Source of the DNA: a virus
Virus record (IMG/VR): IMGVR_UViG_3300037840_000269
Span: 1 to 40,514 of that record
Length of the DNA: 40,514 bases
Strand: one strand, 5' to 3'
Positions 1 through 40,514 of the stretch are shown here, piece after piece. The notes beneath the pieces are model-generated. The model did not search any database and was not told the DNA's origin. It saw nothing but the letters and a program-made list of their open reading frames with translations. Within the stretch, counting starts at the first letter, position 1. Each line of letters begins with the position of its first letter. A program made the position numbers and the translations under genes.

Positions 1-2284
1 TTACGGTTTCAGAGGCACAGTTCGTCCCCGGAACGTGTACAAAGGTCGCAAGGATCGGAGAGCCGCTACCGGGTGCGAAGAGCGAACTAGAGAAGCCGGT
101 CAGGTTCTCCCCATCGAACCCTGCATAGTTTCCGTTGTTCGCCGTCGTGATGTTGGCGAAGTACACCAGGCCGTTGTTGTCCGCGCCGATGTCTGCATTG
201 CGCAGCGAGATACCAACTAAACCACCATCGGCTAGCGTTGTGTTTACGTTAAAGATGCTTACGTTAGCGGGGCCGGAAGTTGTACCGAAGCCTTCCGAGG
301 TCAACCCGTCAAAGTTGATTTGGTCTACTTGGCCACCGCCGCTTGTGGTCTGGCCGATGCAAATGGTGTGGTTGCGGAGGAAGCTGTGATCGAGCCATAT
401 CCAACGAGTAGCGCCTTGGGCGCTGGGACCGCATAGGTTAATCGCTTGACCGTAGCCATCGGCAAGAAAGGTGTTGTGGCTTCCGTAGGTACCAAAGCCC
501 TCCGAACGATGAAAGGGTGAACCAACTCCTGCGATTTCAGTTTGAAAGGTATTATAATCGTACTCGTTGTTCGCTCCGCCCGTGCCGTCAATAACGCAGT
601 CCCCAGCGCAATTGCTGATGTTGACGTTTTGGATTAGTGCAGAGTTGGTGCCATAGAGGTTCAGCACAGGTGACACCAAGGTCCCATTTAGATAGGACTC
701 TGGGGCGATAGCACCCTGGCCTGGCGTGTTCACGCCCGTAGTACCAATAAGCTGATACTGCGATGGCCAAACCACTGGGGTGTAGGTGTTCATTTGGCCG
801 ACGAACTGAAGTTTAATCATCCCACCGATATAAGAACCACCACCATTGATCGCGGGTAGCGCTAGGTTGACGAACTGATAGGTGCCCTGGGGCAGATAGA
901 CAGTGCCGCCCGTGGCGCCAAGCACGCCCGGATTAGCCGTTCGCGCAGCATTAGCGGCGGCAACGATTGCCGCTGAGTCATCATGGATCACGGTGCCTGT
1001 TGATACGTTAGCTTGCGCGTTGGCCGCGAGACCAAGCGTCGTTGTACCACCACCGCTAATAATAGATGTTACTAAGGCCTGTCGCCAAGCCGACGCTGGC
1101 GGCGTCATCGGGAAGAATGAAGTACAACCCGGCGCGCTCCCAATATCGGGAAAGACTGCGGTGCTCTCTGGGGTCCAGTCAGTTGGGTTCGAAGCTGGTG
1201 TGTTCCCTATGTTTGAGTTGATTAGCGAGGTCCAGGCAATCCCTCCAGAGGAAACCTGTGTCCCTCGTGAATAAGAAGTACCCGCGTTATACGCGGCTGG
1301 GTTGGAGCTTGACCAAACCGGAACCATCATTCCGTAAGGCACGTTGTCGCGGTATACGCAAAACTGCGAAGTCGCGGGCTCGGCGATCGGCATAGGTAAC
1401 GTAATGAGCACCTGGTTCGCATAGGTCAGCGTCGCGTTCGCTGTGGTAACTGTAATCGCGCTACTAGCAGCGCTACCACCAGCGAGGCTGTCAGACCGTA
1501 CAAGTTTATAAGTATGTGTCGTCGAGCCGGTTGTTCCAATAACAGTTGCGAATCCGCCGGTTGGCGTTGCCGCGCTCGACGTCGCACCCGCGCCGAATAC
1601 GGCGATTCCCTGCCCGTTCTTGAAGTCCCCTACTGAGGCAATGGTTAGAGCCGCTGTCCCTGATAGCATATTCCCGGTCGTAGTTACCGCGCTACCTGAA
1701 CACCCATAAGCTGGGTTCGTGCAATCAAACATCGGGTTAGGCCCAAGAAACGGTGGCCCACCAGCGCTCACAAAGGCCGTCCAAAAGGTCGCGTTGGTCG
1801 GGAGATTGTTTAGGTTGCCATTGGACTTGGAAATATAAAGCGCACCTAAATAGGATACGATTGCCCCTGACGCATAAGTCGTTGTCCCGGACCAAGCGCC
1901 TGCGCTGCCGCTGGTTGTATTAGAGAGCGAGTTGATAAGAATATTCGGGTACTGTGTCGTGACCACGCCCGCCCCGGAGATTTCCTCTTCGTAAGCACCT
2001 GGCGCGGCATAGTACGTATAGTTCCCATTGTTATCTACGGGAACATTTCCTTGCGGTAGAATCTCTATGGTCAGCGCAGAGTCTAGATAAACATGCGCAA
2101 GCGGCGTACAAGGCTGTCCGGTCGCGGGCATCGTACAGACTCGTACGTTACCGCCTGGCGTAGGTCTTAAGTAATTCCCAACCTGCGAAAGCGCGAGCCC
2201 ATAACGGACTCCGCTATCCGCCCAAAGGGGGGCCGACAATAGGCACAGCAGGGGCAAAATCACTAATTGTCTAAGCTTGAACAT
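1..2284 (-). CDS. Tail spike / pectate-lyase-like beta-helix protein, C-terminus cut by window edge
   Basis: The reading frame is open from ATG at 2284 to the left edge (761 codons). Position 1-3 reads TAA on this strand but is out of frame, so the protein continues outside the window. Residues 1-22 form a signal-like hydrophobic start (MFKLRQLVILPLLCLLSAPL). Two chitin-binding-like modules (W..TTYASGAIVSY...F/W; SYSRGTQVSSGG.AW...DW) lie near residues 130-171 and 328-374. Near residues 432-460 is the classic start of a pectate-lyase-3 beta-helix (HDDSAAIVAAANAA, then GGTVYLPQGTYQF). Gly/Asn-rich repeats follow. Such proteins are host-surface polysaccharide-binding or degrading spikes. An upstream GGAGCCGACA serves as ribosome binding site. 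It is the last visible gene of the leftward structural operon. The fold is confidently inferred; the substrate is unknown. Confidence 0.8.
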   Translation of the reverse strand, partial: MFKLRQLVILPLLCLLSAPLWADSGVRYGLALSQVGNYLRPTPGGNVRVCTMPATGQPCTPLAHVYLDSALTIEILPQGNVPVDNNGNYTYYAAPGAYEEEISGAGVVTTQYPNILINSLSNTTSGSAGAWSGTTTYASGAIVSYLGALYISKSNGNLNNLPTNATFWTAFVSAGGPPFLGPNPMFDCTNPAYGCSGSAVTTTGNMLSGTAALTIASVGDFKNGQGIAVFGAGATSSAATPTGGFATVIGTTGSTTHTYKLVRSDSLAGGSAASSAITVTTANATLTYANQVLITLPMPIAEPATSQFCVYRDNVPYGMMVPVWSSSNPAAYNAGTSYSRGTQVSSGGIAWTSLINSNIGNTPASNPTDWTPESTAVFPDIGSAPGCTSFFPMTPPASAWRQALVTSIISGGGTTTLGLAANAQANVSTGTVIHDDSAAIVAAANAARTANPGVLGATGGTVYLPQGTYQFVNLALPAINGGGSYIGGMIKLQFVGQMNTYTPVVWPSQYQLIGTTGVNTPGQGAIAPESYLNGTLVSPVLNLYGTNSALIQNVNISNCAGDCVIDGTGGANNEYDYNTFQTEIAGVGSPFHRSEGFGTYGSHNTFLADGYGQAINLCGPSAQGATRWIWLDHSFLRNHTICIGQTTSGGGQVDQINFDGLTSEGFGTTSGPANVSIFNVNTTLADGGLVGISLRNADIGADNNGLVYFANITTANNGNYAGFDGENLTGFSSSLFAPGSGSPILATFVHVPGTNCASETV

Positions 2285-2299
2285 TGTCGGCTCCAGAGG

Positions 2300-2476
2300 T
2301 TAGGCTTTGGCTGTCGGGGATGTTGAAACGCGCGCCGCAAAGACGGCTGCGCCAGCGATGCTCGTAGCGATGTGCGGGTGCGAGCCCACGAACGCGATAA
2401 CAGCAGTTCCGAAATTAGCCCAGAACCAGACGCCTGCGGTCACGACTTCGGGCCAGAACTTTTTGATTTTAACCAT
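2300..2476 (-). CDS. Small hydrophobic protein (58 aa), possible membrane protein
   Basis: This short ORF runs from ATG at 2476 to TAA at 2300 and is preceded by AAGGAGAAATAAC, a strong ribosome binding site. A basic N-terminus (MVKIKKFWPEVV) is followed by hydrophobic stretches (AGVWFWANFGTAVIAFVG and IAGAAVFAARV), giving one or two possible membrane segments. It sits between the tail spike and a conserved small phage protein, downstream of the endolysin, so a holin-like role is possible but cannot be shown from sequence. I recognise no family. Confidence 0.6.
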   Translation of the reverse strand: MVKIKKFWPEVVTAGVWFWANFGTAVIAFVGSHPHIATSIAGAAVFAARVSTSPTAKA

Positions 2477-2477
2477 G

Positions 2478-2729
2478 TTATTTCTCCTTGAGGTTTTGTG
2501 CTTCGAGCCAAACTATGTAATCGGCGCGCCACTGGTCATGAAGGATTGCACCTTCGCAATGCCCTGGGAAGCAGAAGTTCAGAGCGCCCGCGAGCACCTT
2601 ACCCCAGAGCTTTCCGGCTTTAGCCGCGCGACCAGAGCGGGCTGAAAGCGTTTCGTCACTTTGACCGTAGAGAAGCACGTTACAAAGCACGTCGAACGCG
2701 ATCGCTACGCGGGTTAGATACGAGCCCAT
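2478..2729 (-). CDS. Conserved small phage protein with DETLSxR motif (83 aa)
   Basis: The N-terminus carries a hydrophobic helix, followed by the pattern QSDETLSARSGRAAKAGK and a later GHCEGAI segment. I recall this arrangement (a DETLS.R box, then GK, then a HC box) from small uncharacterised proteins near phage lysis genes, but have no assigned function. The start ATG at 2729 follows closely after the stop of the 61-aa gene. The order endolysin, lipoprotein, small proteins suggests a lysis-adjacent segment. Confidence 0.65.
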   Translation of the reverse strand: MGSYLTRVAIAFDVLCNVLLYGQSDETLSARSGRAAKAGKLWGKVLAGALNFCFPGHCEGAILHDQWRADYIVWLEAQNLKEK

Positions 2730-2730
2730 G

Positions 2731-2916
2731 TTAGGCCTTAGGAGCTAACGCTGCTTTGAGCGTGGTGTAGAGTTGGTCATTAGCGCTATCCATAGCTTGG
2801 CCAGCGGCGAGAATTTGCGCATCGGTGAGAGAACCCGAAGCGCGCACCGTAGCGATCACATTAAGGATCGCGTTAAGCGCGGCGAGCGACTCGGCGATAA
2901 TTGTTGCTGGGTCCAT
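2731..2916 (-). CDS. Small alanine-rich hypothetical protein (61 aa)
   Basis: ATG at 2916 overlaps the stop of the lipoprotein-like gene in a TAATG junction and follows GGAGGTAACTA, so initiation is well supported. The sequence is Ala- and Leu-rich and predicted helical, with little charge, and lacks a clear membrane segment. It shares a theme of short helical runs plus Asp-Asn with the preceding lipoprotein-like protein and may act with it. I recognise no family. Confidence 0.6.
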   Translation of the reverse strand: MDPATIIAESLAALNAILNVIATVRASGSLTDAQILAAGQAMDSANDQLYTTLKAALAPKA

Positions 2917-3344
2917 TAGTTACCTCCAAACGCGGCGATCACGCCCTGTACGCCTGTAACGATGCCGTTGGCGATGATGCTTACATCGTTGAGTCCGGTG
3001 GGGTCAGCGACGTGCAAGAGGGCTTCCTCTTGTGGGCTAGTGAGCGTGGTCACGAAGGCCTGCGCACAAGCTGTATAACCACCGGCAGTGTTGTTGTTGT
3101 GTACGGTTATTGTGCAGACCAAGAAAGTTTCGTTGGCTTTGTTCGCGGCCTCAAGATAGTCAAGTACATTAGACTCTTCTTGTGGGGTGAGCGCACCATT
3201 AGCGCGGAACGTATCGACCGTCTTCATGGAGCTTGCAAGTCCGGCCGAGATGTTATTATGTGCCCTAAGTGCGGCCCCGTAGTTATCGGCACACCCTATA
3301 CACACCAAAAGCCCCAACAGCGGGACCAAGATCAATCGTTTCAT
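2916..3344 (-). CDS. Putative phage lipoprotein (142 aa)
   Basis: The N-terminus has a basic pair, a hydrophobic core and a Cys at residue 18 (MKRLILVPLLGLLVCIGC), resembling a type II signal peptide. The lipobox CIGC is imperfect because position -3 is Cys instead of Leu. The remainder is helical and soluble. ATG at 3344 is preceded by GGAGTAACG. It directly follows the endolysin gene, the position where phages often carry an outer-membrane spanin lipoprotein, but it is longer than typical o-spanins and lacks their Pro-rich pattern, so spanin is only a suggestion. Confidence 0.6.
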   Translation of the reverse strand: MKRLILVPLLGLLVCIGCADNYGAALRAHNNISAGLASSMKTVDTFRANGALTPQEESNVLDYLEAANKANETFLVCTITVHNNNTAGGYTACAQAFVTTLTSPQEEALLHVADPTGLNDVSIIANGIVTGVQGVIAAFGGN

Positions 3345-3353
3345 CGTTACTCC

Positions 3354-3815
3354 TTAGCTACAATCTCGTCTCAGCCAGCCCAGCAAGAAGGTTGCTTGCT
3401 TGGGTTCGGCTATGCAGATTAAACTGTGCCTAGCGGCCGCCCTCGCGCGAAGCTCGTTGAGAAGCGTCGCCGGAGGCGTGTTGTTGACTGCGTGCTCTGT
3501 GCTTGGCCCCCAGAGGCCATCAGCTGGTTGGTTTAGAGCGTGCTGGGCGATCTTAATAGCGGTGCCTTGGCCTAGGTTTACACTCATGTCGAGTAGCTTA
3601 TTAGCTACATCCTGGTTCAGGACATTTGAGAACTTCCAATAATCCCGTAAGAGGATTGCCTGTGCTTCAACTTGAGTGAGGTTCTTTATATCCAGAGTCG
3701 GATAAATCCGCTTGGATATACCATAGTTCGTCTCGCCACCAGGGTCAGCCGGGTTATTGCTATACCCACCCTCATGCTGGAATATAACAGCAACGGCGAG
3801 ATCGAAGTTCGCCAC
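3354..3815 (-). CDS. Endolysin, GH108 family lysozyme (N-acetylmuramidase)
   Basis: This protein cleaves the glycan strand of peptidoglycan for lysis. Residues 1-90 hold the GH108 catalytic core, with the signature HEGGYSNNPADPGGETNYGIS and the catalytic Glu at residue 15. The segment after about residue 90 (HALNQPADGLWGPST) matches the peptidoglycan-binding-3 domain that normally follows. Its 153 aa is slightly shorter than most members, but the C-terminal FLLGWLRR motif is present. The start is GTG, and its G is also the last base of the upstream TAG, so the two genes are coupled. Confidence 0.92.
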   Translation of the reverse strand: MANFDLAVAVIFQHEGGYSNNPADPGGETNYGISKRIYPTLDIKNLTQVEAQAILLRDYWKFSNVLNQDVANKLLDMSVNLGQGTAIKIAQHALNQPADGLWGPSTEHAVNNTPPATLLNELRARAAARHSLICIAEPKQATFLLGWLRRDCS

Positions 3816-4150
3816 TAGGTGCTCCGAATAAAGGTTACGCCCTGATTACCGCTCGGCGATTCCTGGATACTCTTTACGTCTGGCGAGCCCTGTAGGATAC
3901 GCCGATCAGCCTTTTCGGCGGTCTTGATGATGCGCCGAAGCTCGTCTGCGACCTCGGGCGGTACGAAGTACCGATTGCCCCGCTCAAACTTGAGATCATT
4001 GATGCTGGCCGCTTGATGCGGCTTATCGAACACATCAACCTCCGGGAACGTCACCCACTCCCATTTGGACTTATCCTGGGTCACCGGGTGATTCGGCTTG
4101 CCAGTTTTATCTACGTCCTTTTCTTTCCAGCTTACTGTGATGTCTGCCAA
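3815..4150 (-). CDS. Hypothetical virion-region protein (111 aa)
   Basis: The protein starts at TTG (4150), six bases after GGAGA; no ATG fits. The sequence is charged, with no membrane segment. A RGNRYFVPPEVADELRRIIKTAEK block near residues 56-80 is reminiscent of small head-associated or completion proteins that lie just after the capsid gene. It is separated from the capsid gene by a strong hairpin. The function is not recognised. Confidence 0.65.
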   Translation of the reverse strand: MADITVSWKEKDVDKTGKPNHPVTQDKSKWEWVTFPEVDVFDKPHQAASINDLKFERGNRYFVPPEVADELRRIIKTAEKADRRILQGSPDVKSIQESPSGNQGVTFIRST

Positions 4151-4173
4151 TTCAGGTCTCCTTGTGAGAGATG

Positions 4174-4198
4174 AAGGGGCCGTGCGTAACGGCCCCTT
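4174..4198 (-). terminator. Perfect 9-bp hairpin after the capsid gene
   Basis: AAGGGGCCG (4174-4182) and CGGCCCCTT (4190-4198) form a perfect GC-rich stem with a seven-base loop, about ten bases past the capsid stop. There is no U-tract on the leftward transcript, so it may be a partial terminator or an mRNA-stabilising stem that keeps capsid mRNA abundant. Hairpins at this position are common in phage structural operons. Confidence 0.6.
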
Positions 4199-4207
4199 CT
4201 AGGTTAG

Positions 4208-5215
4208 TTAGTTATTGCTTGAGTTCTGTCCAGCGCTACGCACGCGCCGAATCCAGGTTTGGTTGGTTATAATCGACTTGAAAGCGAACTTCCAGCCGAT
4301 CTTGCGGCTCTGTTGCAACGGGTCGGTCTGTCCGCCAGGAGCCACGATATAGGTCCGCAGGTTCTGCAAGTCCGAAACCTGATAAGCCCAGCGCGCGAGC
4401 GCGAAGCTAGAATAGACCTTGTTGGCTTGGCCAGCGGTAGACTGACTGGTCGCGGCGAAAGCCGGAGAGTTGGTCCGCACGATGCGGAATCCAGACAACT
4501 CACCGATCTCACCTTTCCAGATTTTCTCCGGAGCCCGGAGTTGCGCAGCCGCCTTGAAGTCAGGATCACGCAGCAAACCTGCGTAGACCTGCGGCGCCGT
4601 GACAAAGACGTAGTCCCCATTTTCATAGGGCCGTCCGCCGTTATCCTGGAGTGTGGCTTCAAGTTCGACCAGGTCCGTATATTGGACCAAGTCCGTCGCA
4701 AACAGACTGGTGTCACCAGCGCGACCGTTAGGCCGATAGTTGTTGGTCGCGGCGTCCAACACGTTAAAGATTAACTGGTCATAGGTTTCCGCTGCGTGCA
4801 ACCCTTCGAGGTACACAGTACGCTCGACGACCATGTGCTTCGCGGTAAGTTCCGCGAGATCAGAAATACGAACCAAGAAACCATATTGCTCTGCGACGGC
4901 TTCAAATTGGTTCATCGTAATACCGTTTGCGTCCGGAGGCACACCCTCAGTTAACTGGGCGGGCACAGACGACACGGTAAATTTCTCTTCGCGGACGAAG
5001 TGGATCGTCTTTGAAGAGTTCGAGGGAATCGGTTGCTTGTCCGCGAATTGATCGAGGATAGTTACCAGTTCCGCGACTTCCAGCATCTTGGCTGCGAAGT
5101 ACGTCTGCAAGTCAGCGGCGACTGAGCCGACGTTGCCAGCAGTTCCCGAAGTTACCGTTACGATGTCCAAACCGAAACCGGCGAGAACGAATACGATGTT
5201 TTTAATGAAACTCAT
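4208..5215 (-). CDS. Major capsid protein, N4-gp56 family
   Basis: This is the main shell protein. Near the N-terminus it shows the sequence of steps I associate with N4-gp56-family capsids: a LQTYFAAKMLEVAELVTIL helix, then DQFADKQPIPSNSSKTIHF, then PAQLTEGVPPDANGITMNQ, and VAEQYGFLVRISDLAELTA. Its 335 aa is within the usual range. It lies downstream of portal and scaffold-like genes, as expected. ATG at 5215 follows GAGGCTTAT. It has no signal of processing, and the C-terminus ends in a short Ser/Asn tail. Confidence 0.88.
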   Translation of the reverse strand: MSFIKNIVFVLAGFGLDIVTVTSGTAGNVGSVAADLQTYFAAKMLEVAELVTILDQFADKQPIPSNSSKTIHFVREEKFTVSSVPAQLTEGVPPDANGITMNQFEAVAEQYGFLVRISDLAELTAKHMVVERTVYLEGLHAAETYDQLIFNVLDAATNNYRPNGRAGDTSLFATDLVQYTDLVELEATLQDNGGRPYENGDYVFVTAPQVYAGLLRDPDFKAAAQLRAPEKIWKGEIGELSGFRIVRTNSPAFAATSQSTAGQANKVYSSFALARWAYQVSDLQNLRTYIVAPGGQTDPLQQSRKIGWKFAFKSIITNQTWIRRVRSAGQNSSNN

Positions 5216-5242
5216 ATAAGCCTCGTCAGAAGGCCTGTTTTC

Positions 5243-6091
5243 CTATAAGGGGCGGTTCCCGAAGTTCTTCTCGAATTCAGCGATGTACGCTTTGCGTGCC
5301 GACGAATCCGTAAAGACTGATGTCCCCGAGGTTACAATTGGCTCCGGAGGCACCGAGGTACTAGGCACATTAGTGGGTCTAACAGGCGTTGGATTAGGTG
5401 TGGCAGGTTGAACCTGCTTCAAAAGTTCGGGCAATTTACGCCCTTGGTTAACCAAGTATGCCACCTTTAGCAACTGGGGTAACCGGGTATGATAGCGTAT
5501 GTCGCCTTCGGCGGTCTCAATAGCTTCTTTGAGATCAGGTACGGTGTCGAGAGTTGCTTTGTAGTCAGTGCTTCCGTAGAAGTTGCTGAACTCGGGGATT
5601 TCGGCTTTTACTTTACTAAAAGCCTGTTCCCGAGAGACGCTGGTTATAGCCGGGGCTAACGGCTGAAACACGTCCATGACGAACTTGCTTTGAACATCCG
5701 CAAGCTCCCTTGGATTGTGCGCGCCCTTCAAAGCATCTGTGTAACTATCAGGATCGGTCATGTAGTTCTTGTTGCCTTGTGGGCCAACGGCGGCTACAGG
5801 TCGTTCTGATAGAGGGTCTATACCTGTTGCGAGTGCGATACGCTGTCTTAATTGCTCGATTACAGCATCCTTTTGAGCGATGCCCTGCTCTGCCGCTTCG
5901 CGCGTGTTATAGACTGTTCCAGTCGAGGCCTTGAGATAAGGCTCGTTCGGAGCAATCGGTGGCGCTTGTGGCGTCACGGGCACGGACTCTGCGACAACCG
6001 GGGGTGTTACGGGCGCTTGTGGCGCGGGCGCTGGGTCTGCCGGAAACAGCTCGTCCAACGCGTTCTGCGATATTGCAAAGGCTTCTGACAT
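5243..6091 (-). CDS. Putative capsid scaffolding protein
   Basis: A 282-aa protein with a low-complexity Pro/Ala/Val-rich N-terminal segment (about residues 17-50), a predicted coiled-coil helix (TREAAEQGIAQKDAVIEQLR), a helical middle, and a second Pro/Thr-rich linker before a charged C-terminal helix (SSARKAYIAEFEKNFG). Composition, length and position immediately before the capsid gene match phage scaffolding or internal head proteins. ATG at 6091 is preceded by AAGGAGCCTC. No protease domain is seen. Confidence 0.7.
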   Translation of the reverse strand: MSEAFAISQNALDELFPADPAPAPQAPVTPPVVAESVPVTPQAPPIAPNEPYLKASTGTVYNTREAAEQGIAQKDAVIEQLRQRIALATGIDPLSERPVAAVGPQGNKNYMTDPDSYTDALKGAHNPRELADVQSKFVMDVFQPLAPAITSVSREQAFSKVKAEIPEFSNFYGSTDYKATLDTVPDLKEAIETAEGDIRYHTRLPQLLKVAYLVNQGRKLPELLKQVQPATPNPTPVRPTNVPSTSVPPEPIVTSGTSVFTDSSARKAYIAEFEKNFGNRPL

Positions 6092-6129
6092 GAGGCTCCT
6101 TGTGGGAGTGGGTTAGCGCTTGTGGCGCG

Positions 6130-6510
6130 TTATAAACTTGAGTTACTGCCTACGCGTTCGATCAATCGATCGACCTCCTCGAACGCTTTGAGTTCTTCTT
6201 CCTCTGGGGTCATCGTGGGCTTGGCTGGCGCCTGCGTGAGGCGCCCTAGCTCGGCTTCGAGCCATCCAGTCCAATAGACTCCTTGTTGCAAAAAGCTGAC
6301 TTCGTCTAAGGTTTTGTGGCGTGTGCCTTCAAGTCGGCCCTTGACCATGTTGCGCTGGACACGCAGCCGATCTAAGAGGTACTTGAAAAACGGGTTCGTT
6401 TGGAGTGCCGAGAGTCCCTCACGCAGGTCGTTCCCTTCGACATGTGGGATAGTCCGGGGTTTCTCGACTTCGACGATTCTATACTCAACCCTCTTGAATA
6501 AGCTTATCAA
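6130..6510 (-). CDS. Hypothetical protein between portal and scaffold (126 aa)
   Basis: A charged helical protein with the block NPFFKYLLDRLRVQRNMVKGRL, a YWTGWLEAELGRL helix and an acidic segment TPEEEELKAFEEVDRL. It overlaps the 39-aa ORF upstream by 26 bases. The only acceptable initiator is TTG at 6510, which has a weak ribosome binding site, so the true start is uncertain. It may be a small head-assembly factor, judging only from position. Confidence 0.65.
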   Translation of the reverse strand: MISLFKRVEYRIVEVEKPRTIPHVEGNDLREGLSALQTNPFFKYLLDRLRVQRNMVKGRLEGTRHKTLDEVSFLQQGVYWTGWLEAELGRLTQAPAKPTMTPEEEELKAFEEVDRLIERVGSNSSL

Positions 6511-6604
6511 GCTCGGGCCTCGAATACTTTTCGCGCAATCTATTCAACTCAGCACGCAACCACGTAATTTGCATTATCAAATCACGTTCTCTCTGTTCGG
6601 TCAT
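6485..6604 (-). CDS. Tiny coiled-coil protein (39 aa) coupled to portal
   Basis: ATG at 6604 overlaps the portal stop TGA in an ATGA junction, which indicates translational coupling. The product (MTEQRERDLIMQITWLRAEL, continuing for 19 residues) is a single amphipathic, heptad-like helix. The ORF is too short for most gene callers. Its overlap with both neighbours supports a real gene, perhaps a head-assembly peptide, but no family is recognised. Confidence 0.55.
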   Translation of the reverse strand: MTEQRERDLIMQITWLRAELNRLREKYSRPELDKLIQEG

Positions 6605-8802
6605 TCAGACCCTCCTTGGTTCATTAGCCCTCCTAGGCCTAGCGCGTTCGCGCCATTACCCTGTGCAATGCTGCGTTGCGCGCCTGTCGCGTCTGATCCT
6701 GGTATACGCCCCTCGGGCTGTCGGGTCGCTGGTCGACCCTCTTTAGCTTTTGGGCCTGGGGGTCCGCCTGGGGCGACTAAATCGCCAGCTGCGACAAGCA
6801 TCTCCTCGACGACCTCTTGGACTTCCTTAGCGTGTGAGGTCACTGAGTTGGGTTCGGCTTTACCAGCCTCCGCCACGAGCATCTTGGACTCGGTGTCGAG
6901 AATCTTCTCTAACAAGACATTTTGCTGTTGCGCGGCCATGGCTTGTTGTTGTTCTTGCATTACTTGTTGGTCTGGCTTTACGAGCCGCGCACAATTGGGT
7001 ATTTCCATGGTCTTGCCGATTTCACGCAAGAACTCACCCTGGTTCGCATACGGCGTCTGGCTCGCTAGTTGATAAAAGGCCATCATATTGCGCTGGCGCA
7101 GGACCTTGTTCGTCGCGTAGTTCGCGCCTACAAAGTCAAAGCTATAATTCCCAATAATACTCGCGATGGGGATGCGCCCGACCTTGGGGATATTCGGCAT
7201 CTGCTGCGTCATCTCATACTCAACGTAATCCCCACAGAACTGTTGGATGTTACTCGCGCATATCTCAAGCATCGGCTGGAGGATGTCGCGCTCGAAGTTC
7301 CGAATGAACATTTTGAACAGGAAATTCGACTCAGTCATTACCTGACCAATGCCGGTGCTTGTGCGATTTCCGCTGGCTCCGCCAACACCTTTGTTATAAA
7401 AGTCGCTGATGCCACCACCCAACTCGATCATCTGTTTGATTACTTGAAGGATCGTGTAGTCCGCCGGAGTCGGGGTCATAATCGGCAACGGAAAGATCAC
7501 ATCATTTGGGTTGCCGTTAACCATAACCTTGCCACCAGGCACGTTAAACTGATTCAAGGCGTTGTGGTCGATGTCTGCGTTCGAATCGACTGCGTATCGG
7601 CGATTGATACCGAGGTTCCAATTGTCCGTTACCATGTTCACAAGCTTGTTTAGGGTCTCAGACAGGTCACTAATGGACTCCACAACGCCTATACCGTAGA
7701 TTTCTCCGGTGAGATGTATATAACTTGAATGGAGAATGGGGGCTCTTTTGTGAAGAAAAGGATTCGGTCCATATTGCAGGAGGATGGGTTGCCCGGCAAA
7801 AACACGACGTTTGTAGCTAGAATAGTTTGCGTTGCGGTAGCTATAGCGGAGGTCTTTCCAGGCGATGGCATCGTTGTCCTCGCTAAAGGTAATCAGCGTG
7901 ACTGTGTTATGTGTTTCGTCCCAGAACTCGCCCATGCGGATTAGGATACTATCGTAATCCTTTTCATCGGTCTCGATAGTGGCGTTACGAACCTTCTCCT
8001 CCAGGTCGTCGATGGCGCCAGGCAAAAAGAACTCAGGATGCTGTGTGAACTCACGCTTGAGTTGCGCGAAGGTCTTCTCCATTAGGTGACAGACCTGTCC
8101 GCCGTCGGGGTCAATAATCAAATCGAACACGTCTATCGGGATAAGCTTGGGTCGGTTGCGCGGAATGTTCTTTGTAATAACCTGTGTGCCAACTTGGATC
8201 GGACCACCAGTCATTGGGTTCATAATGGGCATAAGCGACGGCTGTCCCATTTGATCTAATAGCGGTTGCCCTGTGATTTGGTCAATCATAGGCTGCATCG
8301 CGTAGATCGGTTCGGGGGCGGTTACTGTGTCGTAGTCCCAATCCCAGTCGACTTTGATCCCGGCGTGCCCATAGATTGCCTCATTGCGAACCTGCATCTC
8401 GATGGCTTTTTGCCAATTCGCCCTATGCAAGCCTGTTAAGAGCGCCAGCTGCATGTTCTCGGAGCTGCCTTCGTTCGTCTGGCCCCTACCGCGTGTCTCG
8501 ATCGGCGGGTCAATCGAGAAGAAGGCGTCCAAGGTTCGCGATACTACGGTCTCAACGTTGCTGCGCGGATACGGAACAAAGGTATTCGCGCGGGGCGTAA
8601 GATTATCAGGATAATACCTGTTGTCGCGTTGGCCTAGGTACTGTCGGTACCAATAGGCCCTGCGTGGATCATATTGTCTCCGAAAGAAGCGCATCCGCCG
8701 CATCGAGTTAACGGTGCGGATGATTATCTGGCGCTGCTCCTCGTCGTCCGGAATGCCGAGGCTGATGTTGCTTTGAGGAGCGTTATCTGCGTAATTAGGC
8801 AT
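6601..8802 (-). CDS. Portal protein
   Basis: This about 733-aa protein forms the dodecameric head-tail portal. Evidence includes an N-terminal helical region with many Arg/Tyr (RRQYDPRRAYWYRQYLGQ), a large mixed core with a conserved-looking segment around KLIPIDVFDLIIDPDGG, an HKRAPILHSSYIHLTGEIYG turn, and a long C-terminal helix ending in a Gln-rich stretch (QQVMQEQQQAMAAQQQ) typical of portal barrel tails. I chose ATG at 8802, which overlaps the upstream stop. A TTG seven codons earlier (8823) is the alternative. Length and position after terminase and before scaffold fit podovirus portals. Confidence 0.82.
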   Translation of the reverse strand: MPNYADNAPQSNISLGIPDDEEQRQIIIRTVNSMRRMRFFRRQYDPRRAYWYRQYLGQRDNRYYPDNLTPRANTFVPYPRSNVETVVSRTLDAFFSIDPPIETRGRGQTNEGSSENMQLALLTGLHRANWQKAIEMQVRNEAIYGHAGIKVDWDWDYDTVTAPEPIYAMQPMIDQITGQPLLDQMGQPSLMPIMNPMTGGPIQVGTQVITKNIPRNRPKLIPIDVFDLIIDPDGGQVCHLMEKTFAQLKREFTQHPEFFLPGAIDDLEEKVRNATIETDEKDYDSILIRMGEFWDETHNTVTLITFSEDNDAIAWKDLRYSYRNANYSSYKRRVFAGQPILLQYGPNPFLHKRAPILHSSYIHLTGEIYGIGVVESISDLSETLNKLVNMVTDNWNLGINRRYAVDSNADIDHNALNQFNVPGGKVMVNGNPNDVIFPLPIMTPTPADYTILQVIKQMIELGGGISDFYNKGVGGASGNRTSTGIGQVMTESNFLFKMFIRNFERDILQPMLEICASNIQQFCGDYVEYEMTQQMPNIPKVGRIPIASIIGNYSFDFVGANYATNKVLRQRNMMAFYQLASQTPYANQGEFLREIGKTMEIPNCARLVKPDQQVMQEQQQAMAAQQQNVLLEKILDTESKMLVAEAGKAEPNSVTSHAKEVQEVVEEMLVAAGDLVAPGGPPGPKAKEGRPATRQPEGRIPGSDATGAQRSIAQGNGANALGLGGLMNQGGSE

Positions 8803-9115
8803 CCGGGAGCGCGTCCTTTTCAATTTCCAGGGTAGGATGACGCTGGATGTTGATGTCTAGTTTCCCGGTGTCTTCAAGCTCACACATAGTGTGTATCAAG
8901 GCCTCGAACTTTTCGAGTTCCTCCATCTGCTTCTCACGTGGCACGCGAGCAAACATATAGACGAAGTCTGCCATAATACACTGAGCACAACCAAGGTTCT
9001 TACGTATATCGCGTCCAGGGACATAGTTGTGCACCCCACAGGTCAAAGTAACCTTATTCGGGTCCATGACCTGCATCAGTAGATCGGTTCGCGGAGTTTT
9101 CTTGGTTAGGTTCAT
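8795..9115 (-). CDS. Hypothetical protein with CxxH/CxxC putative zinc site (106 aa)
   Basis: CGVH (residues 26-29) and CAQC (43-46) are spaced like a small zinc ribbon; the rest is helical and charged. The ATG at 9115 has no strong ribosome binding site. The end overlaps the portal start by eight bases, so its translation probably feeds into the portal. Function unknown. Confidence 0.6.
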   Translation of the reverse strand: MNLTKKTPRTDLLMQVMDPNKVTLTCGVHNYVPGRDIRKNLGCAQCIMADFVYMFARVPREKQMEELEKFEALIHTMCELEDTGKLDINIQRHPTLEIEKDALPDA

Positions 9116-9156
9116 AAGAAGTGGGGCGCTCGGCCGTAGAAGCTGGAGGGTGTGCT

Positions 9157-9471
9157 TCAGCGCCCCGACAGTTCGTCTAGTTCCTTTTCAAGTTGCAAAC
9201 TTGCAACCTGCATCAAGAACCCCTTAAACATGTACCCTGCATAGATGGCGTAGGCCAACGTCCATCCATCGAGCCAGCAGACTAGCGACCACATTATGTG
9301 TGGGACTAGGATACTGGCGTACATGCCATTCTCCGGGCCGACTATTCGGCACAGAAGCTTGGTTAGGGGGTTAAGCTCGCTAGGCGGACCATACTTTTTA
9401 AACCGACGAAGCGAAGTACTCGCATCGTAGCCAGAAGCGATGGTCGCTAGCAGAATAAGCGCAGTCAGCAT
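9157..9471 (-). CDS. Small membrane protein (104 aa)
   Basis: An N-terminal hydrophobic helix (MLTALILLATIASGYDAST), a loop containing SELNPLTKLL, then two further hydrophobic segments (about residues 48-68 and 70-90) ending in a charged tail. The loop with NPL after a first helix recalls DUF5658-type membrane proteins, but this is a weak similarity. ATG at 9471 overlaps the upstream stop in TAATG. Confidence 0.6.
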   Translation of the reverse strand: MLTALILLATIASGYDASTSLRRFKKYGPPSELNPLTKLLCRIVGPENGMYASILVPHIMWSLVCWLDGWTLAYAIYAGYMFKGFLMQVASLQLEKELDELSGR

Positions 9472-9644
9472 TAAGGTGCTGAGCGCTCGTTACAAACCGG
9501 GCAAATGTCCTGTTCAACATGTGAGACCCGGACATAGCCTTTGGGCACCGCTGTGGTATCGTAGATATTCACGTCGATGTCCCGGACCTCGCTTGCCGAG
9601 TCACAAGCGTCATGGACGATCTCAGACTGAAGTCTATCGGCCAT
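9471..9644 (-). CDS. Small protein with C-terminal CPVC knuckle (57 aa)
   Basis: ATG at 9644 and stop TAA at 9471 are both shared with neighbours by TAATG overlaps. The sequence is acidic and ends in VEQDICPVCNERSAP, a single CxxC knuckle that could bind zinc as a dimer. It has no known family and is short enough to be missed by length-filtered callers. Confidence 0.55.
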   Translation of the reverse strand: MADRLQSEIVHDACDSASEVRDIDVNIYDTTAVPKGYVRVSHVEQDICPVCNERSAP

Positions 9645-9847
9645 TATTCACCTGTCGATTCGACCGGACTGGGCAAGAACGTTGAATAGGCCTTGTCGGT
9701 CCGGTGCGGAATGTTCTCAGAGTGCGGGGGTTCGCTACCACCAGTCGGGGACATAACTTCCTCGTTCATTGGTGAGCGATGGGTTTTACCGGGACCCTTA
9801 CCCGTAGAGATAGAGTTAGCTTTCTTGTCGTGTCCAAGTGCGCCCAT
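9644..9847 (-). CDS. Small disordered protein (67 aa)
   Basis: Rich in Ser, Pro, Gly and Lys, with no predicted secondary structure or hydrophobic core, so probably disordered. The frame is held by exact end-to-end coupling: its ATG sits at the stop of the 232-aa tail-like gene, and its stop overlaps the next ATG. Function unknown. Confidence 0.5.
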   Translation of the reverse strand: MGALGHDKKANSISTGKGPGKTHRSPMNEEVMSPTGGSEPPHSENIPHRTDKAYSTFLPSPVESTGE

Positions 9848-10545
9848 TAGTTTAATACCTCGATGACCATAAGGTCTTGTGTAAAGGTGTTTCCGGCGTT
9901 AGAGCCAGAATATAGCTGAGTTACGGAAACAGTCGTTGATGCTGTCAGAATGATCGCCGAAGAGTTCGCGGTGTTGGTGTCGTTGTAGCTCGAAACGGCG
10001 CCGCTAGCCGACGCACCGAGGGTAATGTTAGCTGTACCATGCGAGAACGCGGTTCCAGAGGCGCCAGCAGTAGTGATTGTAATGTACCCATCAAAGTTCC
10101 AGGGCATACTGGTCTGGGACGCCGTTGTAGCGCCTGAGGTCCAAGTCAGCAACGTACGCGTATTGGTGCCGTCGTTGATGGTCACGGCCAACGTAATTGT
10201 GCGCCCTGTACCGGAGTCCGTAGTATACTCGCCCGCGCCATAGACATAGAGTGTCTTGCCTACTGAGCTGAGCGCCTGCGCCGGAAACGTGGTCGTCATT
10301 AGCGCCGTAGCAGAGGTTGCATTAGTGTTGGTCACGCCCGTAGTCTGCGTTAGCGGAGCGAGCGCGACGCCGTATAATCCGCCCATAGATATGGTCTGCA
10401 TACTATGCTTCGTAGCATCATGCCACATAGCACCAACCGTAGGTGATTGGGCTAGACCGCCTGAAACATACCCGTTAGCTGGCAGAACCTGCGGATCAAA
10501 GGTCAGAACGCCTACGTATGGATTTTCATCCCTGAAGAGGCTCAT
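9847..10545 (-). CDS. Putative tail/adhesin beta-rich structural protein (232 aa)
   Basis: The sequence is dominated by Thr, Ser, Ala and Gly and by alternating beta-strand patterns (KTLYVYGAGEYTTDSGTG, ITLAVTINDGTNTRTLLTW, MPWNFDGYITITTAG). This is the composition of phage capsid decoration or tail-fibre jelly-roll domains. The first 60 residues form a distinct head with WHDATKHSMQTISMGG. ATG at 10545 is four bases after the stop of the upstream gene. The role is inferred from composition and location only. Confidence 0.6.
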   Translation of the reverse strand: MSLFRDENPYVGVLTFDPQVLPANGYVSGGLAQSPTVGAMWHDATKHSMQTISMGGLYGVALAPLTQTTGVTNTNATSATALMTTTFPAQALSSVGKTLYVYGAGEYTTDSGTGRTITLAVTINDGTNTRTLLTWTSGATTASQTSMPWNFDGYITITTAGASGTAFSHGTANITLGASASGAVSSYNDTNTANSSAIILTASTTVSVTQLYSGSNAGNTFTQDLMVIEVLN

Positions 10546-10548
10546 ATG

Positions 10549-10743
10549 TTACTCACTTTCATTTTGTTTTTCGAGTGACTTTAGTGTTATCTCGGTATGT
10601 GGTCGAGCTACTTGTACGTGTTTCTCCAAGAGATCGCCACAAGCTGTGCAGAGCGCCAGCACGACTACTTTTCCCTCTGCTGGCACTACAGCCACATCCG
10701 CGACAAAGTATCGGTGGTCCCGATTAGCTTTAGCGCAGTTCAT
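10549..10743 (-). CDS. Small hypothetical protein with CxxC (64 aa)
   Basis: ATG at 10743 follows GGAGGGCAT, an excellent ribosome binding site. The core VVVLALCTACGDLLEKH carries a CxxC that may be a metal knuckle or redox pair. The C-terminus is charged and helical. It lies between two beta-rich structural genes. Confidence 0.6.
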   Translation of the reverse strand: MNCAKANRDHRYFVADVAVVPAEGKVVVLALCTACGDLLEKHVQVARPHTEITLKSLEKQNESE

Positions 10744-10758
10744 ATGCCCTCCAGGGTT

Positions 10759-11322
10759 TTAGCGAACCAGTCTAAAGTTGATGACCGGAATCTGGGTCGA
10801 AGTCCCCGCAGCGGAGATCGTCACCGTGGCGTGTATGTTGGTGATCGCCGTGAAGGAGATCGACGCAATCGTAGAGAGCGCGATAGCGCCAAGGTCAGTC
10901 CATACGACCGCTTGCGCGCCCGTGCCGTCTGAGACCGTTCCGCCGGAGGTGCTCCAAGTCGGAGCGCTGGTGCCAGTCTTACCGGCAGTCGTGGCCTGTT
11001 GTACGTGCCCGGAACCCAACACGATGGCGTTCAGCGGATACACAGTCGAAGCCGTCCAAGCGGGTGGATCAGTCCGATACGAGAATACTCCAGAAGGCGG
11101 ATACGGTAGCGTCTGAGTACCATCGATCCAGTTTAGCGTAAAAGTGGTCGAGCTACCATCGAGGATTGGAAGGCAGAAGCCCTCAAGGTCCTGGGCAGCA
11201 GGGCCGCTCATGTAATTGGCGAGAATTTCGCCAGTGAACTGTGGGTAGACCGCGACAGACGAGGCACCCCCGCCTTGCGCGCCCATTCCCTGATAAAATG
11301 CATTTACCGCACTAATCGACAT
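10759..11322 (-). CDS. Putative virion protein with carbohydrate-binding-like insert (187 aa)
   Basis: The N-terminal Gly/Ala-rich segment is followed by beta-strand-rich sequence. Residues about 86-145 carry a W.ASTVYPLNAIVLGSG...SAPTWSTSGG...VVWTDLG pattern, like the small chitin-binding-type modules found in phage tail proteins and in the tail spike of this window. ATG at 11322 follows AAGGACTAACTTT. A surface or tail role is inferred. Confidence 0.6.
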   Translation of the reverse strand: MSISAVNAFYQGMGAQGGGASSVAVYPQFTGEILANYMSGPAAQDLEGFCLPILDGSSTTFTLNWIDGTQTLPYPPSGVFSYRTDPPAWTASTVYPLNAIVLGSGHVQQATTAGKTGTSAPTWSTSGGTVSDGTGAQAVVWTDLGAIALSTIASISFTAITNIHATVTISAAGTSTQIPVINFRLVR

Positions 11323-11335
11323 AAAGTTAGTCCTT

Positions 11336-11407
11336 TCAGTTTGTTATTTGAGGAATATTGTTGCGACTCTTCATCGCAGACAATTGTTGCTTAATCTTTT
11401 CACGCAT
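11336..11407 (-). CDS. Possible micro-ORF (23 aa)
   Basis: Between the Cys-rich gene and the beta-rich gene is a short ATG-TGA frame coding MREKIKQQLSAMKSRNNIPQ plus three residues, a basic helix. The upstream AAGAAGTT is a poor ribosome binding site. The roughly 115-base gap is otherwise AT-rich, so this may be a leader, or nothing. Confidence 0.25.
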   Translation of the reverse strand: MREKIKQQLSAMKSRNNIPQITN

Positions 11408-11437
11408 TGACAGAACTTCTTTCGAATTGAATAGTAA

Positions 11438-12118
11438 TCATTTTTTACCTAAAAGCGGATTAGGTGAAACCATCCGTTCTCGTTTGGAATCTAGTTCTTC
11501 AAGAAGTTTTTGGCCGTTGCGCCAATTTATAAAGTCATCATCGTTCCACGAACTACAGCACGCGCCGTTTTCTACAGTTGCCTGTAAGACGCGACAAAAA
11601 CCTGTTGGTGCCAGGCGTTTATCATCTCCCTTGATAATGTAAGAATCACAGTCGTCGCCATTTCCCTGTCCCCCGCAACTTGTACCACCCTCTTTGCCCC
11701 CAATAGTAGGAGCGTTCACATAACCAAAGCCTAGGTTATCAGGGTCGTCAAAGTTCCCATCTTTATACTTAGTAGCCCCTTCGTTGTGTTTGCCATAATC
11801 CCAATATCCGCATACAGGCCAATATTCGATTGGTTTAGTTCCATTCTCGGCTTCAGGAGGATAAATGAATTTTTCCGCTCGAACTGACGGCCCCATTAGA
11901 TAGCAAGTACCGGGATGTTCATTCCAGAGCCAACAATTATGACAACTTCGGGGCTCATTATGCGCATCGGCTACTGTTGAAAACATAACCTGTCCCTTAT
12001 CGGGGATAGGCATACTAGTTATATTGACGAGGGACGCCGCTTCCCGAAGCGCATTCACTTTGCGCAAATGTTCCTGTTTGTATTTCAGGAACCCTGGTTT
12101 CATGGGGACATCTGCCAT
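11438..12118 (-). CDS. Cys-rich hypothetical protein (226 aa)
   Basis: The protein has about ten Cys residues in clusters: SCHNCWLWNEHPGTC near residues 58-72, PVCGYW near 102, SCGG and DDCDSY in the 140s-150s, GFCRVL and GACCSSW near 173-188. This suggests metal sites or, if exported, disulphides; there is no signal peptide. The pattern vaguely recalls high-potential iron-sulphur proteins but is not diagnostic. ATG at 12118 is preceded by AAGGATATT. It sits between packaging and tail genes. Confidence 0.65.
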   Translation of the reverse strand: MADVPMKPGFLKYKQEHLRKVNALREAASLVNITSMPIPDKGQVMFSTVADAHNEPRSCHNCWLWNEHPGTCYLMGPSVRAEKFIYPPEAENGTKPIEYWPVCGYWDYGKHNEGATKYKDGNFDDPDNLGFGYVNAPTIGGKEGGTSCGGQGNGDDCDSYIIKGDDKRLAPTGFCRVLQATVENGACCSSWNDDDFINWRNGQKLLEELDSKRERMVSPNPLLGKK

Positions 12119-12151
12119 AATATCCTTGCTTTAACTTTAACCGCTTTGCCA

Positions 12152-12325
12152 TTAGCGAACCAACTTCGCGAATGCTGTGATAAGCGCCGCAGCCGCGAGC
12201 ACAATCGCAATTAACGAAGCCATCCATGAACGCCCCGCGACGCGCGCGACTTCAACTGCTAGGTTCGCCGCTTTCAAGCGTTCGTCCATGCGCGCCAACT
12301 TACAGCACTCTTTCTCACCATTCAC
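12152..12325 (-). CDS. Small single-pass membrane protein after terminase
   Basis: The frame ends in a strong membrane helix (SWMASLIAIVLAAAALITAF) followed by a short basic tail KLVR. Either GTG at 12325, overlapping the terminase end (57 aa, with a CC pair near its N-terminus), or ATG at 12289 (45 aa) could be the start; neither has a good ribosome binding site. A small tail-anchored protein here could be a holin or spanin component, but this is a guess. Confidence 0.55.
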   Translation of the reverse strand: MNGEKECCKLARMDERLKAANLAVEVARVAGRSWMASLIAIVLAAAALITAFAKLVR

Positions 12326-13859
12326 CAACGCGGGCCTCGTTATTAGAGACTAAATCGGTATAGCTATTGTTGCGCGCGTCAAGCTTGCGCTGCGCTTCGT
12401 CTACGATACCACTAGAGCGCTTATCACCTTTTGGCCTGGTCGAGCAAAGATACTGCATCGCGTTCATTAAGTGGTCGTGCGCCTTGCGCGGCTTGTCCTT
12501 AGACAAGCCCTTTTGTTCTCCTGCTTGAAAGAAGTCCCAGGTATAGTGCTCGATCTCGTTTTCGAAAGCGCGCAATCCATCAAAAATATAAAGAGCAGGA
12601 TGACGACTATTAAGTTGAGTGGTTGCGTTTAGATACTCCCGGCTGACATTAAGGCCATAATCATCTCCAACCTCTGGCTGTCGGACAGGTAGTCCAGCTT
12701 CGCGGTATAATTGGGTGTTGGTCTTGTGCGTCTCGGCGTTCTTTTGCCGACCAAAGAACGGATCAATGAGCCAAATGTCCACCGGGTCACCGGCGGTTCT
12801 GATCTTAATGTTCTTGGCATGATCCGAGATAATCAGGTCCTTTTCGTAGTACTCTTTATAGAGATAGATATTATCGTGTGGATCGATCGCGGCCCACAGC
12901 ACAGCTGTCACGCCGCTCGCCGCCGGGTCTATCGAGACGTACCGGGGCCATTCACGCGGTATACCGAAGGGTCGTACCACATGTTGTGTACGATTCCACA
13001 TTGGGTACACCAGGCCAGATTTTCGTATGAACTCCCCGTAGAGTCTAGCACGTTCCTCGTAATGGCCCGCCCAGAATTCAATTGCTTTGTCTTTCTCAGC
13101 CTGTGGGACATATGGGTTATCCAGCAAACTAAGCTGTACGAACTTTACGTCTTTGGCCCCGCGCCGGTACTCTTCGTAAAGATCGAAGACCCATGGCGTC
13201 CGAACGCCTGAGTTAATATCTGTAAGAGGAGTGAGAGTAATACAGATGCGGCCAGCACAATCAATAGTACGCTGATAGCACTCGTTATATACGCTCTCCT
13301 CAGGCTCTTCGTCAATCCAGACCAAGTCAACTGAGGCACCTTGAAACTTCTCGGGTCCCGAGTCAGCCGATTTACAGGTTATTTGGCTGCCGTTGCCAAA
13401 CTTCGCGAGGAAGTCGCCATCTTTAGGGTCACATACCACAGGGTCCCTAGGCAGCATCCCAGGGTGATTACGTCCTGACCGTAGCTTTTGCCCCCAAATA
13501 ACGTCGCGAAGAGTAGGAAAATCCAACCCAACGACCCAAATGTTGTTAGGAGGCTCAGGTATAGGAAGGTCTTTGACGTATTCCCACGCTGGTTCCCCTT
13601 TAAAGAAGTCCTTTCCAAGCGCCCACGCAACTGCGATAAAGGCTCCCTCTTCAGTTTTTCCACTTCGGTTCCCTCCCAGGACTCCGAATATCTTGATTTC
13701 GCTTGTGAACTGTGCAAGTCCTTCACCCTGTTTGGGATAAGGGACCCAATATTTACAGAAAGTATCCTCTTTTCGCTTCTTCTCGAAGGCCTCGATTACC
13801 GCCAAACCATCAATTTGGTTGTAATGGCTGAGTGCTGTCTCCAGCTGTTCTCGACTCAA
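12315..13859 (-). CDS. terL: Terminase large subunit
   Basis: This is the ATP-driven DNA packaging motor and headful or end-cutting nuclease. The Walker A motif GGNRSGKT is at residues 62-69, and Walker B VDLVWIDEE at 177-185 is followed by the coupling region (ICITLTPLTD). The RNase-H-like nuclease begins at YVSIDPAASG with Asp 311, continues with WLIDPFFG, and ends with KAHDHLMNAMQYL. The 514 aa is a normal length. It starts at TTG (13859) behind GAGGGACC and overlaps the small subunit by 50 bases. Confidence 0.95.
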   Translation of the reverse strand: MSREQLETALSHYNQIDGLAVIEAFEKKRKEDTFCKYWVPYPKQGEGLAQFTSEIKIFGVLGGNRSGKTEEGAFIAVAWALGKDFFKGEPAWEYVKDLPIPEPPNNIWVVGLDFPTLRDVIWGQKLRSGRNHPGMLPRDPVVCDPKDGDFLAKFGNGSQITCKSADSGPEKFQGASVDLVWIDEEPEESVYNECYQRTIDCAGRICITLTPLTDINSGVRTPWVFDLYEEYRRGAKDVKFVQLSLLDNPYVPQAEKDKAIEFWAGHYEERARLYGEFIRKSGLVYPMWNRTQHVVRPFGIPREWPRYVSIDPAASGVTAVLWAAIDPHDNIYLYKEYYEKDLIISDHAKNIKIRTAGDPVDIWLIDPFFGRQKNAETHKTNTQLYREAGLPVRQPEVGDDYGLNVSREYLNATTQLNSRHPALYIFDGLRAFENEIEHYTWDFFQAGEQKGLSKDKPRKAHDHLMNAMQYLCSTRPKGDKRSSGIVDEAQRKLDARNNSYTDLVSNNEARVGEW

Positions 13860-14274
13860 GGTCCCTCGCGATCTTCGCTTTCATCTCATCGATGTCTTTT
13901 TGGGTCACGCCTTGAAAGACATTGACCTGGCCACCCTCGCCAACCCAGTTTTCGAGCTTGGCAATGACCAAAAGCACCGCTGCCGCCTTGTCAGATGAGC
14001 CTTCGGCTTCAAGCTTGTCTGCTAAAATCTGAAGTTGGCCTATTGTGGATTGCTTACTACGACCGGGGTCCCCAGCTACTTCGGCTCGAAACCTGATCTT
14101 TGCTTGGCGCAGGAGCGCCTGGAAGGATTTGCGACGCATGATGGTCGCACATTCGTTGGTTGTGAGCGGGATACTGAGGTCGGTTATTGCTTCTTTGAGC
14201 CCCTTGCCCTCGCGCGCCATGATATCGCACGCGTCTGGCATCCAGGCCTCATCGATTTTCGGAGGACGAGCGAT
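13810..14274 (-). CDS. terS: Terminase small subunit, probable ATC start
   Basis: The small subunit recognises phage DNA for packaging. From ATC at 14274 the product reads (M)ARPPKIDEAWMPDACDIMAR, which has the [AG]RPPK-type opening typical of small terminases, followed by helix-turn-helix-like helices and a C-terminal coiled coil. TAGGAGA lies eight bases upstream of the ATC. The first conventional ATG (14241), with GAGG five bases upstream, would cut off that conserved opening. The gene is first in the leftward operon and 29 bases past the putative ECF promoter -10. The call as TerS rests on position and size. Confidence 0.8.
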   Translation of the reverse strand: MARPPKIDEAWMPDACDIMAREGKGLKEAITDLSIPLTTNECATIMRRKSFQALLRQAKIRFRAEVAGDPGRSKQSTIGQLQILADKLEAEGSSDKAAAVLLVIAKLENWVGEGGQVNVFQGVTQKDIDEMKAKIARDLESRTAGDSTQPLQPN

Positions 14275-14302
14275 AGTAGCTTCTCCTAACTACACACTAC
14301 TC

Positions 14303-14341
14303 TTCATATATATTAGACGCTCAAAAATGAAAAATGGTACC
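14303..14341 (-). promoter_or_regulatory. ECF-type promoter for the structural operon
   Basis: On the minus strand GGTACC (14341-14336), 15 bases, then GCGTCTAATATATATGAAG. Three other copies with the same spacing occur in this window. The -10 half contains GTCTAA, the RpoE-type ECF -10 sequence. Transcription would start roughly 5-8 bases past the -10 and run straight into the terminase small subunit, whose ribosome binding site is at about 14283-14287. Confidence 0.8.
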
Positions 14342-14474
14342 TACGGGGTAAAATGCAGGTACCCGAGTGACTTACGCTAATGCGAAGCGAATTTCCGTCG
14401 AATTACCGTAACCACCCTTGCACAGCTGGCCGACTTACGGCACAGGTAGGCTAGCCAACTCGTTGATTCTAAAG

Positions 14475-14492
14475 AAAATTAAGTCCTTTGTT
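14475..14492 (-). repeat. 18-bp control-region repeat, copy 1
   Basis: AACAAAGGACTTAATTTT on the minus strand; identical over 18 bases to 21134-21151 on the plus strand. Each copy lies 14-17 bases past a GGTACC palindrome, so it is likely a regulatory site and not chance. Confidence 0.7.
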
Positions 14493-14780
14493 ATGTGCGA
14501 GGCACCGGTACCCCCGAGGTGTGGCGCGAACCTAGTGTTCTCAACAACTTAGTTCTGAAAAAGGCAAATTTGTATTTTCAAAATTTCGTCGGGGACAATG
14601 GTTACATCGCCCGACCACCCCTCGGCCCGAAGCCTAAACTGTGCGCGCCTGCGCGCAGTAATGTATTATACTACTCGAAGTTAGAAGAGCGGCGCAAAAC
14701 TCTATCGGGTGACCGATCGGGCCGCCGAGCAATAGGCTAAGTACCTCAGCCAAACAGACTTAGCGGCCAAGGGAGACCAG

Positions 14781-15029
14781 ATGACCACAGTAGAGATGAG
14801 CAACGAGGAACTAAGGGCACGCATCGCTACGCTGGAGACGCAGTTGTCGGCCAAGACCACTGGCGTGACGTTCAGCACCTTCGAGAACAAGGGCAAGATC
14901 GGGATGTCGATTGACATACCGAAGTTTCGCGGAGTCGGCGGCAGCCGCGAGAAGATTCTTGCGCTAGTCGAAGTCTGCAAGTCCGGCGCCGTAGAAGAGT
15001 ATCTCAAGACGCACCCGGAAGTCAAGTAA
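14781..15029 (+). CDS. Small hypothetical protein with N-terminal coiled coil (82 aa)
   Basis: First gene of the rightward block. ATG at 14781 follows AAGGGAGACCAG. Residues 6-25 form a heptad-like helix (NEELRARIATLETQLSAKTT). Next comes a beta-like segment with GKIGMSIDIPKFRG and a helix ending in EEYLKTHPEV. The closely spaced Lys and aromatic residues would suit a nucleic-acid-binding accessory protein, but no family is recognised. Confidence 0.65.
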   Translation: MTTVEMSNEELRARIATLETQLSAKTTGVTFSTFENKGKIGMSIDIPKFRGVGGSREKILALVEVCKSGAVEEYLKTHPEVK

Positions 15030-15036
15030 GCGGAGC

Positions 15037-15086
15037 GGGCAGGCTAACCCCTGCCCCTCTATCTAGGCTACCGCGAGACGGTGGCC
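15037..15086 (+). other. Twin hairpins between the first two rightward genes
   Basis: GGGCAGG/CCTGCCC (15037-15056, loop CTAACC) is followed directly by GGCTACCG/CGGTGGCC (15066-15086, loop CGAGA). Neither has a U-tract, so they look like mRNA processing or stability elements more than terminators. Confidence 0.5.
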
Positions 15087-15105
15087 GAGCTAGGGGGACA
15101 ACGCG

Positions 15106-15351
15106 ATGATCGCAGGTTTGGACAAAATGACCCGCGCTGAGCTAGCGGCGTACTATGAGACGCTCAAGCACGGTGGCACGAAGCGCGAAGCACGGTTGAA
15201 CAGTAACCTTGCGAAGCGCAATGAGCGAGCGCAGGCGGAGATCGACGCTTGCAAGGCCACTGCGCAAGCGGTGTTGGATGAGATTGCGGAGCGAAAAGCG
15301 CTTCGGGAACAGCGCGAGCCTGTAGGTCCGGTTCGCATAGTTCGACGCTAG
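15106..15351 (+). CDS. Basic coiled-coil hypothetical protein (81 aa)
   Basis: ATG at 15106 follows a GGGGG ribosome binding site within AGGGGGACAACGCG. The protein is almost entirely helical and strongly charged (ARLNSNLAKRNERAQAEIDA), ending in a basic VRIVRR tail. It may be a dimeric nucleic-acid-binding protein; nothing more specific can be said. Confidence 0.6.
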   Translation: MIAGLDKMTRAELAAYYETLKHGGTKREARLNSNLAKRNERAQAEIDACKATAQAVLDEIAERKALREQREPVGPVRIVRR

Positions 15352-15367
15352 AGTGACCCTCTAGCTA

Positions 15368-15449
15368 GGCCATCGAGCAGCGGGCTAACGCCCGTGAATG
15401 CGCCGTCTAACGCGATTTGGGCTGTTGGTGCTGGGCGCTAGCGATGGTC
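15368..15449 (+). other. Structured intergenic element
   Basis: GGCCATCG (15368-15375) pairs with CGATGGTC (15442-15449) to close an about 80-base domain. Inside it is a CGGGC-TAAC-GCCCG hairpin (15381-15394). It occupies nearly the whole gap before the next ribosome binding site, so it may be a leader or a stable RNA. Confidence 0.4.
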
Positions 15450-15464
15450 TTGTTAGGGGGTTAT

Positions 15465-15662
15465 ATGAATAAGCGTGCGTTGGCTGTGGCGGATAGGCTG
15501 GCGAGGGTGATAGTCTCAGATTGGTATTACCAACTGCGCGCGCAATGTCCCGAGCTAGTTGGCATGTCAAAGGCTTACCTTGATCTACGGAAAGAGGCGA
15601 AGCGCAATGGACGACCTGTACACGAAGGTGGAGTATCAAAGGGACCTGGCAAGCGTAGCTGA
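15465..15662 (+). CDS. Small basic hypothetical protein (65 aa)
   Basis: I start this at ATG 15465, preceded by TTAGGGGGTTAT, and not at the upstream TTG, which would add a Trp/Cys-rich stretch inside the structured leader. The product is helical and basic (NKRALAVADRLARVIVSDWY), ending in KGPGKRS. It overlaps the next gene by 56 bases. Confidence 0.5.
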   Translation: MNKRALAVADRLARVIVSDWYYQLRAQCPELVGMSKAYLDLRKEAKRNGRPVHEGGVSKGPGKRS

Positions 15663-16071
15663 GAGTCGCGCGGCTGCGCTAGGCGAGGTTGCCAACGGTA
15701 CGCTAGATGGGTTTAAGTTTCTTGAGCGTGAGCGCCTGTGCGATAGGCTGGTTAAGCTGTTAAAGGCTAAGTGGTCTAGGTCTACGCTGGTATTCTCGGC
15801 GTTGCGCGCTGCGCGGCAGGAGCTTGCGCTGTGCTGTGATGGGGATGAGATTAAGAGGCTGACGCGCAAGGTGAATTATCTCAAAATGCTGTGCGCCAAG
15901 GTGCTTGATGGGACAACTAAGCCGGATTCGGTTCCGCTAGAGGTTGAACCTGACCCGGATGCGCTAAGGTGGAGACAAGTGCATGGTGTGGGTTATGTGG
16001 TGTTTGAGGACGGCGATTGGCGACCGATTGAGTGGGATGAGCTATGCTTGAGGATAAGGAGGCAAGCGTGA
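15607..16071 (+). CDS. Hypothetical protein (154 aa)
   Basis: ATG at 15607 lies about 13 bases after GAAAGAGG. The protein begins with helices rich in Glu and Arg (FKFLERERLCDRLVKLLKAK), continues with a Cys-containing helical middle, and ends in a small beta-rich segment (VHGVGYVVFEDGDWRPIEWD) resembling a short protein-interaction domain. No family recognised. Its GTGA end couples to a micro-membrane gene. Confidence 0.6.
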   Translation: MDDLYTKVEYQRDLASVAESRAAALGEVANGTLDGFKFLERERLCDRLVKLLKAKWSRSTLVFSALRAARQELALCCDGDEIKRLTRKVNYLKMLCAKVLDGTTKPDSVPLEVEPDPDALRWRQVHGVGYVVFEDGDWRPIEWDELCLRIRRQA

Positions 16072-16172
16072 ACCTACGACAATGGGTTTGGGGGCTGTTG
16101 TTTGTGTTTATGGGGATTGAGGCGCTGGCGGCTGTGTATTATATAAAAGCGCTTCTTGGACTGGGGATATGA
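16068..16172 (+). CDS. 34-aa single-pass membrane protein
   Basis: GTG at 16068 follows AAGGAGGCAAGC and overlaps the previous stop in GTGA. The product (MNLRQWVWGLLFVFMGIEAL, continuing for 14 residues) is one membrane helix with a short basic N-terminus. Its stop overlaps the ATG of the next gene, so it is locked into the coupled series even though it is very short. Confidence 0.6.
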   Translation: MNLRQWVWGLLFVFMGIEALAAVYYIKALLGLGI

Positions 16173-16366
16173 TTCGAATAAGCTCGGTCGAAATGAACCG
16201 GCCAGCGTACACGCTGCGCAGAGCGCTGTTTCACCTTGATCTTGATTATTGTTGCGGGCGCATAGATTGGGAAGAGTTTAGCGACGCGCATGCGACGCTG
16301 CGAGATGCGCTAAGGAGGATGCATCCAGCGGCGAGACAGGAGCGGTTAGATTATGGAACCCCCTGA
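16169..16366 (+). CDS. Small hypothetical protein (65 aa)
   Basis: ATG at 16169 overlaps the upstream TGA in ATGA, with GGGGAT upstream. The sequence is helical, with paired Cys residues (DLDYCCGRIDWEEF) and a basic second half. No family recognised. Confidence 0.55.
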   Translation: MIRISSVEMNRPAYTLRRALFHLDLDYCCGRIDWEEFSDAHATLRDALRRMHPAARQERLDYGTP

Positions 16367-16586
16367 GATTGCACGCGAATTGGGGCTGAGCGTAGCGGTC
16401 GTCAAGAAGGACATTCATAATGCGCTGGTTAAGCTACGGCGGCAACCTGAGCTAGCGCGGGTGCTGTGCGCGCTGTGTGAGATTAACGCGATCCAAGAGA
16501 ACACGATTGGAGGTGATTCAACAGATGCGTATTTCGAGGCTGTTTCTAGTTGCGTTGGCGCTGACGGCGGTTGTGCCAGTGGCTAA
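16353..16586 (+). CDS. Orphan sigma-region-4-like HTH protein (77 aa)
   Basis: Residues 4-31 (EIARELGLSVAVVKKDIHNA, followed by LVKLRR) match the helix-turn-helix of sigma factor region 4, which binds the -35 element: IA..LG.S...VK......A..KLR. No region 2 is present, so it cannot be a full sigma factor. It could be a promoter-binding cofactor or an anti-sigma decoy. ATG at 16353 overlaps the preceding gene by 14 bases. The C-terminus overlaps the next secreted-protein gene by 62 bases, so the tail after about residue 57 may not be conserved. Confidence 0.6.
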   Translation: MEPPEIARELGLSVAVVKKDIHNALVKLRRQPELARVLCALCEINAIQENTIGGDSTDAYFEAVSSCVGADGGCASG

Positions 16587-16710
16587 CGCGGGCATCATCA
16601 AGGGCACGGTGCATGCGGTTACGAAAGTCGGGCATGTGCTGTATACGCCCAAGACCAAAACGACGCCGCGAAGTGGAGTGCTGCCCAAGATTGGGCATGT
16701 TTTGTATTAG
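16525..16710 (+). CDS. Small secreted protein with repeated GHVLY motif (61 aa)
   Basis: I chose ATG at 16525, 11 bases after GGAGG, because it gives a canonical signal peptide (MRISRLFLVALALTAVVPVA, cleavage after ANA). The mature part is about 39 residues and contains KVGHVLYTPK and KIGHVLY, a direct repeat separated by a Lys/Thr-rich linker. It would be a basic periplasmic or surface peptide. No known family. Confidence 0.6.
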   Translation: MRISRLFLVALALTAVVPVANAGIIKGTVHAVTKVGHVLYTPKTKTTPRSGVLPKIGHVLY

Positions 16711-16826
16711 GCCCAGGCCGAAAGCGCGCTGCCCTAATCTGCCAGCAATGGTGAATTTAAAAGGAGCGCGCTAGCAGCGTAATGCGCTGCCTGATGAAGG
16801 CCGTCAGCACCCCAATTGGAGGCAAC

Positions 16827-16967
16827 ATGGACGAACTGAATGACGATCACAAGGACGAAGTAGCGTTGGAACCCAGCGAAGCGCTTGCCGCGACCCAAGA
16901 GGAAGTCCCAGAGGACATCGCGCCTGTCGGCGATGAGCCGCCTGCGGCAGAACAAAGCGCCAGCTAG
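16827..16967 (+). CDS. Small acidic protein (46 aa)
   Basis: ATG at 16827 follows TTGGAGGCAAC. The product is rich in Glu, Asp, Ala and Pro (EPSEALAATQEEVPEDIAPV), strongly acidic and probably disordered. Small acidic phage proteins often mimic DNA or inhibit host enzymes, but nothing here proves that. A GCAGCG-TAATG-CGCTGC hairpin lies upstream at about 16768-16784. Confidence 0.5.
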   Translation: MDELNDDHKDEVALEPSEALAATQEEVPEDIAPVGDEPPAAEQSAS

Positions 16968-17002
16968 GCTTTTGGTAACACGGAGCACGTAAGCGAGGGC
17001 CT

Positions 17003-17060
17003 GGGGACGTTAAGGATACAAGATACACCGCATTGTGTAGCGTCTTAGCGTCCCCTTTTT
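17003..17060 (+). terminator. Hairpin with U-tract, likely Rho-independent terminator
   Basis: GGGGACG (17003-17009) pairs with CGTCCCC (17049-17055), with TAAG/CTTA and TACAC/GTGTA extending the stem inward. TTTTT follows immediately. This is the best-formed terminator in the rightward block and would split the early array, or attenuate it, just before 17077. Confidence 0.7.
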
Positions 17061-17076
17061 GTCAAGTGGAGGCAAA

Positions 17077-17271
17077 ATGCGTTATTTTTGGGCGTGGTTA
17101 ATCGCGGTGGTTGATGTGGGGTTAATAGGCTTACTGGGCGATGTGGCCCTGGATTGGGCGCTAGATGCGCCATTTGGGCTTGTGTGTTGGATGATGTTCG
17201 CTGTAGGTGTGTTAGTGCCACTTCTTGTCGGTGGTTTTTTGTTCATAATGCACCTTTTAGGGGGGATTTGA
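17077..17271 (+). CDS. Two-helix membrane protein (64 aa)
   Basis: ATG at 17077 follows GTGGAGGCAAA. Two hydrophobic helices (about residues 3-25 and 34-61) are separated by a short DWALDAPFG loop, the topology of small class II-holin-sized proteins, but the location in the early-type block argues against lysis. It ends in a TGATG overlap with the next gene. Confidence 0.6.
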   Translation: MRYFWAWLIAVVDVGLIGLLGDVALDWALDAPFGLVCWMMFAVGVLVPLLVGGFLFIMHLLGGI

Positions 17272-17822
17272 TGGCAAAGGTTTATTTGGTGACACAAGGC
17301 TGCTACAGCGACTATGGCATTGAGCGCGCTTTCTCGACGCGCGAGCTTGCGCAAGCGTTTATCGGCGAACAGGAAAAACCCGATAGCGAATGGGCTCCGC
17401 AAATTGAGGAGTGGGAGTTAGACGAAGCTGCAAATGACTGTCACCAAAAAGTATGGAGTGCGCGAATTTGGTTCAATTCGACACCGCCGGATTATTTTGG
17501 TGGTACTCGGATTGCCGGGAATATTGAGTCGTCGGGTCGCGCTAGCGACAAGATACTTCCCAGGGGCCAGCGTTATACCAAAGTGACTTTGAACCAGGGC
17601 GACATACAAGAGAAAATTGGCGTGAAGCCGGCACGTTATGGCAACTATATGGACGCCGTGTTTAAGACAATTGCGATTGCGTATTGGGCCAACACCGAAT
17701 CAAACGTGTCACAAGAGCACGCGAATAAGCTCGCTGTTGAAGCGCGCCAAGAATGGCTTCGCACTCATCCTGAGACTGAGGAGGCGCAAGTTGATAAACT
17801 TATTGAGCGAAAACGCGCTTAG
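17271..17822 (+). CDS. Hypothetical protein (183 aa), DUF7336-like N-terminus
   Basis: The first 35 residues (MAKVYLVTQGCYSDYGIERA, then FSTRELAQAFI) show a beta strand, a Gly-Cys/Tyr-Ser turn and a short ST..LA..F helix, as in small phage proteins where YLV(T/S)xG..S.Y.....F....A is conserved. The middle is mixed, and the C-terminal 45 residues are helical and charged. ATG at 17271 overlaps the previous stop. Function unknown. Confidence 0.6.
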   Translation: MAKVYLVTQGCYSDYGIERAFSTRELAQAFIGEQEKPDSEWAPQIEEWELDEAANDCHQKVWSARIWFNSTPPDYFGGTRIAGNIESSGRASDKILPRGQRYTKVTLNQGDIQEKIGVKPARYGNYMDAVFKTIAIAYWANTESNVSQEHANKLAVEARQEWLRTHPETEEAQVDKLIERKRA

Positions 17823-17991
17823 ACTATATCTGGAGTCGCTAGAGCGCAGCGCCGCTGGTGAGGACGGAGCGCGCAAGGCAACTAGCGTCGGCTTTCGCGA
17901 AATCGGTGCGCGTGGCAGCGCGAGCCGTGGCCATGTGAAGCGCAGAAAAGCTTTTGACGGTGATGGACAGTTGATAAGGAGCCCAAGATGA
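17791..17991 (+). CDS. Small basic hypothetical protein (66 aa)
   Basis: A TTG at 17791 sits five to ten bases after GAGGAGGCGCAAG, and the frame closes in an ATGA junction with the next gene. These two facts support a real gene despite its overlap with the tail of the 183-aa gene. The product has a helical first third and a Gly/Arg/Ser-rich basic remainder (GARGSASRGHVKRRKAF), suggesting nucleic-acid contact. Confidence 0.5.
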   Translation: MINLLSENALRLYLESLERSAAGEDGARKATSVGFREIGARGSASRGHVKRRKAFDGDGQLIRSPR

Positions 17992-18155
17992 GAACTTTCA
18001 GTCTCGCCTCTCTGCAAATAGCATTAGACCGGGCGTTAGCAGAAGAACAACTAACCATTTGTGAAGAGGATGGCAGTAACTTCTCACCCGACGTTTATGT
18101 GCTTGCATTACAACGGTTAGTCTTGCGACTTTACGACAAAGGAGACCTAACTTGA
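17988..18155 (+). CDS. Small helical hypothetical protein (55 aa)
   Basis: ATG at 17988 follows AAGGAGCCCAAG. The product is helical and acidic (SLASLQIALDRALAEEQL). It overlaps its neighbours by ATGA at the 5' end and TTGA at the 3' end. No family is recognised. Confidence 0.55.
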   Translation: MRTFSLASLQIALDRALAEEQLTICEEDGSNFSPDVYVLALQRLVLRLYDKGDLT

Positions 18156-18319
18156 TCCGAGACACAGTAGGCGTTCTTGAGTTCACAGCGTTGGCGACAA
18201 TCGCGTTTGCGTTTGTCGGCCTAGTTCTGCTTGTGCTGTTGCACGGCGGCAGCCCGGCAGAGCCAGCTTCGCATGAGGACATTACCCGAAGCGCACCAAT
18301 CGACAGTCTAGACGTTTAA
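18152..18319 (+). CDS. Small single-pass membrane protein (55 aa)
   Basis: TTG at 18152 is preceded by GGAGACCTAAC and overlaps the upstream TGA. Residues 9-32 form a long membrane helix (TALATIAFAFVGLVLLVLLH), followed by an acidic extramembrane tail. Function unknown; membrane peptides are frequent in this block. Confidence 0.6.
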   Translation: MIRDTVGVLEFTALATIAFAFVGLVLLVLLHGGSPAEPASHEDITRSAPIDSLDV

Positions 18320-18328
18320 GGAGGGCAC

Positions 18329-18730
18329 TTGGGAGAGTATGTACATTCGCAGTCGGCCAAGTTTGACAAGTCGTTTGTTTCGTGTGGTGTGACAGAAGTG
18401 CACCACTTACCCGATCAAACACCAACCCGCACCGTGTTTGCGTTGGCTAATAACCTATACAACAAGGCGAATCCTCGACCAGCAGCGTTTCTACTGTTCA
18501 GCGACATCACAGAGGGTGCTATTGCAGGACTGGTTGGTCAAGCCAGCCGTGGCGACAAACTCGCTGCACAGCTTAGGTCAATGAAAGTGGGCGAATTGTA
18601 TTCCTCACCCGGCACAATCAATCCGAAAACTGGCAATTCAATCCGCGTACACCTATTTCGCATCAACCACGACGCCTTCCGCAAGTGGTATCAGGAAGAG
18701 CTTGCGAACCGTGTTGAGGAGTCAAGTTAA
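18329..18730 (+). CDS. Hypothetical protein (133 aa)
   Basis: TTG at 18329 follows AAGGAGGGCAC; no ATG fits. The sequence looks like a compact soluble domain: GVTEVHHLPDQTPTRTVFAL, FLLFSDITEGA and GELYSSPGTINPKTGNS are mixed strands and loops, ending in a helix. The GNSIRVHLFRI segment is repeated in style by several proteins here. I do not recognise a family. Confidence 0.6.
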   Translation: MGEYVHSQSAKFDKSFVSCGVTEVHHLPDQTPTRTVFALANNLYNKANPRPAAFLLFSDITEGAIAGLVGQASRGDKLAAQLRSMKVGELYSSPGTINPKTGNSIRVHLFRINHDAFRKWYQEELANRVEESS

Positions 18731-18742
18731 CTAGGAGGTCCT

Positions 18743-19132
18743 ATCAAAACCAAAATACTCGGCCTGCTTTCAGCAGGGGTGCTGTTTGCGCTCTGCTTTG
18801 GGCTATGGCCGCCACCACAGGTGCTTTATGCACAAACGACAACCCACAGTGTCACGCTGACGGTTACAGCGCCAAGTTCAGGTGACACACCCGCGACTTA
18901 TAACATTTTGCGCAGTCTAACCAGCGGAACCGAGACGCAGTATGCGTCGATTCCGTTCAACGGAACAACGACAACCTATGTTGATACGGCTGTGACTGGC
19001 GGTACGACATACTTTTATACGGCGAAGGCGGTTAACTCGGCTGGTACGAGCGCCGCAAGCAACGAGGTGAGCGCGGCCGTCCCTTTGGCAGTACCGGGGG
19101 CACCGGGCTTAGCGGTTGCCAGTAAGCAGTAG
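18743..19132 (+). CDS. Secreted fibronectin type III-like protein, probable ATC start
   Basis: ATC at 18743 lies four bases after a perfect AGGAGG, and reading from it supplies a basic n-region (KTK) to the hydrophobic core GLLSAGVLFALCFGLW, with cleavage likely after LYA. The first standard start (GTG at 18779) would lie inside the hydrophobic core and leave no charged n-region. The mature part (residues about 33-115) has the FN3 strand pattern (PATYNILRSL, TTTYVDTAVTGGTTYFYTAK and VNSAGTSAASNEV). Probably a surface or periplasmic binding protein; the partner is unknown. Confidence 0.7.
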   Translation: MKTKILGLLSAGVLFALCFGLWPPPQVLYAQTTTHSVTLTVTAPSSGDTPATYNILRSLTSGTETQYASIPFNGTTTTYVDTAVTGGTTYFYTAKAVNSAGTSAASNEVSAAVPLAVPGAPGLAVASKQ

Positions 19133-19186
19133 CGAATCGAACCAAGAGCCCTTTAGCTTAGTCGAGGGCTCTTGTTTGGAGGCGTT

Positions 19187-19459
19187 ATGAGGCGAGTTAT
19201 GGCGCTAGTCGCGCTAGCGCTATGTTGGCCGACTATTGGCACAACTCAAACGGTTCCGGGTTACCTTGGCCAGTGCAAAATGCGCTCCGCAGATGGGGCG
19301 CAAATAACCTCGGCGAATGTCACGACGGAAACCATTTATGTTGTGTGCGATACGGCGATTTGTGCGCCGGGGCAAAATGCGCTGCTGGTGCTTGAGACGG
19401 GCGCGATACAGTGCGTAGACTCGGGTGCGCCTAGTTTGTCGCTTGGAGGAGTTGAGTGA
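19187..19459 (+). CDS. Small secreted Cys-containing protein (90 aa)
   Basis: ATG at 19187 follows GGAGGCGTT. A signal peptide (MRRVMALVALALCWPTIGTT, cleavage near TTQ) precedes a mature part with several Cys residues (GQCKMRS, VCDTAICAPG, QCVDSG), likely disulphide-bonded after export. Unknown function; it follows another secreted protein, so this is a short envelope-directed pair. Confidence 0.6.
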   Translation: MRRVMALVALALCWPTIGTTQTVPGYLGQCKMRSADGAQITSANVTTETIYVVCDTAICAPGQNALLVLETGAIQCVDSGAPSLSLGGVE

Positions 19460-19599
19460 TCTGGACCTTCGATTCTCAGGGGAACTTCATGCACGAGTGC
19501 TCTGTGTTCCAGTGGGAGCACTTCGTTATTAAGGCGATGCGCATGGGTTATTCGGCAGCGGCGCTGGATAAGGCGCTGAATCCGGTGGTTGTGGCATGA
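19456..19599 (+). CDS. Small hypothetical protein (47 aa)
   Basis: GTG at 19456 overlaps the previous stop in GTGA and follows GGAGGAGTTGA. The product has an aromatic front (MIWTFDSQGNFMHECSVFQW) and a helical rear. The 3' end overlaps the next ATG in ATGA. No family recognised. Confidence 0.55.
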   Translation: MIWTFDSQGNFMHECSVFQWEHFVIKAMRMGYSAAALDKALNPVVVA

Positions 19600-19766
19600 A
19601 GAACCCAGACACACAAATGGCCTTGGGCAGGATCAATATTGCCTTAGCGACGCTATCTACTAGCAAGGGCGCATTACGCGCCAACAGGCCCGTAGAGGCC
19701 TATGAGGACGTGCAAACAGCTATGAAGCATTTAGCTGAAGCAAAGATTTTGTTGGGTGAAAAGTGA
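19596..19766 (+). CDS. Small helical hypothetical protein (56 aa)
   Basis: ATG at 19596 overlaps the upstream TGA, and the frame ends in a GTGA overlap with the next gene. The sequence is amphipathic helical with Ala, Leu and Lys (DVQTAMKHLAEAKILLGEK). It belongs to the coupled run 19187-20616. Confidence 0.55.
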   Translation: MKNPDTQMALGRINIALATLSTSKGALRANRPVEAYEDVQTAMKHLAEAKILLGEK

Positions 19767-20065
19767 CCAAGCGCGCAACCAAAGCCTCGCTAAGCGCAAG
19801 CTGGCGCGAGACCATCCCCAGGGATCAATTCGACATAACCTCGGAGTTCGCGGATGCGCCCAGACCAGCCGTCGGCAAGCGCTGGCAAAGCTCTAAGCAT
19901 CGAAAGAAGATTCTAAAACGCTTGCGTGCGCTCTGGAACCTGAACCCGAGCCAAACACTCGGCGAGCTAATTGGGGATGTGTTTTTCGCTAGCGACAACT
20001 ACGTGGATATGTGCTTTATGAGTGATAAGGAGTTCTTGGATGTGTTGGAGGGGTTTAAGCGATGA
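19763..20065 (+). CDS. Hypothetical protein (100 aa)
   Basis: GTG start at 19763. The basic N-terminal half (KASLSASWRETIPRDQF, then KRWQSSKHRKKILKRLRALW) is followed by an acidic helical half with the phrase NPSQTLGELIGDVFFASDNY and DMCFMSDKEFLDVLEGF. The C-terminal phrase looks conserved-phage-protein-like, but I have no assigned function for it. It is coupled to the methyltransferase gene by a four-base overlap. Confidence 0.6.
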   Translation: MTKRATKASLSASWRETIPRDQFDITSEFADAPRPAVGKRWQSSKHRKKILKRLRALWNLNPSQTLGELIGDVFFASDNYVDMCFMSDKEFLDVLEGFKR

Positions 20066-20616
20066 ACGACCGTTGCAAAGCGGCGAACGAATATCTCGGG
20101 AAACGCACAGGAACGTACGAGTTTCGTTGCAGGCGTTTTAAAGCTGTCGCAGATAAAATGGAGTTAATGGGGTTTGTTAGCAGACAATCATTGCACAAGC
20201 GCGAAGTCGTAGTTGACCTTGGCGCTGGTCGGGGCGAGTTTGGTGCCTATCTGCGGCATCGCTGGCCGACATCTGGGCACATCTACCTGCCTATTGACGC
20301 GAGTATTGACGGCTGTGATCTGGAAGACTTAGCCCCGTGGGTTCAAGGCGCGACGTTCTATACAGCTATTGAGTTCCTTGAGCACCTAAGCCACATTTCA
20401 GTCAGTCACTTTTTGGCTTTCTTACCATACCGCGCTGTTAAGGGCGCAGTTATCACCACGCCTAACCCGAAGTGTACGGATGTTCTAGGAATGGACACGA
20501 CACACCAAACGCCGATTAACCAGGAATGGCTGCGCGAAGCCCAATGGGAGTGCGAAGCACAACCGTTATTTACGGAGAAACCGGATACGCTGGTTGCTTG
20601 GAGTGCAGGGCGATGA
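20062..20616 (+). CDS. Class I SAM-dependent methyltransferase-like protein (184 aa)
   Basis: Motif I VVDLGAGRGEFG (residues 50-61) binds SAM, followed by an acidic strand end (LPIDASIDG) and TAIEFLEHL (motif IV region). It lacks the NPPY/DPPY of DNA amino-methyltransferases, so an O- or small-molecule methyltransferase, or one acting on a modified cell-surface or nucleotide substrate, is more likely. At 184 aa it is compact. ATG at 20062 follows GGAGGGG. No restriction enzyme is nearby. Confidence 0.7.
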   Translation: MNDRCKAANEYLGKRTGTYEFRCRRFKAVADKMELMGFVSRQSLHKREVVVDLGAGRGEFGAYLRHRWPTSGHIYLPIDASIDGCDLEDLAPWVQGATFYTAIEFLEHLSHISVSHFLAFLPYRAVKGAVITTPNPKCTDVLGMDTTHQTPINQEWLREAQWECEAQPLFTEKPDTLVAWSAGR

Positions 20617-20804
20617 GCGTTCCGCTAGCGGTCGAGCGCATCATAGAGGAGCGTGATGAGTTGCGAAAGCTTGGCGACGCGCTAGCCAGCGCCGTAGGGC
20701 ACAAATTTGACTGCCGGAAGCTCCAAGTCGATTGCACATGTGGCCGGGGCGCAGAACAAAGAGAAGCGGTTGACGCGTGGCTAAGAATGCGGAGGCAAAA
20801 GTGA
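20613..20804 (+). CDS. Small hypothetical protein with Cys cluster (63 aa)
   Basis: ATG at 20613 overlaps the methyltransferase stop in ATGA. An N-terminal helix (PLAVERIIEERDELRKLGDA) is followed by FDCRKLQVDCTCGRG, which has three Cys, and a basic C-terminal helix. A metal knuckle is possible. Confidence 0.55.
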   Translation: MSVPLAVERIIEERDELRKLGDALASAVGHKFDCRKLQVDCTCGRGAEQREAVDAWLRMRRQK

Positions 20805-21064
20805 GCAAGGGACGCTTACAAGGCAAGGTGCTTGTGTACAACCCAAGGTTAGACCCCTATCACAAACATTTCAAAAAACCAACCTTAGTTTACGTACATG
20901 AGCACGTCTACACTGTTAAAGGGTTGTTAAGCAACTTTTGTCACTTCAGCGTGGTTAACAAAGATGGCTCGCTCAGTAAAGCTGACTATGGTTGTTACGA
21001 CATGGGTCAGTTTACCAACCCAAAAGTCGAGATGGTCGTCGAGACCAGGGTAAAACCAAAATAA
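20801..21064 (+). CDS. Hypothetical protein (87 aa)
   Basis: GTG at 20801 follows GGAGGCAAAA and overlaps the previous stop. The sequence is basic and beta-rich (GKVLVYNPRLDPYHKH, KPTLVYVHEHVYTVKGLL, FCHFSVVNKDGSL). It ends the first rightward block. The leftward ECF-type promoter at 21078-21116 points directly at its 3' end. Confidence 0.6.
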   Translation: MSKGRLQGKVLVYNPRLDPYHKHFKKPTLVYVHEHVYTVKGLLSNFCHFSVVNKDGSLSKADYGCYDMGQFTNPKVEMVVETRVKPK

Positions 21065-21077
21065 GATAGAGTACATA

Positions 21078-21116
21078 CTCATCTATATTAGACGCTTTTT
21101 TTCGCAAAATGGTACC
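21078..21116 (-). promoter_or_regulatory. ECF-type promoter facing leftward (antisense)
   Basis: On the minus strand GGTACC (21116-21111), 15 bases, then GCGTCTAATATAGATGAG. It has the same spacing and near-identical -10 as the other three copies. There is no minus-strand gene within reach, so its transcript would be antisense to the 14.8-21.1 kb genes. Confidence 0.75.
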
Positions 21117-21133
21117 TAGCGCAAGCGCCTGAG

Positions 21134-21151
21134 AACAAAGGACTTAATTTT
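21134..21151 (+). repeat. 18-bp control-region repeat, copy 2
   Basis: AACAAAGGACTTAATTTT, identical to the complement of 14475-14492. A looser copy (AACAAAGGGTTTATTG) lies at 21182-21197. All are close to GGTACC sites, so they are probably protein-binding or promoter elements for rightward transcription. Confidence 0.65.
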
Positions 21152-21163
21152 AGACAGCCTGTT

Positions 21164-21212
21164 TTGGCAGAAACCTTTGAAAACAAAGGGTTTATTGTCC
21201 AATTTGTGCCAA
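21164..21212 (+). other. Leader hairpin upstream of the 21.2 kb operon
   Basis: TTGGCA (21164-21169) and TGCCAA (21207-21212) bracket an inner hairpin AAACCTTTG-AAAA-CAAAGGGTTT (21171-21193, one bulged G). The structure ends just before the AAGGAGG ribosome binding site of the first gene and could regulate it. Confidence 0.5.
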
Positions 21213-21236
21213 ATGTCGGCCATAAGGAGGCCAGTT

Positions 21237-21410
21237 TTGTTAAATAACGTGCATGTGCGGGCTTGGTTGATCTTTTTCGGTATTATGGCTGGAATTAGCG
21301 GTTTCTATGCGCTGCTCGCCTTTTTTGGGTTGTATTTTTTGGCAGCCTTGAATGTCCTGTTCGCGTGCCTCCTTTTACTAGGCGTTTCTTATAGCCTGGC
21401 AGGCGAATGA
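21237..21410 (+). CDS. Two-helix membrane protein (57 aa)
   Basis: TTG at 21237 lies six bases after AAGGAGG. Two hydrophobic helices (about residues 8-32 and 33-54: AWLIFFGIMAGISGFYALLA and ALNVLFACLLLLGVSYSLAG) form a hairpin. It is the first gene after the second control region. No family recognised. Confidence 0.6.
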   Translation: MLNNVHVRAWLIFFGIMAGISGFYALLAFFGLYFLAALNVLFACLLLLGVSYSLAGE

Positions 21411-21673
21411 CCACCCCCGCACAACTCGGTCCTAGGCGCTGTGGTAACTGTGGCGGCGAGTTTATGTTGATCGCCGTAGGCAACGACCCAAAGCGCGACA
21501 AAGCCAACGAGGCTTGGGAGTGCTCGGCGTGTCATAGTTATGAGTATGTTACGGTCGTAGACGCGGAGTTGATCGAGGACCTAAAGTGCTCGATCTGCGA
21601 GCGCCCGGTGAACGATGTAGGTGAGGACTTTTGTAACCAATGCAAGCTTGATTATCCGGGGGTGCTGGCGTGA
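21407..21673 (+). CDS. Zinc-ribbon protein with three CxxC pairs (88 aa)
   Basis: CGNC (residues 12-15) pairs with CSAC (39-42) as one zinc ribbon; CSIC (61-64) and CNQC (77-80) form a second. Phage zinc-ribbon proteins may bind nucleic acid or the host RNA polymerase, but no target is visible. ATG at 21407 overlaps the previous stop. Confidence 0.7.
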   Translation: MTTPAQLGPRRCGNCGGEFMLIAVGNDPKRDKANEAWECSACHSYEYVTVVDAELIEDLKCSICERPVNDVGEDFCNQCKLDYPGVLA

Positions 21674-21909
21674 AGGTTAATTGGTCGCCCGAGGGCGCTT
21701 CGATAATTGCGCACGATTTGTGCGAGTGTATTTATGTGTATGAGATTAGCCCGGTTACGGGCTCGGCGATCGTTTCGCAATTCGAGCACTGTAAGAAGTT
21801 CCCGAACTGCTGCTTTATGGAGGCGGTTTCGCGGCGAATGGCGCAGTTATTGTTTGATTCGAAGATGCCTAGGCCGATTTTGGAGGTGTTGAGTGCGATT
21901 AACGGATGA
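21670..21909 (+). CDS. Small Cys-containing hypothetical protein (79 aa)
   Basis: GTG at 21670 overlaps the zinc-ribbon gene in GTGA. Cys residues cluster (DLCECIYVYEI; HCKKFPNCCFMEA), possibly a metal site. The first 25 residues are beta-like and the end is a helix. It overlaps the next gene by 17 bases. Confidence 0.55.
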   Translation: MKVNWSPEGASIIAHDLCECIYVYEISPVTGSAIVSQFEHCKKFPNCCFMEAVSRRMAQLLFDSKMPRPILEVLSAING

Positions 21910-22204
21910 AGCGCTAGCGCTCGGGTACATTTACACACGCCAATCTTACCTTGATACAATCGCTGCCCTCCAGCGCGAACTGGCCGAGGCGCAGACGACG
22001 ATAGACAAGATGCAGGAGACTTACGGAGTGATGGCCGAAGGGAGAATCGAAGTGAGCGAATTCCTAAGGTCGGGAGTAATGTTTGTCACAATCTGGTTGG
22101 CTGGAATAGTTACGGGAAGAATTGTCGAAGGTCTCGGCATTAAGGGTTACATAGGCGCTGCCGTAGCCGTCACTCAGATGTTGATGTATTGGTGGAGATC
22201 ATGA
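21893..22204 (+). CDS. Coiled-coil and membrane-anchored protein (103 aa)
   Basis: GTG at 21893 follows GGAGGTGTTGA. Residues 18-45 form a coiled coil (LDTIAALQRELAEAQTTIDK), then two membrane segments (about residues 63-79 and 86-100: MFVTIWLAGIVTGRIV and GAAVAVTQMLMYWW). A helix-plus-hairpin architecture like this could tether something to the inner membrane. Confidence 0.6.
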   Translation: MRLTDEALALGYIYTRQSYLDTIAALQRELAEAQTTIDKMQETYGVMAEGRIEVSEFLRSGVMFVTIWLAGIVTGRIVEGLGIKGYIGAAVAVTQMLMYWWRS

Positions 22205-22791
22205 CCGAGCGCACCTACACTCTTGCCGAACTCGAAGCCGCCAAGACTCAGCGTGACAATGAATGGACGCGCAGATTACCAGTTGATTTACTGAGGGGGT
22301 CACCGCCGCCGATAAATGATCCTGGCTTATGGGCACAAACGATTGCTGATAACTTCGAAGCCGCCAGGGCCAGCGCCCACGCTGCGGCGATTGAGGCGGC
22401 GGCGAAGCAGGTCCCGTGTATATGTCTAGAAACCGTTTGCACACAACCCGGCTGCGGGGAGATACATGAAAGAGTAGACGCAAAATGTCTTTATCATCGC
22501 ATCCGCGCCCTCACTCCCGCCGCAGCCCAAGCCGAACGCGAACGCGAGGATGTAGACCTAGTTACCGGCGTCTGTGCTGTGTGGTCTGGAGCGCCACTGG
22601 ACAACCTTAGAGAGTCGATCCAGCCAATTGTTAGGCATTGGCTATTCGATAATAAGGTGACAAAAGAACGCGAGATTGCCAAGGCGATTTGGCAGGAGCA
22701 TCTCATCTTGTGTACTTATTGTGCGCCATCGGTTAACAGAATGTGCGATAGAGGAACCACACTCCGCGCCGCCGCAGGAGAGAAGCCATGA
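22201..22791 (+). CDS. Hypothetical protein with Cys motifs (196 aa)
   Basis: I chose ATG at 22201 (GGTGGAGATC upstream), which overlaps the previous TGA. It opens with TYTLAELEAAKTQRDNEW, a helix often seen in phage accessory proteins, continues through an Ala-rich helix, and has Cys/His near residues 72-96 (CICLETVCTQPGCGEIH) and 171-182 (CTYCAPSVNRMC). A possible zinc-stabilised adaptor. Confidence 0.6.
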   Translation: MTERTYTLAELEAAKTQRDNEWTRRLPVDLLRGSPPPINDPGLWAQTIADNFEAARASAHAAAIEAAAKQVPCICLETVCTQPGCGEIHERVDAKCLYHRIRALTPAAAQAEREREDVDLVTGVCAVWSGAPLDNLRESIQPIVRHWLFDNKVTKEREIAKAIWQEHLILCTYCAPSVNRMCDRGTTLRAAAGEKP

Positions 22792-23222
22792 TCGATGAAA
22801 AACCAATCAAGCTCTTCATTTACGGCAACATGAGCAGCGGGCGTCATTGTCACACAGCGCTAGTCGCAAGCGGCGCGCGCTATGAACACAGCGCAATCGT
22901 TAAGGGTTACCAATTATACAACACCTTTAGCGGCTTGCCTGCGGCGCTGCCAGAGGCCGACGCCGAGCTAGTCGGGGAACTTTATAGCTGTTCGCCCGAG
23001 GCACTTAGGCGCTCTGATGAGCTTATGGTTGGGACGAATTTCATTCGTATAGCGGTCGTGGCTATTAAAACCCCGCGCGTTCTACAGCCATTCGAGTGCA
23101 TGCCCAAGATTCGAAACGAGGACGTTGCGTGGACGCACATCTTTAGAAACCCGAAGCCCGAGAATGCGAAGCGCTTGGTTTCGATTGCTGAGTTAGACCG
23201 CGATAACTATTTGGTTAACTAG
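22788..23222 (+). CDS. Gamma-glutamylcyclotransferase-like (AIG2/GGCT) protein (144 aa)
   Basis: The opening IKLFIYGNMSSG (residues 7-18) is the GGCT-family P-loop-like YG(S/N)x motif. The segments HSAIVKGYQLYN and ELVGELYSCSPEALRRSDEL match the family core, with DEL carrying the likely catalytic acid. GGCT-type enzymes remove or rearrange gamma-glutamyl amides. Its place at the head of the amidoligase cluster fits a peptide-editing role. ATG at 22788 overlaps the previous stop. Confidence 0.75.
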   Translation: MIDEKPIKLFIYGNMSSGRHCHTALVASGARYEHSAIVKGYQLYNTFSGLPAALPEADAELVGELYSCSPEALRRSDELMVGTNFIRIAVVAIKTPRVLQPFECMPKIRNEDVAWTHIFRNPKPENAKRLVSIAELDRDNYLVN

Positions 23223-23230
23223 GAGGTATT

Positions 23231-24463
23231 GTGGAACGGAAAGTCTTCAAGCTTGGGCCGAAGCAGTTTGGGTTTTCGTGTGATAACTATAAGTGCGTTG
23301 ATCCCGCCGCGAAGGCTAGAATGCTAAGTGGCGCTGCGGTCACAAACAAATTCGGTCTCGCGCGGGCCAAGGCGAGTTTGCTTAATAATCGAAGACAGTT
23401 GACGAACTTGATTGGCCTGGTTGGAAGCGCTGGCGAGAACAAACTGAACCCCGATCCAAGAATGGGCTGTGACCCGGAGTTGTTTTTGAGCGACGCTGAC
23501 GGGAAGTTGATCCCGGCGTTCGACGTGCTGCCGAGTAAAAAGGATAATTCGGTGTTTTGGGACGGTTTCCAGGCCGAGTTTACGGTGTTTGCGGATTCGT
23601 GCTTGATTAACTTGGCCACGAGAATCCAGAACCAGATGCATCTATTGAAGAGAACTTGCCTTAAGCCAGTGAACCTGATGGCCGGGGACGTAGTTGAGGT
23701 TGATAAAGCGCTCTTGAAAAAGTTACCTGATGAGCGAGTTGCGCTCGGCTGTGATCCGAGTATTAATTTGTATGGTTCGCAGGGGCAAATCCCGGTTGAT
23801 CCCAGAGCGCTCGCGCTACGCTTCGCGGGAGGGCATATCCATTTCGGAGACGACAGCCTTGCAAGGGACCAGGTTTACGCGAGTCAGGTTGTATACAACT
23901 TGGACCGTATACTTGGTATTTGGGCCGTGGGCGCTGCCGCGAACTACGACAAAACGAAGTCGCGCCGAAAACACTATGGGCTGGCCGGAGAGTTTAGGCT
24001 GCCCTCGCACGGCCTTGAATACAGGACACTTAGCAACTTTTGGCTCGCGGGACCGCAGATTTACTACCCGACCTTTGAGCTTGCTCGCGTGATTATGCGC
24101 GCAACGAGTTATGGGATACTGGATTTTTGGGTCGCGGACACGCGGGTGGTTGTTGATACGATAAATAACTATGACGTTGAAATGGCACGGCGCATTTTGC
24201 GCTATAATGAGAAATTGTTTATCAAGCTGTTCGCGGCGAGTAACCTTATGTATGCGCAGAAGACGAAAAACGTCCCTGGTAATCCAGTACCGGTTTTCAT
24301 TGAACCTGAGTTCTTTGCGAAGCGCGCGCTTCAGGTTGGCTTAGAGGGCATGGAGTGCGTGGTGCCGAAGGCTTCGATGGAAACAAATTGGCGTTTGGAT
24401 ACGGTTACTTCGCTAGTACGCACTTACCCCGACTGCTGGTCCACGACATGTCTAAAAGCGTAA
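23231..24463 (+). CDS. COOH-NH2 ligase type 2 (phiEco32-like amidoligase), copy 1 (410 aa)
   Basis: The glutamine-synthetase-fold signature is clear: GCDPELFL (residues 79-86), GFQAEFT (112-118), GGHIHFG (200-206) and GEFRLPSHGLEYRTLSNFWL (253-272). These provide the metal- and ATP-binding acid, His and Arg residues. Members ligate a carboxylate to an amine using ATP. About 75 N-terminal residues with unusual composition precede the core. GTG at 23231 follows AGGAGGTATT. The substrate is unknown; partners are the amidotransferase, ATP-grasp and GGCT proteins here. Confidence 0.85.
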   Translation: MERKVFKLGPKQFGFSCDNYKCVDPAAKARMLSGAAVTNKFGLARAKASLLNNRRQLTNLIGLVGSAGENKLNPDPRMGCDPELFLSDADGKLIPAFDVLPSKKDNSVFWDGFQAEFTVFADSCLINLATRIQNQMHLLKRTCLKPVNLMAGDVVEVDKALLKKLPDERVALGCDPSINLYGSQGQIPVDPRALALRFAGGHIHFGDDSLARDQVYASQVVYNLDRILGIWAVGAAANYDKTKSRRKHYGLAGEFRLPSHGLEYRTLSNFWLAGPQIYYPTFELARVIMRATSYGILDFWVADTRVVVDTINNYDVEMARRILRYNEKLFIKLFAASNLMYAQKTKNVPGNPVPVFIEPEFFAKRALQVGLEGMECVVPKASMETNWRLDTVTSLVRTYPDCWSTTCLKA

Positions 24464-24699
24464 CCTGTCCAGAGTGCCACGGGCATGGGGTTGTGTTCGA
24501 ACCCAAAGCGAGCAAGCTTGATCCGCCATGTGCGTGTTGCGGCGGCAATGGGCAGATACTCGACGCGCTCTGTGAATGTGGGCGCGCGATTTGTTGGCGC
24601 TTTGGAAAGCACTTTTGTTGTAACAACTTCGATTGTATAAAGAAGGCGAGCGCTCTGAACCAACATGATCGAATGCCAAATACACAAAAAGCCGGTTAG
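24448..24699 (+). CDS. Zinc-finger protein, DnaJ-type CxxCxGxG repeats (83 aa)
   Basis: CPECHGHG (near residues 7-14) and CACCGGNG (near 27-34) are DnaJ-like CxxCxGxG pairs that together bind zinc, followed by CECG and CCNNFDC, a likely second site. ATG at 24448 overlaps the amidoligase end by 16 bases and has a weak ribosome binding site, so translation is probably coupled. A chaperone-like or nucleic-acid role cannot be chosen. Confidence 0.6.
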   Translation: MSKSVTCPECHGHGVVFEPKASKLDPPCACCGGNGQILDALCECGRAICWRFGKHFCCNNFDCIKKASALNQHDRMPNTQKAG

Positions 24700-24922
24700 C
24701 GAGTGCGAGTGCTTTGTGAAGATCGCAGCGGCGGTGCCGCCAGTGCACCCGAGTTGGCGCGAGCCAAGGGATAGTTTTTGCTGGTACTGTCGGCAAGCTC
24801 TGCCGAGTAAAGACCTAAGTTGGCTCGATGAGCCTACGACCTGGTGGCGGGTGCTTTGTTGGCAAGCGGTGATTGGGGTGGGGGTGTTGGTTTTTTATTT
24901 GATGTTTTGGGGGGCGCAATGA
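24665..24922 (+). CDS. Cys-knuckle and membrane protein (85 aa)
   Basis: The N-terminus has C..H and CEC (ECQIHKKPVSECEC), then FCWYCRQAL near residue 40, which suggests a zinc ribbon. A membrane helix (CWQAVIGVGVLVFYLMFW, about residues 65-82) ends the protein. The ATG at 24665 overlaps the previous gene by 35 bases. Confidence 0.5.
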   Translation: MIECQIHKKPVSECECFVKIAAAVPPVHPSWREPRDSFCWYCRQALPSKDLSWLDEPTTWWRVLCWQAVIGVGVLVFYLMFWGAQ

Positions 24923-25212
24923 AAGCCTACAACGCCGAGTTCAAGGAGATTGAGCTTATGCGATGCCCGAGGTGCGGGGTTTACGGGCAGGTTGATGAGA
25001 TTTGCCCGTGTGCGAAGCGCGAACCGCTGTTGTTACCCGCGAGTTCGCTGGTTGAGGACGTAAAGCCGATCGAGGTTATCCCGCCGAAGCCACAGGCGAT
25101 GTTGGATTTGGCCGCTGAGCGCGGGTTGGGCTGCTACGGCCAAGAAGCCGAAGGCGTTTGGTATTATGAGGGCGGAGGCTGGTTTGGACCGGAGCTAGGG
25201 GGTGAAGGATGA
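24919..25212 (+). CDS. Small zinc-ribbon-like protein (97 aa)
   Basis: ATG at 24919 overlaps the upstream TGA. CPRCGVYGQVDEICPC (near residues 17-32) has two CxxC-like pairs for one zinc. The C-terminus contains Gly/Trp-rich GVWYYEGGGWFGPELGG, seen in several phage proteins of unknown role. It is coupled to the next Cys-rich gene. Confidence 0.55.
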   Translation: MKAYNAEFKEIELMRCPRCGVYGQVDEICPCAKREPLLLPASSLVEDVKPIEVIPPKPQAMLDLAAERGLGCYGQEAEGVWYYEGGGWFGPELGGEG

Positions 25213-25367
25213 CTTGCGGCGCAAAGAACCCCGATCCGCGTGGGCACCGTTGTAAGTGTCGTTGTGTTTGTGTTTTAAAGAAGGGACACACTGGAGGCCA
25301 TCAGTGTCACGGAAAACGCCCTTGTATGTGGTGGGTTATTAGGGTAAAACCTGTTTATTACAAATGA
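25209..25367 (+). CDS. Cys-rich peptide (52 aa)
   Basis: ATG at 25209 overlaps the previous TGA in ATGA. The product has seven Cys and several His (MTCGAKNPDPRGHRCKCRCV, then HTGGHQCHGKRPC), a spacing typical of a compact metal-binding knuckle, with a basic hydrophobic tail. It is too short for most callers. It is the last gene before a 265-base gap. Confidence 0.5.
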   Translation: MTCGAKNPDPRGHRCKCRCVCVLKKGHTGGHQCHGKRPCMWWVIRVKPVYYK

Positions 25368-25632
25368 AATTGCCCCCAGGTTCTAACGAGCTAGAGCCTC
25401 CGCTATCGCGCAAGCCAATGCGCCCTAGCACACGGAAGGCTTGGGGTAATGGGGCCAAGTGGCGCAATCCAGGGTAGGTTGCCATTTTCGCTTGGCCTCT
25501 TTGAATTCTTGATAGTTGCGTCAATTGGGCGGGTAAGACCCCAGTGGTAAATCCCGCATTTTGCGTGGCGCACTTCATAATGGCCGCAGGGGACGCGCAA
25601 TCGTGTCCCTTTGGCCAAGGTTTGGAGGAACG
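25368..25632 (+). other. Gene-poor structured gap before the GNAT-like gene
   Basis: No convincing ORF. GCGGG...CCCGC brackets a short domain near 25520-25560, and GGGAC/GTCCC flanks a GCGCAATCGT loop near 25591-25610, followed by TTT. Two minus-strand ORFs of 79 codons here lack ribosome binding sites. It may be a non-coding RNA or a long leader. Confidence 0.35.
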
Positions 25633-26148
25633 ATGAAAACACCTGAATTGGTTGACAAGTACCAGAAGTTGTTAGCGGGTTTGCTTAAGACACAGCCCTT
25701 AAACATCTCCTTTGAGGTCCGCAGCCCTGACAACTATAGACCCGGCGGCGATTATGTAGAGATCGGTTCCATCACGATCCCAGAAGACAAGCTAAACGAC
25801 AAGCCCGCTGTGACCAAGGAGTGGTGTCTAGGCGAATATCGAGTCATGTTTAGTGGGGCTGTGCTCTCAACTTTTAAGTTGTATCAGATGCCGCACTGTT
25901 GTGGTATAATCGTGTTCTGTAACGCCGAAGTTTCGCCAAAGTTCCGAAACAAGCGCGTCGGCACCACGCTAAACACAATGCGTATGGATATTGGACGTAA
26001 TTTGGGTTATTCATTAGCTTTCTGCACAGATATTACGGCGAACGCTCACCAAGGTCAGCTTCTTAAGACCAATGGTTGGCGCGTTCTAACGACATTTAAG
26101 AACCGTCGCACAGGCAACGAAGTTCATTTGTCGTGCGCGGCTCTTTAA
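25633..26148 (+). CDS. GNAT-like acetyltransferase (171 aa)
   Basis: ATG at 25633 follows GGAGGAACG. Residues 105-150 fit the GNAT core: a beta4 strand (GIIVFCNAEVSPKFRNKRVG, with the P-loop-like RNKRVGT), a helix (LNTMRMDIGRNLGY), beta5, and a C-terminal LLKTNGWRVLTTFKNRRTGN. GNAT-fold enzymes acylate amines, and Iyer and colleagues proposed that some work with amidoligases. The two CC pairs around residue 97 are unusual. The substrate is unknown. Confidence 0.65.
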   Translation: MKTPELVDKYQKLLAGLLKTQPLNISFEVRSPDNYRPGGDYVEIGSITIPEDKLNDKPAVTKEWCLGEYRVMFSGAVLSTFKLYQMPHCCGIIVFCNAEVSPKFRNKRVGTTLNTMRMDIGRNLGYSLAFCTDITANAHQGQLLKTNGWRVLTTFKNRRTGNEVHLSCAAL

Positions 26149-26602
26149 CAAGCTCCGACAGCCAGAAACCCGATGAAACACACTCGTTCTGGTTGGCGTG
26201 ACCGAGGCCCCAAGGGCCTAGCGCTCGGCGCGCAAGCGCTTTGCGCAGCACAAGAACCGATCTGGAGGGACAGGGACTGTAGATAGGAAGCTCCGCGCCT
26301 CTGTGGGCGATGTAGTTGGTCTTGATGGGGGTTTTACTAGCGGTTGGTGGGACTGCTTTGGCGGACCGTAATTCCAGTCGCTTTATAGGCTACGGAAGTA
26401 CCCACTCCGTCATTACCAACGGGCATCCCAATTAAACAAGAGCGGAATCTTAGCCTATGGGAAGCGTACTTCTGGGGGATGGGCCGGACACATTTGGGCG
26501 ATTCGGGCTGTCGGATTTATTTTTGGGCGCAGCGAAGGAAGCGATAAGGCTATTGCCTTATAGAGGGTTCAAGTCCCGAGCGTCCACCTTTTTGGAGGCA
26601 AA
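26149..26602 (+). other. 450-base gap with inverted repeats and tRNA-like 3' end
   Basis: No well-supported gene. Inverted repeats include CCAGAA/TTCTGG (26162-26191), AGGCCC-CAA-GGGCCT (about 26206-26220), and AAGGC...GCCTT (26545-26558). The final 60 bases resemble a truncated tRNA: GGGCGC (26525-26530) can pair with GCGTCC (26580-26585), and GGGTTCAAGTCCC is a T-arm-like hairpin. The region contains an optional 52-aa ORF (26457-26615) that would extend into the next gene. Confidence 0.4.
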
Positions 26603-26615
26603 GTGGCTCTGTTAA
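26457..26615 (+). CDS. Possible small protein (52 aa) at the end of the gap
   Basis: ATG at 26457 to TAA at 26615. The product (MGSVLLGDGPDTFGRFGLSD, continuing for 32 residues) is protein-like, but the ribosome binding site is weak, it overlaps the next GTG start by 13 bases, and it overlaps the tRNA-like hairpin. Either the ORF or the RNA structure may be spurious. Confidence 0.3.
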   Translation: MGSVLLGDGPDTFGRFGLSDLFLGAAKEAIRLLPYRGFKSRASTFLEAKWLC

Positions 26616-26830
26616 TCTACGGTTGGGCAAATGAAGAGTTTGAGCGCGAACCCGGTGTCTTTCAATGGCATTTAGGAGAGCCCGTACCCAATATGAGCCG
26701 CGTTGTTGAATTCAAAGCTGATGGGGATGAGCTTAATCTATTCGTTAACGCAATGGAAGCGAGCCGTCGGGCTATGCCTAGTGGTATTTATTACTCTAAG
26801 GGTATGGGCTTTCAAAAGGAGCGCACTTGA
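26603..26830 (+). CDS. Small hypothetical protein (75 aa)
   Basis: GTG at 26603 follows TTTGGAGGCAAA, a strong ribosome binding site. The sequence is mixed (YGWANEEFEREPGVFQWHLG, then FKADGDELNLFVNAMEASRR), possibly an alpha-beta domain. No family recognised. Its stop overlaps the TTG of the next gene. Confidence 0.6.
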   Translation: MALLIYGWANEEFEREPGVFQWHLGEPVPNMSRVVEFKADGDELNLFVNAMEASRRAMPSGIYYSKGMGFQKERT

Positions 26831-27225
26831 AACACAATATAAGACGCGAAGTTTTCTGTAAGGTTTGTCGGCGGGTTCATCTACATATTGATGGCGTTTG
26901 TCAGACCTGCCGTGCGAAGAACTTTATCCAGTTGCGAAGCGGTGTTCTGCGCAGGATTCGCGCGCAAGTCGCTCAAGAGAGGACAGTTAGGGCTGCGCCG
27001 TTGCCGATTTATCGGCGCATCGAGGATTTGCCTAGGTATGTACCCCCTCCGGTCGCGCCGCGTCGCGTTGTAGAGGCTCCTAGGCCGGTTAGACCCCCGG
27101 TTAAAGCGGTTCGCGCAGGCGGCGCCAAGTGCGTCTGTTGTGGCGACCGCACGCGGGAGCGCCATCCGATAGTCGAGGGCGATTTGCCGTTGCCGTTGTG
27201 CGGCGGTTGCCAAGCGAAGTTATGA
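26827..27225 (+). CDS. Two-zinc-site basic protein (132 aa)
   Basis: TTG at 26827 follows AAGGAGCGCAC. CKVC..H...CQTC (residues 11-30) and CVCC...CGGC (near 98-129) are two zinc sites, joined by an Arg/Pro-rich linker (YVPPPVAPRRVVEAPRPVRP). This layout suits a nucleic-acid or protein scaffold. It lies just after the GNAT region. Role unknown. Confidence 0.6.
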   Translation: MKHNIRREVFCKVCRRVHLHIDGVCQTCRAKNFIQLRSGVLRRIRAQVAQERTVRAAPLPIYRRIEDLPRYVPPPVAPRRVVEAPRPVRPPVKAVRAGGAKCVCCGDRTRERHPIVEGDLPLPLCGGCQAKL

Positions 27226-27389
27226 CCGAAACCATTGAAATCAAAGGGGTTACAGTCTACAAGATCACCAAATCCGGGGGCAAACCCTACGCGAATGGGA
27301 CATACGTCAAATACTACGTCCCCGGCGTGGGCGAGGTCAAGGAGATCGCTCCGGGTGTTTGGCAAGAGATTGCAGCGCTAAGTACGTAG
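27222..27389 (+). CDS. Small beta-rich hypothetical protein (55 aa)
   Basis: ATG at 27222 overlaps the previous TGA in ATGA. The sequence forms short strands with Gly turns (GVTVYKITKSGGKPYANGTY, then VPGVGEVKEIAPGVW), perhaps an SH3-like barrel. No family recognised. Confidence 0.5.
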   Translation: MTETIEIKGVTVYKITKSGGKPYANGTYVKYYVPGVGEVKEIAPGVWQEIAALST

Positions 27390-27652
27390 GGAGCCACTAG
27401 CCCTATGGGAAAAGCCTGCAATGCGCGAAAGCCGATGAGCCGTGCACAGTGTGTACGCCGTAGGCGGTGCGCAAAACATGAGGCACAATAGTCGAGACCC
27501 GGATTTTTCCGGTTATTGGCTGCTTTCTGAAGCGTTTGGGGGTCGAGCTAGCCGTCCCTGAACAGCCTCCTAAAGAAGTTCAGAGAGCGACCGGGTTATG
27601 CAGCTGGCAGAGTTGTCTCTGACCCTGTCGTTAAACTTATTTTGGAGGGCGC
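27390..27652 (+). other. Structured 260-base gap
   Basis: No convincing gene. GGTCG near 27541 and CGACC near 27589 close a domain holding CTGAAC (27558-27563) and GTTCAG (27578-27583). An upstream CCGG-ATTTTT-CCGG hairpin lies near 27499-27512. A 28-codon ORF (27405-27491, basic, two Cys) has a poor ribosome binding site. Similarity to D-arm sequences (CAGCTGGCAGAG) is not enough to call a tRNA. Confidence 0.35.
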
Positions 27653-27799
27653 ATGGAGCTGTTTTCAAAGATTATCGGCCTTGTCATAGGCGCAGCCATG
27701 ATGGTTATGGCTGTCGCGGTGGCTTTTGGACTTGTCGCATGGGCCGTTTATTCGATAGAAACCGCAAGAGCTAAGTATCAGTCGAATTGGAGGGACTAA
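27653..27799 (+). CDS. 48-aa single-pass membrane protein
   Basis: ATG at 27653 follows TTTTGGAGGGCGC. Residues 6-33 are one long hydrophobic helix (KIIGLVIGAAMMVMAVAVAF), followed by a short charged tail. It ends just before the TTG of the next gene. Function unknown. Confidence 0.6.
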   Translation: MELFSKIIGLVIGAAMMVMAVAVAFGLVAWAVYSIETARAKYQSNWRD

Positions 27800-27800
27800 C

Positions 27801-28358
27801 TTGGAACGCTGGATTCTTGAGCACATCGCGATGCGCAAGGGCGGTGGGTTTCTGCCGAAGCGGCCTGATAGGCCGAGTAGTTATCCGATTTACCCAGCGC
27901 AGCGGCGCGGCATCCACGAGATGATAATGGGCCGTCGAGGGGGTTATCAGCCCGTTGACGCGCATCCAGGGGACATGTCGCAGGTACCGGGGAACCTAGA
28001 TCATCAGGATTATAGGTTCTATGTTGGGCGCCGAGATCGAACTGAGCGCTTCGCGCAGTGTCGAGTGTGTTTGGGGGTGTTTGATGATGCTAGCGCGCGC
28101 AGAACCCACGGCAAGAAAACAGGCTGTTTTAAAATGCTGCTTGCGGCGTTGCAACCGAGCGTGCGGAGAACCCTTTGCTTGGTCTGCGGCGCGACAACCT
28201 ATAACTGTGTTTGGGGAGTCCCGCTGTGCGACCAGCGCAAGAATTGTATCGTTTTGTGGTCATTTGATATTGTGCAGCCGCGCGTACTGCGCGACGAGTT
28301 AATCATCGCGAACCGAAAGCGAGAGGCCCATGAAAAGATACTCAGCCTTAACGATTGA
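27801..28358 (+). CDS. Zinc-finger hypothetical protein (185 aa)
   Basis: TTG at 27801 follows TTGGAGGGACTAAC. The middle has a CxxC..H....C finger (CRVCLGVFDDASARRTHGKK, closed by Cys near residue 109) and a second set CLVCGATTYNC...CDQRKNC near 125-150. The Pro/Arg-rich N-terminus (FLPKRPDRPSSYPIYPAQRR) looks disordered. It overlaps the next gene by 29 bases. It may be an adaptor for the amidoligase enzymes. Confidence 0.6.
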   Translation: MERWILEHIAMRKGGGFLPKRPDRPSSYPIYPAQRRGIHEMIMGRRGGYQPVDAHPGDMSQVPGNLDHQDYRFYVGRRDRTERFAQCRVCLGVFDDASARRTHGKKTGCFKMLLAALQPSVRRTLCLVCGATTYNCVWGVPLCDQRKNCIVLWSFDIVQPRVLRDELIIANRKREAHEKILSLND

Positions 28359-28857
28359 TAAACTGCCGTTGGCGAGTAGCTCCAGCGGGATCGCGCCGTT
28401 TCCGGGGCGCTGGCCCACGCGCGTAGCTATTGAGTTCGTGGATGGGCGGGTTTATATCGGGAAGCCCTTTAGAAACCTACAGCGCTTGGTCGCGGAGAAG
28501 CGCCGAATGATAACGCGATTGATTGAGTTCGACAAGAAACATCGGATCATGCTTTATATAGCCGGGTCCAAGAAGTTTGCGTGGTTCAGCAACCGACCTT
28601 TTTATTGTTATCATCCGTCGCTGCTTGGGTATACTGGGGACCCGTTTCTCCCCGAGTTACCTTGGTTCGCTTGGAATATGGAGCCGCTCCGCATAAAGGA
28701 AATCCCCTGTTACATACCGGGGCCGCTTAATGAGGGCGCGAAGTTATTTTATGAGAATGCGTTAAGCACTTACCTTAAGTCAAAGGCCGAGAAAGCAGCG
28801 CCGAAGCCGTTAAAGATCGGTACGCCGTTCTCGGGTTACCAGGCCTTTTATCGATGA
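28330..28857 (+). CDS. Hypothetical protein in amidoligase cluster (175 aa)
   Basis: ATG at 28330 follows GAGAGGCCC. The sequence alternates strand and loop segments (VAIEFVDGRVYIGKPFRNLQ, AGSKKFAWFSNRPFYCYH) and ends with a basic tail. I do not recognise a domain. Tight coupling to the following amidoligase (ATGA overlap) suggests a shared role, possibly substrate binding. Confidence 0.6.
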   Translation: MKRYSALTIDKLPLASSSSGIAPFPGRWPTRVAIEFVDGRVYIGKPFRNLQRLVAEKRRMITRLIEFDKKHRIMLYIAGSKKFAWFSNRPFYCYHPSLLGYTGDPFLPELPWFAWNMEPLRIKEIPCYIPGPLNEGAKLFYENALSTYLKSKAEKAAPKPLKIGTPFSGYQAFYR

Positions 28858-30386
28858 GATACGTCGATCTAAAACGAAACTTCATCCGGGAGCTAATCCT
28901 GCGCGGGGAAAGCTCTCCTGCGGCTGCTCCTGAGGAGATCAGGGCGCGGGTGCCCGAAGCCATTTTAAAACGTTGGACAGATCGTTTCTACACGATCACG
29001 CGCATTAACGAAGTGCCAATGTGTCCGAGGTTGGTTAATCACTTTCAGATCGGCGCGGACCCGGAGTTTGTCTTTAAGAACGGCGCTGAGGTCTACGATG
29101 CGAATGCCTTTCAGATGAAAGCGGGGCTCTGTATCGGCGCCGATAACAACGGGCGTTTAGTTGAGTTGCGGCCAGCGCCGAGTCGGTTTGCGCTTAAGGT
29201 TGTCGCGAGCATGCTTAGCGAGCTTAGGTGGCTTAGTATACTATATCCCAAGACAACTGAGCTTGCTTGGAAAGCGGGCGCGTGGAGCGGCGCAGAAGGC
29301 CTAGGGGGTCATATTCACTTTGGCCGTAAAGTACTTAAACAAAAGCCCTTTGAGGTCAAGGCACTGGATAACCTAACCGCGTTGTTGTTTATATCGGGCG
29401 TTTATCCGGTGGACGAACAAAAGAGTCGCCAAGCGGGGCAAGGTGGCTATGGGCAATTTGGTGCTACGCGCGTCCAAGCGCACGGCTATGAGTACCGAAC
29501 GCCGCCGAGTTGGCTATTTAGCCCGTGGCATGCGTTTTTGGCGCTTACGCTAGCTAAGCTGGTTGTGGCCTCGCCGGAGTTGGCGATTAGCTTGAGCGCG
29601 AAGGCAACTTCGCCAAGCGAAGCCCGCAGGCGCATCAGGAACATCCTGGTTCAATTCAAAGGCCGCGATGACGATGCGCTTATCGCGTGTATGGGGTTTA
29701 ATGTTTGGGGGTTACCTAATACAGTTGAAAAGGACTTTAAGGTAGCTTGGGGTATTAGTGCGCGCTCCGCAGAAAGTTGGAAAACACTGGGGTTTCCTCT
29801 GCCGCAGATATTGCCTCCACACATTGAGCCCTCCGTGCAAGAGACTAATGAGGTCTTTGAGTACATTTGTAGAGGCCGCGCGCTAGCAGGGATGCTTCCA
29901 AGCGCGCCTAATTGGGAGTTCCAGGCTGCGCCGAGAGGGTATGTTGCGCTGATCCAGCATGTAAATACAGTGCGTTGTCCGGGGCTCGGCGAGCTAACGC
30001 GGGATTTGCTTAGTCCGGCTTCGCTGACAATAACCTATATCGGGGGTGAGAGCGCATGTTTTTATATACCACCTATTTGGTATCAATTGCTCGGCGGGGA
30101 AGCCGGTTTGCGCAAGGTGAACCAAAAGTACCCAGGGCTAAAGGTCAAGTTTGATCCTGCGCATGGTAGCGTACAGCTAAACAAAGGCGCCCTTACGCCG
30201 GATATGCTCGCGACTACGCGCGCCGTGCTAACGGAGTTCTTTCCGCTAGTACGGTATCGGGACTATAAGAGCTTCCCGCGCGAGCAGTGGATGATGCGGC
30301 TTAAAGATGCAGAACTGGCGCTGAACGCGAAGTCTAAGTCCGTGGCGCCACCAAAAAGTGTTTGTTTGTTCGATGCTAAAATCTAG
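28854..30386 (+). CDS. COOH-NH2 ligase type 2, copy 2 (510 aa)
   Basis: The core matches copy 1: GADPEFVF (residues 67-74), GADNNGRLVELRP (95-107), GGHIHFG (151-157) and YEYRTPPSWLFSPW near 213-226. The extra C-terminal half (after about residue 330) is unlike copy 1 and includes a Cys-Pro-Gly motif and YIGGESACFYIPP, so it may add substrate specificity. ATG at 28854 overlaps the previous stop. Expected activity: ATP-dependent amide bond formation. Confidence 0.85.
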   Translation: MRYVDLKRNFIRELILRGESSPAAAPEEIRARVPEAILKRWTDRFYTITRINEVPMCPRLVNHFQIGADPEFVFKNGAEVYDANAFQMKAGLCIGADNNGRLVELRPAPSRFALKVVASMLSELRWLSILYPKTTELAWKAGAWSGAEGLGGHIHFGRKVLKQKPFEVKALDNLTALLFISGVYPVDEQKSRQAGQGGYGQFGATRVQAHGYEYRTPPSWLFSPWHAFLALTLAKLVVASPELAISLSAKATSPSEARRRIRNILVQFKGRDDDALIACMGFNVWGLPNTVEKDFKVAWGISARSAESWKTLGFPLPQILPPHIEPSVQETNEVFEYICRGRALAGMLPSAPNWEFQAAPRGYVALIQHVNTVRCPGLGELTRDLLSPASLTITYIGGESACFYIPPIWYQLLGGEAGLRKVNQKYPGLKVKFDPAHGSVQLNKGALTPDMLATTRAVLTEFFPLVRYRDYKSFPREQWMMRLKDAELALNAKSKSVAPPKSVCLFDAKI

Positions 30387-30424
30387 TCGGCCAAGCTACT
30401 TCAGCTTGGGAGGAGGGTAGTTAT

Positions 30425-31441
30425 ATCTGTGGCATAGGGGGCTTTAAAAGATATGGTCAAGAGCCCATTGACCCGGAGAAGATCGAGGTAATGCTCTGCG
30501 CGCTTCAGACCCGAGGCATCGACGCAACGGGGATTGCGTTGATGAACCCGGATAGGCATCTTTATACGATGAAGGACGACGTGCCTGCGGTGCGGTTTGT
30601 GAGCAGCCCACGGTATAAGGACTTTATCAAAGAGCACTTACACCCGGACACGCTGAGCGTGATCGTGCATACGCGCGCGGCAACCGACTCTGGTTATGGC
30701 GTCAGCAAGGGTAACCCGAGAAACCTAGAAAACAACCACCCTTTGTTTAAAGGGCAAGCCGCGATTGTGCACAATGGGATTATCTCGAATCATCAGTCGT
30801 TGTTCGAGGAACTCAAGCTTGAGCGGGGTGCGGATACGGATTCGGATATTATCCGCGCGATCGTGGACTCGGAGGGCCTGACGAACAAGGCGACTATTCG
30901 GCGGCTGGCGCGCTGTTGGGGAAGCATGGCAGTGCTTGCGCTAGACCCCAGGCAACCGGAGCACTTGCTTATGGTGCGAAGCGGGAGTCCGCTTGTGCTA
31001 TATGCGTGCAAAGAGCCGATAGATCAACTGGTCTTTGCCAGTACGAAGGAGGTTCTCAGCAAGACCATGCGACCTTGGTTCGAGAAGTGGGGCGTATGGT
31101 TCCAAGCGCCGCGCACAGATGGTGGTTATCTGACGATGCGCGACAACACCGCGTGGCTTTGGGGACCGAGGGGCCTCGAATGGCATGATGAGTGTCGTAC
31201 GAGTAACGGGTATACAGAGCCTAATCGCCGCGTGCACGAGGACTATGCGGCTCGACAGAAGCGCTGGGATGAGGCTGTGCGCCCAAAAGACAACGCCACC
31301 ATCCTAAAGGGCGCTAAGATCATCCGGGTCCAGTGCGAGGATGGCCACTGGAATAGGTTTGATAACGGCGTTATGCAGATTGAACTTGTGAGGTTCCGCT
31401 GTGGGGCTAAGGGGTGCAAAAAGCAACTGAAGGGGGTTTAG
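30425..31441 (+). CDS. Class II glutamine amidotransferase, ATC start
   Basis: Read from ATC at 30425, the protein begins (M)CGIGGFKRYGQEP, which gives the Ntn-hydrolase N-terminal nucleophile Cys2. Further class II motifs: LQTRGIDATGIAL, HTRAATDSG, NNHPLFKG, VHNGIISNHQSLFEELK, TDSDIIRA. It hydrolyses glutamine and supplies ammonia. AGGAGGG lies seven bases upstream of ATC. The next ATG (30491) would remove 22 residues, including the nucleophile. Downstream are the ATP-grasp and amidoligase genes, likely acceptors for the ammonia or the amide product. Confidence 0.9.
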   Translation: MCGIGGFKRYGQEPIDPEKIEVMLCALQTRGIDATGIALMNPDRHLYTMKDDVPAVRFVSSPRYKDFIKEHLHPDTLSVIVHTRAATDSGYGVSKGNPRNLENNHPLFKGQAAIVHNGIISNHQSLFEELKLERGADTDSDIIRAIVDSEGLTNKATIRRLARCWGSMAVLALDPRQPEHLLMVRSGSPLVLYACKEPIDQLVFASTKEVLSKTMRPWFEKWGVWFQAPRTDGGYLTMRDNTAWLWGPRGLEWHDECRTSNGYTEPNRRVHEDYAARQKRWDEAVRPKDNATILKGAKIIRVQCEDGHWNRFDNGVMQIELVRFRCGAKGCKKQLKGV

Positions 31442-31442
31442 G

Positions 31443-32183
31443 GTGATTACGCTACACGTCGCTAACGGCTGTGGCCCAACGGGCCGGGTATTAGAGAAAT
31501 TGCTAACTGACCAAGGCGTCAAGCTAGGCCCAAATGGTGATGGCCATGTGTGTTGGGGCGTCGGTGTGGACGCCGGGAAGCCCACGCTAAACGGCAGACT
31601 CGCCCGTACCAAGCTCGGCGAGTTACAGACGCTTAGCAAAGCCGGGGTACAAACCGTAGCCTTCTGCACGGGGCTGCCACCGAATTACCCTGCGCTAGCG
31701 CGCATGAACCAACACCACGGAGGCCGTGATATTCGAGTGTGCTTGAACCGCGCGGATGCGGAGCGTGCGCTGCGCGATGGCTTTGGGTTCTTTACGATTT
31801 ATGTGCTTAAACAAACCGAGTACCGCGTGTGGATTTACAGACGCCGACATCTCGGCACATATGAGAAGCGGCTTGAATACCGAGAAAAGTTCAAGCGCAT
31901 CGGAGGAAATTATGCGAACGGTTACGCGTTTCACCTTGTCTCATCAGACCAAGTCCCAAGAGCGGCAGTTGAACTTAGCACGCGCGCAATTACGGCATTA
32001 TCGCTTGACTTTGGAGCGGTTGATGTACTCAATGACAAATCCGGAGCGAGCTTTGTACTCGAAGTCAACACCGCCCCCGGTGTCGAAGGTGACGGTCGCA
32101 CCGTCATCCAAGCGCTCGCGGTAAAGATCGCTAATTGGGAGAAGCGCGGGTATCCTAGACGAAACGGAGACAAAGATGACTAG
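31443..32183 (+). CDS. ATP-grasp ligase, RimK-like (246 aa)
   Basis: GTG at 31443 begins just after the amidotransferase stop. The C-terminal half shows ATP-grasp metal-binding residues: FGAVDVLND (Asp 194 region) and FVLEVNTAPGVEG (Glu 207 and Asn 209), with the mid-region RVWIYRRRHLGTYEKR as the ATP-lid strand. These enzymes form carboxylate-amine bonds. The protein is short and lacks a long N-terminal domain. It is predicted to act with the adjacent amidotransferase and ligases. Confidence 0.8.
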   Translation: MITLHVANGCGPTGRVLEKLLTDQGVKLGPNGDGHVCWGVGVDAGKPTLNGRLARTKLGELQTLSKAGVQTVAFCTGLPPNYPALARMNQHHGGRDIRVCLNRADAERALRDGFGFFTIYVLKQTEYRVWIYRRRHLGTYEKRLEYREKFKRIGGNYANGYAFHLVSSDQVPRAAVELSTRAITALSLDFGAVDVLNDKSGASFVLEVNTAPGVEGDGRTVIQALAVKIANWEKRGYPRRNGDKDD

Positions 32184-32754
32184 ACTTAGATACCTCGCGC
32201 GCGGCCCAAACAGCGTCGCGAAGGGCGCAAAGGCCAAGAAACTGTTGCTAGACGCGCTGGCGAAAGAGTGCCCGAAGTTCTGGGAAGCTCACAAGAACGA
32301 CAAGCGTAACTTGGAGTTCTTTAGGGCTGCGCTGAACGCGCTAGCGGACCACATGGTCAGCAGGTTCAGTATGCACTTTTGGGTCTTCAAGGAGACGCGT
32401 AGCGTCGCGCATTCGCGCAGTTTGTATCATGCGCATTTGAACCAGTATATGAGGAGGCCGAGTTTCGCGCGCCAGGTTATCCCAAGAGAGGGAGCGCCGG
32501 TTCGGCGCCGCGAAGCCCCAAGCCCATGGGCGGCTTTGCAAGCGTTGGAACCCAACGCGGGCGTCCCTCTTCCGCCCGCCATCTACACCTTCCCAGATGG
32601 GACGCACGCTGCTTACAACCAAAATTGGGTTTTTCGTGGTTATATCAATGGCGACGCTTTCCAAGTCGTCTTTCAAGATCAAGAGGGTGTAAACCATGTC
32701 CTTGATGGGCACAACGGCGAAGTACCTGGCTTACAGCCAGGCGCCTTCCGATAA
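32176..32754 (+). CDS. Hypothetical protein in amidoligase cluster (192 aa)
   Basis: ATG at 32176 overlaps the end of the ATP-grasp gene. The N-terminal half is helical and basic (RLRYLARGPNSVAKGAKAKK); the rest has a Pro-rich linker and a compact beta segment (YNQNWVFRGYINGDAFQVVF). It overlaps the sigma gene by 59 bases. Function unknown. Confidence 0.55.
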   Translation: MTRLRYLARGPNSVAKGAKAKKLLLDALAKECPKFWEAHKNDKRNLEFFRAALNALADHMVSRFSMHFWVFKETRSVAHSRSLYHAHLNQYMRRPSFARQVIPREGAPVRRREAPSPWAALQALEPNAGVPLPPAIYTFPDGTHAAYNQNWVFRGYINGDAFQVVFQDQEGVNHVLDGHNGEVPGLQPGAFR

Positions 32755-33229
32755 GACGCTGCTGGCGTTGCAGAAAGTGTTGCGCTGGCATGTGCGGGTC
32801 ATCCTGTGGAGGCTCTTGAACAAAACGCGCCACAACATCGACGAGCTGGTCGAGGATACCGTGACGCACATTTTGGCGAACTTGGAAGCCTTTAAAGGCG
32901 AAAGCAACTTCTCAACCTGGGCCTTTCGAATCGCGCATAATCAGGGCGTTTCATATCTGCGCAAAGCGCACGCTACGTGCAGCATAGATGACTTGGAACT
33001 TGCGTTCCCTGATACAGAGCAAGCGCTGAACGCCCAAATCACCTGTGACCAAATCGAAGCGCTCTTGACGGAGCGCGAAGCTAAGTTATTTCATTGGTTG
33101 CGCGAAGGACTTTCGGCCAAAGACATGGGAGACCAGCTAGGCGTGGGGCGCAAGCATATTGAGCGCTCTTTAGTCAAGCTGAAGGCCAAAATAAGGAGGC
33201 TTTGTGGTGAGGTTAGTGAACAAGTTTGA
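32696..33229 (+). CDS. ECF-type RNA polymerase sigma factor (177 aa)
   Basis: Region 2 (about residues 40-95) includes DELVEDTVTHILANLEAFKG and ESNFSTWAFRIAHNQGVSYL, the ECF core-binding and -10 recognition helices. Region 4 (about 120-170) includes LTEREAKLFHWLREGLSAKD and the HTH DQLGVGRKHIERSLVKLKAK. Regions 1 and 3 are absent, as in ECF factors. The four GGTACC-N15-GCGTCTAAT sites in the window are the likely targets. phiEco32 is known to encode an ECF-type sigma (gp36). ATG at 32696 follows GAGGGTGTAAACC. Confidence 0.85.
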   Translation: MSLMGTTAKYLAYSQAPSDKTLLALQKVLRWHVRVILWRLLNKTRHNIDELVEDTVTHILANLEAFKGESNFSTWAFRIAHNQGVSYLRKAHATCSIDDLELAFPDTEQALNAQITCDQIEALLTEREAKLFHWLREGLSAKDMGDQLGVGRKHIERSLVKLKAKIRRLCGEVSEQV

Positions 33230-33956
33230 AGTCGGCTGTGACCCGGAGTTTGCGGTCTTGGATAAAACGGGCAACTTGGTCGATGTCCAGAACCTAGGTC
33301 ACGAAGGCGTCGTCGGTTACGACCATGGCGGGGACTGCGCGGAGCTACGGCCCGCGCAAGCTCGGGGCTTGTGGACTTTAATAAAGCGTCTTCAAGTGCT
33401 TATTGCGCCGCCTTATCCAAGCTTGAAACCCTTTTACCAGCAGCGCTGGCGCGCAGGCGCTTATTATCGTAGCACGGACGGCGAAACCGTAGCGCTAGGC
33501 GGGCATGTACACTTTAACATCCACCGTAGCCTATTTCCGCCCCTGGCGCTTAGCGCACTGGACCGCGTCACGAATGTCCTTGAGCGCTGCGATATTCTGC
33601 CGCGCGGCGAGTGCGTAGTGCGCCGGACGCAAACCCTATACGGCAAATGGGCACAGATTCGCCATGACACGCCCGATCAGCACGTTGAGTATCGGACTAT
33701 GGCTAGTTGGTTGTTTAGCCCTTGGATCAGCTTTCTGTGCTTGACGCTGGCGAAACTCGCTGTGGTCGATCCGCCGGGTGTGACCTTTAATAATGATTCG
33801 GGTCCGCGCGAGATCATCGAGTTCCTGGAGCGGTTTCGTGGCAAGGACCAAAACGTCGATCGACTGCTCGCGAAGCTTGAGCGTGATAGGACCTGGCTGG
33901 TTGTGAAACCAGACGATGATATAAAGGAGGCATGGGCTAAGCCCTTGGGACGATAG
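33204..33956 (+). CDS. COOH-NH2 ligase type 2, copy 3 (250 aa)
   Basis: A compact version: GCDPEF (residues 11-16), GGDCAELRP (42-50), LGGHVHFN (98-105) and HVEYRTMASWLFSPW near 160. It lacks the long N-terminus of copy 1 and the C-terminal extension of copy 2. GTG at 33204 follows GGAGGCTTT and overlaps the sigma gene by 26 bases. All catalytic-type motifs are intact, so this is not a remnant. Confidence 0.85.
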   Translation: MVRLVNKFEVGCDPEFAVLDKTGNLVDVQNLGHEGVVGYDHGGDCAELRPAQARGLWTLIKRLQVLIAPPYPSLKPFYQQRWRAGAYYRSTDGETVALGGHVHFNIHRSLFPPLALSALDRVTNVLERCDILPRGECVVRRTQTLYGKWAQIRHDTPDQHVEYRTMASWLFSPWISFLCLTLAKLAVVDPPGVTFNNDSGPREIIEFLERFRGKDQNVDRLLAKLERDRTWLVVKPDDDIKEAWAKPLGR

Positions 33957-34562
33957 GTGACGATGATAACTACATGCGGAGACGTTTGTTTTGCGACAGG
34001 GTGGTATCAAAAGGGCCAACCGGATTACAATTTAGGTATGCTTAAAAGCGGAACCCCGGAGTGGTTCGAGGCGTTGGATAAAAAGATAACCCGTCCGTTG
34101 TGTTTTGGGGTGATGGCGCCTGCGAATACAGCGTATACGAACTGCCTTCAACCAAAAGACATCGAACCCTTCGGCTGGGAGTCCTTCGCGTGGAAAGAGT
34201 CCACGCATACGGACAAAACCTATGTCCAGTTTGTGGTGCGCAGGCTAGATAGGCCGGATATCCCGAAGGGCAAGCTAACTGCGCGGGATGGATTACCAGG
34301 CCTGGGCTGCTCGGCGTTTCTACTTGATATCCCCAAGCCAAGGGGCAACATAACCCTACCTGAAGGACTCACGCGTAATGTAGGCACAGCGGTTGACAAT
34401 AGCGCAATCCTCACGCTAGTGCGTGCCGCGCGCCCTATGGCCAAGGCGACGCTTGCGAAGCTGCGCGAAGCCGGGTTCAAGTTGATCGCGCGCTTAAACA
34501 ACAACTCTTACTTCGTTCGAGGTTACTGGGGAATGGGCTCTGTCGCGGAATGCAAATACTAG
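33957..34562 (+). CDS. Hypothetical protein in amidoligase cluster (201 aa)
   Basis: GTG at 33957 directly abuts the ligase stop. It has a mixed alpha-beta pattern with no named motif: WFEALDKKITRPLCFGVMAP, then QFVVRRLDRPDIPKG, ending in LAKLREAGFKLIARLNNNSY, which resembles the closing LxxxGF segment of GNAT-like proteins. A modification-acceptor or transferase role is possible. Confidence 0.55.
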   Translation: MTMITTCGDVCFATGWYQKGQPDYNLGMLKSGTPEWFEALDKKITRPLCFGVMAPANTAYTNCLQPKDIEPFGWESFAWKESTHTDKTYVQFVVRRLDRPDIPKGKLTARDGLPGLGCSAFLLDIPKPRGNITLPEGLTRNVGTAVDNSAILTLVRAARPMAKATLAKLREAGFKLIARLNNNSYFVRGYWGMGSVAECKY

Positions 34563-34571
34563 GAGACTAAA

Positions 34572-35009
34572 ATGAACAGCAGTCGGTTTAATAAGAAGCT
34601 GTGCGTGATTGGTTATTTTGAGTGCGAAAGCGCTGCTCAAATCAAGGACTTCGCCGAGCGCCAACAGTATCCATATGTCGCGGCTACTACGGCGAGTTGG
34701 CAAGGTGACGAAGAGAAGGCTTTGCTAAAAGCCGGGTTCACCCCGATAACCTGGGGAGACCGCTGTAACGGAAACGGCTACTGCCAACTATGGCTCTTTG
34801 AAAACAAGAACCCGAAGCCCGAAGTCCCTAAGCATCCTTGGGAAATCGGCGGCATTAACGTCACGCGTGACACTCACTGTTGTGGCATTCGCCTCGTGCG
34901 TGGTACGCACGTGTTCCGCCACGTTGGAACCCACGCACGCATACCCCGTCGCTTTGTCCCTGGTCGGGGCGGCTGGTCTGTTTTGGGCAAGCGCGGAATG
35001 CATCCTTGA
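34572..35009 (+). CDS. Hypothetical protein with LxxAGF-type tail module (145 aa)
   Basis: ATG at 34572 follows TAGGAGACTAAA. The first 80 residues contain LLKAGFTPITWGDRCNGNGY and QLWLFENKNP, like the terminal strands of GNAT-family phage proteins. The remainder is Cys/His-rich and basic (TRDTHCCGIRLVRGTHVFRH). It is the last gene before the tRNA-like element. Confidence 0.5.
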   Translation: MNSSRFNKKLCVIGYFECESAAQIKDFAERQQYPYVAATTASWQGDEEKALLKAGFTPITWGDRCNGNGYCQLWLFENKNPKPEVPKHPWEIGGINVTRDTHCCGIRLVRGTHVFRHVGTHARIPRRFVPGRGGWSVLGKRGMHP

Positions 35010-35012
35010 CTA

Positions 35013-35093
35013 GGGGCCTTATAGCTCAACGGTAGAGCGCCACAGGGTTAATGTGGAGGTAAACGGTAGGTTCGACTCCTCACCAAGGCCCCG
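35013..35093 (+). tRNA. Aberrant tRNA-Asn-like gene (anticodon GTT)
   Basis: The acceptor stem GGGGCCT/AGGCCCC is perfect over seven pairs. The D stem is GCTC/GAGC (35024-35038), and the anticodon stem CCACA/TGTGG (35040-35056) encloses loop GGGTTAA with anticodon GTT. A TTCGACT T-loop sits at 35071-35077. Oddities: position 33 is G not T, the T stem is bulged (GGTAGG versus CCTCACC), and the linker before the D stem and the variable region are both longer than usual. No CCA is encoded. It ends two bases before an ECF-type promoter. Confidence 0.6.
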
Positions 35094-35094
35094 A

Positions 35095-35135
35095 GGTACC
35101 AAAATCCCCGCAGTTGCGTCTAATCTATATGAAAG
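35095..35135 (+). promoter_or_regulatory. ECF-type promoter for the recombination genes
   Basis: GGTACC (35095-35100), 15 bases, then GCGTCTAATCTATATGAAAG (35116-35135). The 20-base downstream half is identical to the copy at 38505. The first gene starts at 35142, so the transcript has a very short leader. Confidence 0.85.
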
Positions 35136-35141
35136 GCAAAC

Positions 35142-35402
35142 GTGAAAATACCTCAGTTAAAACAACACACTCCAGTTTACATTTCTTGGGTGGACTCAGT
35201 CACCGAGTCCGGTTGGCAATATGGTTCGCAGCGCGAGAAGAAGAGCCCGCCGAATATTCATAGCGTCGGCTATGTCATTGCCACCAAACGAGATAGTATT
35301 ACGATTGCGCACTCTTTTGACCGGGATAGCGCGCTGGGCTTAGTGACGATCCCTGCGGGCGCCGTGGTTAAGTTGAAGAAAATAAAGCTTGTTAATCGAT
35401 AA
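35142..35402 (+). CDS. Small conserved phage protein (86 aa)
   Basis: GTG at 35142 follows AAGGCAAAC. The pattern VYISWVDSVTESGWQYGS, SVGYVIATKRDSITIAHSFD and VTIPAGAVVKLKKIKL is one I recall from many phage genomes as a compact beta-barrel-like protein of unknown function. It is the first gene after the ECF promoter, coupled to the nuclease gene. Confidence 0.7.
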   Translation: MKIPQLKQHTPVYISWVDSVTESGWQYGSQREKKSPPNIHSVGYVIATKRDSITIAHSFDRDSALGLVTIPAGAVVKLKKIKLVNR

Positions 35403-36201
35403 CTCGCGCGCAAATGCCTTCCGTAAGTGCCCTGATTTCTATAAAGAGCGCTACGTCAACAAGCTAGAACGTAATTGGGGTAACTCCGCAAACTCGCCAT
35501 TCGGCTTCGGCAAGCGCATCCACGAACTACTCGAAGAGCACTTTAAGGCCCTAGGAGGCCTGGCCTACGAACCATATCCCCCCGCAGAGGAACCAACGGA
35601 GTCTGAATGTCAGGCGATGTTTGCCGCTTATTGTGCTCATTATCCCGTGGAGCCTTTTGTTCCTGTGGCTGTGGAGCAAGTATTTCAGGTAGCGATTCCG
35701 GGAACCGCGCACATCTACACCGGCAAATTCGATGCAATCGTGAGGTACCTTGAAGCGCCATATACTAACCAACTCGCTATCCTTGAGCACAAGTCAGAGA
35801 AGCGAAGCGGGGTTAGCAATTTGCCTGAGGCGTGGGCGGCTCGAAGTCAAGTGTCCTTGTATATGTGGGCAGCCGAGCAGCTATACAACGAAAGACCTGC
35901 ACATATCGTGCTCGACGTGCTTCGAAGACAAAGTGAGAAAGGACAAGAACCTTGTTCTTTCTACCGCGATACGCTTGAGCGCACAGCGCAACAATCGGAA
36001 ACGGCCATCGCGGATTTGGTTTATGTTGCTGACCAGATTTCTGAACTTACTGACACAGGCGGTCACTGGCCCCAGAACACCGATCAGTGCATGGTCGGAC
36101 GATGGGCCTGTGACTACTACTCAAAACACATAATCGGTGACACGCCCGAGATGGTCCAGATTTCTTATCGCCCCGCCGAGGAGTACTTAAGTACACTATG
36201 A
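35389..36201 (+). CDS. PD-(D/E)XK nuclease, RecB/Cas4-like (270 aa)
   Basis: The core motifs are FRKCPDFYKERYV (residues 11-23), FDAIVRYL (Asp 115), AILEHKSEK (the ExK at Glu 133 and Lys 135) and QVSLYMWAAEQLY (154-166). Cys 14 and the CMVGRWACDY pair near the C-terminus could ligate an iron-sulphur cluster, as in AddB/Cas4. It likely resects DNA ends for recombination together with the next ATPase. TTG at 35389 is the probable start; an ATC two codons later is another possibility. Confidence 0.8.
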   Translation: MLIDNSRANAFRKCPDFYKERYVNKLERNWGNSANSPFGFGKRIHELLEEHFKALGGLAYEPYPPAEEPTESECQAMFAAYCAHYPVEPFVPVAVEQVFQVAIPGTAHIYTGKFDAIVRYLEAPYTNQLAILEHKSEKRSGVSNLPEAWAARSQVSLYMWAAEQLYNERPAHIVLDVLRRQSEKGQEPCSFYRDTLERTAQQSETAIADLVYVADQISELTDTGGHWPQNTDQCMVGRWACDYYSKHIIGDTPEMVQISYRPAEEYLSTL

Positions 36202-36377
36202 CCCAATTCAAGGTTCAGCTCGAAGTAACTGAAACCCGCAGCCTCATCGTAGACGCCGAGGACAGCGACCAAGCCGAAGACATTGCCGTTCAGATCGTCG
36301 AAAACGACCCGGTCGAAGGCGAGCGCGAAGACCTGGATATACACTATGTCGTTGCGACGCCGGACGATGTCGAGTAA
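36198..36377 (+). CDS. DpnD/PcfM-like small protein (59 aa)
   Basis: ATG at 36198 overlaps the nuclease stop in ATGA. The product (MTQFKVQLEVTETRSLIVDA, then EDSDQAEDIAVQIVE) has the beta-strand plus helix pattern of DpnD/PcfM-type small domains and is very acidic at the end. Its role with the nuclease is unknown. Confidence 0.55.
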   Translation: MTQFKVQLEVTETRSLIVDAEDSDQAEDIAVQIVENDPVEGEREDLDIHYVVATPDDVE

Positions 36378-36379
36378 GC

Positions 36380-36457
36380 ATGGATTACCTGTTCCCGTTT
36401 ATCTTTGTAGTCCTCGTTTGTACCTTCGCAGTACTTTGTATGCCTGACGACCGCTAA
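36380..36457 (+). CDS. 25-aa membrane micropeptide
   Basis: ATG at 36380, three bases after the previous stop. The product (MDYLFPFIFVVLVCTFAVLC plus MPDDR) is one membrane helix. The ribosome binding site is weak, so it depends on coupling. It fills an otherwise empty 90-base gap. Confidence 0.35.
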   Translation: MDYLFPFIFVVLVCTFAVLCMPDDR

Positions 36458-36466
36458 GGAGCCTCA

Positions 36467-37270
36467 TTGAGTTTACAGCCCCGAAACACCAAGGAACTAA
36501 TCTCTCCGGAGAAGCTGAAGTTAAAGTTGTTACTGGTTGCCTTGCCCGGCACGGGGAAGACATCCTTCATTGGAACTGTGCCGAATGTCGGCGTCGCAGC
36601 CTGTGAGACCGGCCATGGTAAGGGCTTGCTTAGCGTCGCGCAGGGAGGGTTAGCTTTCGTTGAGCCTGAGAACTTTAAGGAACTTGAGAGCTTTTGTTCA
36701 GGTGACGTGTTTAAAGACGCTACTGCGCTGGCAGTAGATTCTCTCAGCGCGATGTCCAAGACCTTTATCAAGGACTACGCACTAAGCTTCCCGAGAAAGA
36801 GCGGTCAGACCTTAAAGCGCGCAGCAGGAGTACCGGAGCAAGACGACTATGGGGTCATGGGAGAAGTTACACGAAGATTGCTTGCGAAGTTACTGGCAGT
36901 TGATAAGCACATCATCGTTACATGTACGCTTAAACTGCCTCAAGATGCTAATCCGGAAGAAGGCCGTGAAGCACTGCCGGGTATGCCGGATTTGCCAGGT
37001 CAACTTGCACTTGGCGCTGCTGCTATGTTTGACACCGTCCTTGTCATGCGAACTCGGCCTGTCTTGCGGGACCCCAAAGATGCGAAGAGCCGCTTTAATC
37101 AACGTTATTTCATGACGCAACAGACCGACAAATGGATCGCGAAGTCGCGCATGACCGCCGATGAGAAGCCGATTCTGGCTGATGAGGAAGTGTTTGACTT
37201 GGCCACGGGTCAAGGTTCGTTTAGTTACTTGTTGGATAAAATTCTAAAAGGTTACGCAGTTAAACAATGA
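36467..37270 (+). CDS. RecA-fold ATPase, Sak4-like recombination protein (267 aa)
   Basis: TTG at 36467 follows AAGGAGCCTCA. Walker A ALPGTGKTS (residues 25-33) and Walker B ALAVDSLS (87-94) are intact, with the later segments HIIVTCTLKLPQ and ALPGMPDLPGQLALGAAAMF resembling the AAA_24/Sak4 family that promotes single-strand annealing or strand exchange in phages. It lies downstream of the nuclease and upstream of the SSB-like gene, forming a recombination group. Confidence 0.75.
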   Translation: MSLQPRNTKELISPEKLKLKLLLVALPGTGKTSFIGTVPNVGVAACETGHGKGLLSVAQGGLAFVEPENFKELESFCSGDVFKDATALAVDSLSAMSKTFIKDYALSFPRKSGQTLKRAAGVPEQDDYGVMGEVTRRLLAKLLAVDKHIIVTCTLKLPQDANPEEGREALPGMPDLPGQLALGAAAMFDTVLVMRTRPVLRDPKDAKSRFNQRYFMTQQTDKWIAKSRMTADEKPILADEEVFDLATGQGSFSYLLDKILKGYAVKQ

Positions 37271-37420
37271 ACTGGCTGCCCCGCTTCTCCACGGGGCTTG
37301 CTGTAGGTGCTGGACAGAGGGCTACAAATCCGGGCAACGCCCGCCGACTGCGACCCGGTGGCACAACCTCTAATCTGGCTTAAAGCGTGTACTAACCCCA
37401 CCGCCTACAGCTGACTTCTT
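37271..37420 (+). other. Structured gap, candidate non-coding RNA
   Basis: GCCCCG/CGGGGC forms a first hairpin (about 37279-37298). GCTGTAGG (about 37300-37307) pairs with CCTACAGC (about 37403-37410) to close a domain of about 110 bases. Inside are AGAGG/CCTCT, CCGGG/CCCGG and GGGC-AAC-GCCC helices. There is no ORF of note. The next gene's ATG follows about ten bases past the closing stem and has no clear ribosome binding site. Confidence 0.5.
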
Positions 37421-37831
37421 ATGCTCCTAAAACTAATACTCGCACTACTCGCACCGCTCTATTGCCAGGCGAACCTCGTCTATCATATGCAGACCGCTTG
37501 GGCGCTATCGCTCGATGGCCTAAGCGAAGCCGAAGCCGGGTTCGTCGTTAATGGCGATGAGCCTCAACCCGTCGTCTTGGGCGACATCGGTAAGGTTACT
37601 TTGTCGATTATCCCCGGTACGACCACCGCTATCTTCCACACGCACCCGCATCAAGATTGGGAACCTTCGACTAACGACATGGCTATCGCCAATAAATACG
37701 GCCTAGACATGTATGTTATGACGGCGCGCGGGTTAACGAAGTATGACCCGGATTTACACACGGTTGTAATCGTGCGGCCAGGGCTCGAATGGTTGATGTT
37801 CTGTTCGCAGACTAAAGTTACTTTAAACTAG
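37421..37831 (+). CDS. Secreted JAMM (JAB1/MPN) metalloprotease-like protein (136 aa)
   Basis: A signal peptide (MLLKLILALLAPLYCQA) precedes a compact domain with FHTHPHQDWEPSTND: His 73, His 75, Ser 83 and Asp 86 match the JAMM HxH-x7-S-x2-D zinc site, and Glu 36 or 38 could be the catalytic acid. JAMM proteases cleave isopeptide or peptide bonds, so a periplasmic or surface amide hydrolase is plausible. ATG at 37421. Confidence 0.75.
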   Translation: MLLKLILALLAPLYCQANLVYHMQTAWALSLDGLSEAEAGFVVNGDEPQPVVLGDIGKVTLSIIPGTTTAIFHTHPHQDWEPSTNDMAIANKYGLDMYVMTARGLTKYDPDLHTVVIVRPGLEWLMFCSQTKVTLN

Positions 37832-37840
37832 GAGGGTTGT

Positions 37841-38152
37841 TTGGCAAAAGCAAAATCGAAAGCGCTGACTGAGGGCGATGTGGTCGCGCTTATATTGTTT
37901 GTGTTGTTAGTCATTGCTGGAATAGGCTGCCTTGGCTACGTGGTCTACAGCGCGATTTACGACGCAGGTGTCGAATCCGGGTCAACCAAGACCTCCAAGG
38001 AAGACCTCGCACACTATACCAAGATGCTTAACGACAAAGACGACTATTGGCGCGATGCTTACAACAAACTCGCCGCGCAAAAAGGCGTGACACCTTACAC
38101 CAGAGGTTGGGCTTATACAACAAACTGTTTTACTACAGGAGGAACCAATTAA
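37841..38152 (+). CDS. Membrane-anchored protein (103 aa)
   Basis: TTG at 37841 follows AGGAGGGTTGT. A basic start and a membrane helix (DVVALILFVLLVIAGIGCLG, about residues 13-35) precede a soluble helix (EDLAHYTKMLNDKDDYWRDA). This inner-membrane anchor plus helix resembles an i-spanin in plan, but the protein is outside the lysis region. Its stop overlaps the ATT start of the next gene. Confidence 0.6.
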   Translation: MAKAKSKALTEGDVVALILFVLLVIAGIGCLGYVVYSAIYDAGVESGSTKTSKEDLAHYTKMLNDKDDYWRDAYNKLAAQKGVTPYTRGWAYTTNCFTTGGTN

Positions 38153-38483
38153 CCTAAGAAAAATCACCCCGTTGTTCATTTTGCTCTTCGCGCCGATGGT
38201 CTACGCGCAAGAGCTAAAGCCTGAAGTAGCGCTCAAGATCACCCAAACGAAGTTGCAAATCGCACAACTCCAAAAAGCCGAAGCGCAGCTAATCAACCAA
38301 TACAGCGCTTATCAAGCGCAAGAGACACAGCTTAACTCAACACTGTTGACCGAGACGCAGAGCGCTCTAAAGGATAGCGACCTGGACCCGACTAAGTTCA
38401 CGTTGAACCCAGATACGCTAGCGGTAATCAAAAACCCCGAACCTGCCAAGCCCGCAGCTGACGCGACGACCCCCACGAAGTAA
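38148..38483 (+). CDS. Secreted coiled-coil protein, probable ATT start (111 aa)
   Basis: ATT at 38148 lies five bases after a perfect AGGAGG and overlaps the upstream TAA. From there the product reads (M)NLRKITPLFILLFAPMVYAQ, a complete signal peptide with a basic n-region and cleavage after VYA. The next possible start, TTG at 38172, would delete the basic n-region. The mature part is a long coiled coil (TQTKLQIAQLQKAEAQLINQ) followed by a short Pro/Ala tail. Membrane- or envelope-associated function is likely. Confidence 0.65.
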   Translation: MNLRKITPLFILLFAPMVYAQELKPEVALKITQTKLQIAQLQKAEAQLINQYSAYQAQETQLNSTLLTETQSALKDSDLDPTKFTLNPDTLAVIKNPEPAKPAADATTPTK

Positions 38484-38524
38484 GGTACCAATTTCACTTC
38501 CCTTGCGTCTAATCTATATGAAAG
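38484..38524 (+). promoter_or_regulatory. ECF-type promoter for the SSB/polymerase genes
   Basis: GGTACC (38484-38489) abuts the stop codon of the previous gene. After 15 bases, GCGTCTAATCTATATGAAAG (38505-38524) is identical to the copy at 35116. It reads into the SSB-like gene at 38547. Confidence 0.85.
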
Positions 38525-38546
38525 AACAATCCAAGGAGGATTTAAT

Positions 38547-38990
38547 TTGAGTTGGAACGATATTAAGCTCTCGGATGTCAAGCCGGAAGCTTTTCCTGAA
38601 ATACCAATTGGCACTTACGTAATGACCCTCTTGCCTGGTGCGACCACGCGCCAGAACAAATTTGGCACAGAGGAACTGGTTGTCTCAGCCGCGATAGCGG
38701 AGGGCGACCAAGCGGGCAGGCGCATTTTCCTTCAGTACCCCGACCCGGATTCAGTAAACTCCAAAACGGGCAAGAAAGCAACCTGGAGCGCGCCGGCGCT
38801 CAAGAAGCTTGAAATTGCCCTGGGCGTCGAGCAAGGTGACTCTGAAACGCCTACGGACTTCCTTAACCGCGTGGCCAGCAACGGCCATAGTAAGTTTCAA
38901 ATTGATATCGCGCCAGCGAACAAGATCAGGGCTGGCGAGAGTGAACCGCGCACAGAACCCAAGCTCTTCACTGTGCAGCCAGCTGCGTAA
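38547..38990 (+). CDS. Single-stranded DNA-binding-like protein (147 aa)
   Basis: TTG at 38547 follows AAGGAGGATTTAAT. The sequence PEIPIGTYVMTLLPGATTRQ, GDQAGRRIFLQYPDPD and the acidic/aromatic C-terminal region resemble the DUF669/OB-fold-like phage proteins that serve as SSBs. It is consistent with the neighbouring recombinase and DNA polymerase. Confidence 0.65.
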   Translation: MSWNDIKLSDVKPEAFPEIPIGTYVMTLLPGATTRQNKFGTEELVVSAAIAEGDQAGRRIFLQYPDPDSVNSKTGKKATWSAPALKKLEIALGVEQGDSETPTDFLNRVASNGHSKFQIDIAPANKIRAGESEPRTEPKLFTVQPAA

Positions 38991-39048
38991 CTAACTGGGG
39001 CACTTAGCCCCGCCGGGAAGTAGACCCAAGCAATCGCTAAAGCTACTA

Positions 39049-39082
39049 GGGGCGCTTCGCCAAACGTTGCGCCCCGATTTTC
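39049..39082 (+). terminator. Hairpin with U-rich tail after the SSB-like gene
   Basis: GGGGCGC (39049-39055) pairs with GCGCCCC (39069-39075), with TTTTC immediately following. This fits a Rho-independent terminator for the 38484 transcript, or an attenuator before the next short gene. A smaller GGGGC-ACTTA-GCCCC hairpin lies just upstream near 38997-39011. Confidence 0.65.
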
Positions 39083-39098
39083 TTCTGGAGGCACTAGA

Positions 39099-39254
39099 AT
39101 GATTGTCAAGCGCAAAGACGGCTACCACGTCGTAGCCGAACACAAAGATAAATCTGGACACCCCAAGAATCTCGGTGGCCCGTACAAAAGCCGTGACGCA
39201 GCTAAAAGACGGCTGGCCCAGGTGGAAGCGTTTAAGCACATGAAGCAAAAGTAA
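39099..39254 (+). CDS. Small conserved phage protein (51 aa)
   Basis: ATG at 39099 follows TCTGGAGGCACTAGA. The product (MIVKRKDGYHVVAEHKDKSG, then HPKNLGGPYKSRDAAKRRLA) shows the KNLGGPY...A..RL.QVE.FK pattern recurring in phage genomes as a short basic protein of unknown role. It is too short for 60-residue cutoffs. Confidence 0.65.
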   Translation: MIVKRKDGYHVVAEHKDKSGHPKNLGGPYKSRDAAKRRLAQVEAFKHMKQK

Positions 39255-39325
39255 TGTCCCGATGCTGTTATTTTAGTTTATATACAGGCTGTTCGATGTT
39301 GTTTAGTACGTGTTCTGGTGAATGA

Positions 39326-39694
39326 ATGGACCGCTTAGACAGAGCGTTAGCGATTACGCTGTTACAAGATGCGCGTATGCATTTGCAGGGGAAGTCTCGA
39401 TACGCTGATCTATCAGTCCCGCCAGCTGATGTCGAGGATGCGGATGCGACATTGTTAAAGGCTTTGCGAGAGATTGCCGAACGCCCGATATGCCACCACT
39501 TTGACCGTGGTTGGAACACAACGGACCCTTTGCATTGTAGAACCTGTCGTTCTTGGGATGTGGTCTCTTGTCGCGTCCCTGATTGTCCACATTGCTTAAT
39601 CTACCGAATACTGTATCGTAGGAAACATTGTCACATACCGGCTGTATCCAACTCGCCACAACCTGTATCTGCTGTGGCGGACAACTCTCAGTAG
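39326..39694 (+). CDS. Hypothetical protein with zinc-binding C-terminus (122 aa)
   Basis: An N-terminal helical domain with RLDRALAITLLQDARMHLQG precedes CRTCRSWDVVSCRVPDCPHC, which contains enough Cys/His for two zinc sites. ATG at 39326. It overlaps the next small gene by 67 bases. No family recognised. Confidence 0.5.
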   Translation: MDRLDRALAITLLQDARMHLQGKSRYADLSVPPADVEDADATLLKALREIAERPICHHFDRGWNTTDPLHCRTCRSWDVVSCRVPDCPHCLIYRILYRRKHCHIPAVSNSPQPVSAVADNSQ

Positions 39695-39816
39695 GCGAAT
39701 GGTGTAATGCGTTGGTGTACTGTGAACACTGCCGCATAGAGATCGAGAAGATTGAAGGTAAGCGAGAACGAAAAGTGCTCGGGCTGTCCGATGGCCCAGA
39801 AATTCCCGGAGAATAG
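39628..39816 (+). CDS. Zinc-ribbon protein (62 aa)
   Basis: TTG at 39628. CICC (residues 13-16) and CEHC (32-35) form a zinc ribbon, followed by a charged helix (RIEIEKIEGKRERKVLGLSD). It overlaps both neighbours (67 bases before; 65 bases into the polymerase start), so its reality is less certain, but both CxxC pairs are well placed. Confidence 0.5.
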   Translation: MSHTGCIQLATTCICCGGQLSVGEWCNALVYCEHCRIEIEKIEGKRERKVLGLSDGPEIPGE

Positions 39817-40514
39817 CTTTGTCGAACCTAAGCAAGGAACCGGACTACACCTCGTCGTTGCCGAAGCCCCCGGAGAACAAGAAGCGCTCGAAGGTGAACC
39901 TCTTGTTGGCGGATCGGGCCGAAGATTCGACGCACTCTGCCGAGCCGCAGGTCTCCGCCGAGACCAACTCACCTTGGCCAACACCCTTCAGTGTCGACCC
40001 CCAAACAACAGCTACCCTACAGATGCTAGTAGCCGAGCTTATTGCTCACGGAGCGAGGCCGATGCAACAGTGGCCCATTGCTACAAACATCATTTACTTC
40101 CCGTCCTCCGATTCCGCCCCTGGCAGCGAGTTACAATACTCGGAGACAAGGCTCTTCGAGTACTCACCCATGACCAATACGCCGGTATTATGGACCAGCG
40201 AGGGTACGTTGTCCCCATTGCCGACCTCGGCGGAGCCAAGATCGGTATGCCAACGCTGCATCCGAGCTATATCGCTCGTGACCAAATCATGGCTAAGGCG
40301 GTTGTCAGCGATCTGGGTAAAGGACTAACGCTTGCGCCTGAGTATTATAACACGCACCCAAGCATAGAGGATGTTCGTGCTTTTACCTCCGAAACATTTG
40401 CGTTCGACATTGAGAACGACCCGAAGACGCTGCAAATTAGCGTGGTGGGTTTGTGTTCTGAACGCTTCCGGGCCATGTGCGTACCATTTGGCGGTGCTTA
40501 CAGGGCCGAGCTTA
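39752..40514 (+). CDS. Uracil-DNA glycosylase / family A DNA polymerase fusion, cut by window edge
   Basis: TTG at 39752 opens a frame that runs off the right edge (254 codons). Residues 9-170 are a family 4/5-type uracil-DNA glycosylase: CSGCPM, VVAEAPGEQEALEGEPLVGG, LTLANTLQCRPPNN and the MPTLHPSYIAR substrate loop, with Cys 9, Cys 12 and later Cys residues probably ligating a 4Fe-4S cluster. At residue 217 the sequence FAFDIENDP (Asp 219, Glu 221) begins the 3'-5' exonuclease domain of a PolA-type polymerase. The glycosylase could sense or exclude uracil during replication. Confidence 0.85.
   Translation, partial: MKVSENEKCSGCPMAQKFPENSFVEPKQGTGLHLVVAEAPGEQEALEGEPLVGGSGRRFDALCRAAGLRRDQLTLANTLQCRPPNNSYPTDASSRAYCSRSEADATVAHCYKHHLLPVLRFRPWQRVTILGDKALRVLTHDQYAGIMDQRGYVVPIADLGGAKIGMPTLHPSYIARDQIMAKAVVSDLGKGLTLAPEYYNTHPSIEDVRAFTSETFAFDIENDPKTLQISVVGLCSERFRAMCVPFGGAYRAEL

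Follow-up and report, generated by a model that had tools for sequence, protein, structure and literature searches.

The sequence analysed here (the window) is the 40,514-base record of an uncultivated virus. Genes for the major head protein, the portal and the large terminase lie on its minus strand, identifying a tailed phage, and profile searches of the plus-strand half found COOH-NH2 ligases, a RimK-like ATP-grasp protein, a sigma factor and an exonuclease. Among these genes is one for a predicted class II (Ntn) glutamine amidotransferase (GAT), which is laid out with its neighbours as follows.

28854..30386, plus strand: COOH-NH2 ligase (PF14395, by Pfam), adjoining GAT on the upstream side
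30377..30379, plus strand: in-frame TAA closing the GAT frame upstream, by frame reading
30411..30417, plus strand: Shine-Dalgarno (SD) sequence AGGAGGG of GAT, 7 nt 5´ of the ATC
30418..30424, plus strand: spacer TAGTTAT of GAT, kept as TAGYTAT in related ATC/ATT GAT genes
30425..30427, plus strand: ATC, very probable start codon of GAT, from alignment, SD and leader conservation
30425..31441, plus strand: class II (Ntn) GAT, 338 aa, predicted from profiles, fold and sequence homology
30428..30430, plus strand: TGT, predicted catalytic Cys codon of GAT (N-terminal nucleophile after Met removal), from Cys invariance and GlmS/PurF homology
30491..30493, plus strand: ATG at residue 23, first canonical start, which would cost the protein Cys2 and its first strand; not accepted as main start
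31443..32183, plus strand: ATP-grasp/RimK-like ligase, by profile match, adjoining GAT on the downstream side
33204..33956, plus strand: second COOH-NH2 ligase of the cluster, by Pfam

With PF14395 genes on both sides of GAT and a RimK-like ATP-grasp gene directly downstream, the locus has the make-up of a phage amidoligase cluster (phiEco32-type COOH-NH2 ligase), and the trio of GAT, COOH-NH2 ligase and ATP-grasp genes is also present in Alcaligenes phage vB_Af_QDWS535. The window carries three COOH-NH2 ligase-type genes in all (23231-24463, 28854-30386 and 33204-33956), two of which flank GAT and the ATP-grasp gene; for one phage this is an unusually rich set of amidoligase genes. No close strain of the phage was found in IMG/VR or among GenBank phages, and a host search of 84,980 genomes returned no terminase or GAT relative.

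A sequence-only reading of this DNA had proposed that GAT initiates at ATC, and on re-reading, the coordinates, spacing and frame that it gave for the ATC, the TGT and the AGGAGGG were exact. The ATC lies 7 nt after AGGAGGG, or 8 nt after AGGAGG, a strong SD at normal spacing. From the ATC the frame is open to the stop at 31441 (338 codons), with GGC ATA GGG GGC following the TGT, and reads I-CGIGGFKRYG.... The 15 in-frame codons between the upstream TAA and the ATC (AAT CTA GTC GGC CAA GCT ACT TCA GCT TGG GAG GAG GGT AGT TAT) hold no ATG, GTG, TTG or other near-cognate start, and the first canonical start downstream is the ATG at 30491. No canonical in-frame start yields the conserved GAT N-terminus, as expected from the earlier claim that all standard starts would delete the Cys. 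Local RNA structure at the start has no unusual stability (z -0.29), and window positions 28-40.5 kb gave no Rfam matches. Directly 5´ of the SD is a perfect 7-bp hairpin (CCAAGCT-acttc-AGCTTGG, 30391-30409) that is absent from the relative L109.

The assignment to class II amidotransferases was upheld by several lines of evidence. The protein scores above the cut-offs of the Pfam families GATase_6 and GATase_7, and PHROG and NCBIfam profiles, including those for GlmS and PurF, align to it from Cys2. Given the ATC start, Cys2 is invariant in alignments of 5, 3 and 19 sequences. R84, H116-N117-G118 and D139 are invariant too, in the 19-sequence alignment; in the alignment to GlmS, R84, N117, G118 and D139 are the equivalents of R73, N98, G99 and D123. 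An AlphaFold2 model built on 19 phage sequences, with a mean pLDDT of 87 and ~95 at the N-terminus, matched the GlmS glutaminase domain 1xff in Foldseek (E 3.4e-15, target TM 0.75), with PurF also matched. GlmS and PurF are the nearest solved structures by both sequence and fold, the E. coli GlmS glutaminase being nearest by sequence. Judged from these profiles and the model, the gene encodes an intact, predicted class II GAT. With GlmS/PurF-type enzymes it shares the N-terminal Cys nucleophile, the HTR, HNG and D motifs and the predicted Ntn fold, but it stands alone, with no synthase domain, in a COOH-NH2 ligase/ATP-grasp cluster and behind an ATC.

In a broad sample of 80 phage loci collected through GAT homology, an ATG immediately precedes the Cys codon in nearly every case (the exceptions are Cellulophaga phage phi14:2, with AGT and an N-terminal extension, and one chimeric locus), and the codon before the Cys can therefore be taken as the start position in the family. 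The nearest terminase relatives that carry GAT, G002 (46% identity) and G004 (49%), have ATG and an SD at the aligned codon; in the closest GAT orthologues, L093/L110 (46%) and L094 (49%), an ATG with an SD stands at exactly the codon that is ATC in the window. Because the orthologues in G002, G004, G010, G011 and L233 use ATG, ATC is not required for GAT. In the crAss-like phi14:2 (L005 2001, L084 3001) the Cys follows AGT, which is no start codon, and the annotated gene begins 31 codons further upstream and encodes a hydrophobic N-terminal segment; the GAT of this phage may be membrane-anchored or need propeptide cleavage.

The ATC is also conserved. A profile search found two relatives, L109 (44%) and L111 (43%), in which ATC again precedes the Cys and the SD is followed by the same leader, GGGTAGCTAT-ATC-TGY. 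Two more ATC cases, L202 and L203, came from a scan of IMG/VR for the leader, and a second scan, for an SD, ATH and CGI[AG]G, added L170/L181, in which the same leader is followed by ATT. Besides the window, five diverged lineages, all sampled in other metagenomes, thus have the leader GGGTAGYTAT-ATY-TGY. Three unrelated GAT groups also have ATT or ATC before the Cys: L171/L179/L183 (ATT), L180 (ATT) with L187 (ATC), and L191 (ATC). All ten members of the ATC/ATT set that were checked matched GATase_6, three of them below the gathering cut-off.

We considered whether GAT could be made as an upstream-initiated precursor with a propeptide cut before the Cys, or by frameshifting from the upstream ligase gene. 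Propeptides are known among class II GATs, for example in B. subtilis PurF, and the conserved leader varies mostly at what would be synonymous positions (AGY, ATY). However, every ATC/ATT case has an in-frame stop 4-23 codons upstream, with an NTG between that stop and the ATC/ATT only in L170/L181 and L205, and in the orthologues with ATG this very codon is the start. The upstream genes do not keep one frame relative to GAT but occur in all three, so that no frameshift is conserved. Neither a precursor nor a frameshift product is at all likely on this evidence.

The recurrence of ATC and ATT was also apparent when the ATH scan of IMG/VR was matched by a scan for ATG, GTG and TTG and only real GATs were kept. 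Strong-SD GATs comprised 38 with ATG, 6 with ATT, 2 with ATC, 1 with GTG and 1 with TTG, such that ATT/ATC (8/48) exceeded GTG and TTG combined (2), though L170 and L181 look like one phage and seven independent ATT/ATC cases is the safer count. A scan allowing any codon before the Cys gave, among the matches listed, nine real GATs (eight ATG and one TTG) and no other sense codon. A tree of 34 sequences required six changes between NTG and ATT/ATC, at least three of them forced by well-supported branches, so that switches between ATG and ATY, whichever way they went, have happened repeatedly in phage GATs. U at position -1, considered as an extended-anticodon aid, was not enriched, being found at 13/17 ATC/ATT sites and at 57/79 ordinary ATG GATs.

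When gene starts in the window were scanned for SDs, three more genes were found in which the SD points to an ATC or ATT.

13810..14274, minus strand: terminase small subunit gene terS, probable ATC start at 14274-14272, AGGAG at 14287-14283, 8 nt before
18733..18739, plus strand: SD AGGAGGT of gene 18743, from the SD scan
18743..19132, plus strand: Ig-like secreted protein, probable ATC start at 18743-18745, predicted signal peptide MKTKILGLLSAGVLFALCFGLW
38137..38142, plus strand: SD AGGAGG of gene 38148, from the SD scan
38148..38483, plus strand: secreted protein, probable ATT start at 38148-38150, predicted signal peptide MNLRKITPLFILLFAPMVYAQ

For terS, the leader AGGAG-AAGCTACT-ATC would give a product beginning (M)ARPPKIDEAW..., and the window ATC aligns to the ATG of orthologues with the N-termini MGRPERLEDW (G008), MSKPFQLSNW (G009) and MGRPDKLLDKHY (G003); the first ATG in the window gene (14241) comes directly after the conserved Trp. 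Gene 18743 (AGGAGGT-CCT-ATC) would encode (M)KTKILGLLSAGVLFALCFGLW..., a signal peptide followed by an Ig-like domain, and its next start, a GTG at 18779, is without an SD and would drop the charged n-region. In gene 38148 (AGGAGG-AACCA-ATT, giving (M)NLRKITPLFILLFAPMVYAQ) the ATT overlaps the preceding TAA stop by one base, and the next starts are TTG codons without an SD. These alignments and leaders suggest that all three genes probably also start at ATC or ATT. SD-preceded ATC/ATT codons before the first NTG numbered 3 in the window, GAT among them, against 0.40 expected (p=0.006), and none were found in G002 or G010; in 80 other phage loci, ATH at an SD was at chance level (6/110 sites without an NTG). 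Non-ATG starts made up 17/32 SD-supported genes in the window versus 44/182 in relatives (p=0.002), as counted in five related phages with a simple gene caller, doubtful ATH calls having been removed by hand. The window genes that start with TTG, GTG, ATC or ATT tend to have the strongest SDs, and many ATG genes have a weak SD or none.

A further AUC gene is likely in the relative G009, whose GAT is also of the ATC type and where at 47590 (~9590 in L151) AAAGGAGG-CTAT-ATC precedes a 111-codon frame without a supported canonical start. Two other candidates were dropped: the ATT at 60294 of G008 terL, which has an in-frame GTG after the upstream stop, and 17582 in G002, which is inside a gene in another frame.

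The sequence-only reading had left room for a sequencing error hiding an ATG. The window is a single metagenomic contig, its nearest orthologues have ATG and one base would be enough to restore it. Against this, ATC or ATT is found after the same leader in independent contigs of five other diverged lineages, all from other metagenomes, and recurs in three further GAT groups and at three other genes of the window. Errors could not plausibly have struck each of these sites, so we rejected this explanation, and a sequencing or assembly error at the GAT codon appears very improbable.

A similarly slim chance is that translation begins at the ATG at 30491, giving an inactive or differently acting protein, with the ATC representing a start-loss mutation. 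That ATG is the first canonical start and has GGAG 12 nt upstream. A protein beginning there would, however, lack Cys2, the strand at residues 3-9 and part of the helix at 17-27 of the predicted Ntn fold, a region modelled with a pLDDT near 95. The Cys, R84, N117, G118 and D139 are all conserved, codons 2-22 have stayed GAT-like, even though this reading leaves them untranslated, and the position of the downstream NTG varies among the ATC/ATT relatives.

The absence of any other usable in-frame start, the strong SD, the alignment with ATG orthologues and the conservation of ATC/ATT all identify AUC as the GAT start, and the earlier proposal of AUC initiation is supported by the same leader carrying ATC or ATT in diverged phages while ATG orthologues start at the same residue. 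We consider it very probable that GAT starts at AUC, most likely through the usual initiation with fMet-tRNA, the strong SD making up for a codon that is only near-cognate. In such a scheme, the host initiator fMet-tRNA would decode AUC with a third-position mismatch, and an AGGAGG-anti-SD duplex, assuming the anti-SD in the host, would hold the 30S subunit on the codon. Methionine aminopeptidase would then remove the Met and expose the Cys as nucleophile. Licensing of AUC/AUU by a phage factor or special initiator tRNA might be suspected from the several ATC/ATT starts in one genome, but is hardly plausible given that the sole tRNA gene of the window is tRNA-Asn(GTT) (35015-35092) with no phage initiator tRNA found, that no initiation-factor homologue was seen among the window genes scanned, and that strong SDs suffice by precedent (PMC13009471). 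In the relatives G002 (L098) and G005 (L103), too, tRNA-Asn(GTT) was the single tRNA found.

Ordinary initiation at AUC in GAT has several counterparts. infC starts with ATT in E. coli, with ATC in Streptomyces (both under IF3 control; PMC5472188) and with AUA in S. aureus (PMC13009471). As proposed for GAT, infC has an AT-H start rescued by an SD, and IF3 discriminates against that start (PMC5472188), but infC serves host housekeeping autoregulation, whereas GAT is a phage enzyme with no autoregulatory loop in evidence. Streptomyces sigR likewise has a non-canonical, IF3-controlled start (PMC5472188), although the codon is GTC and the product a bacterial sigma factor. In S. aureus, AUU and AUA starts with extended SDs give ~10% of AUG expression, and ccpN (AUA) and cvfC1 (AUU) resemble GAT in combining a conserved non-canonical start with a strong SD (PMC13009471); these are bacterial regulators mapped by ribosome profiling, while GAT is known from sequence, its start being fixed independently by the catalytic Cys. 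The closest phage parallel is terS of S. thermophilus phage TP-J34, the same type of gene as terS in the window, with a strong SD and an AT-Y start (AUU, AAGGAGGTggatgtATT) confirmed by resequencing (PMC3952083); it is one gene in one phage, with a start under no catalytic constraint.

By analogy, the AUC start probably keeps GAT expression low, and the weak codon might thereby keep the glutaminase less abundant than its ligase partners. It might also make GAT sensitive to IF3, as are infC and S. aureus ccpN and cvfC1, if host IF3 is assumed. A more elaborate idea, which we regard as speculative and rather unlikely, is that AUC/AUU starts with strong SDs coordinately control the glutaminase, terS and secreted-protein genes, are discriminated against by IF3, are switched on when IF3 or start fidelity shifts during infection, and have been regained repeatedly as the glutaminase must stay scarce.

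Comparison across phages indicates that AUC/AUU starts are a real, recurrent signal in related and unrelated phages, and the AUC GAT adds to an already known class of non-canonical starts a new example that recurs and is unusually well anchored; a limited literature search turned up no publication describing phage GATs that start at AUC. In class II GATs the position of the catalytic Cys shows where the true start lies, making the family a natural reporter for non-canonical initiation. Gene finders restricted to ATG, GTG and TTG miss AUC/AUU starts, with the result that a catalytic residue would be deleted or signal peptides missed. The ATC/ATT sites also provide a directly testable set for strong-SD rescue of near-cognate starts and for phage use of IF3 discrimination. 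Elsewhere in the window (36179-36200), an AGGAG lies 14 nt 5´ of the ATG of ORF 36141-36377, and the near-palindrome AGTACTTAAGTAC between the two could, by folding, reduce the spacing.
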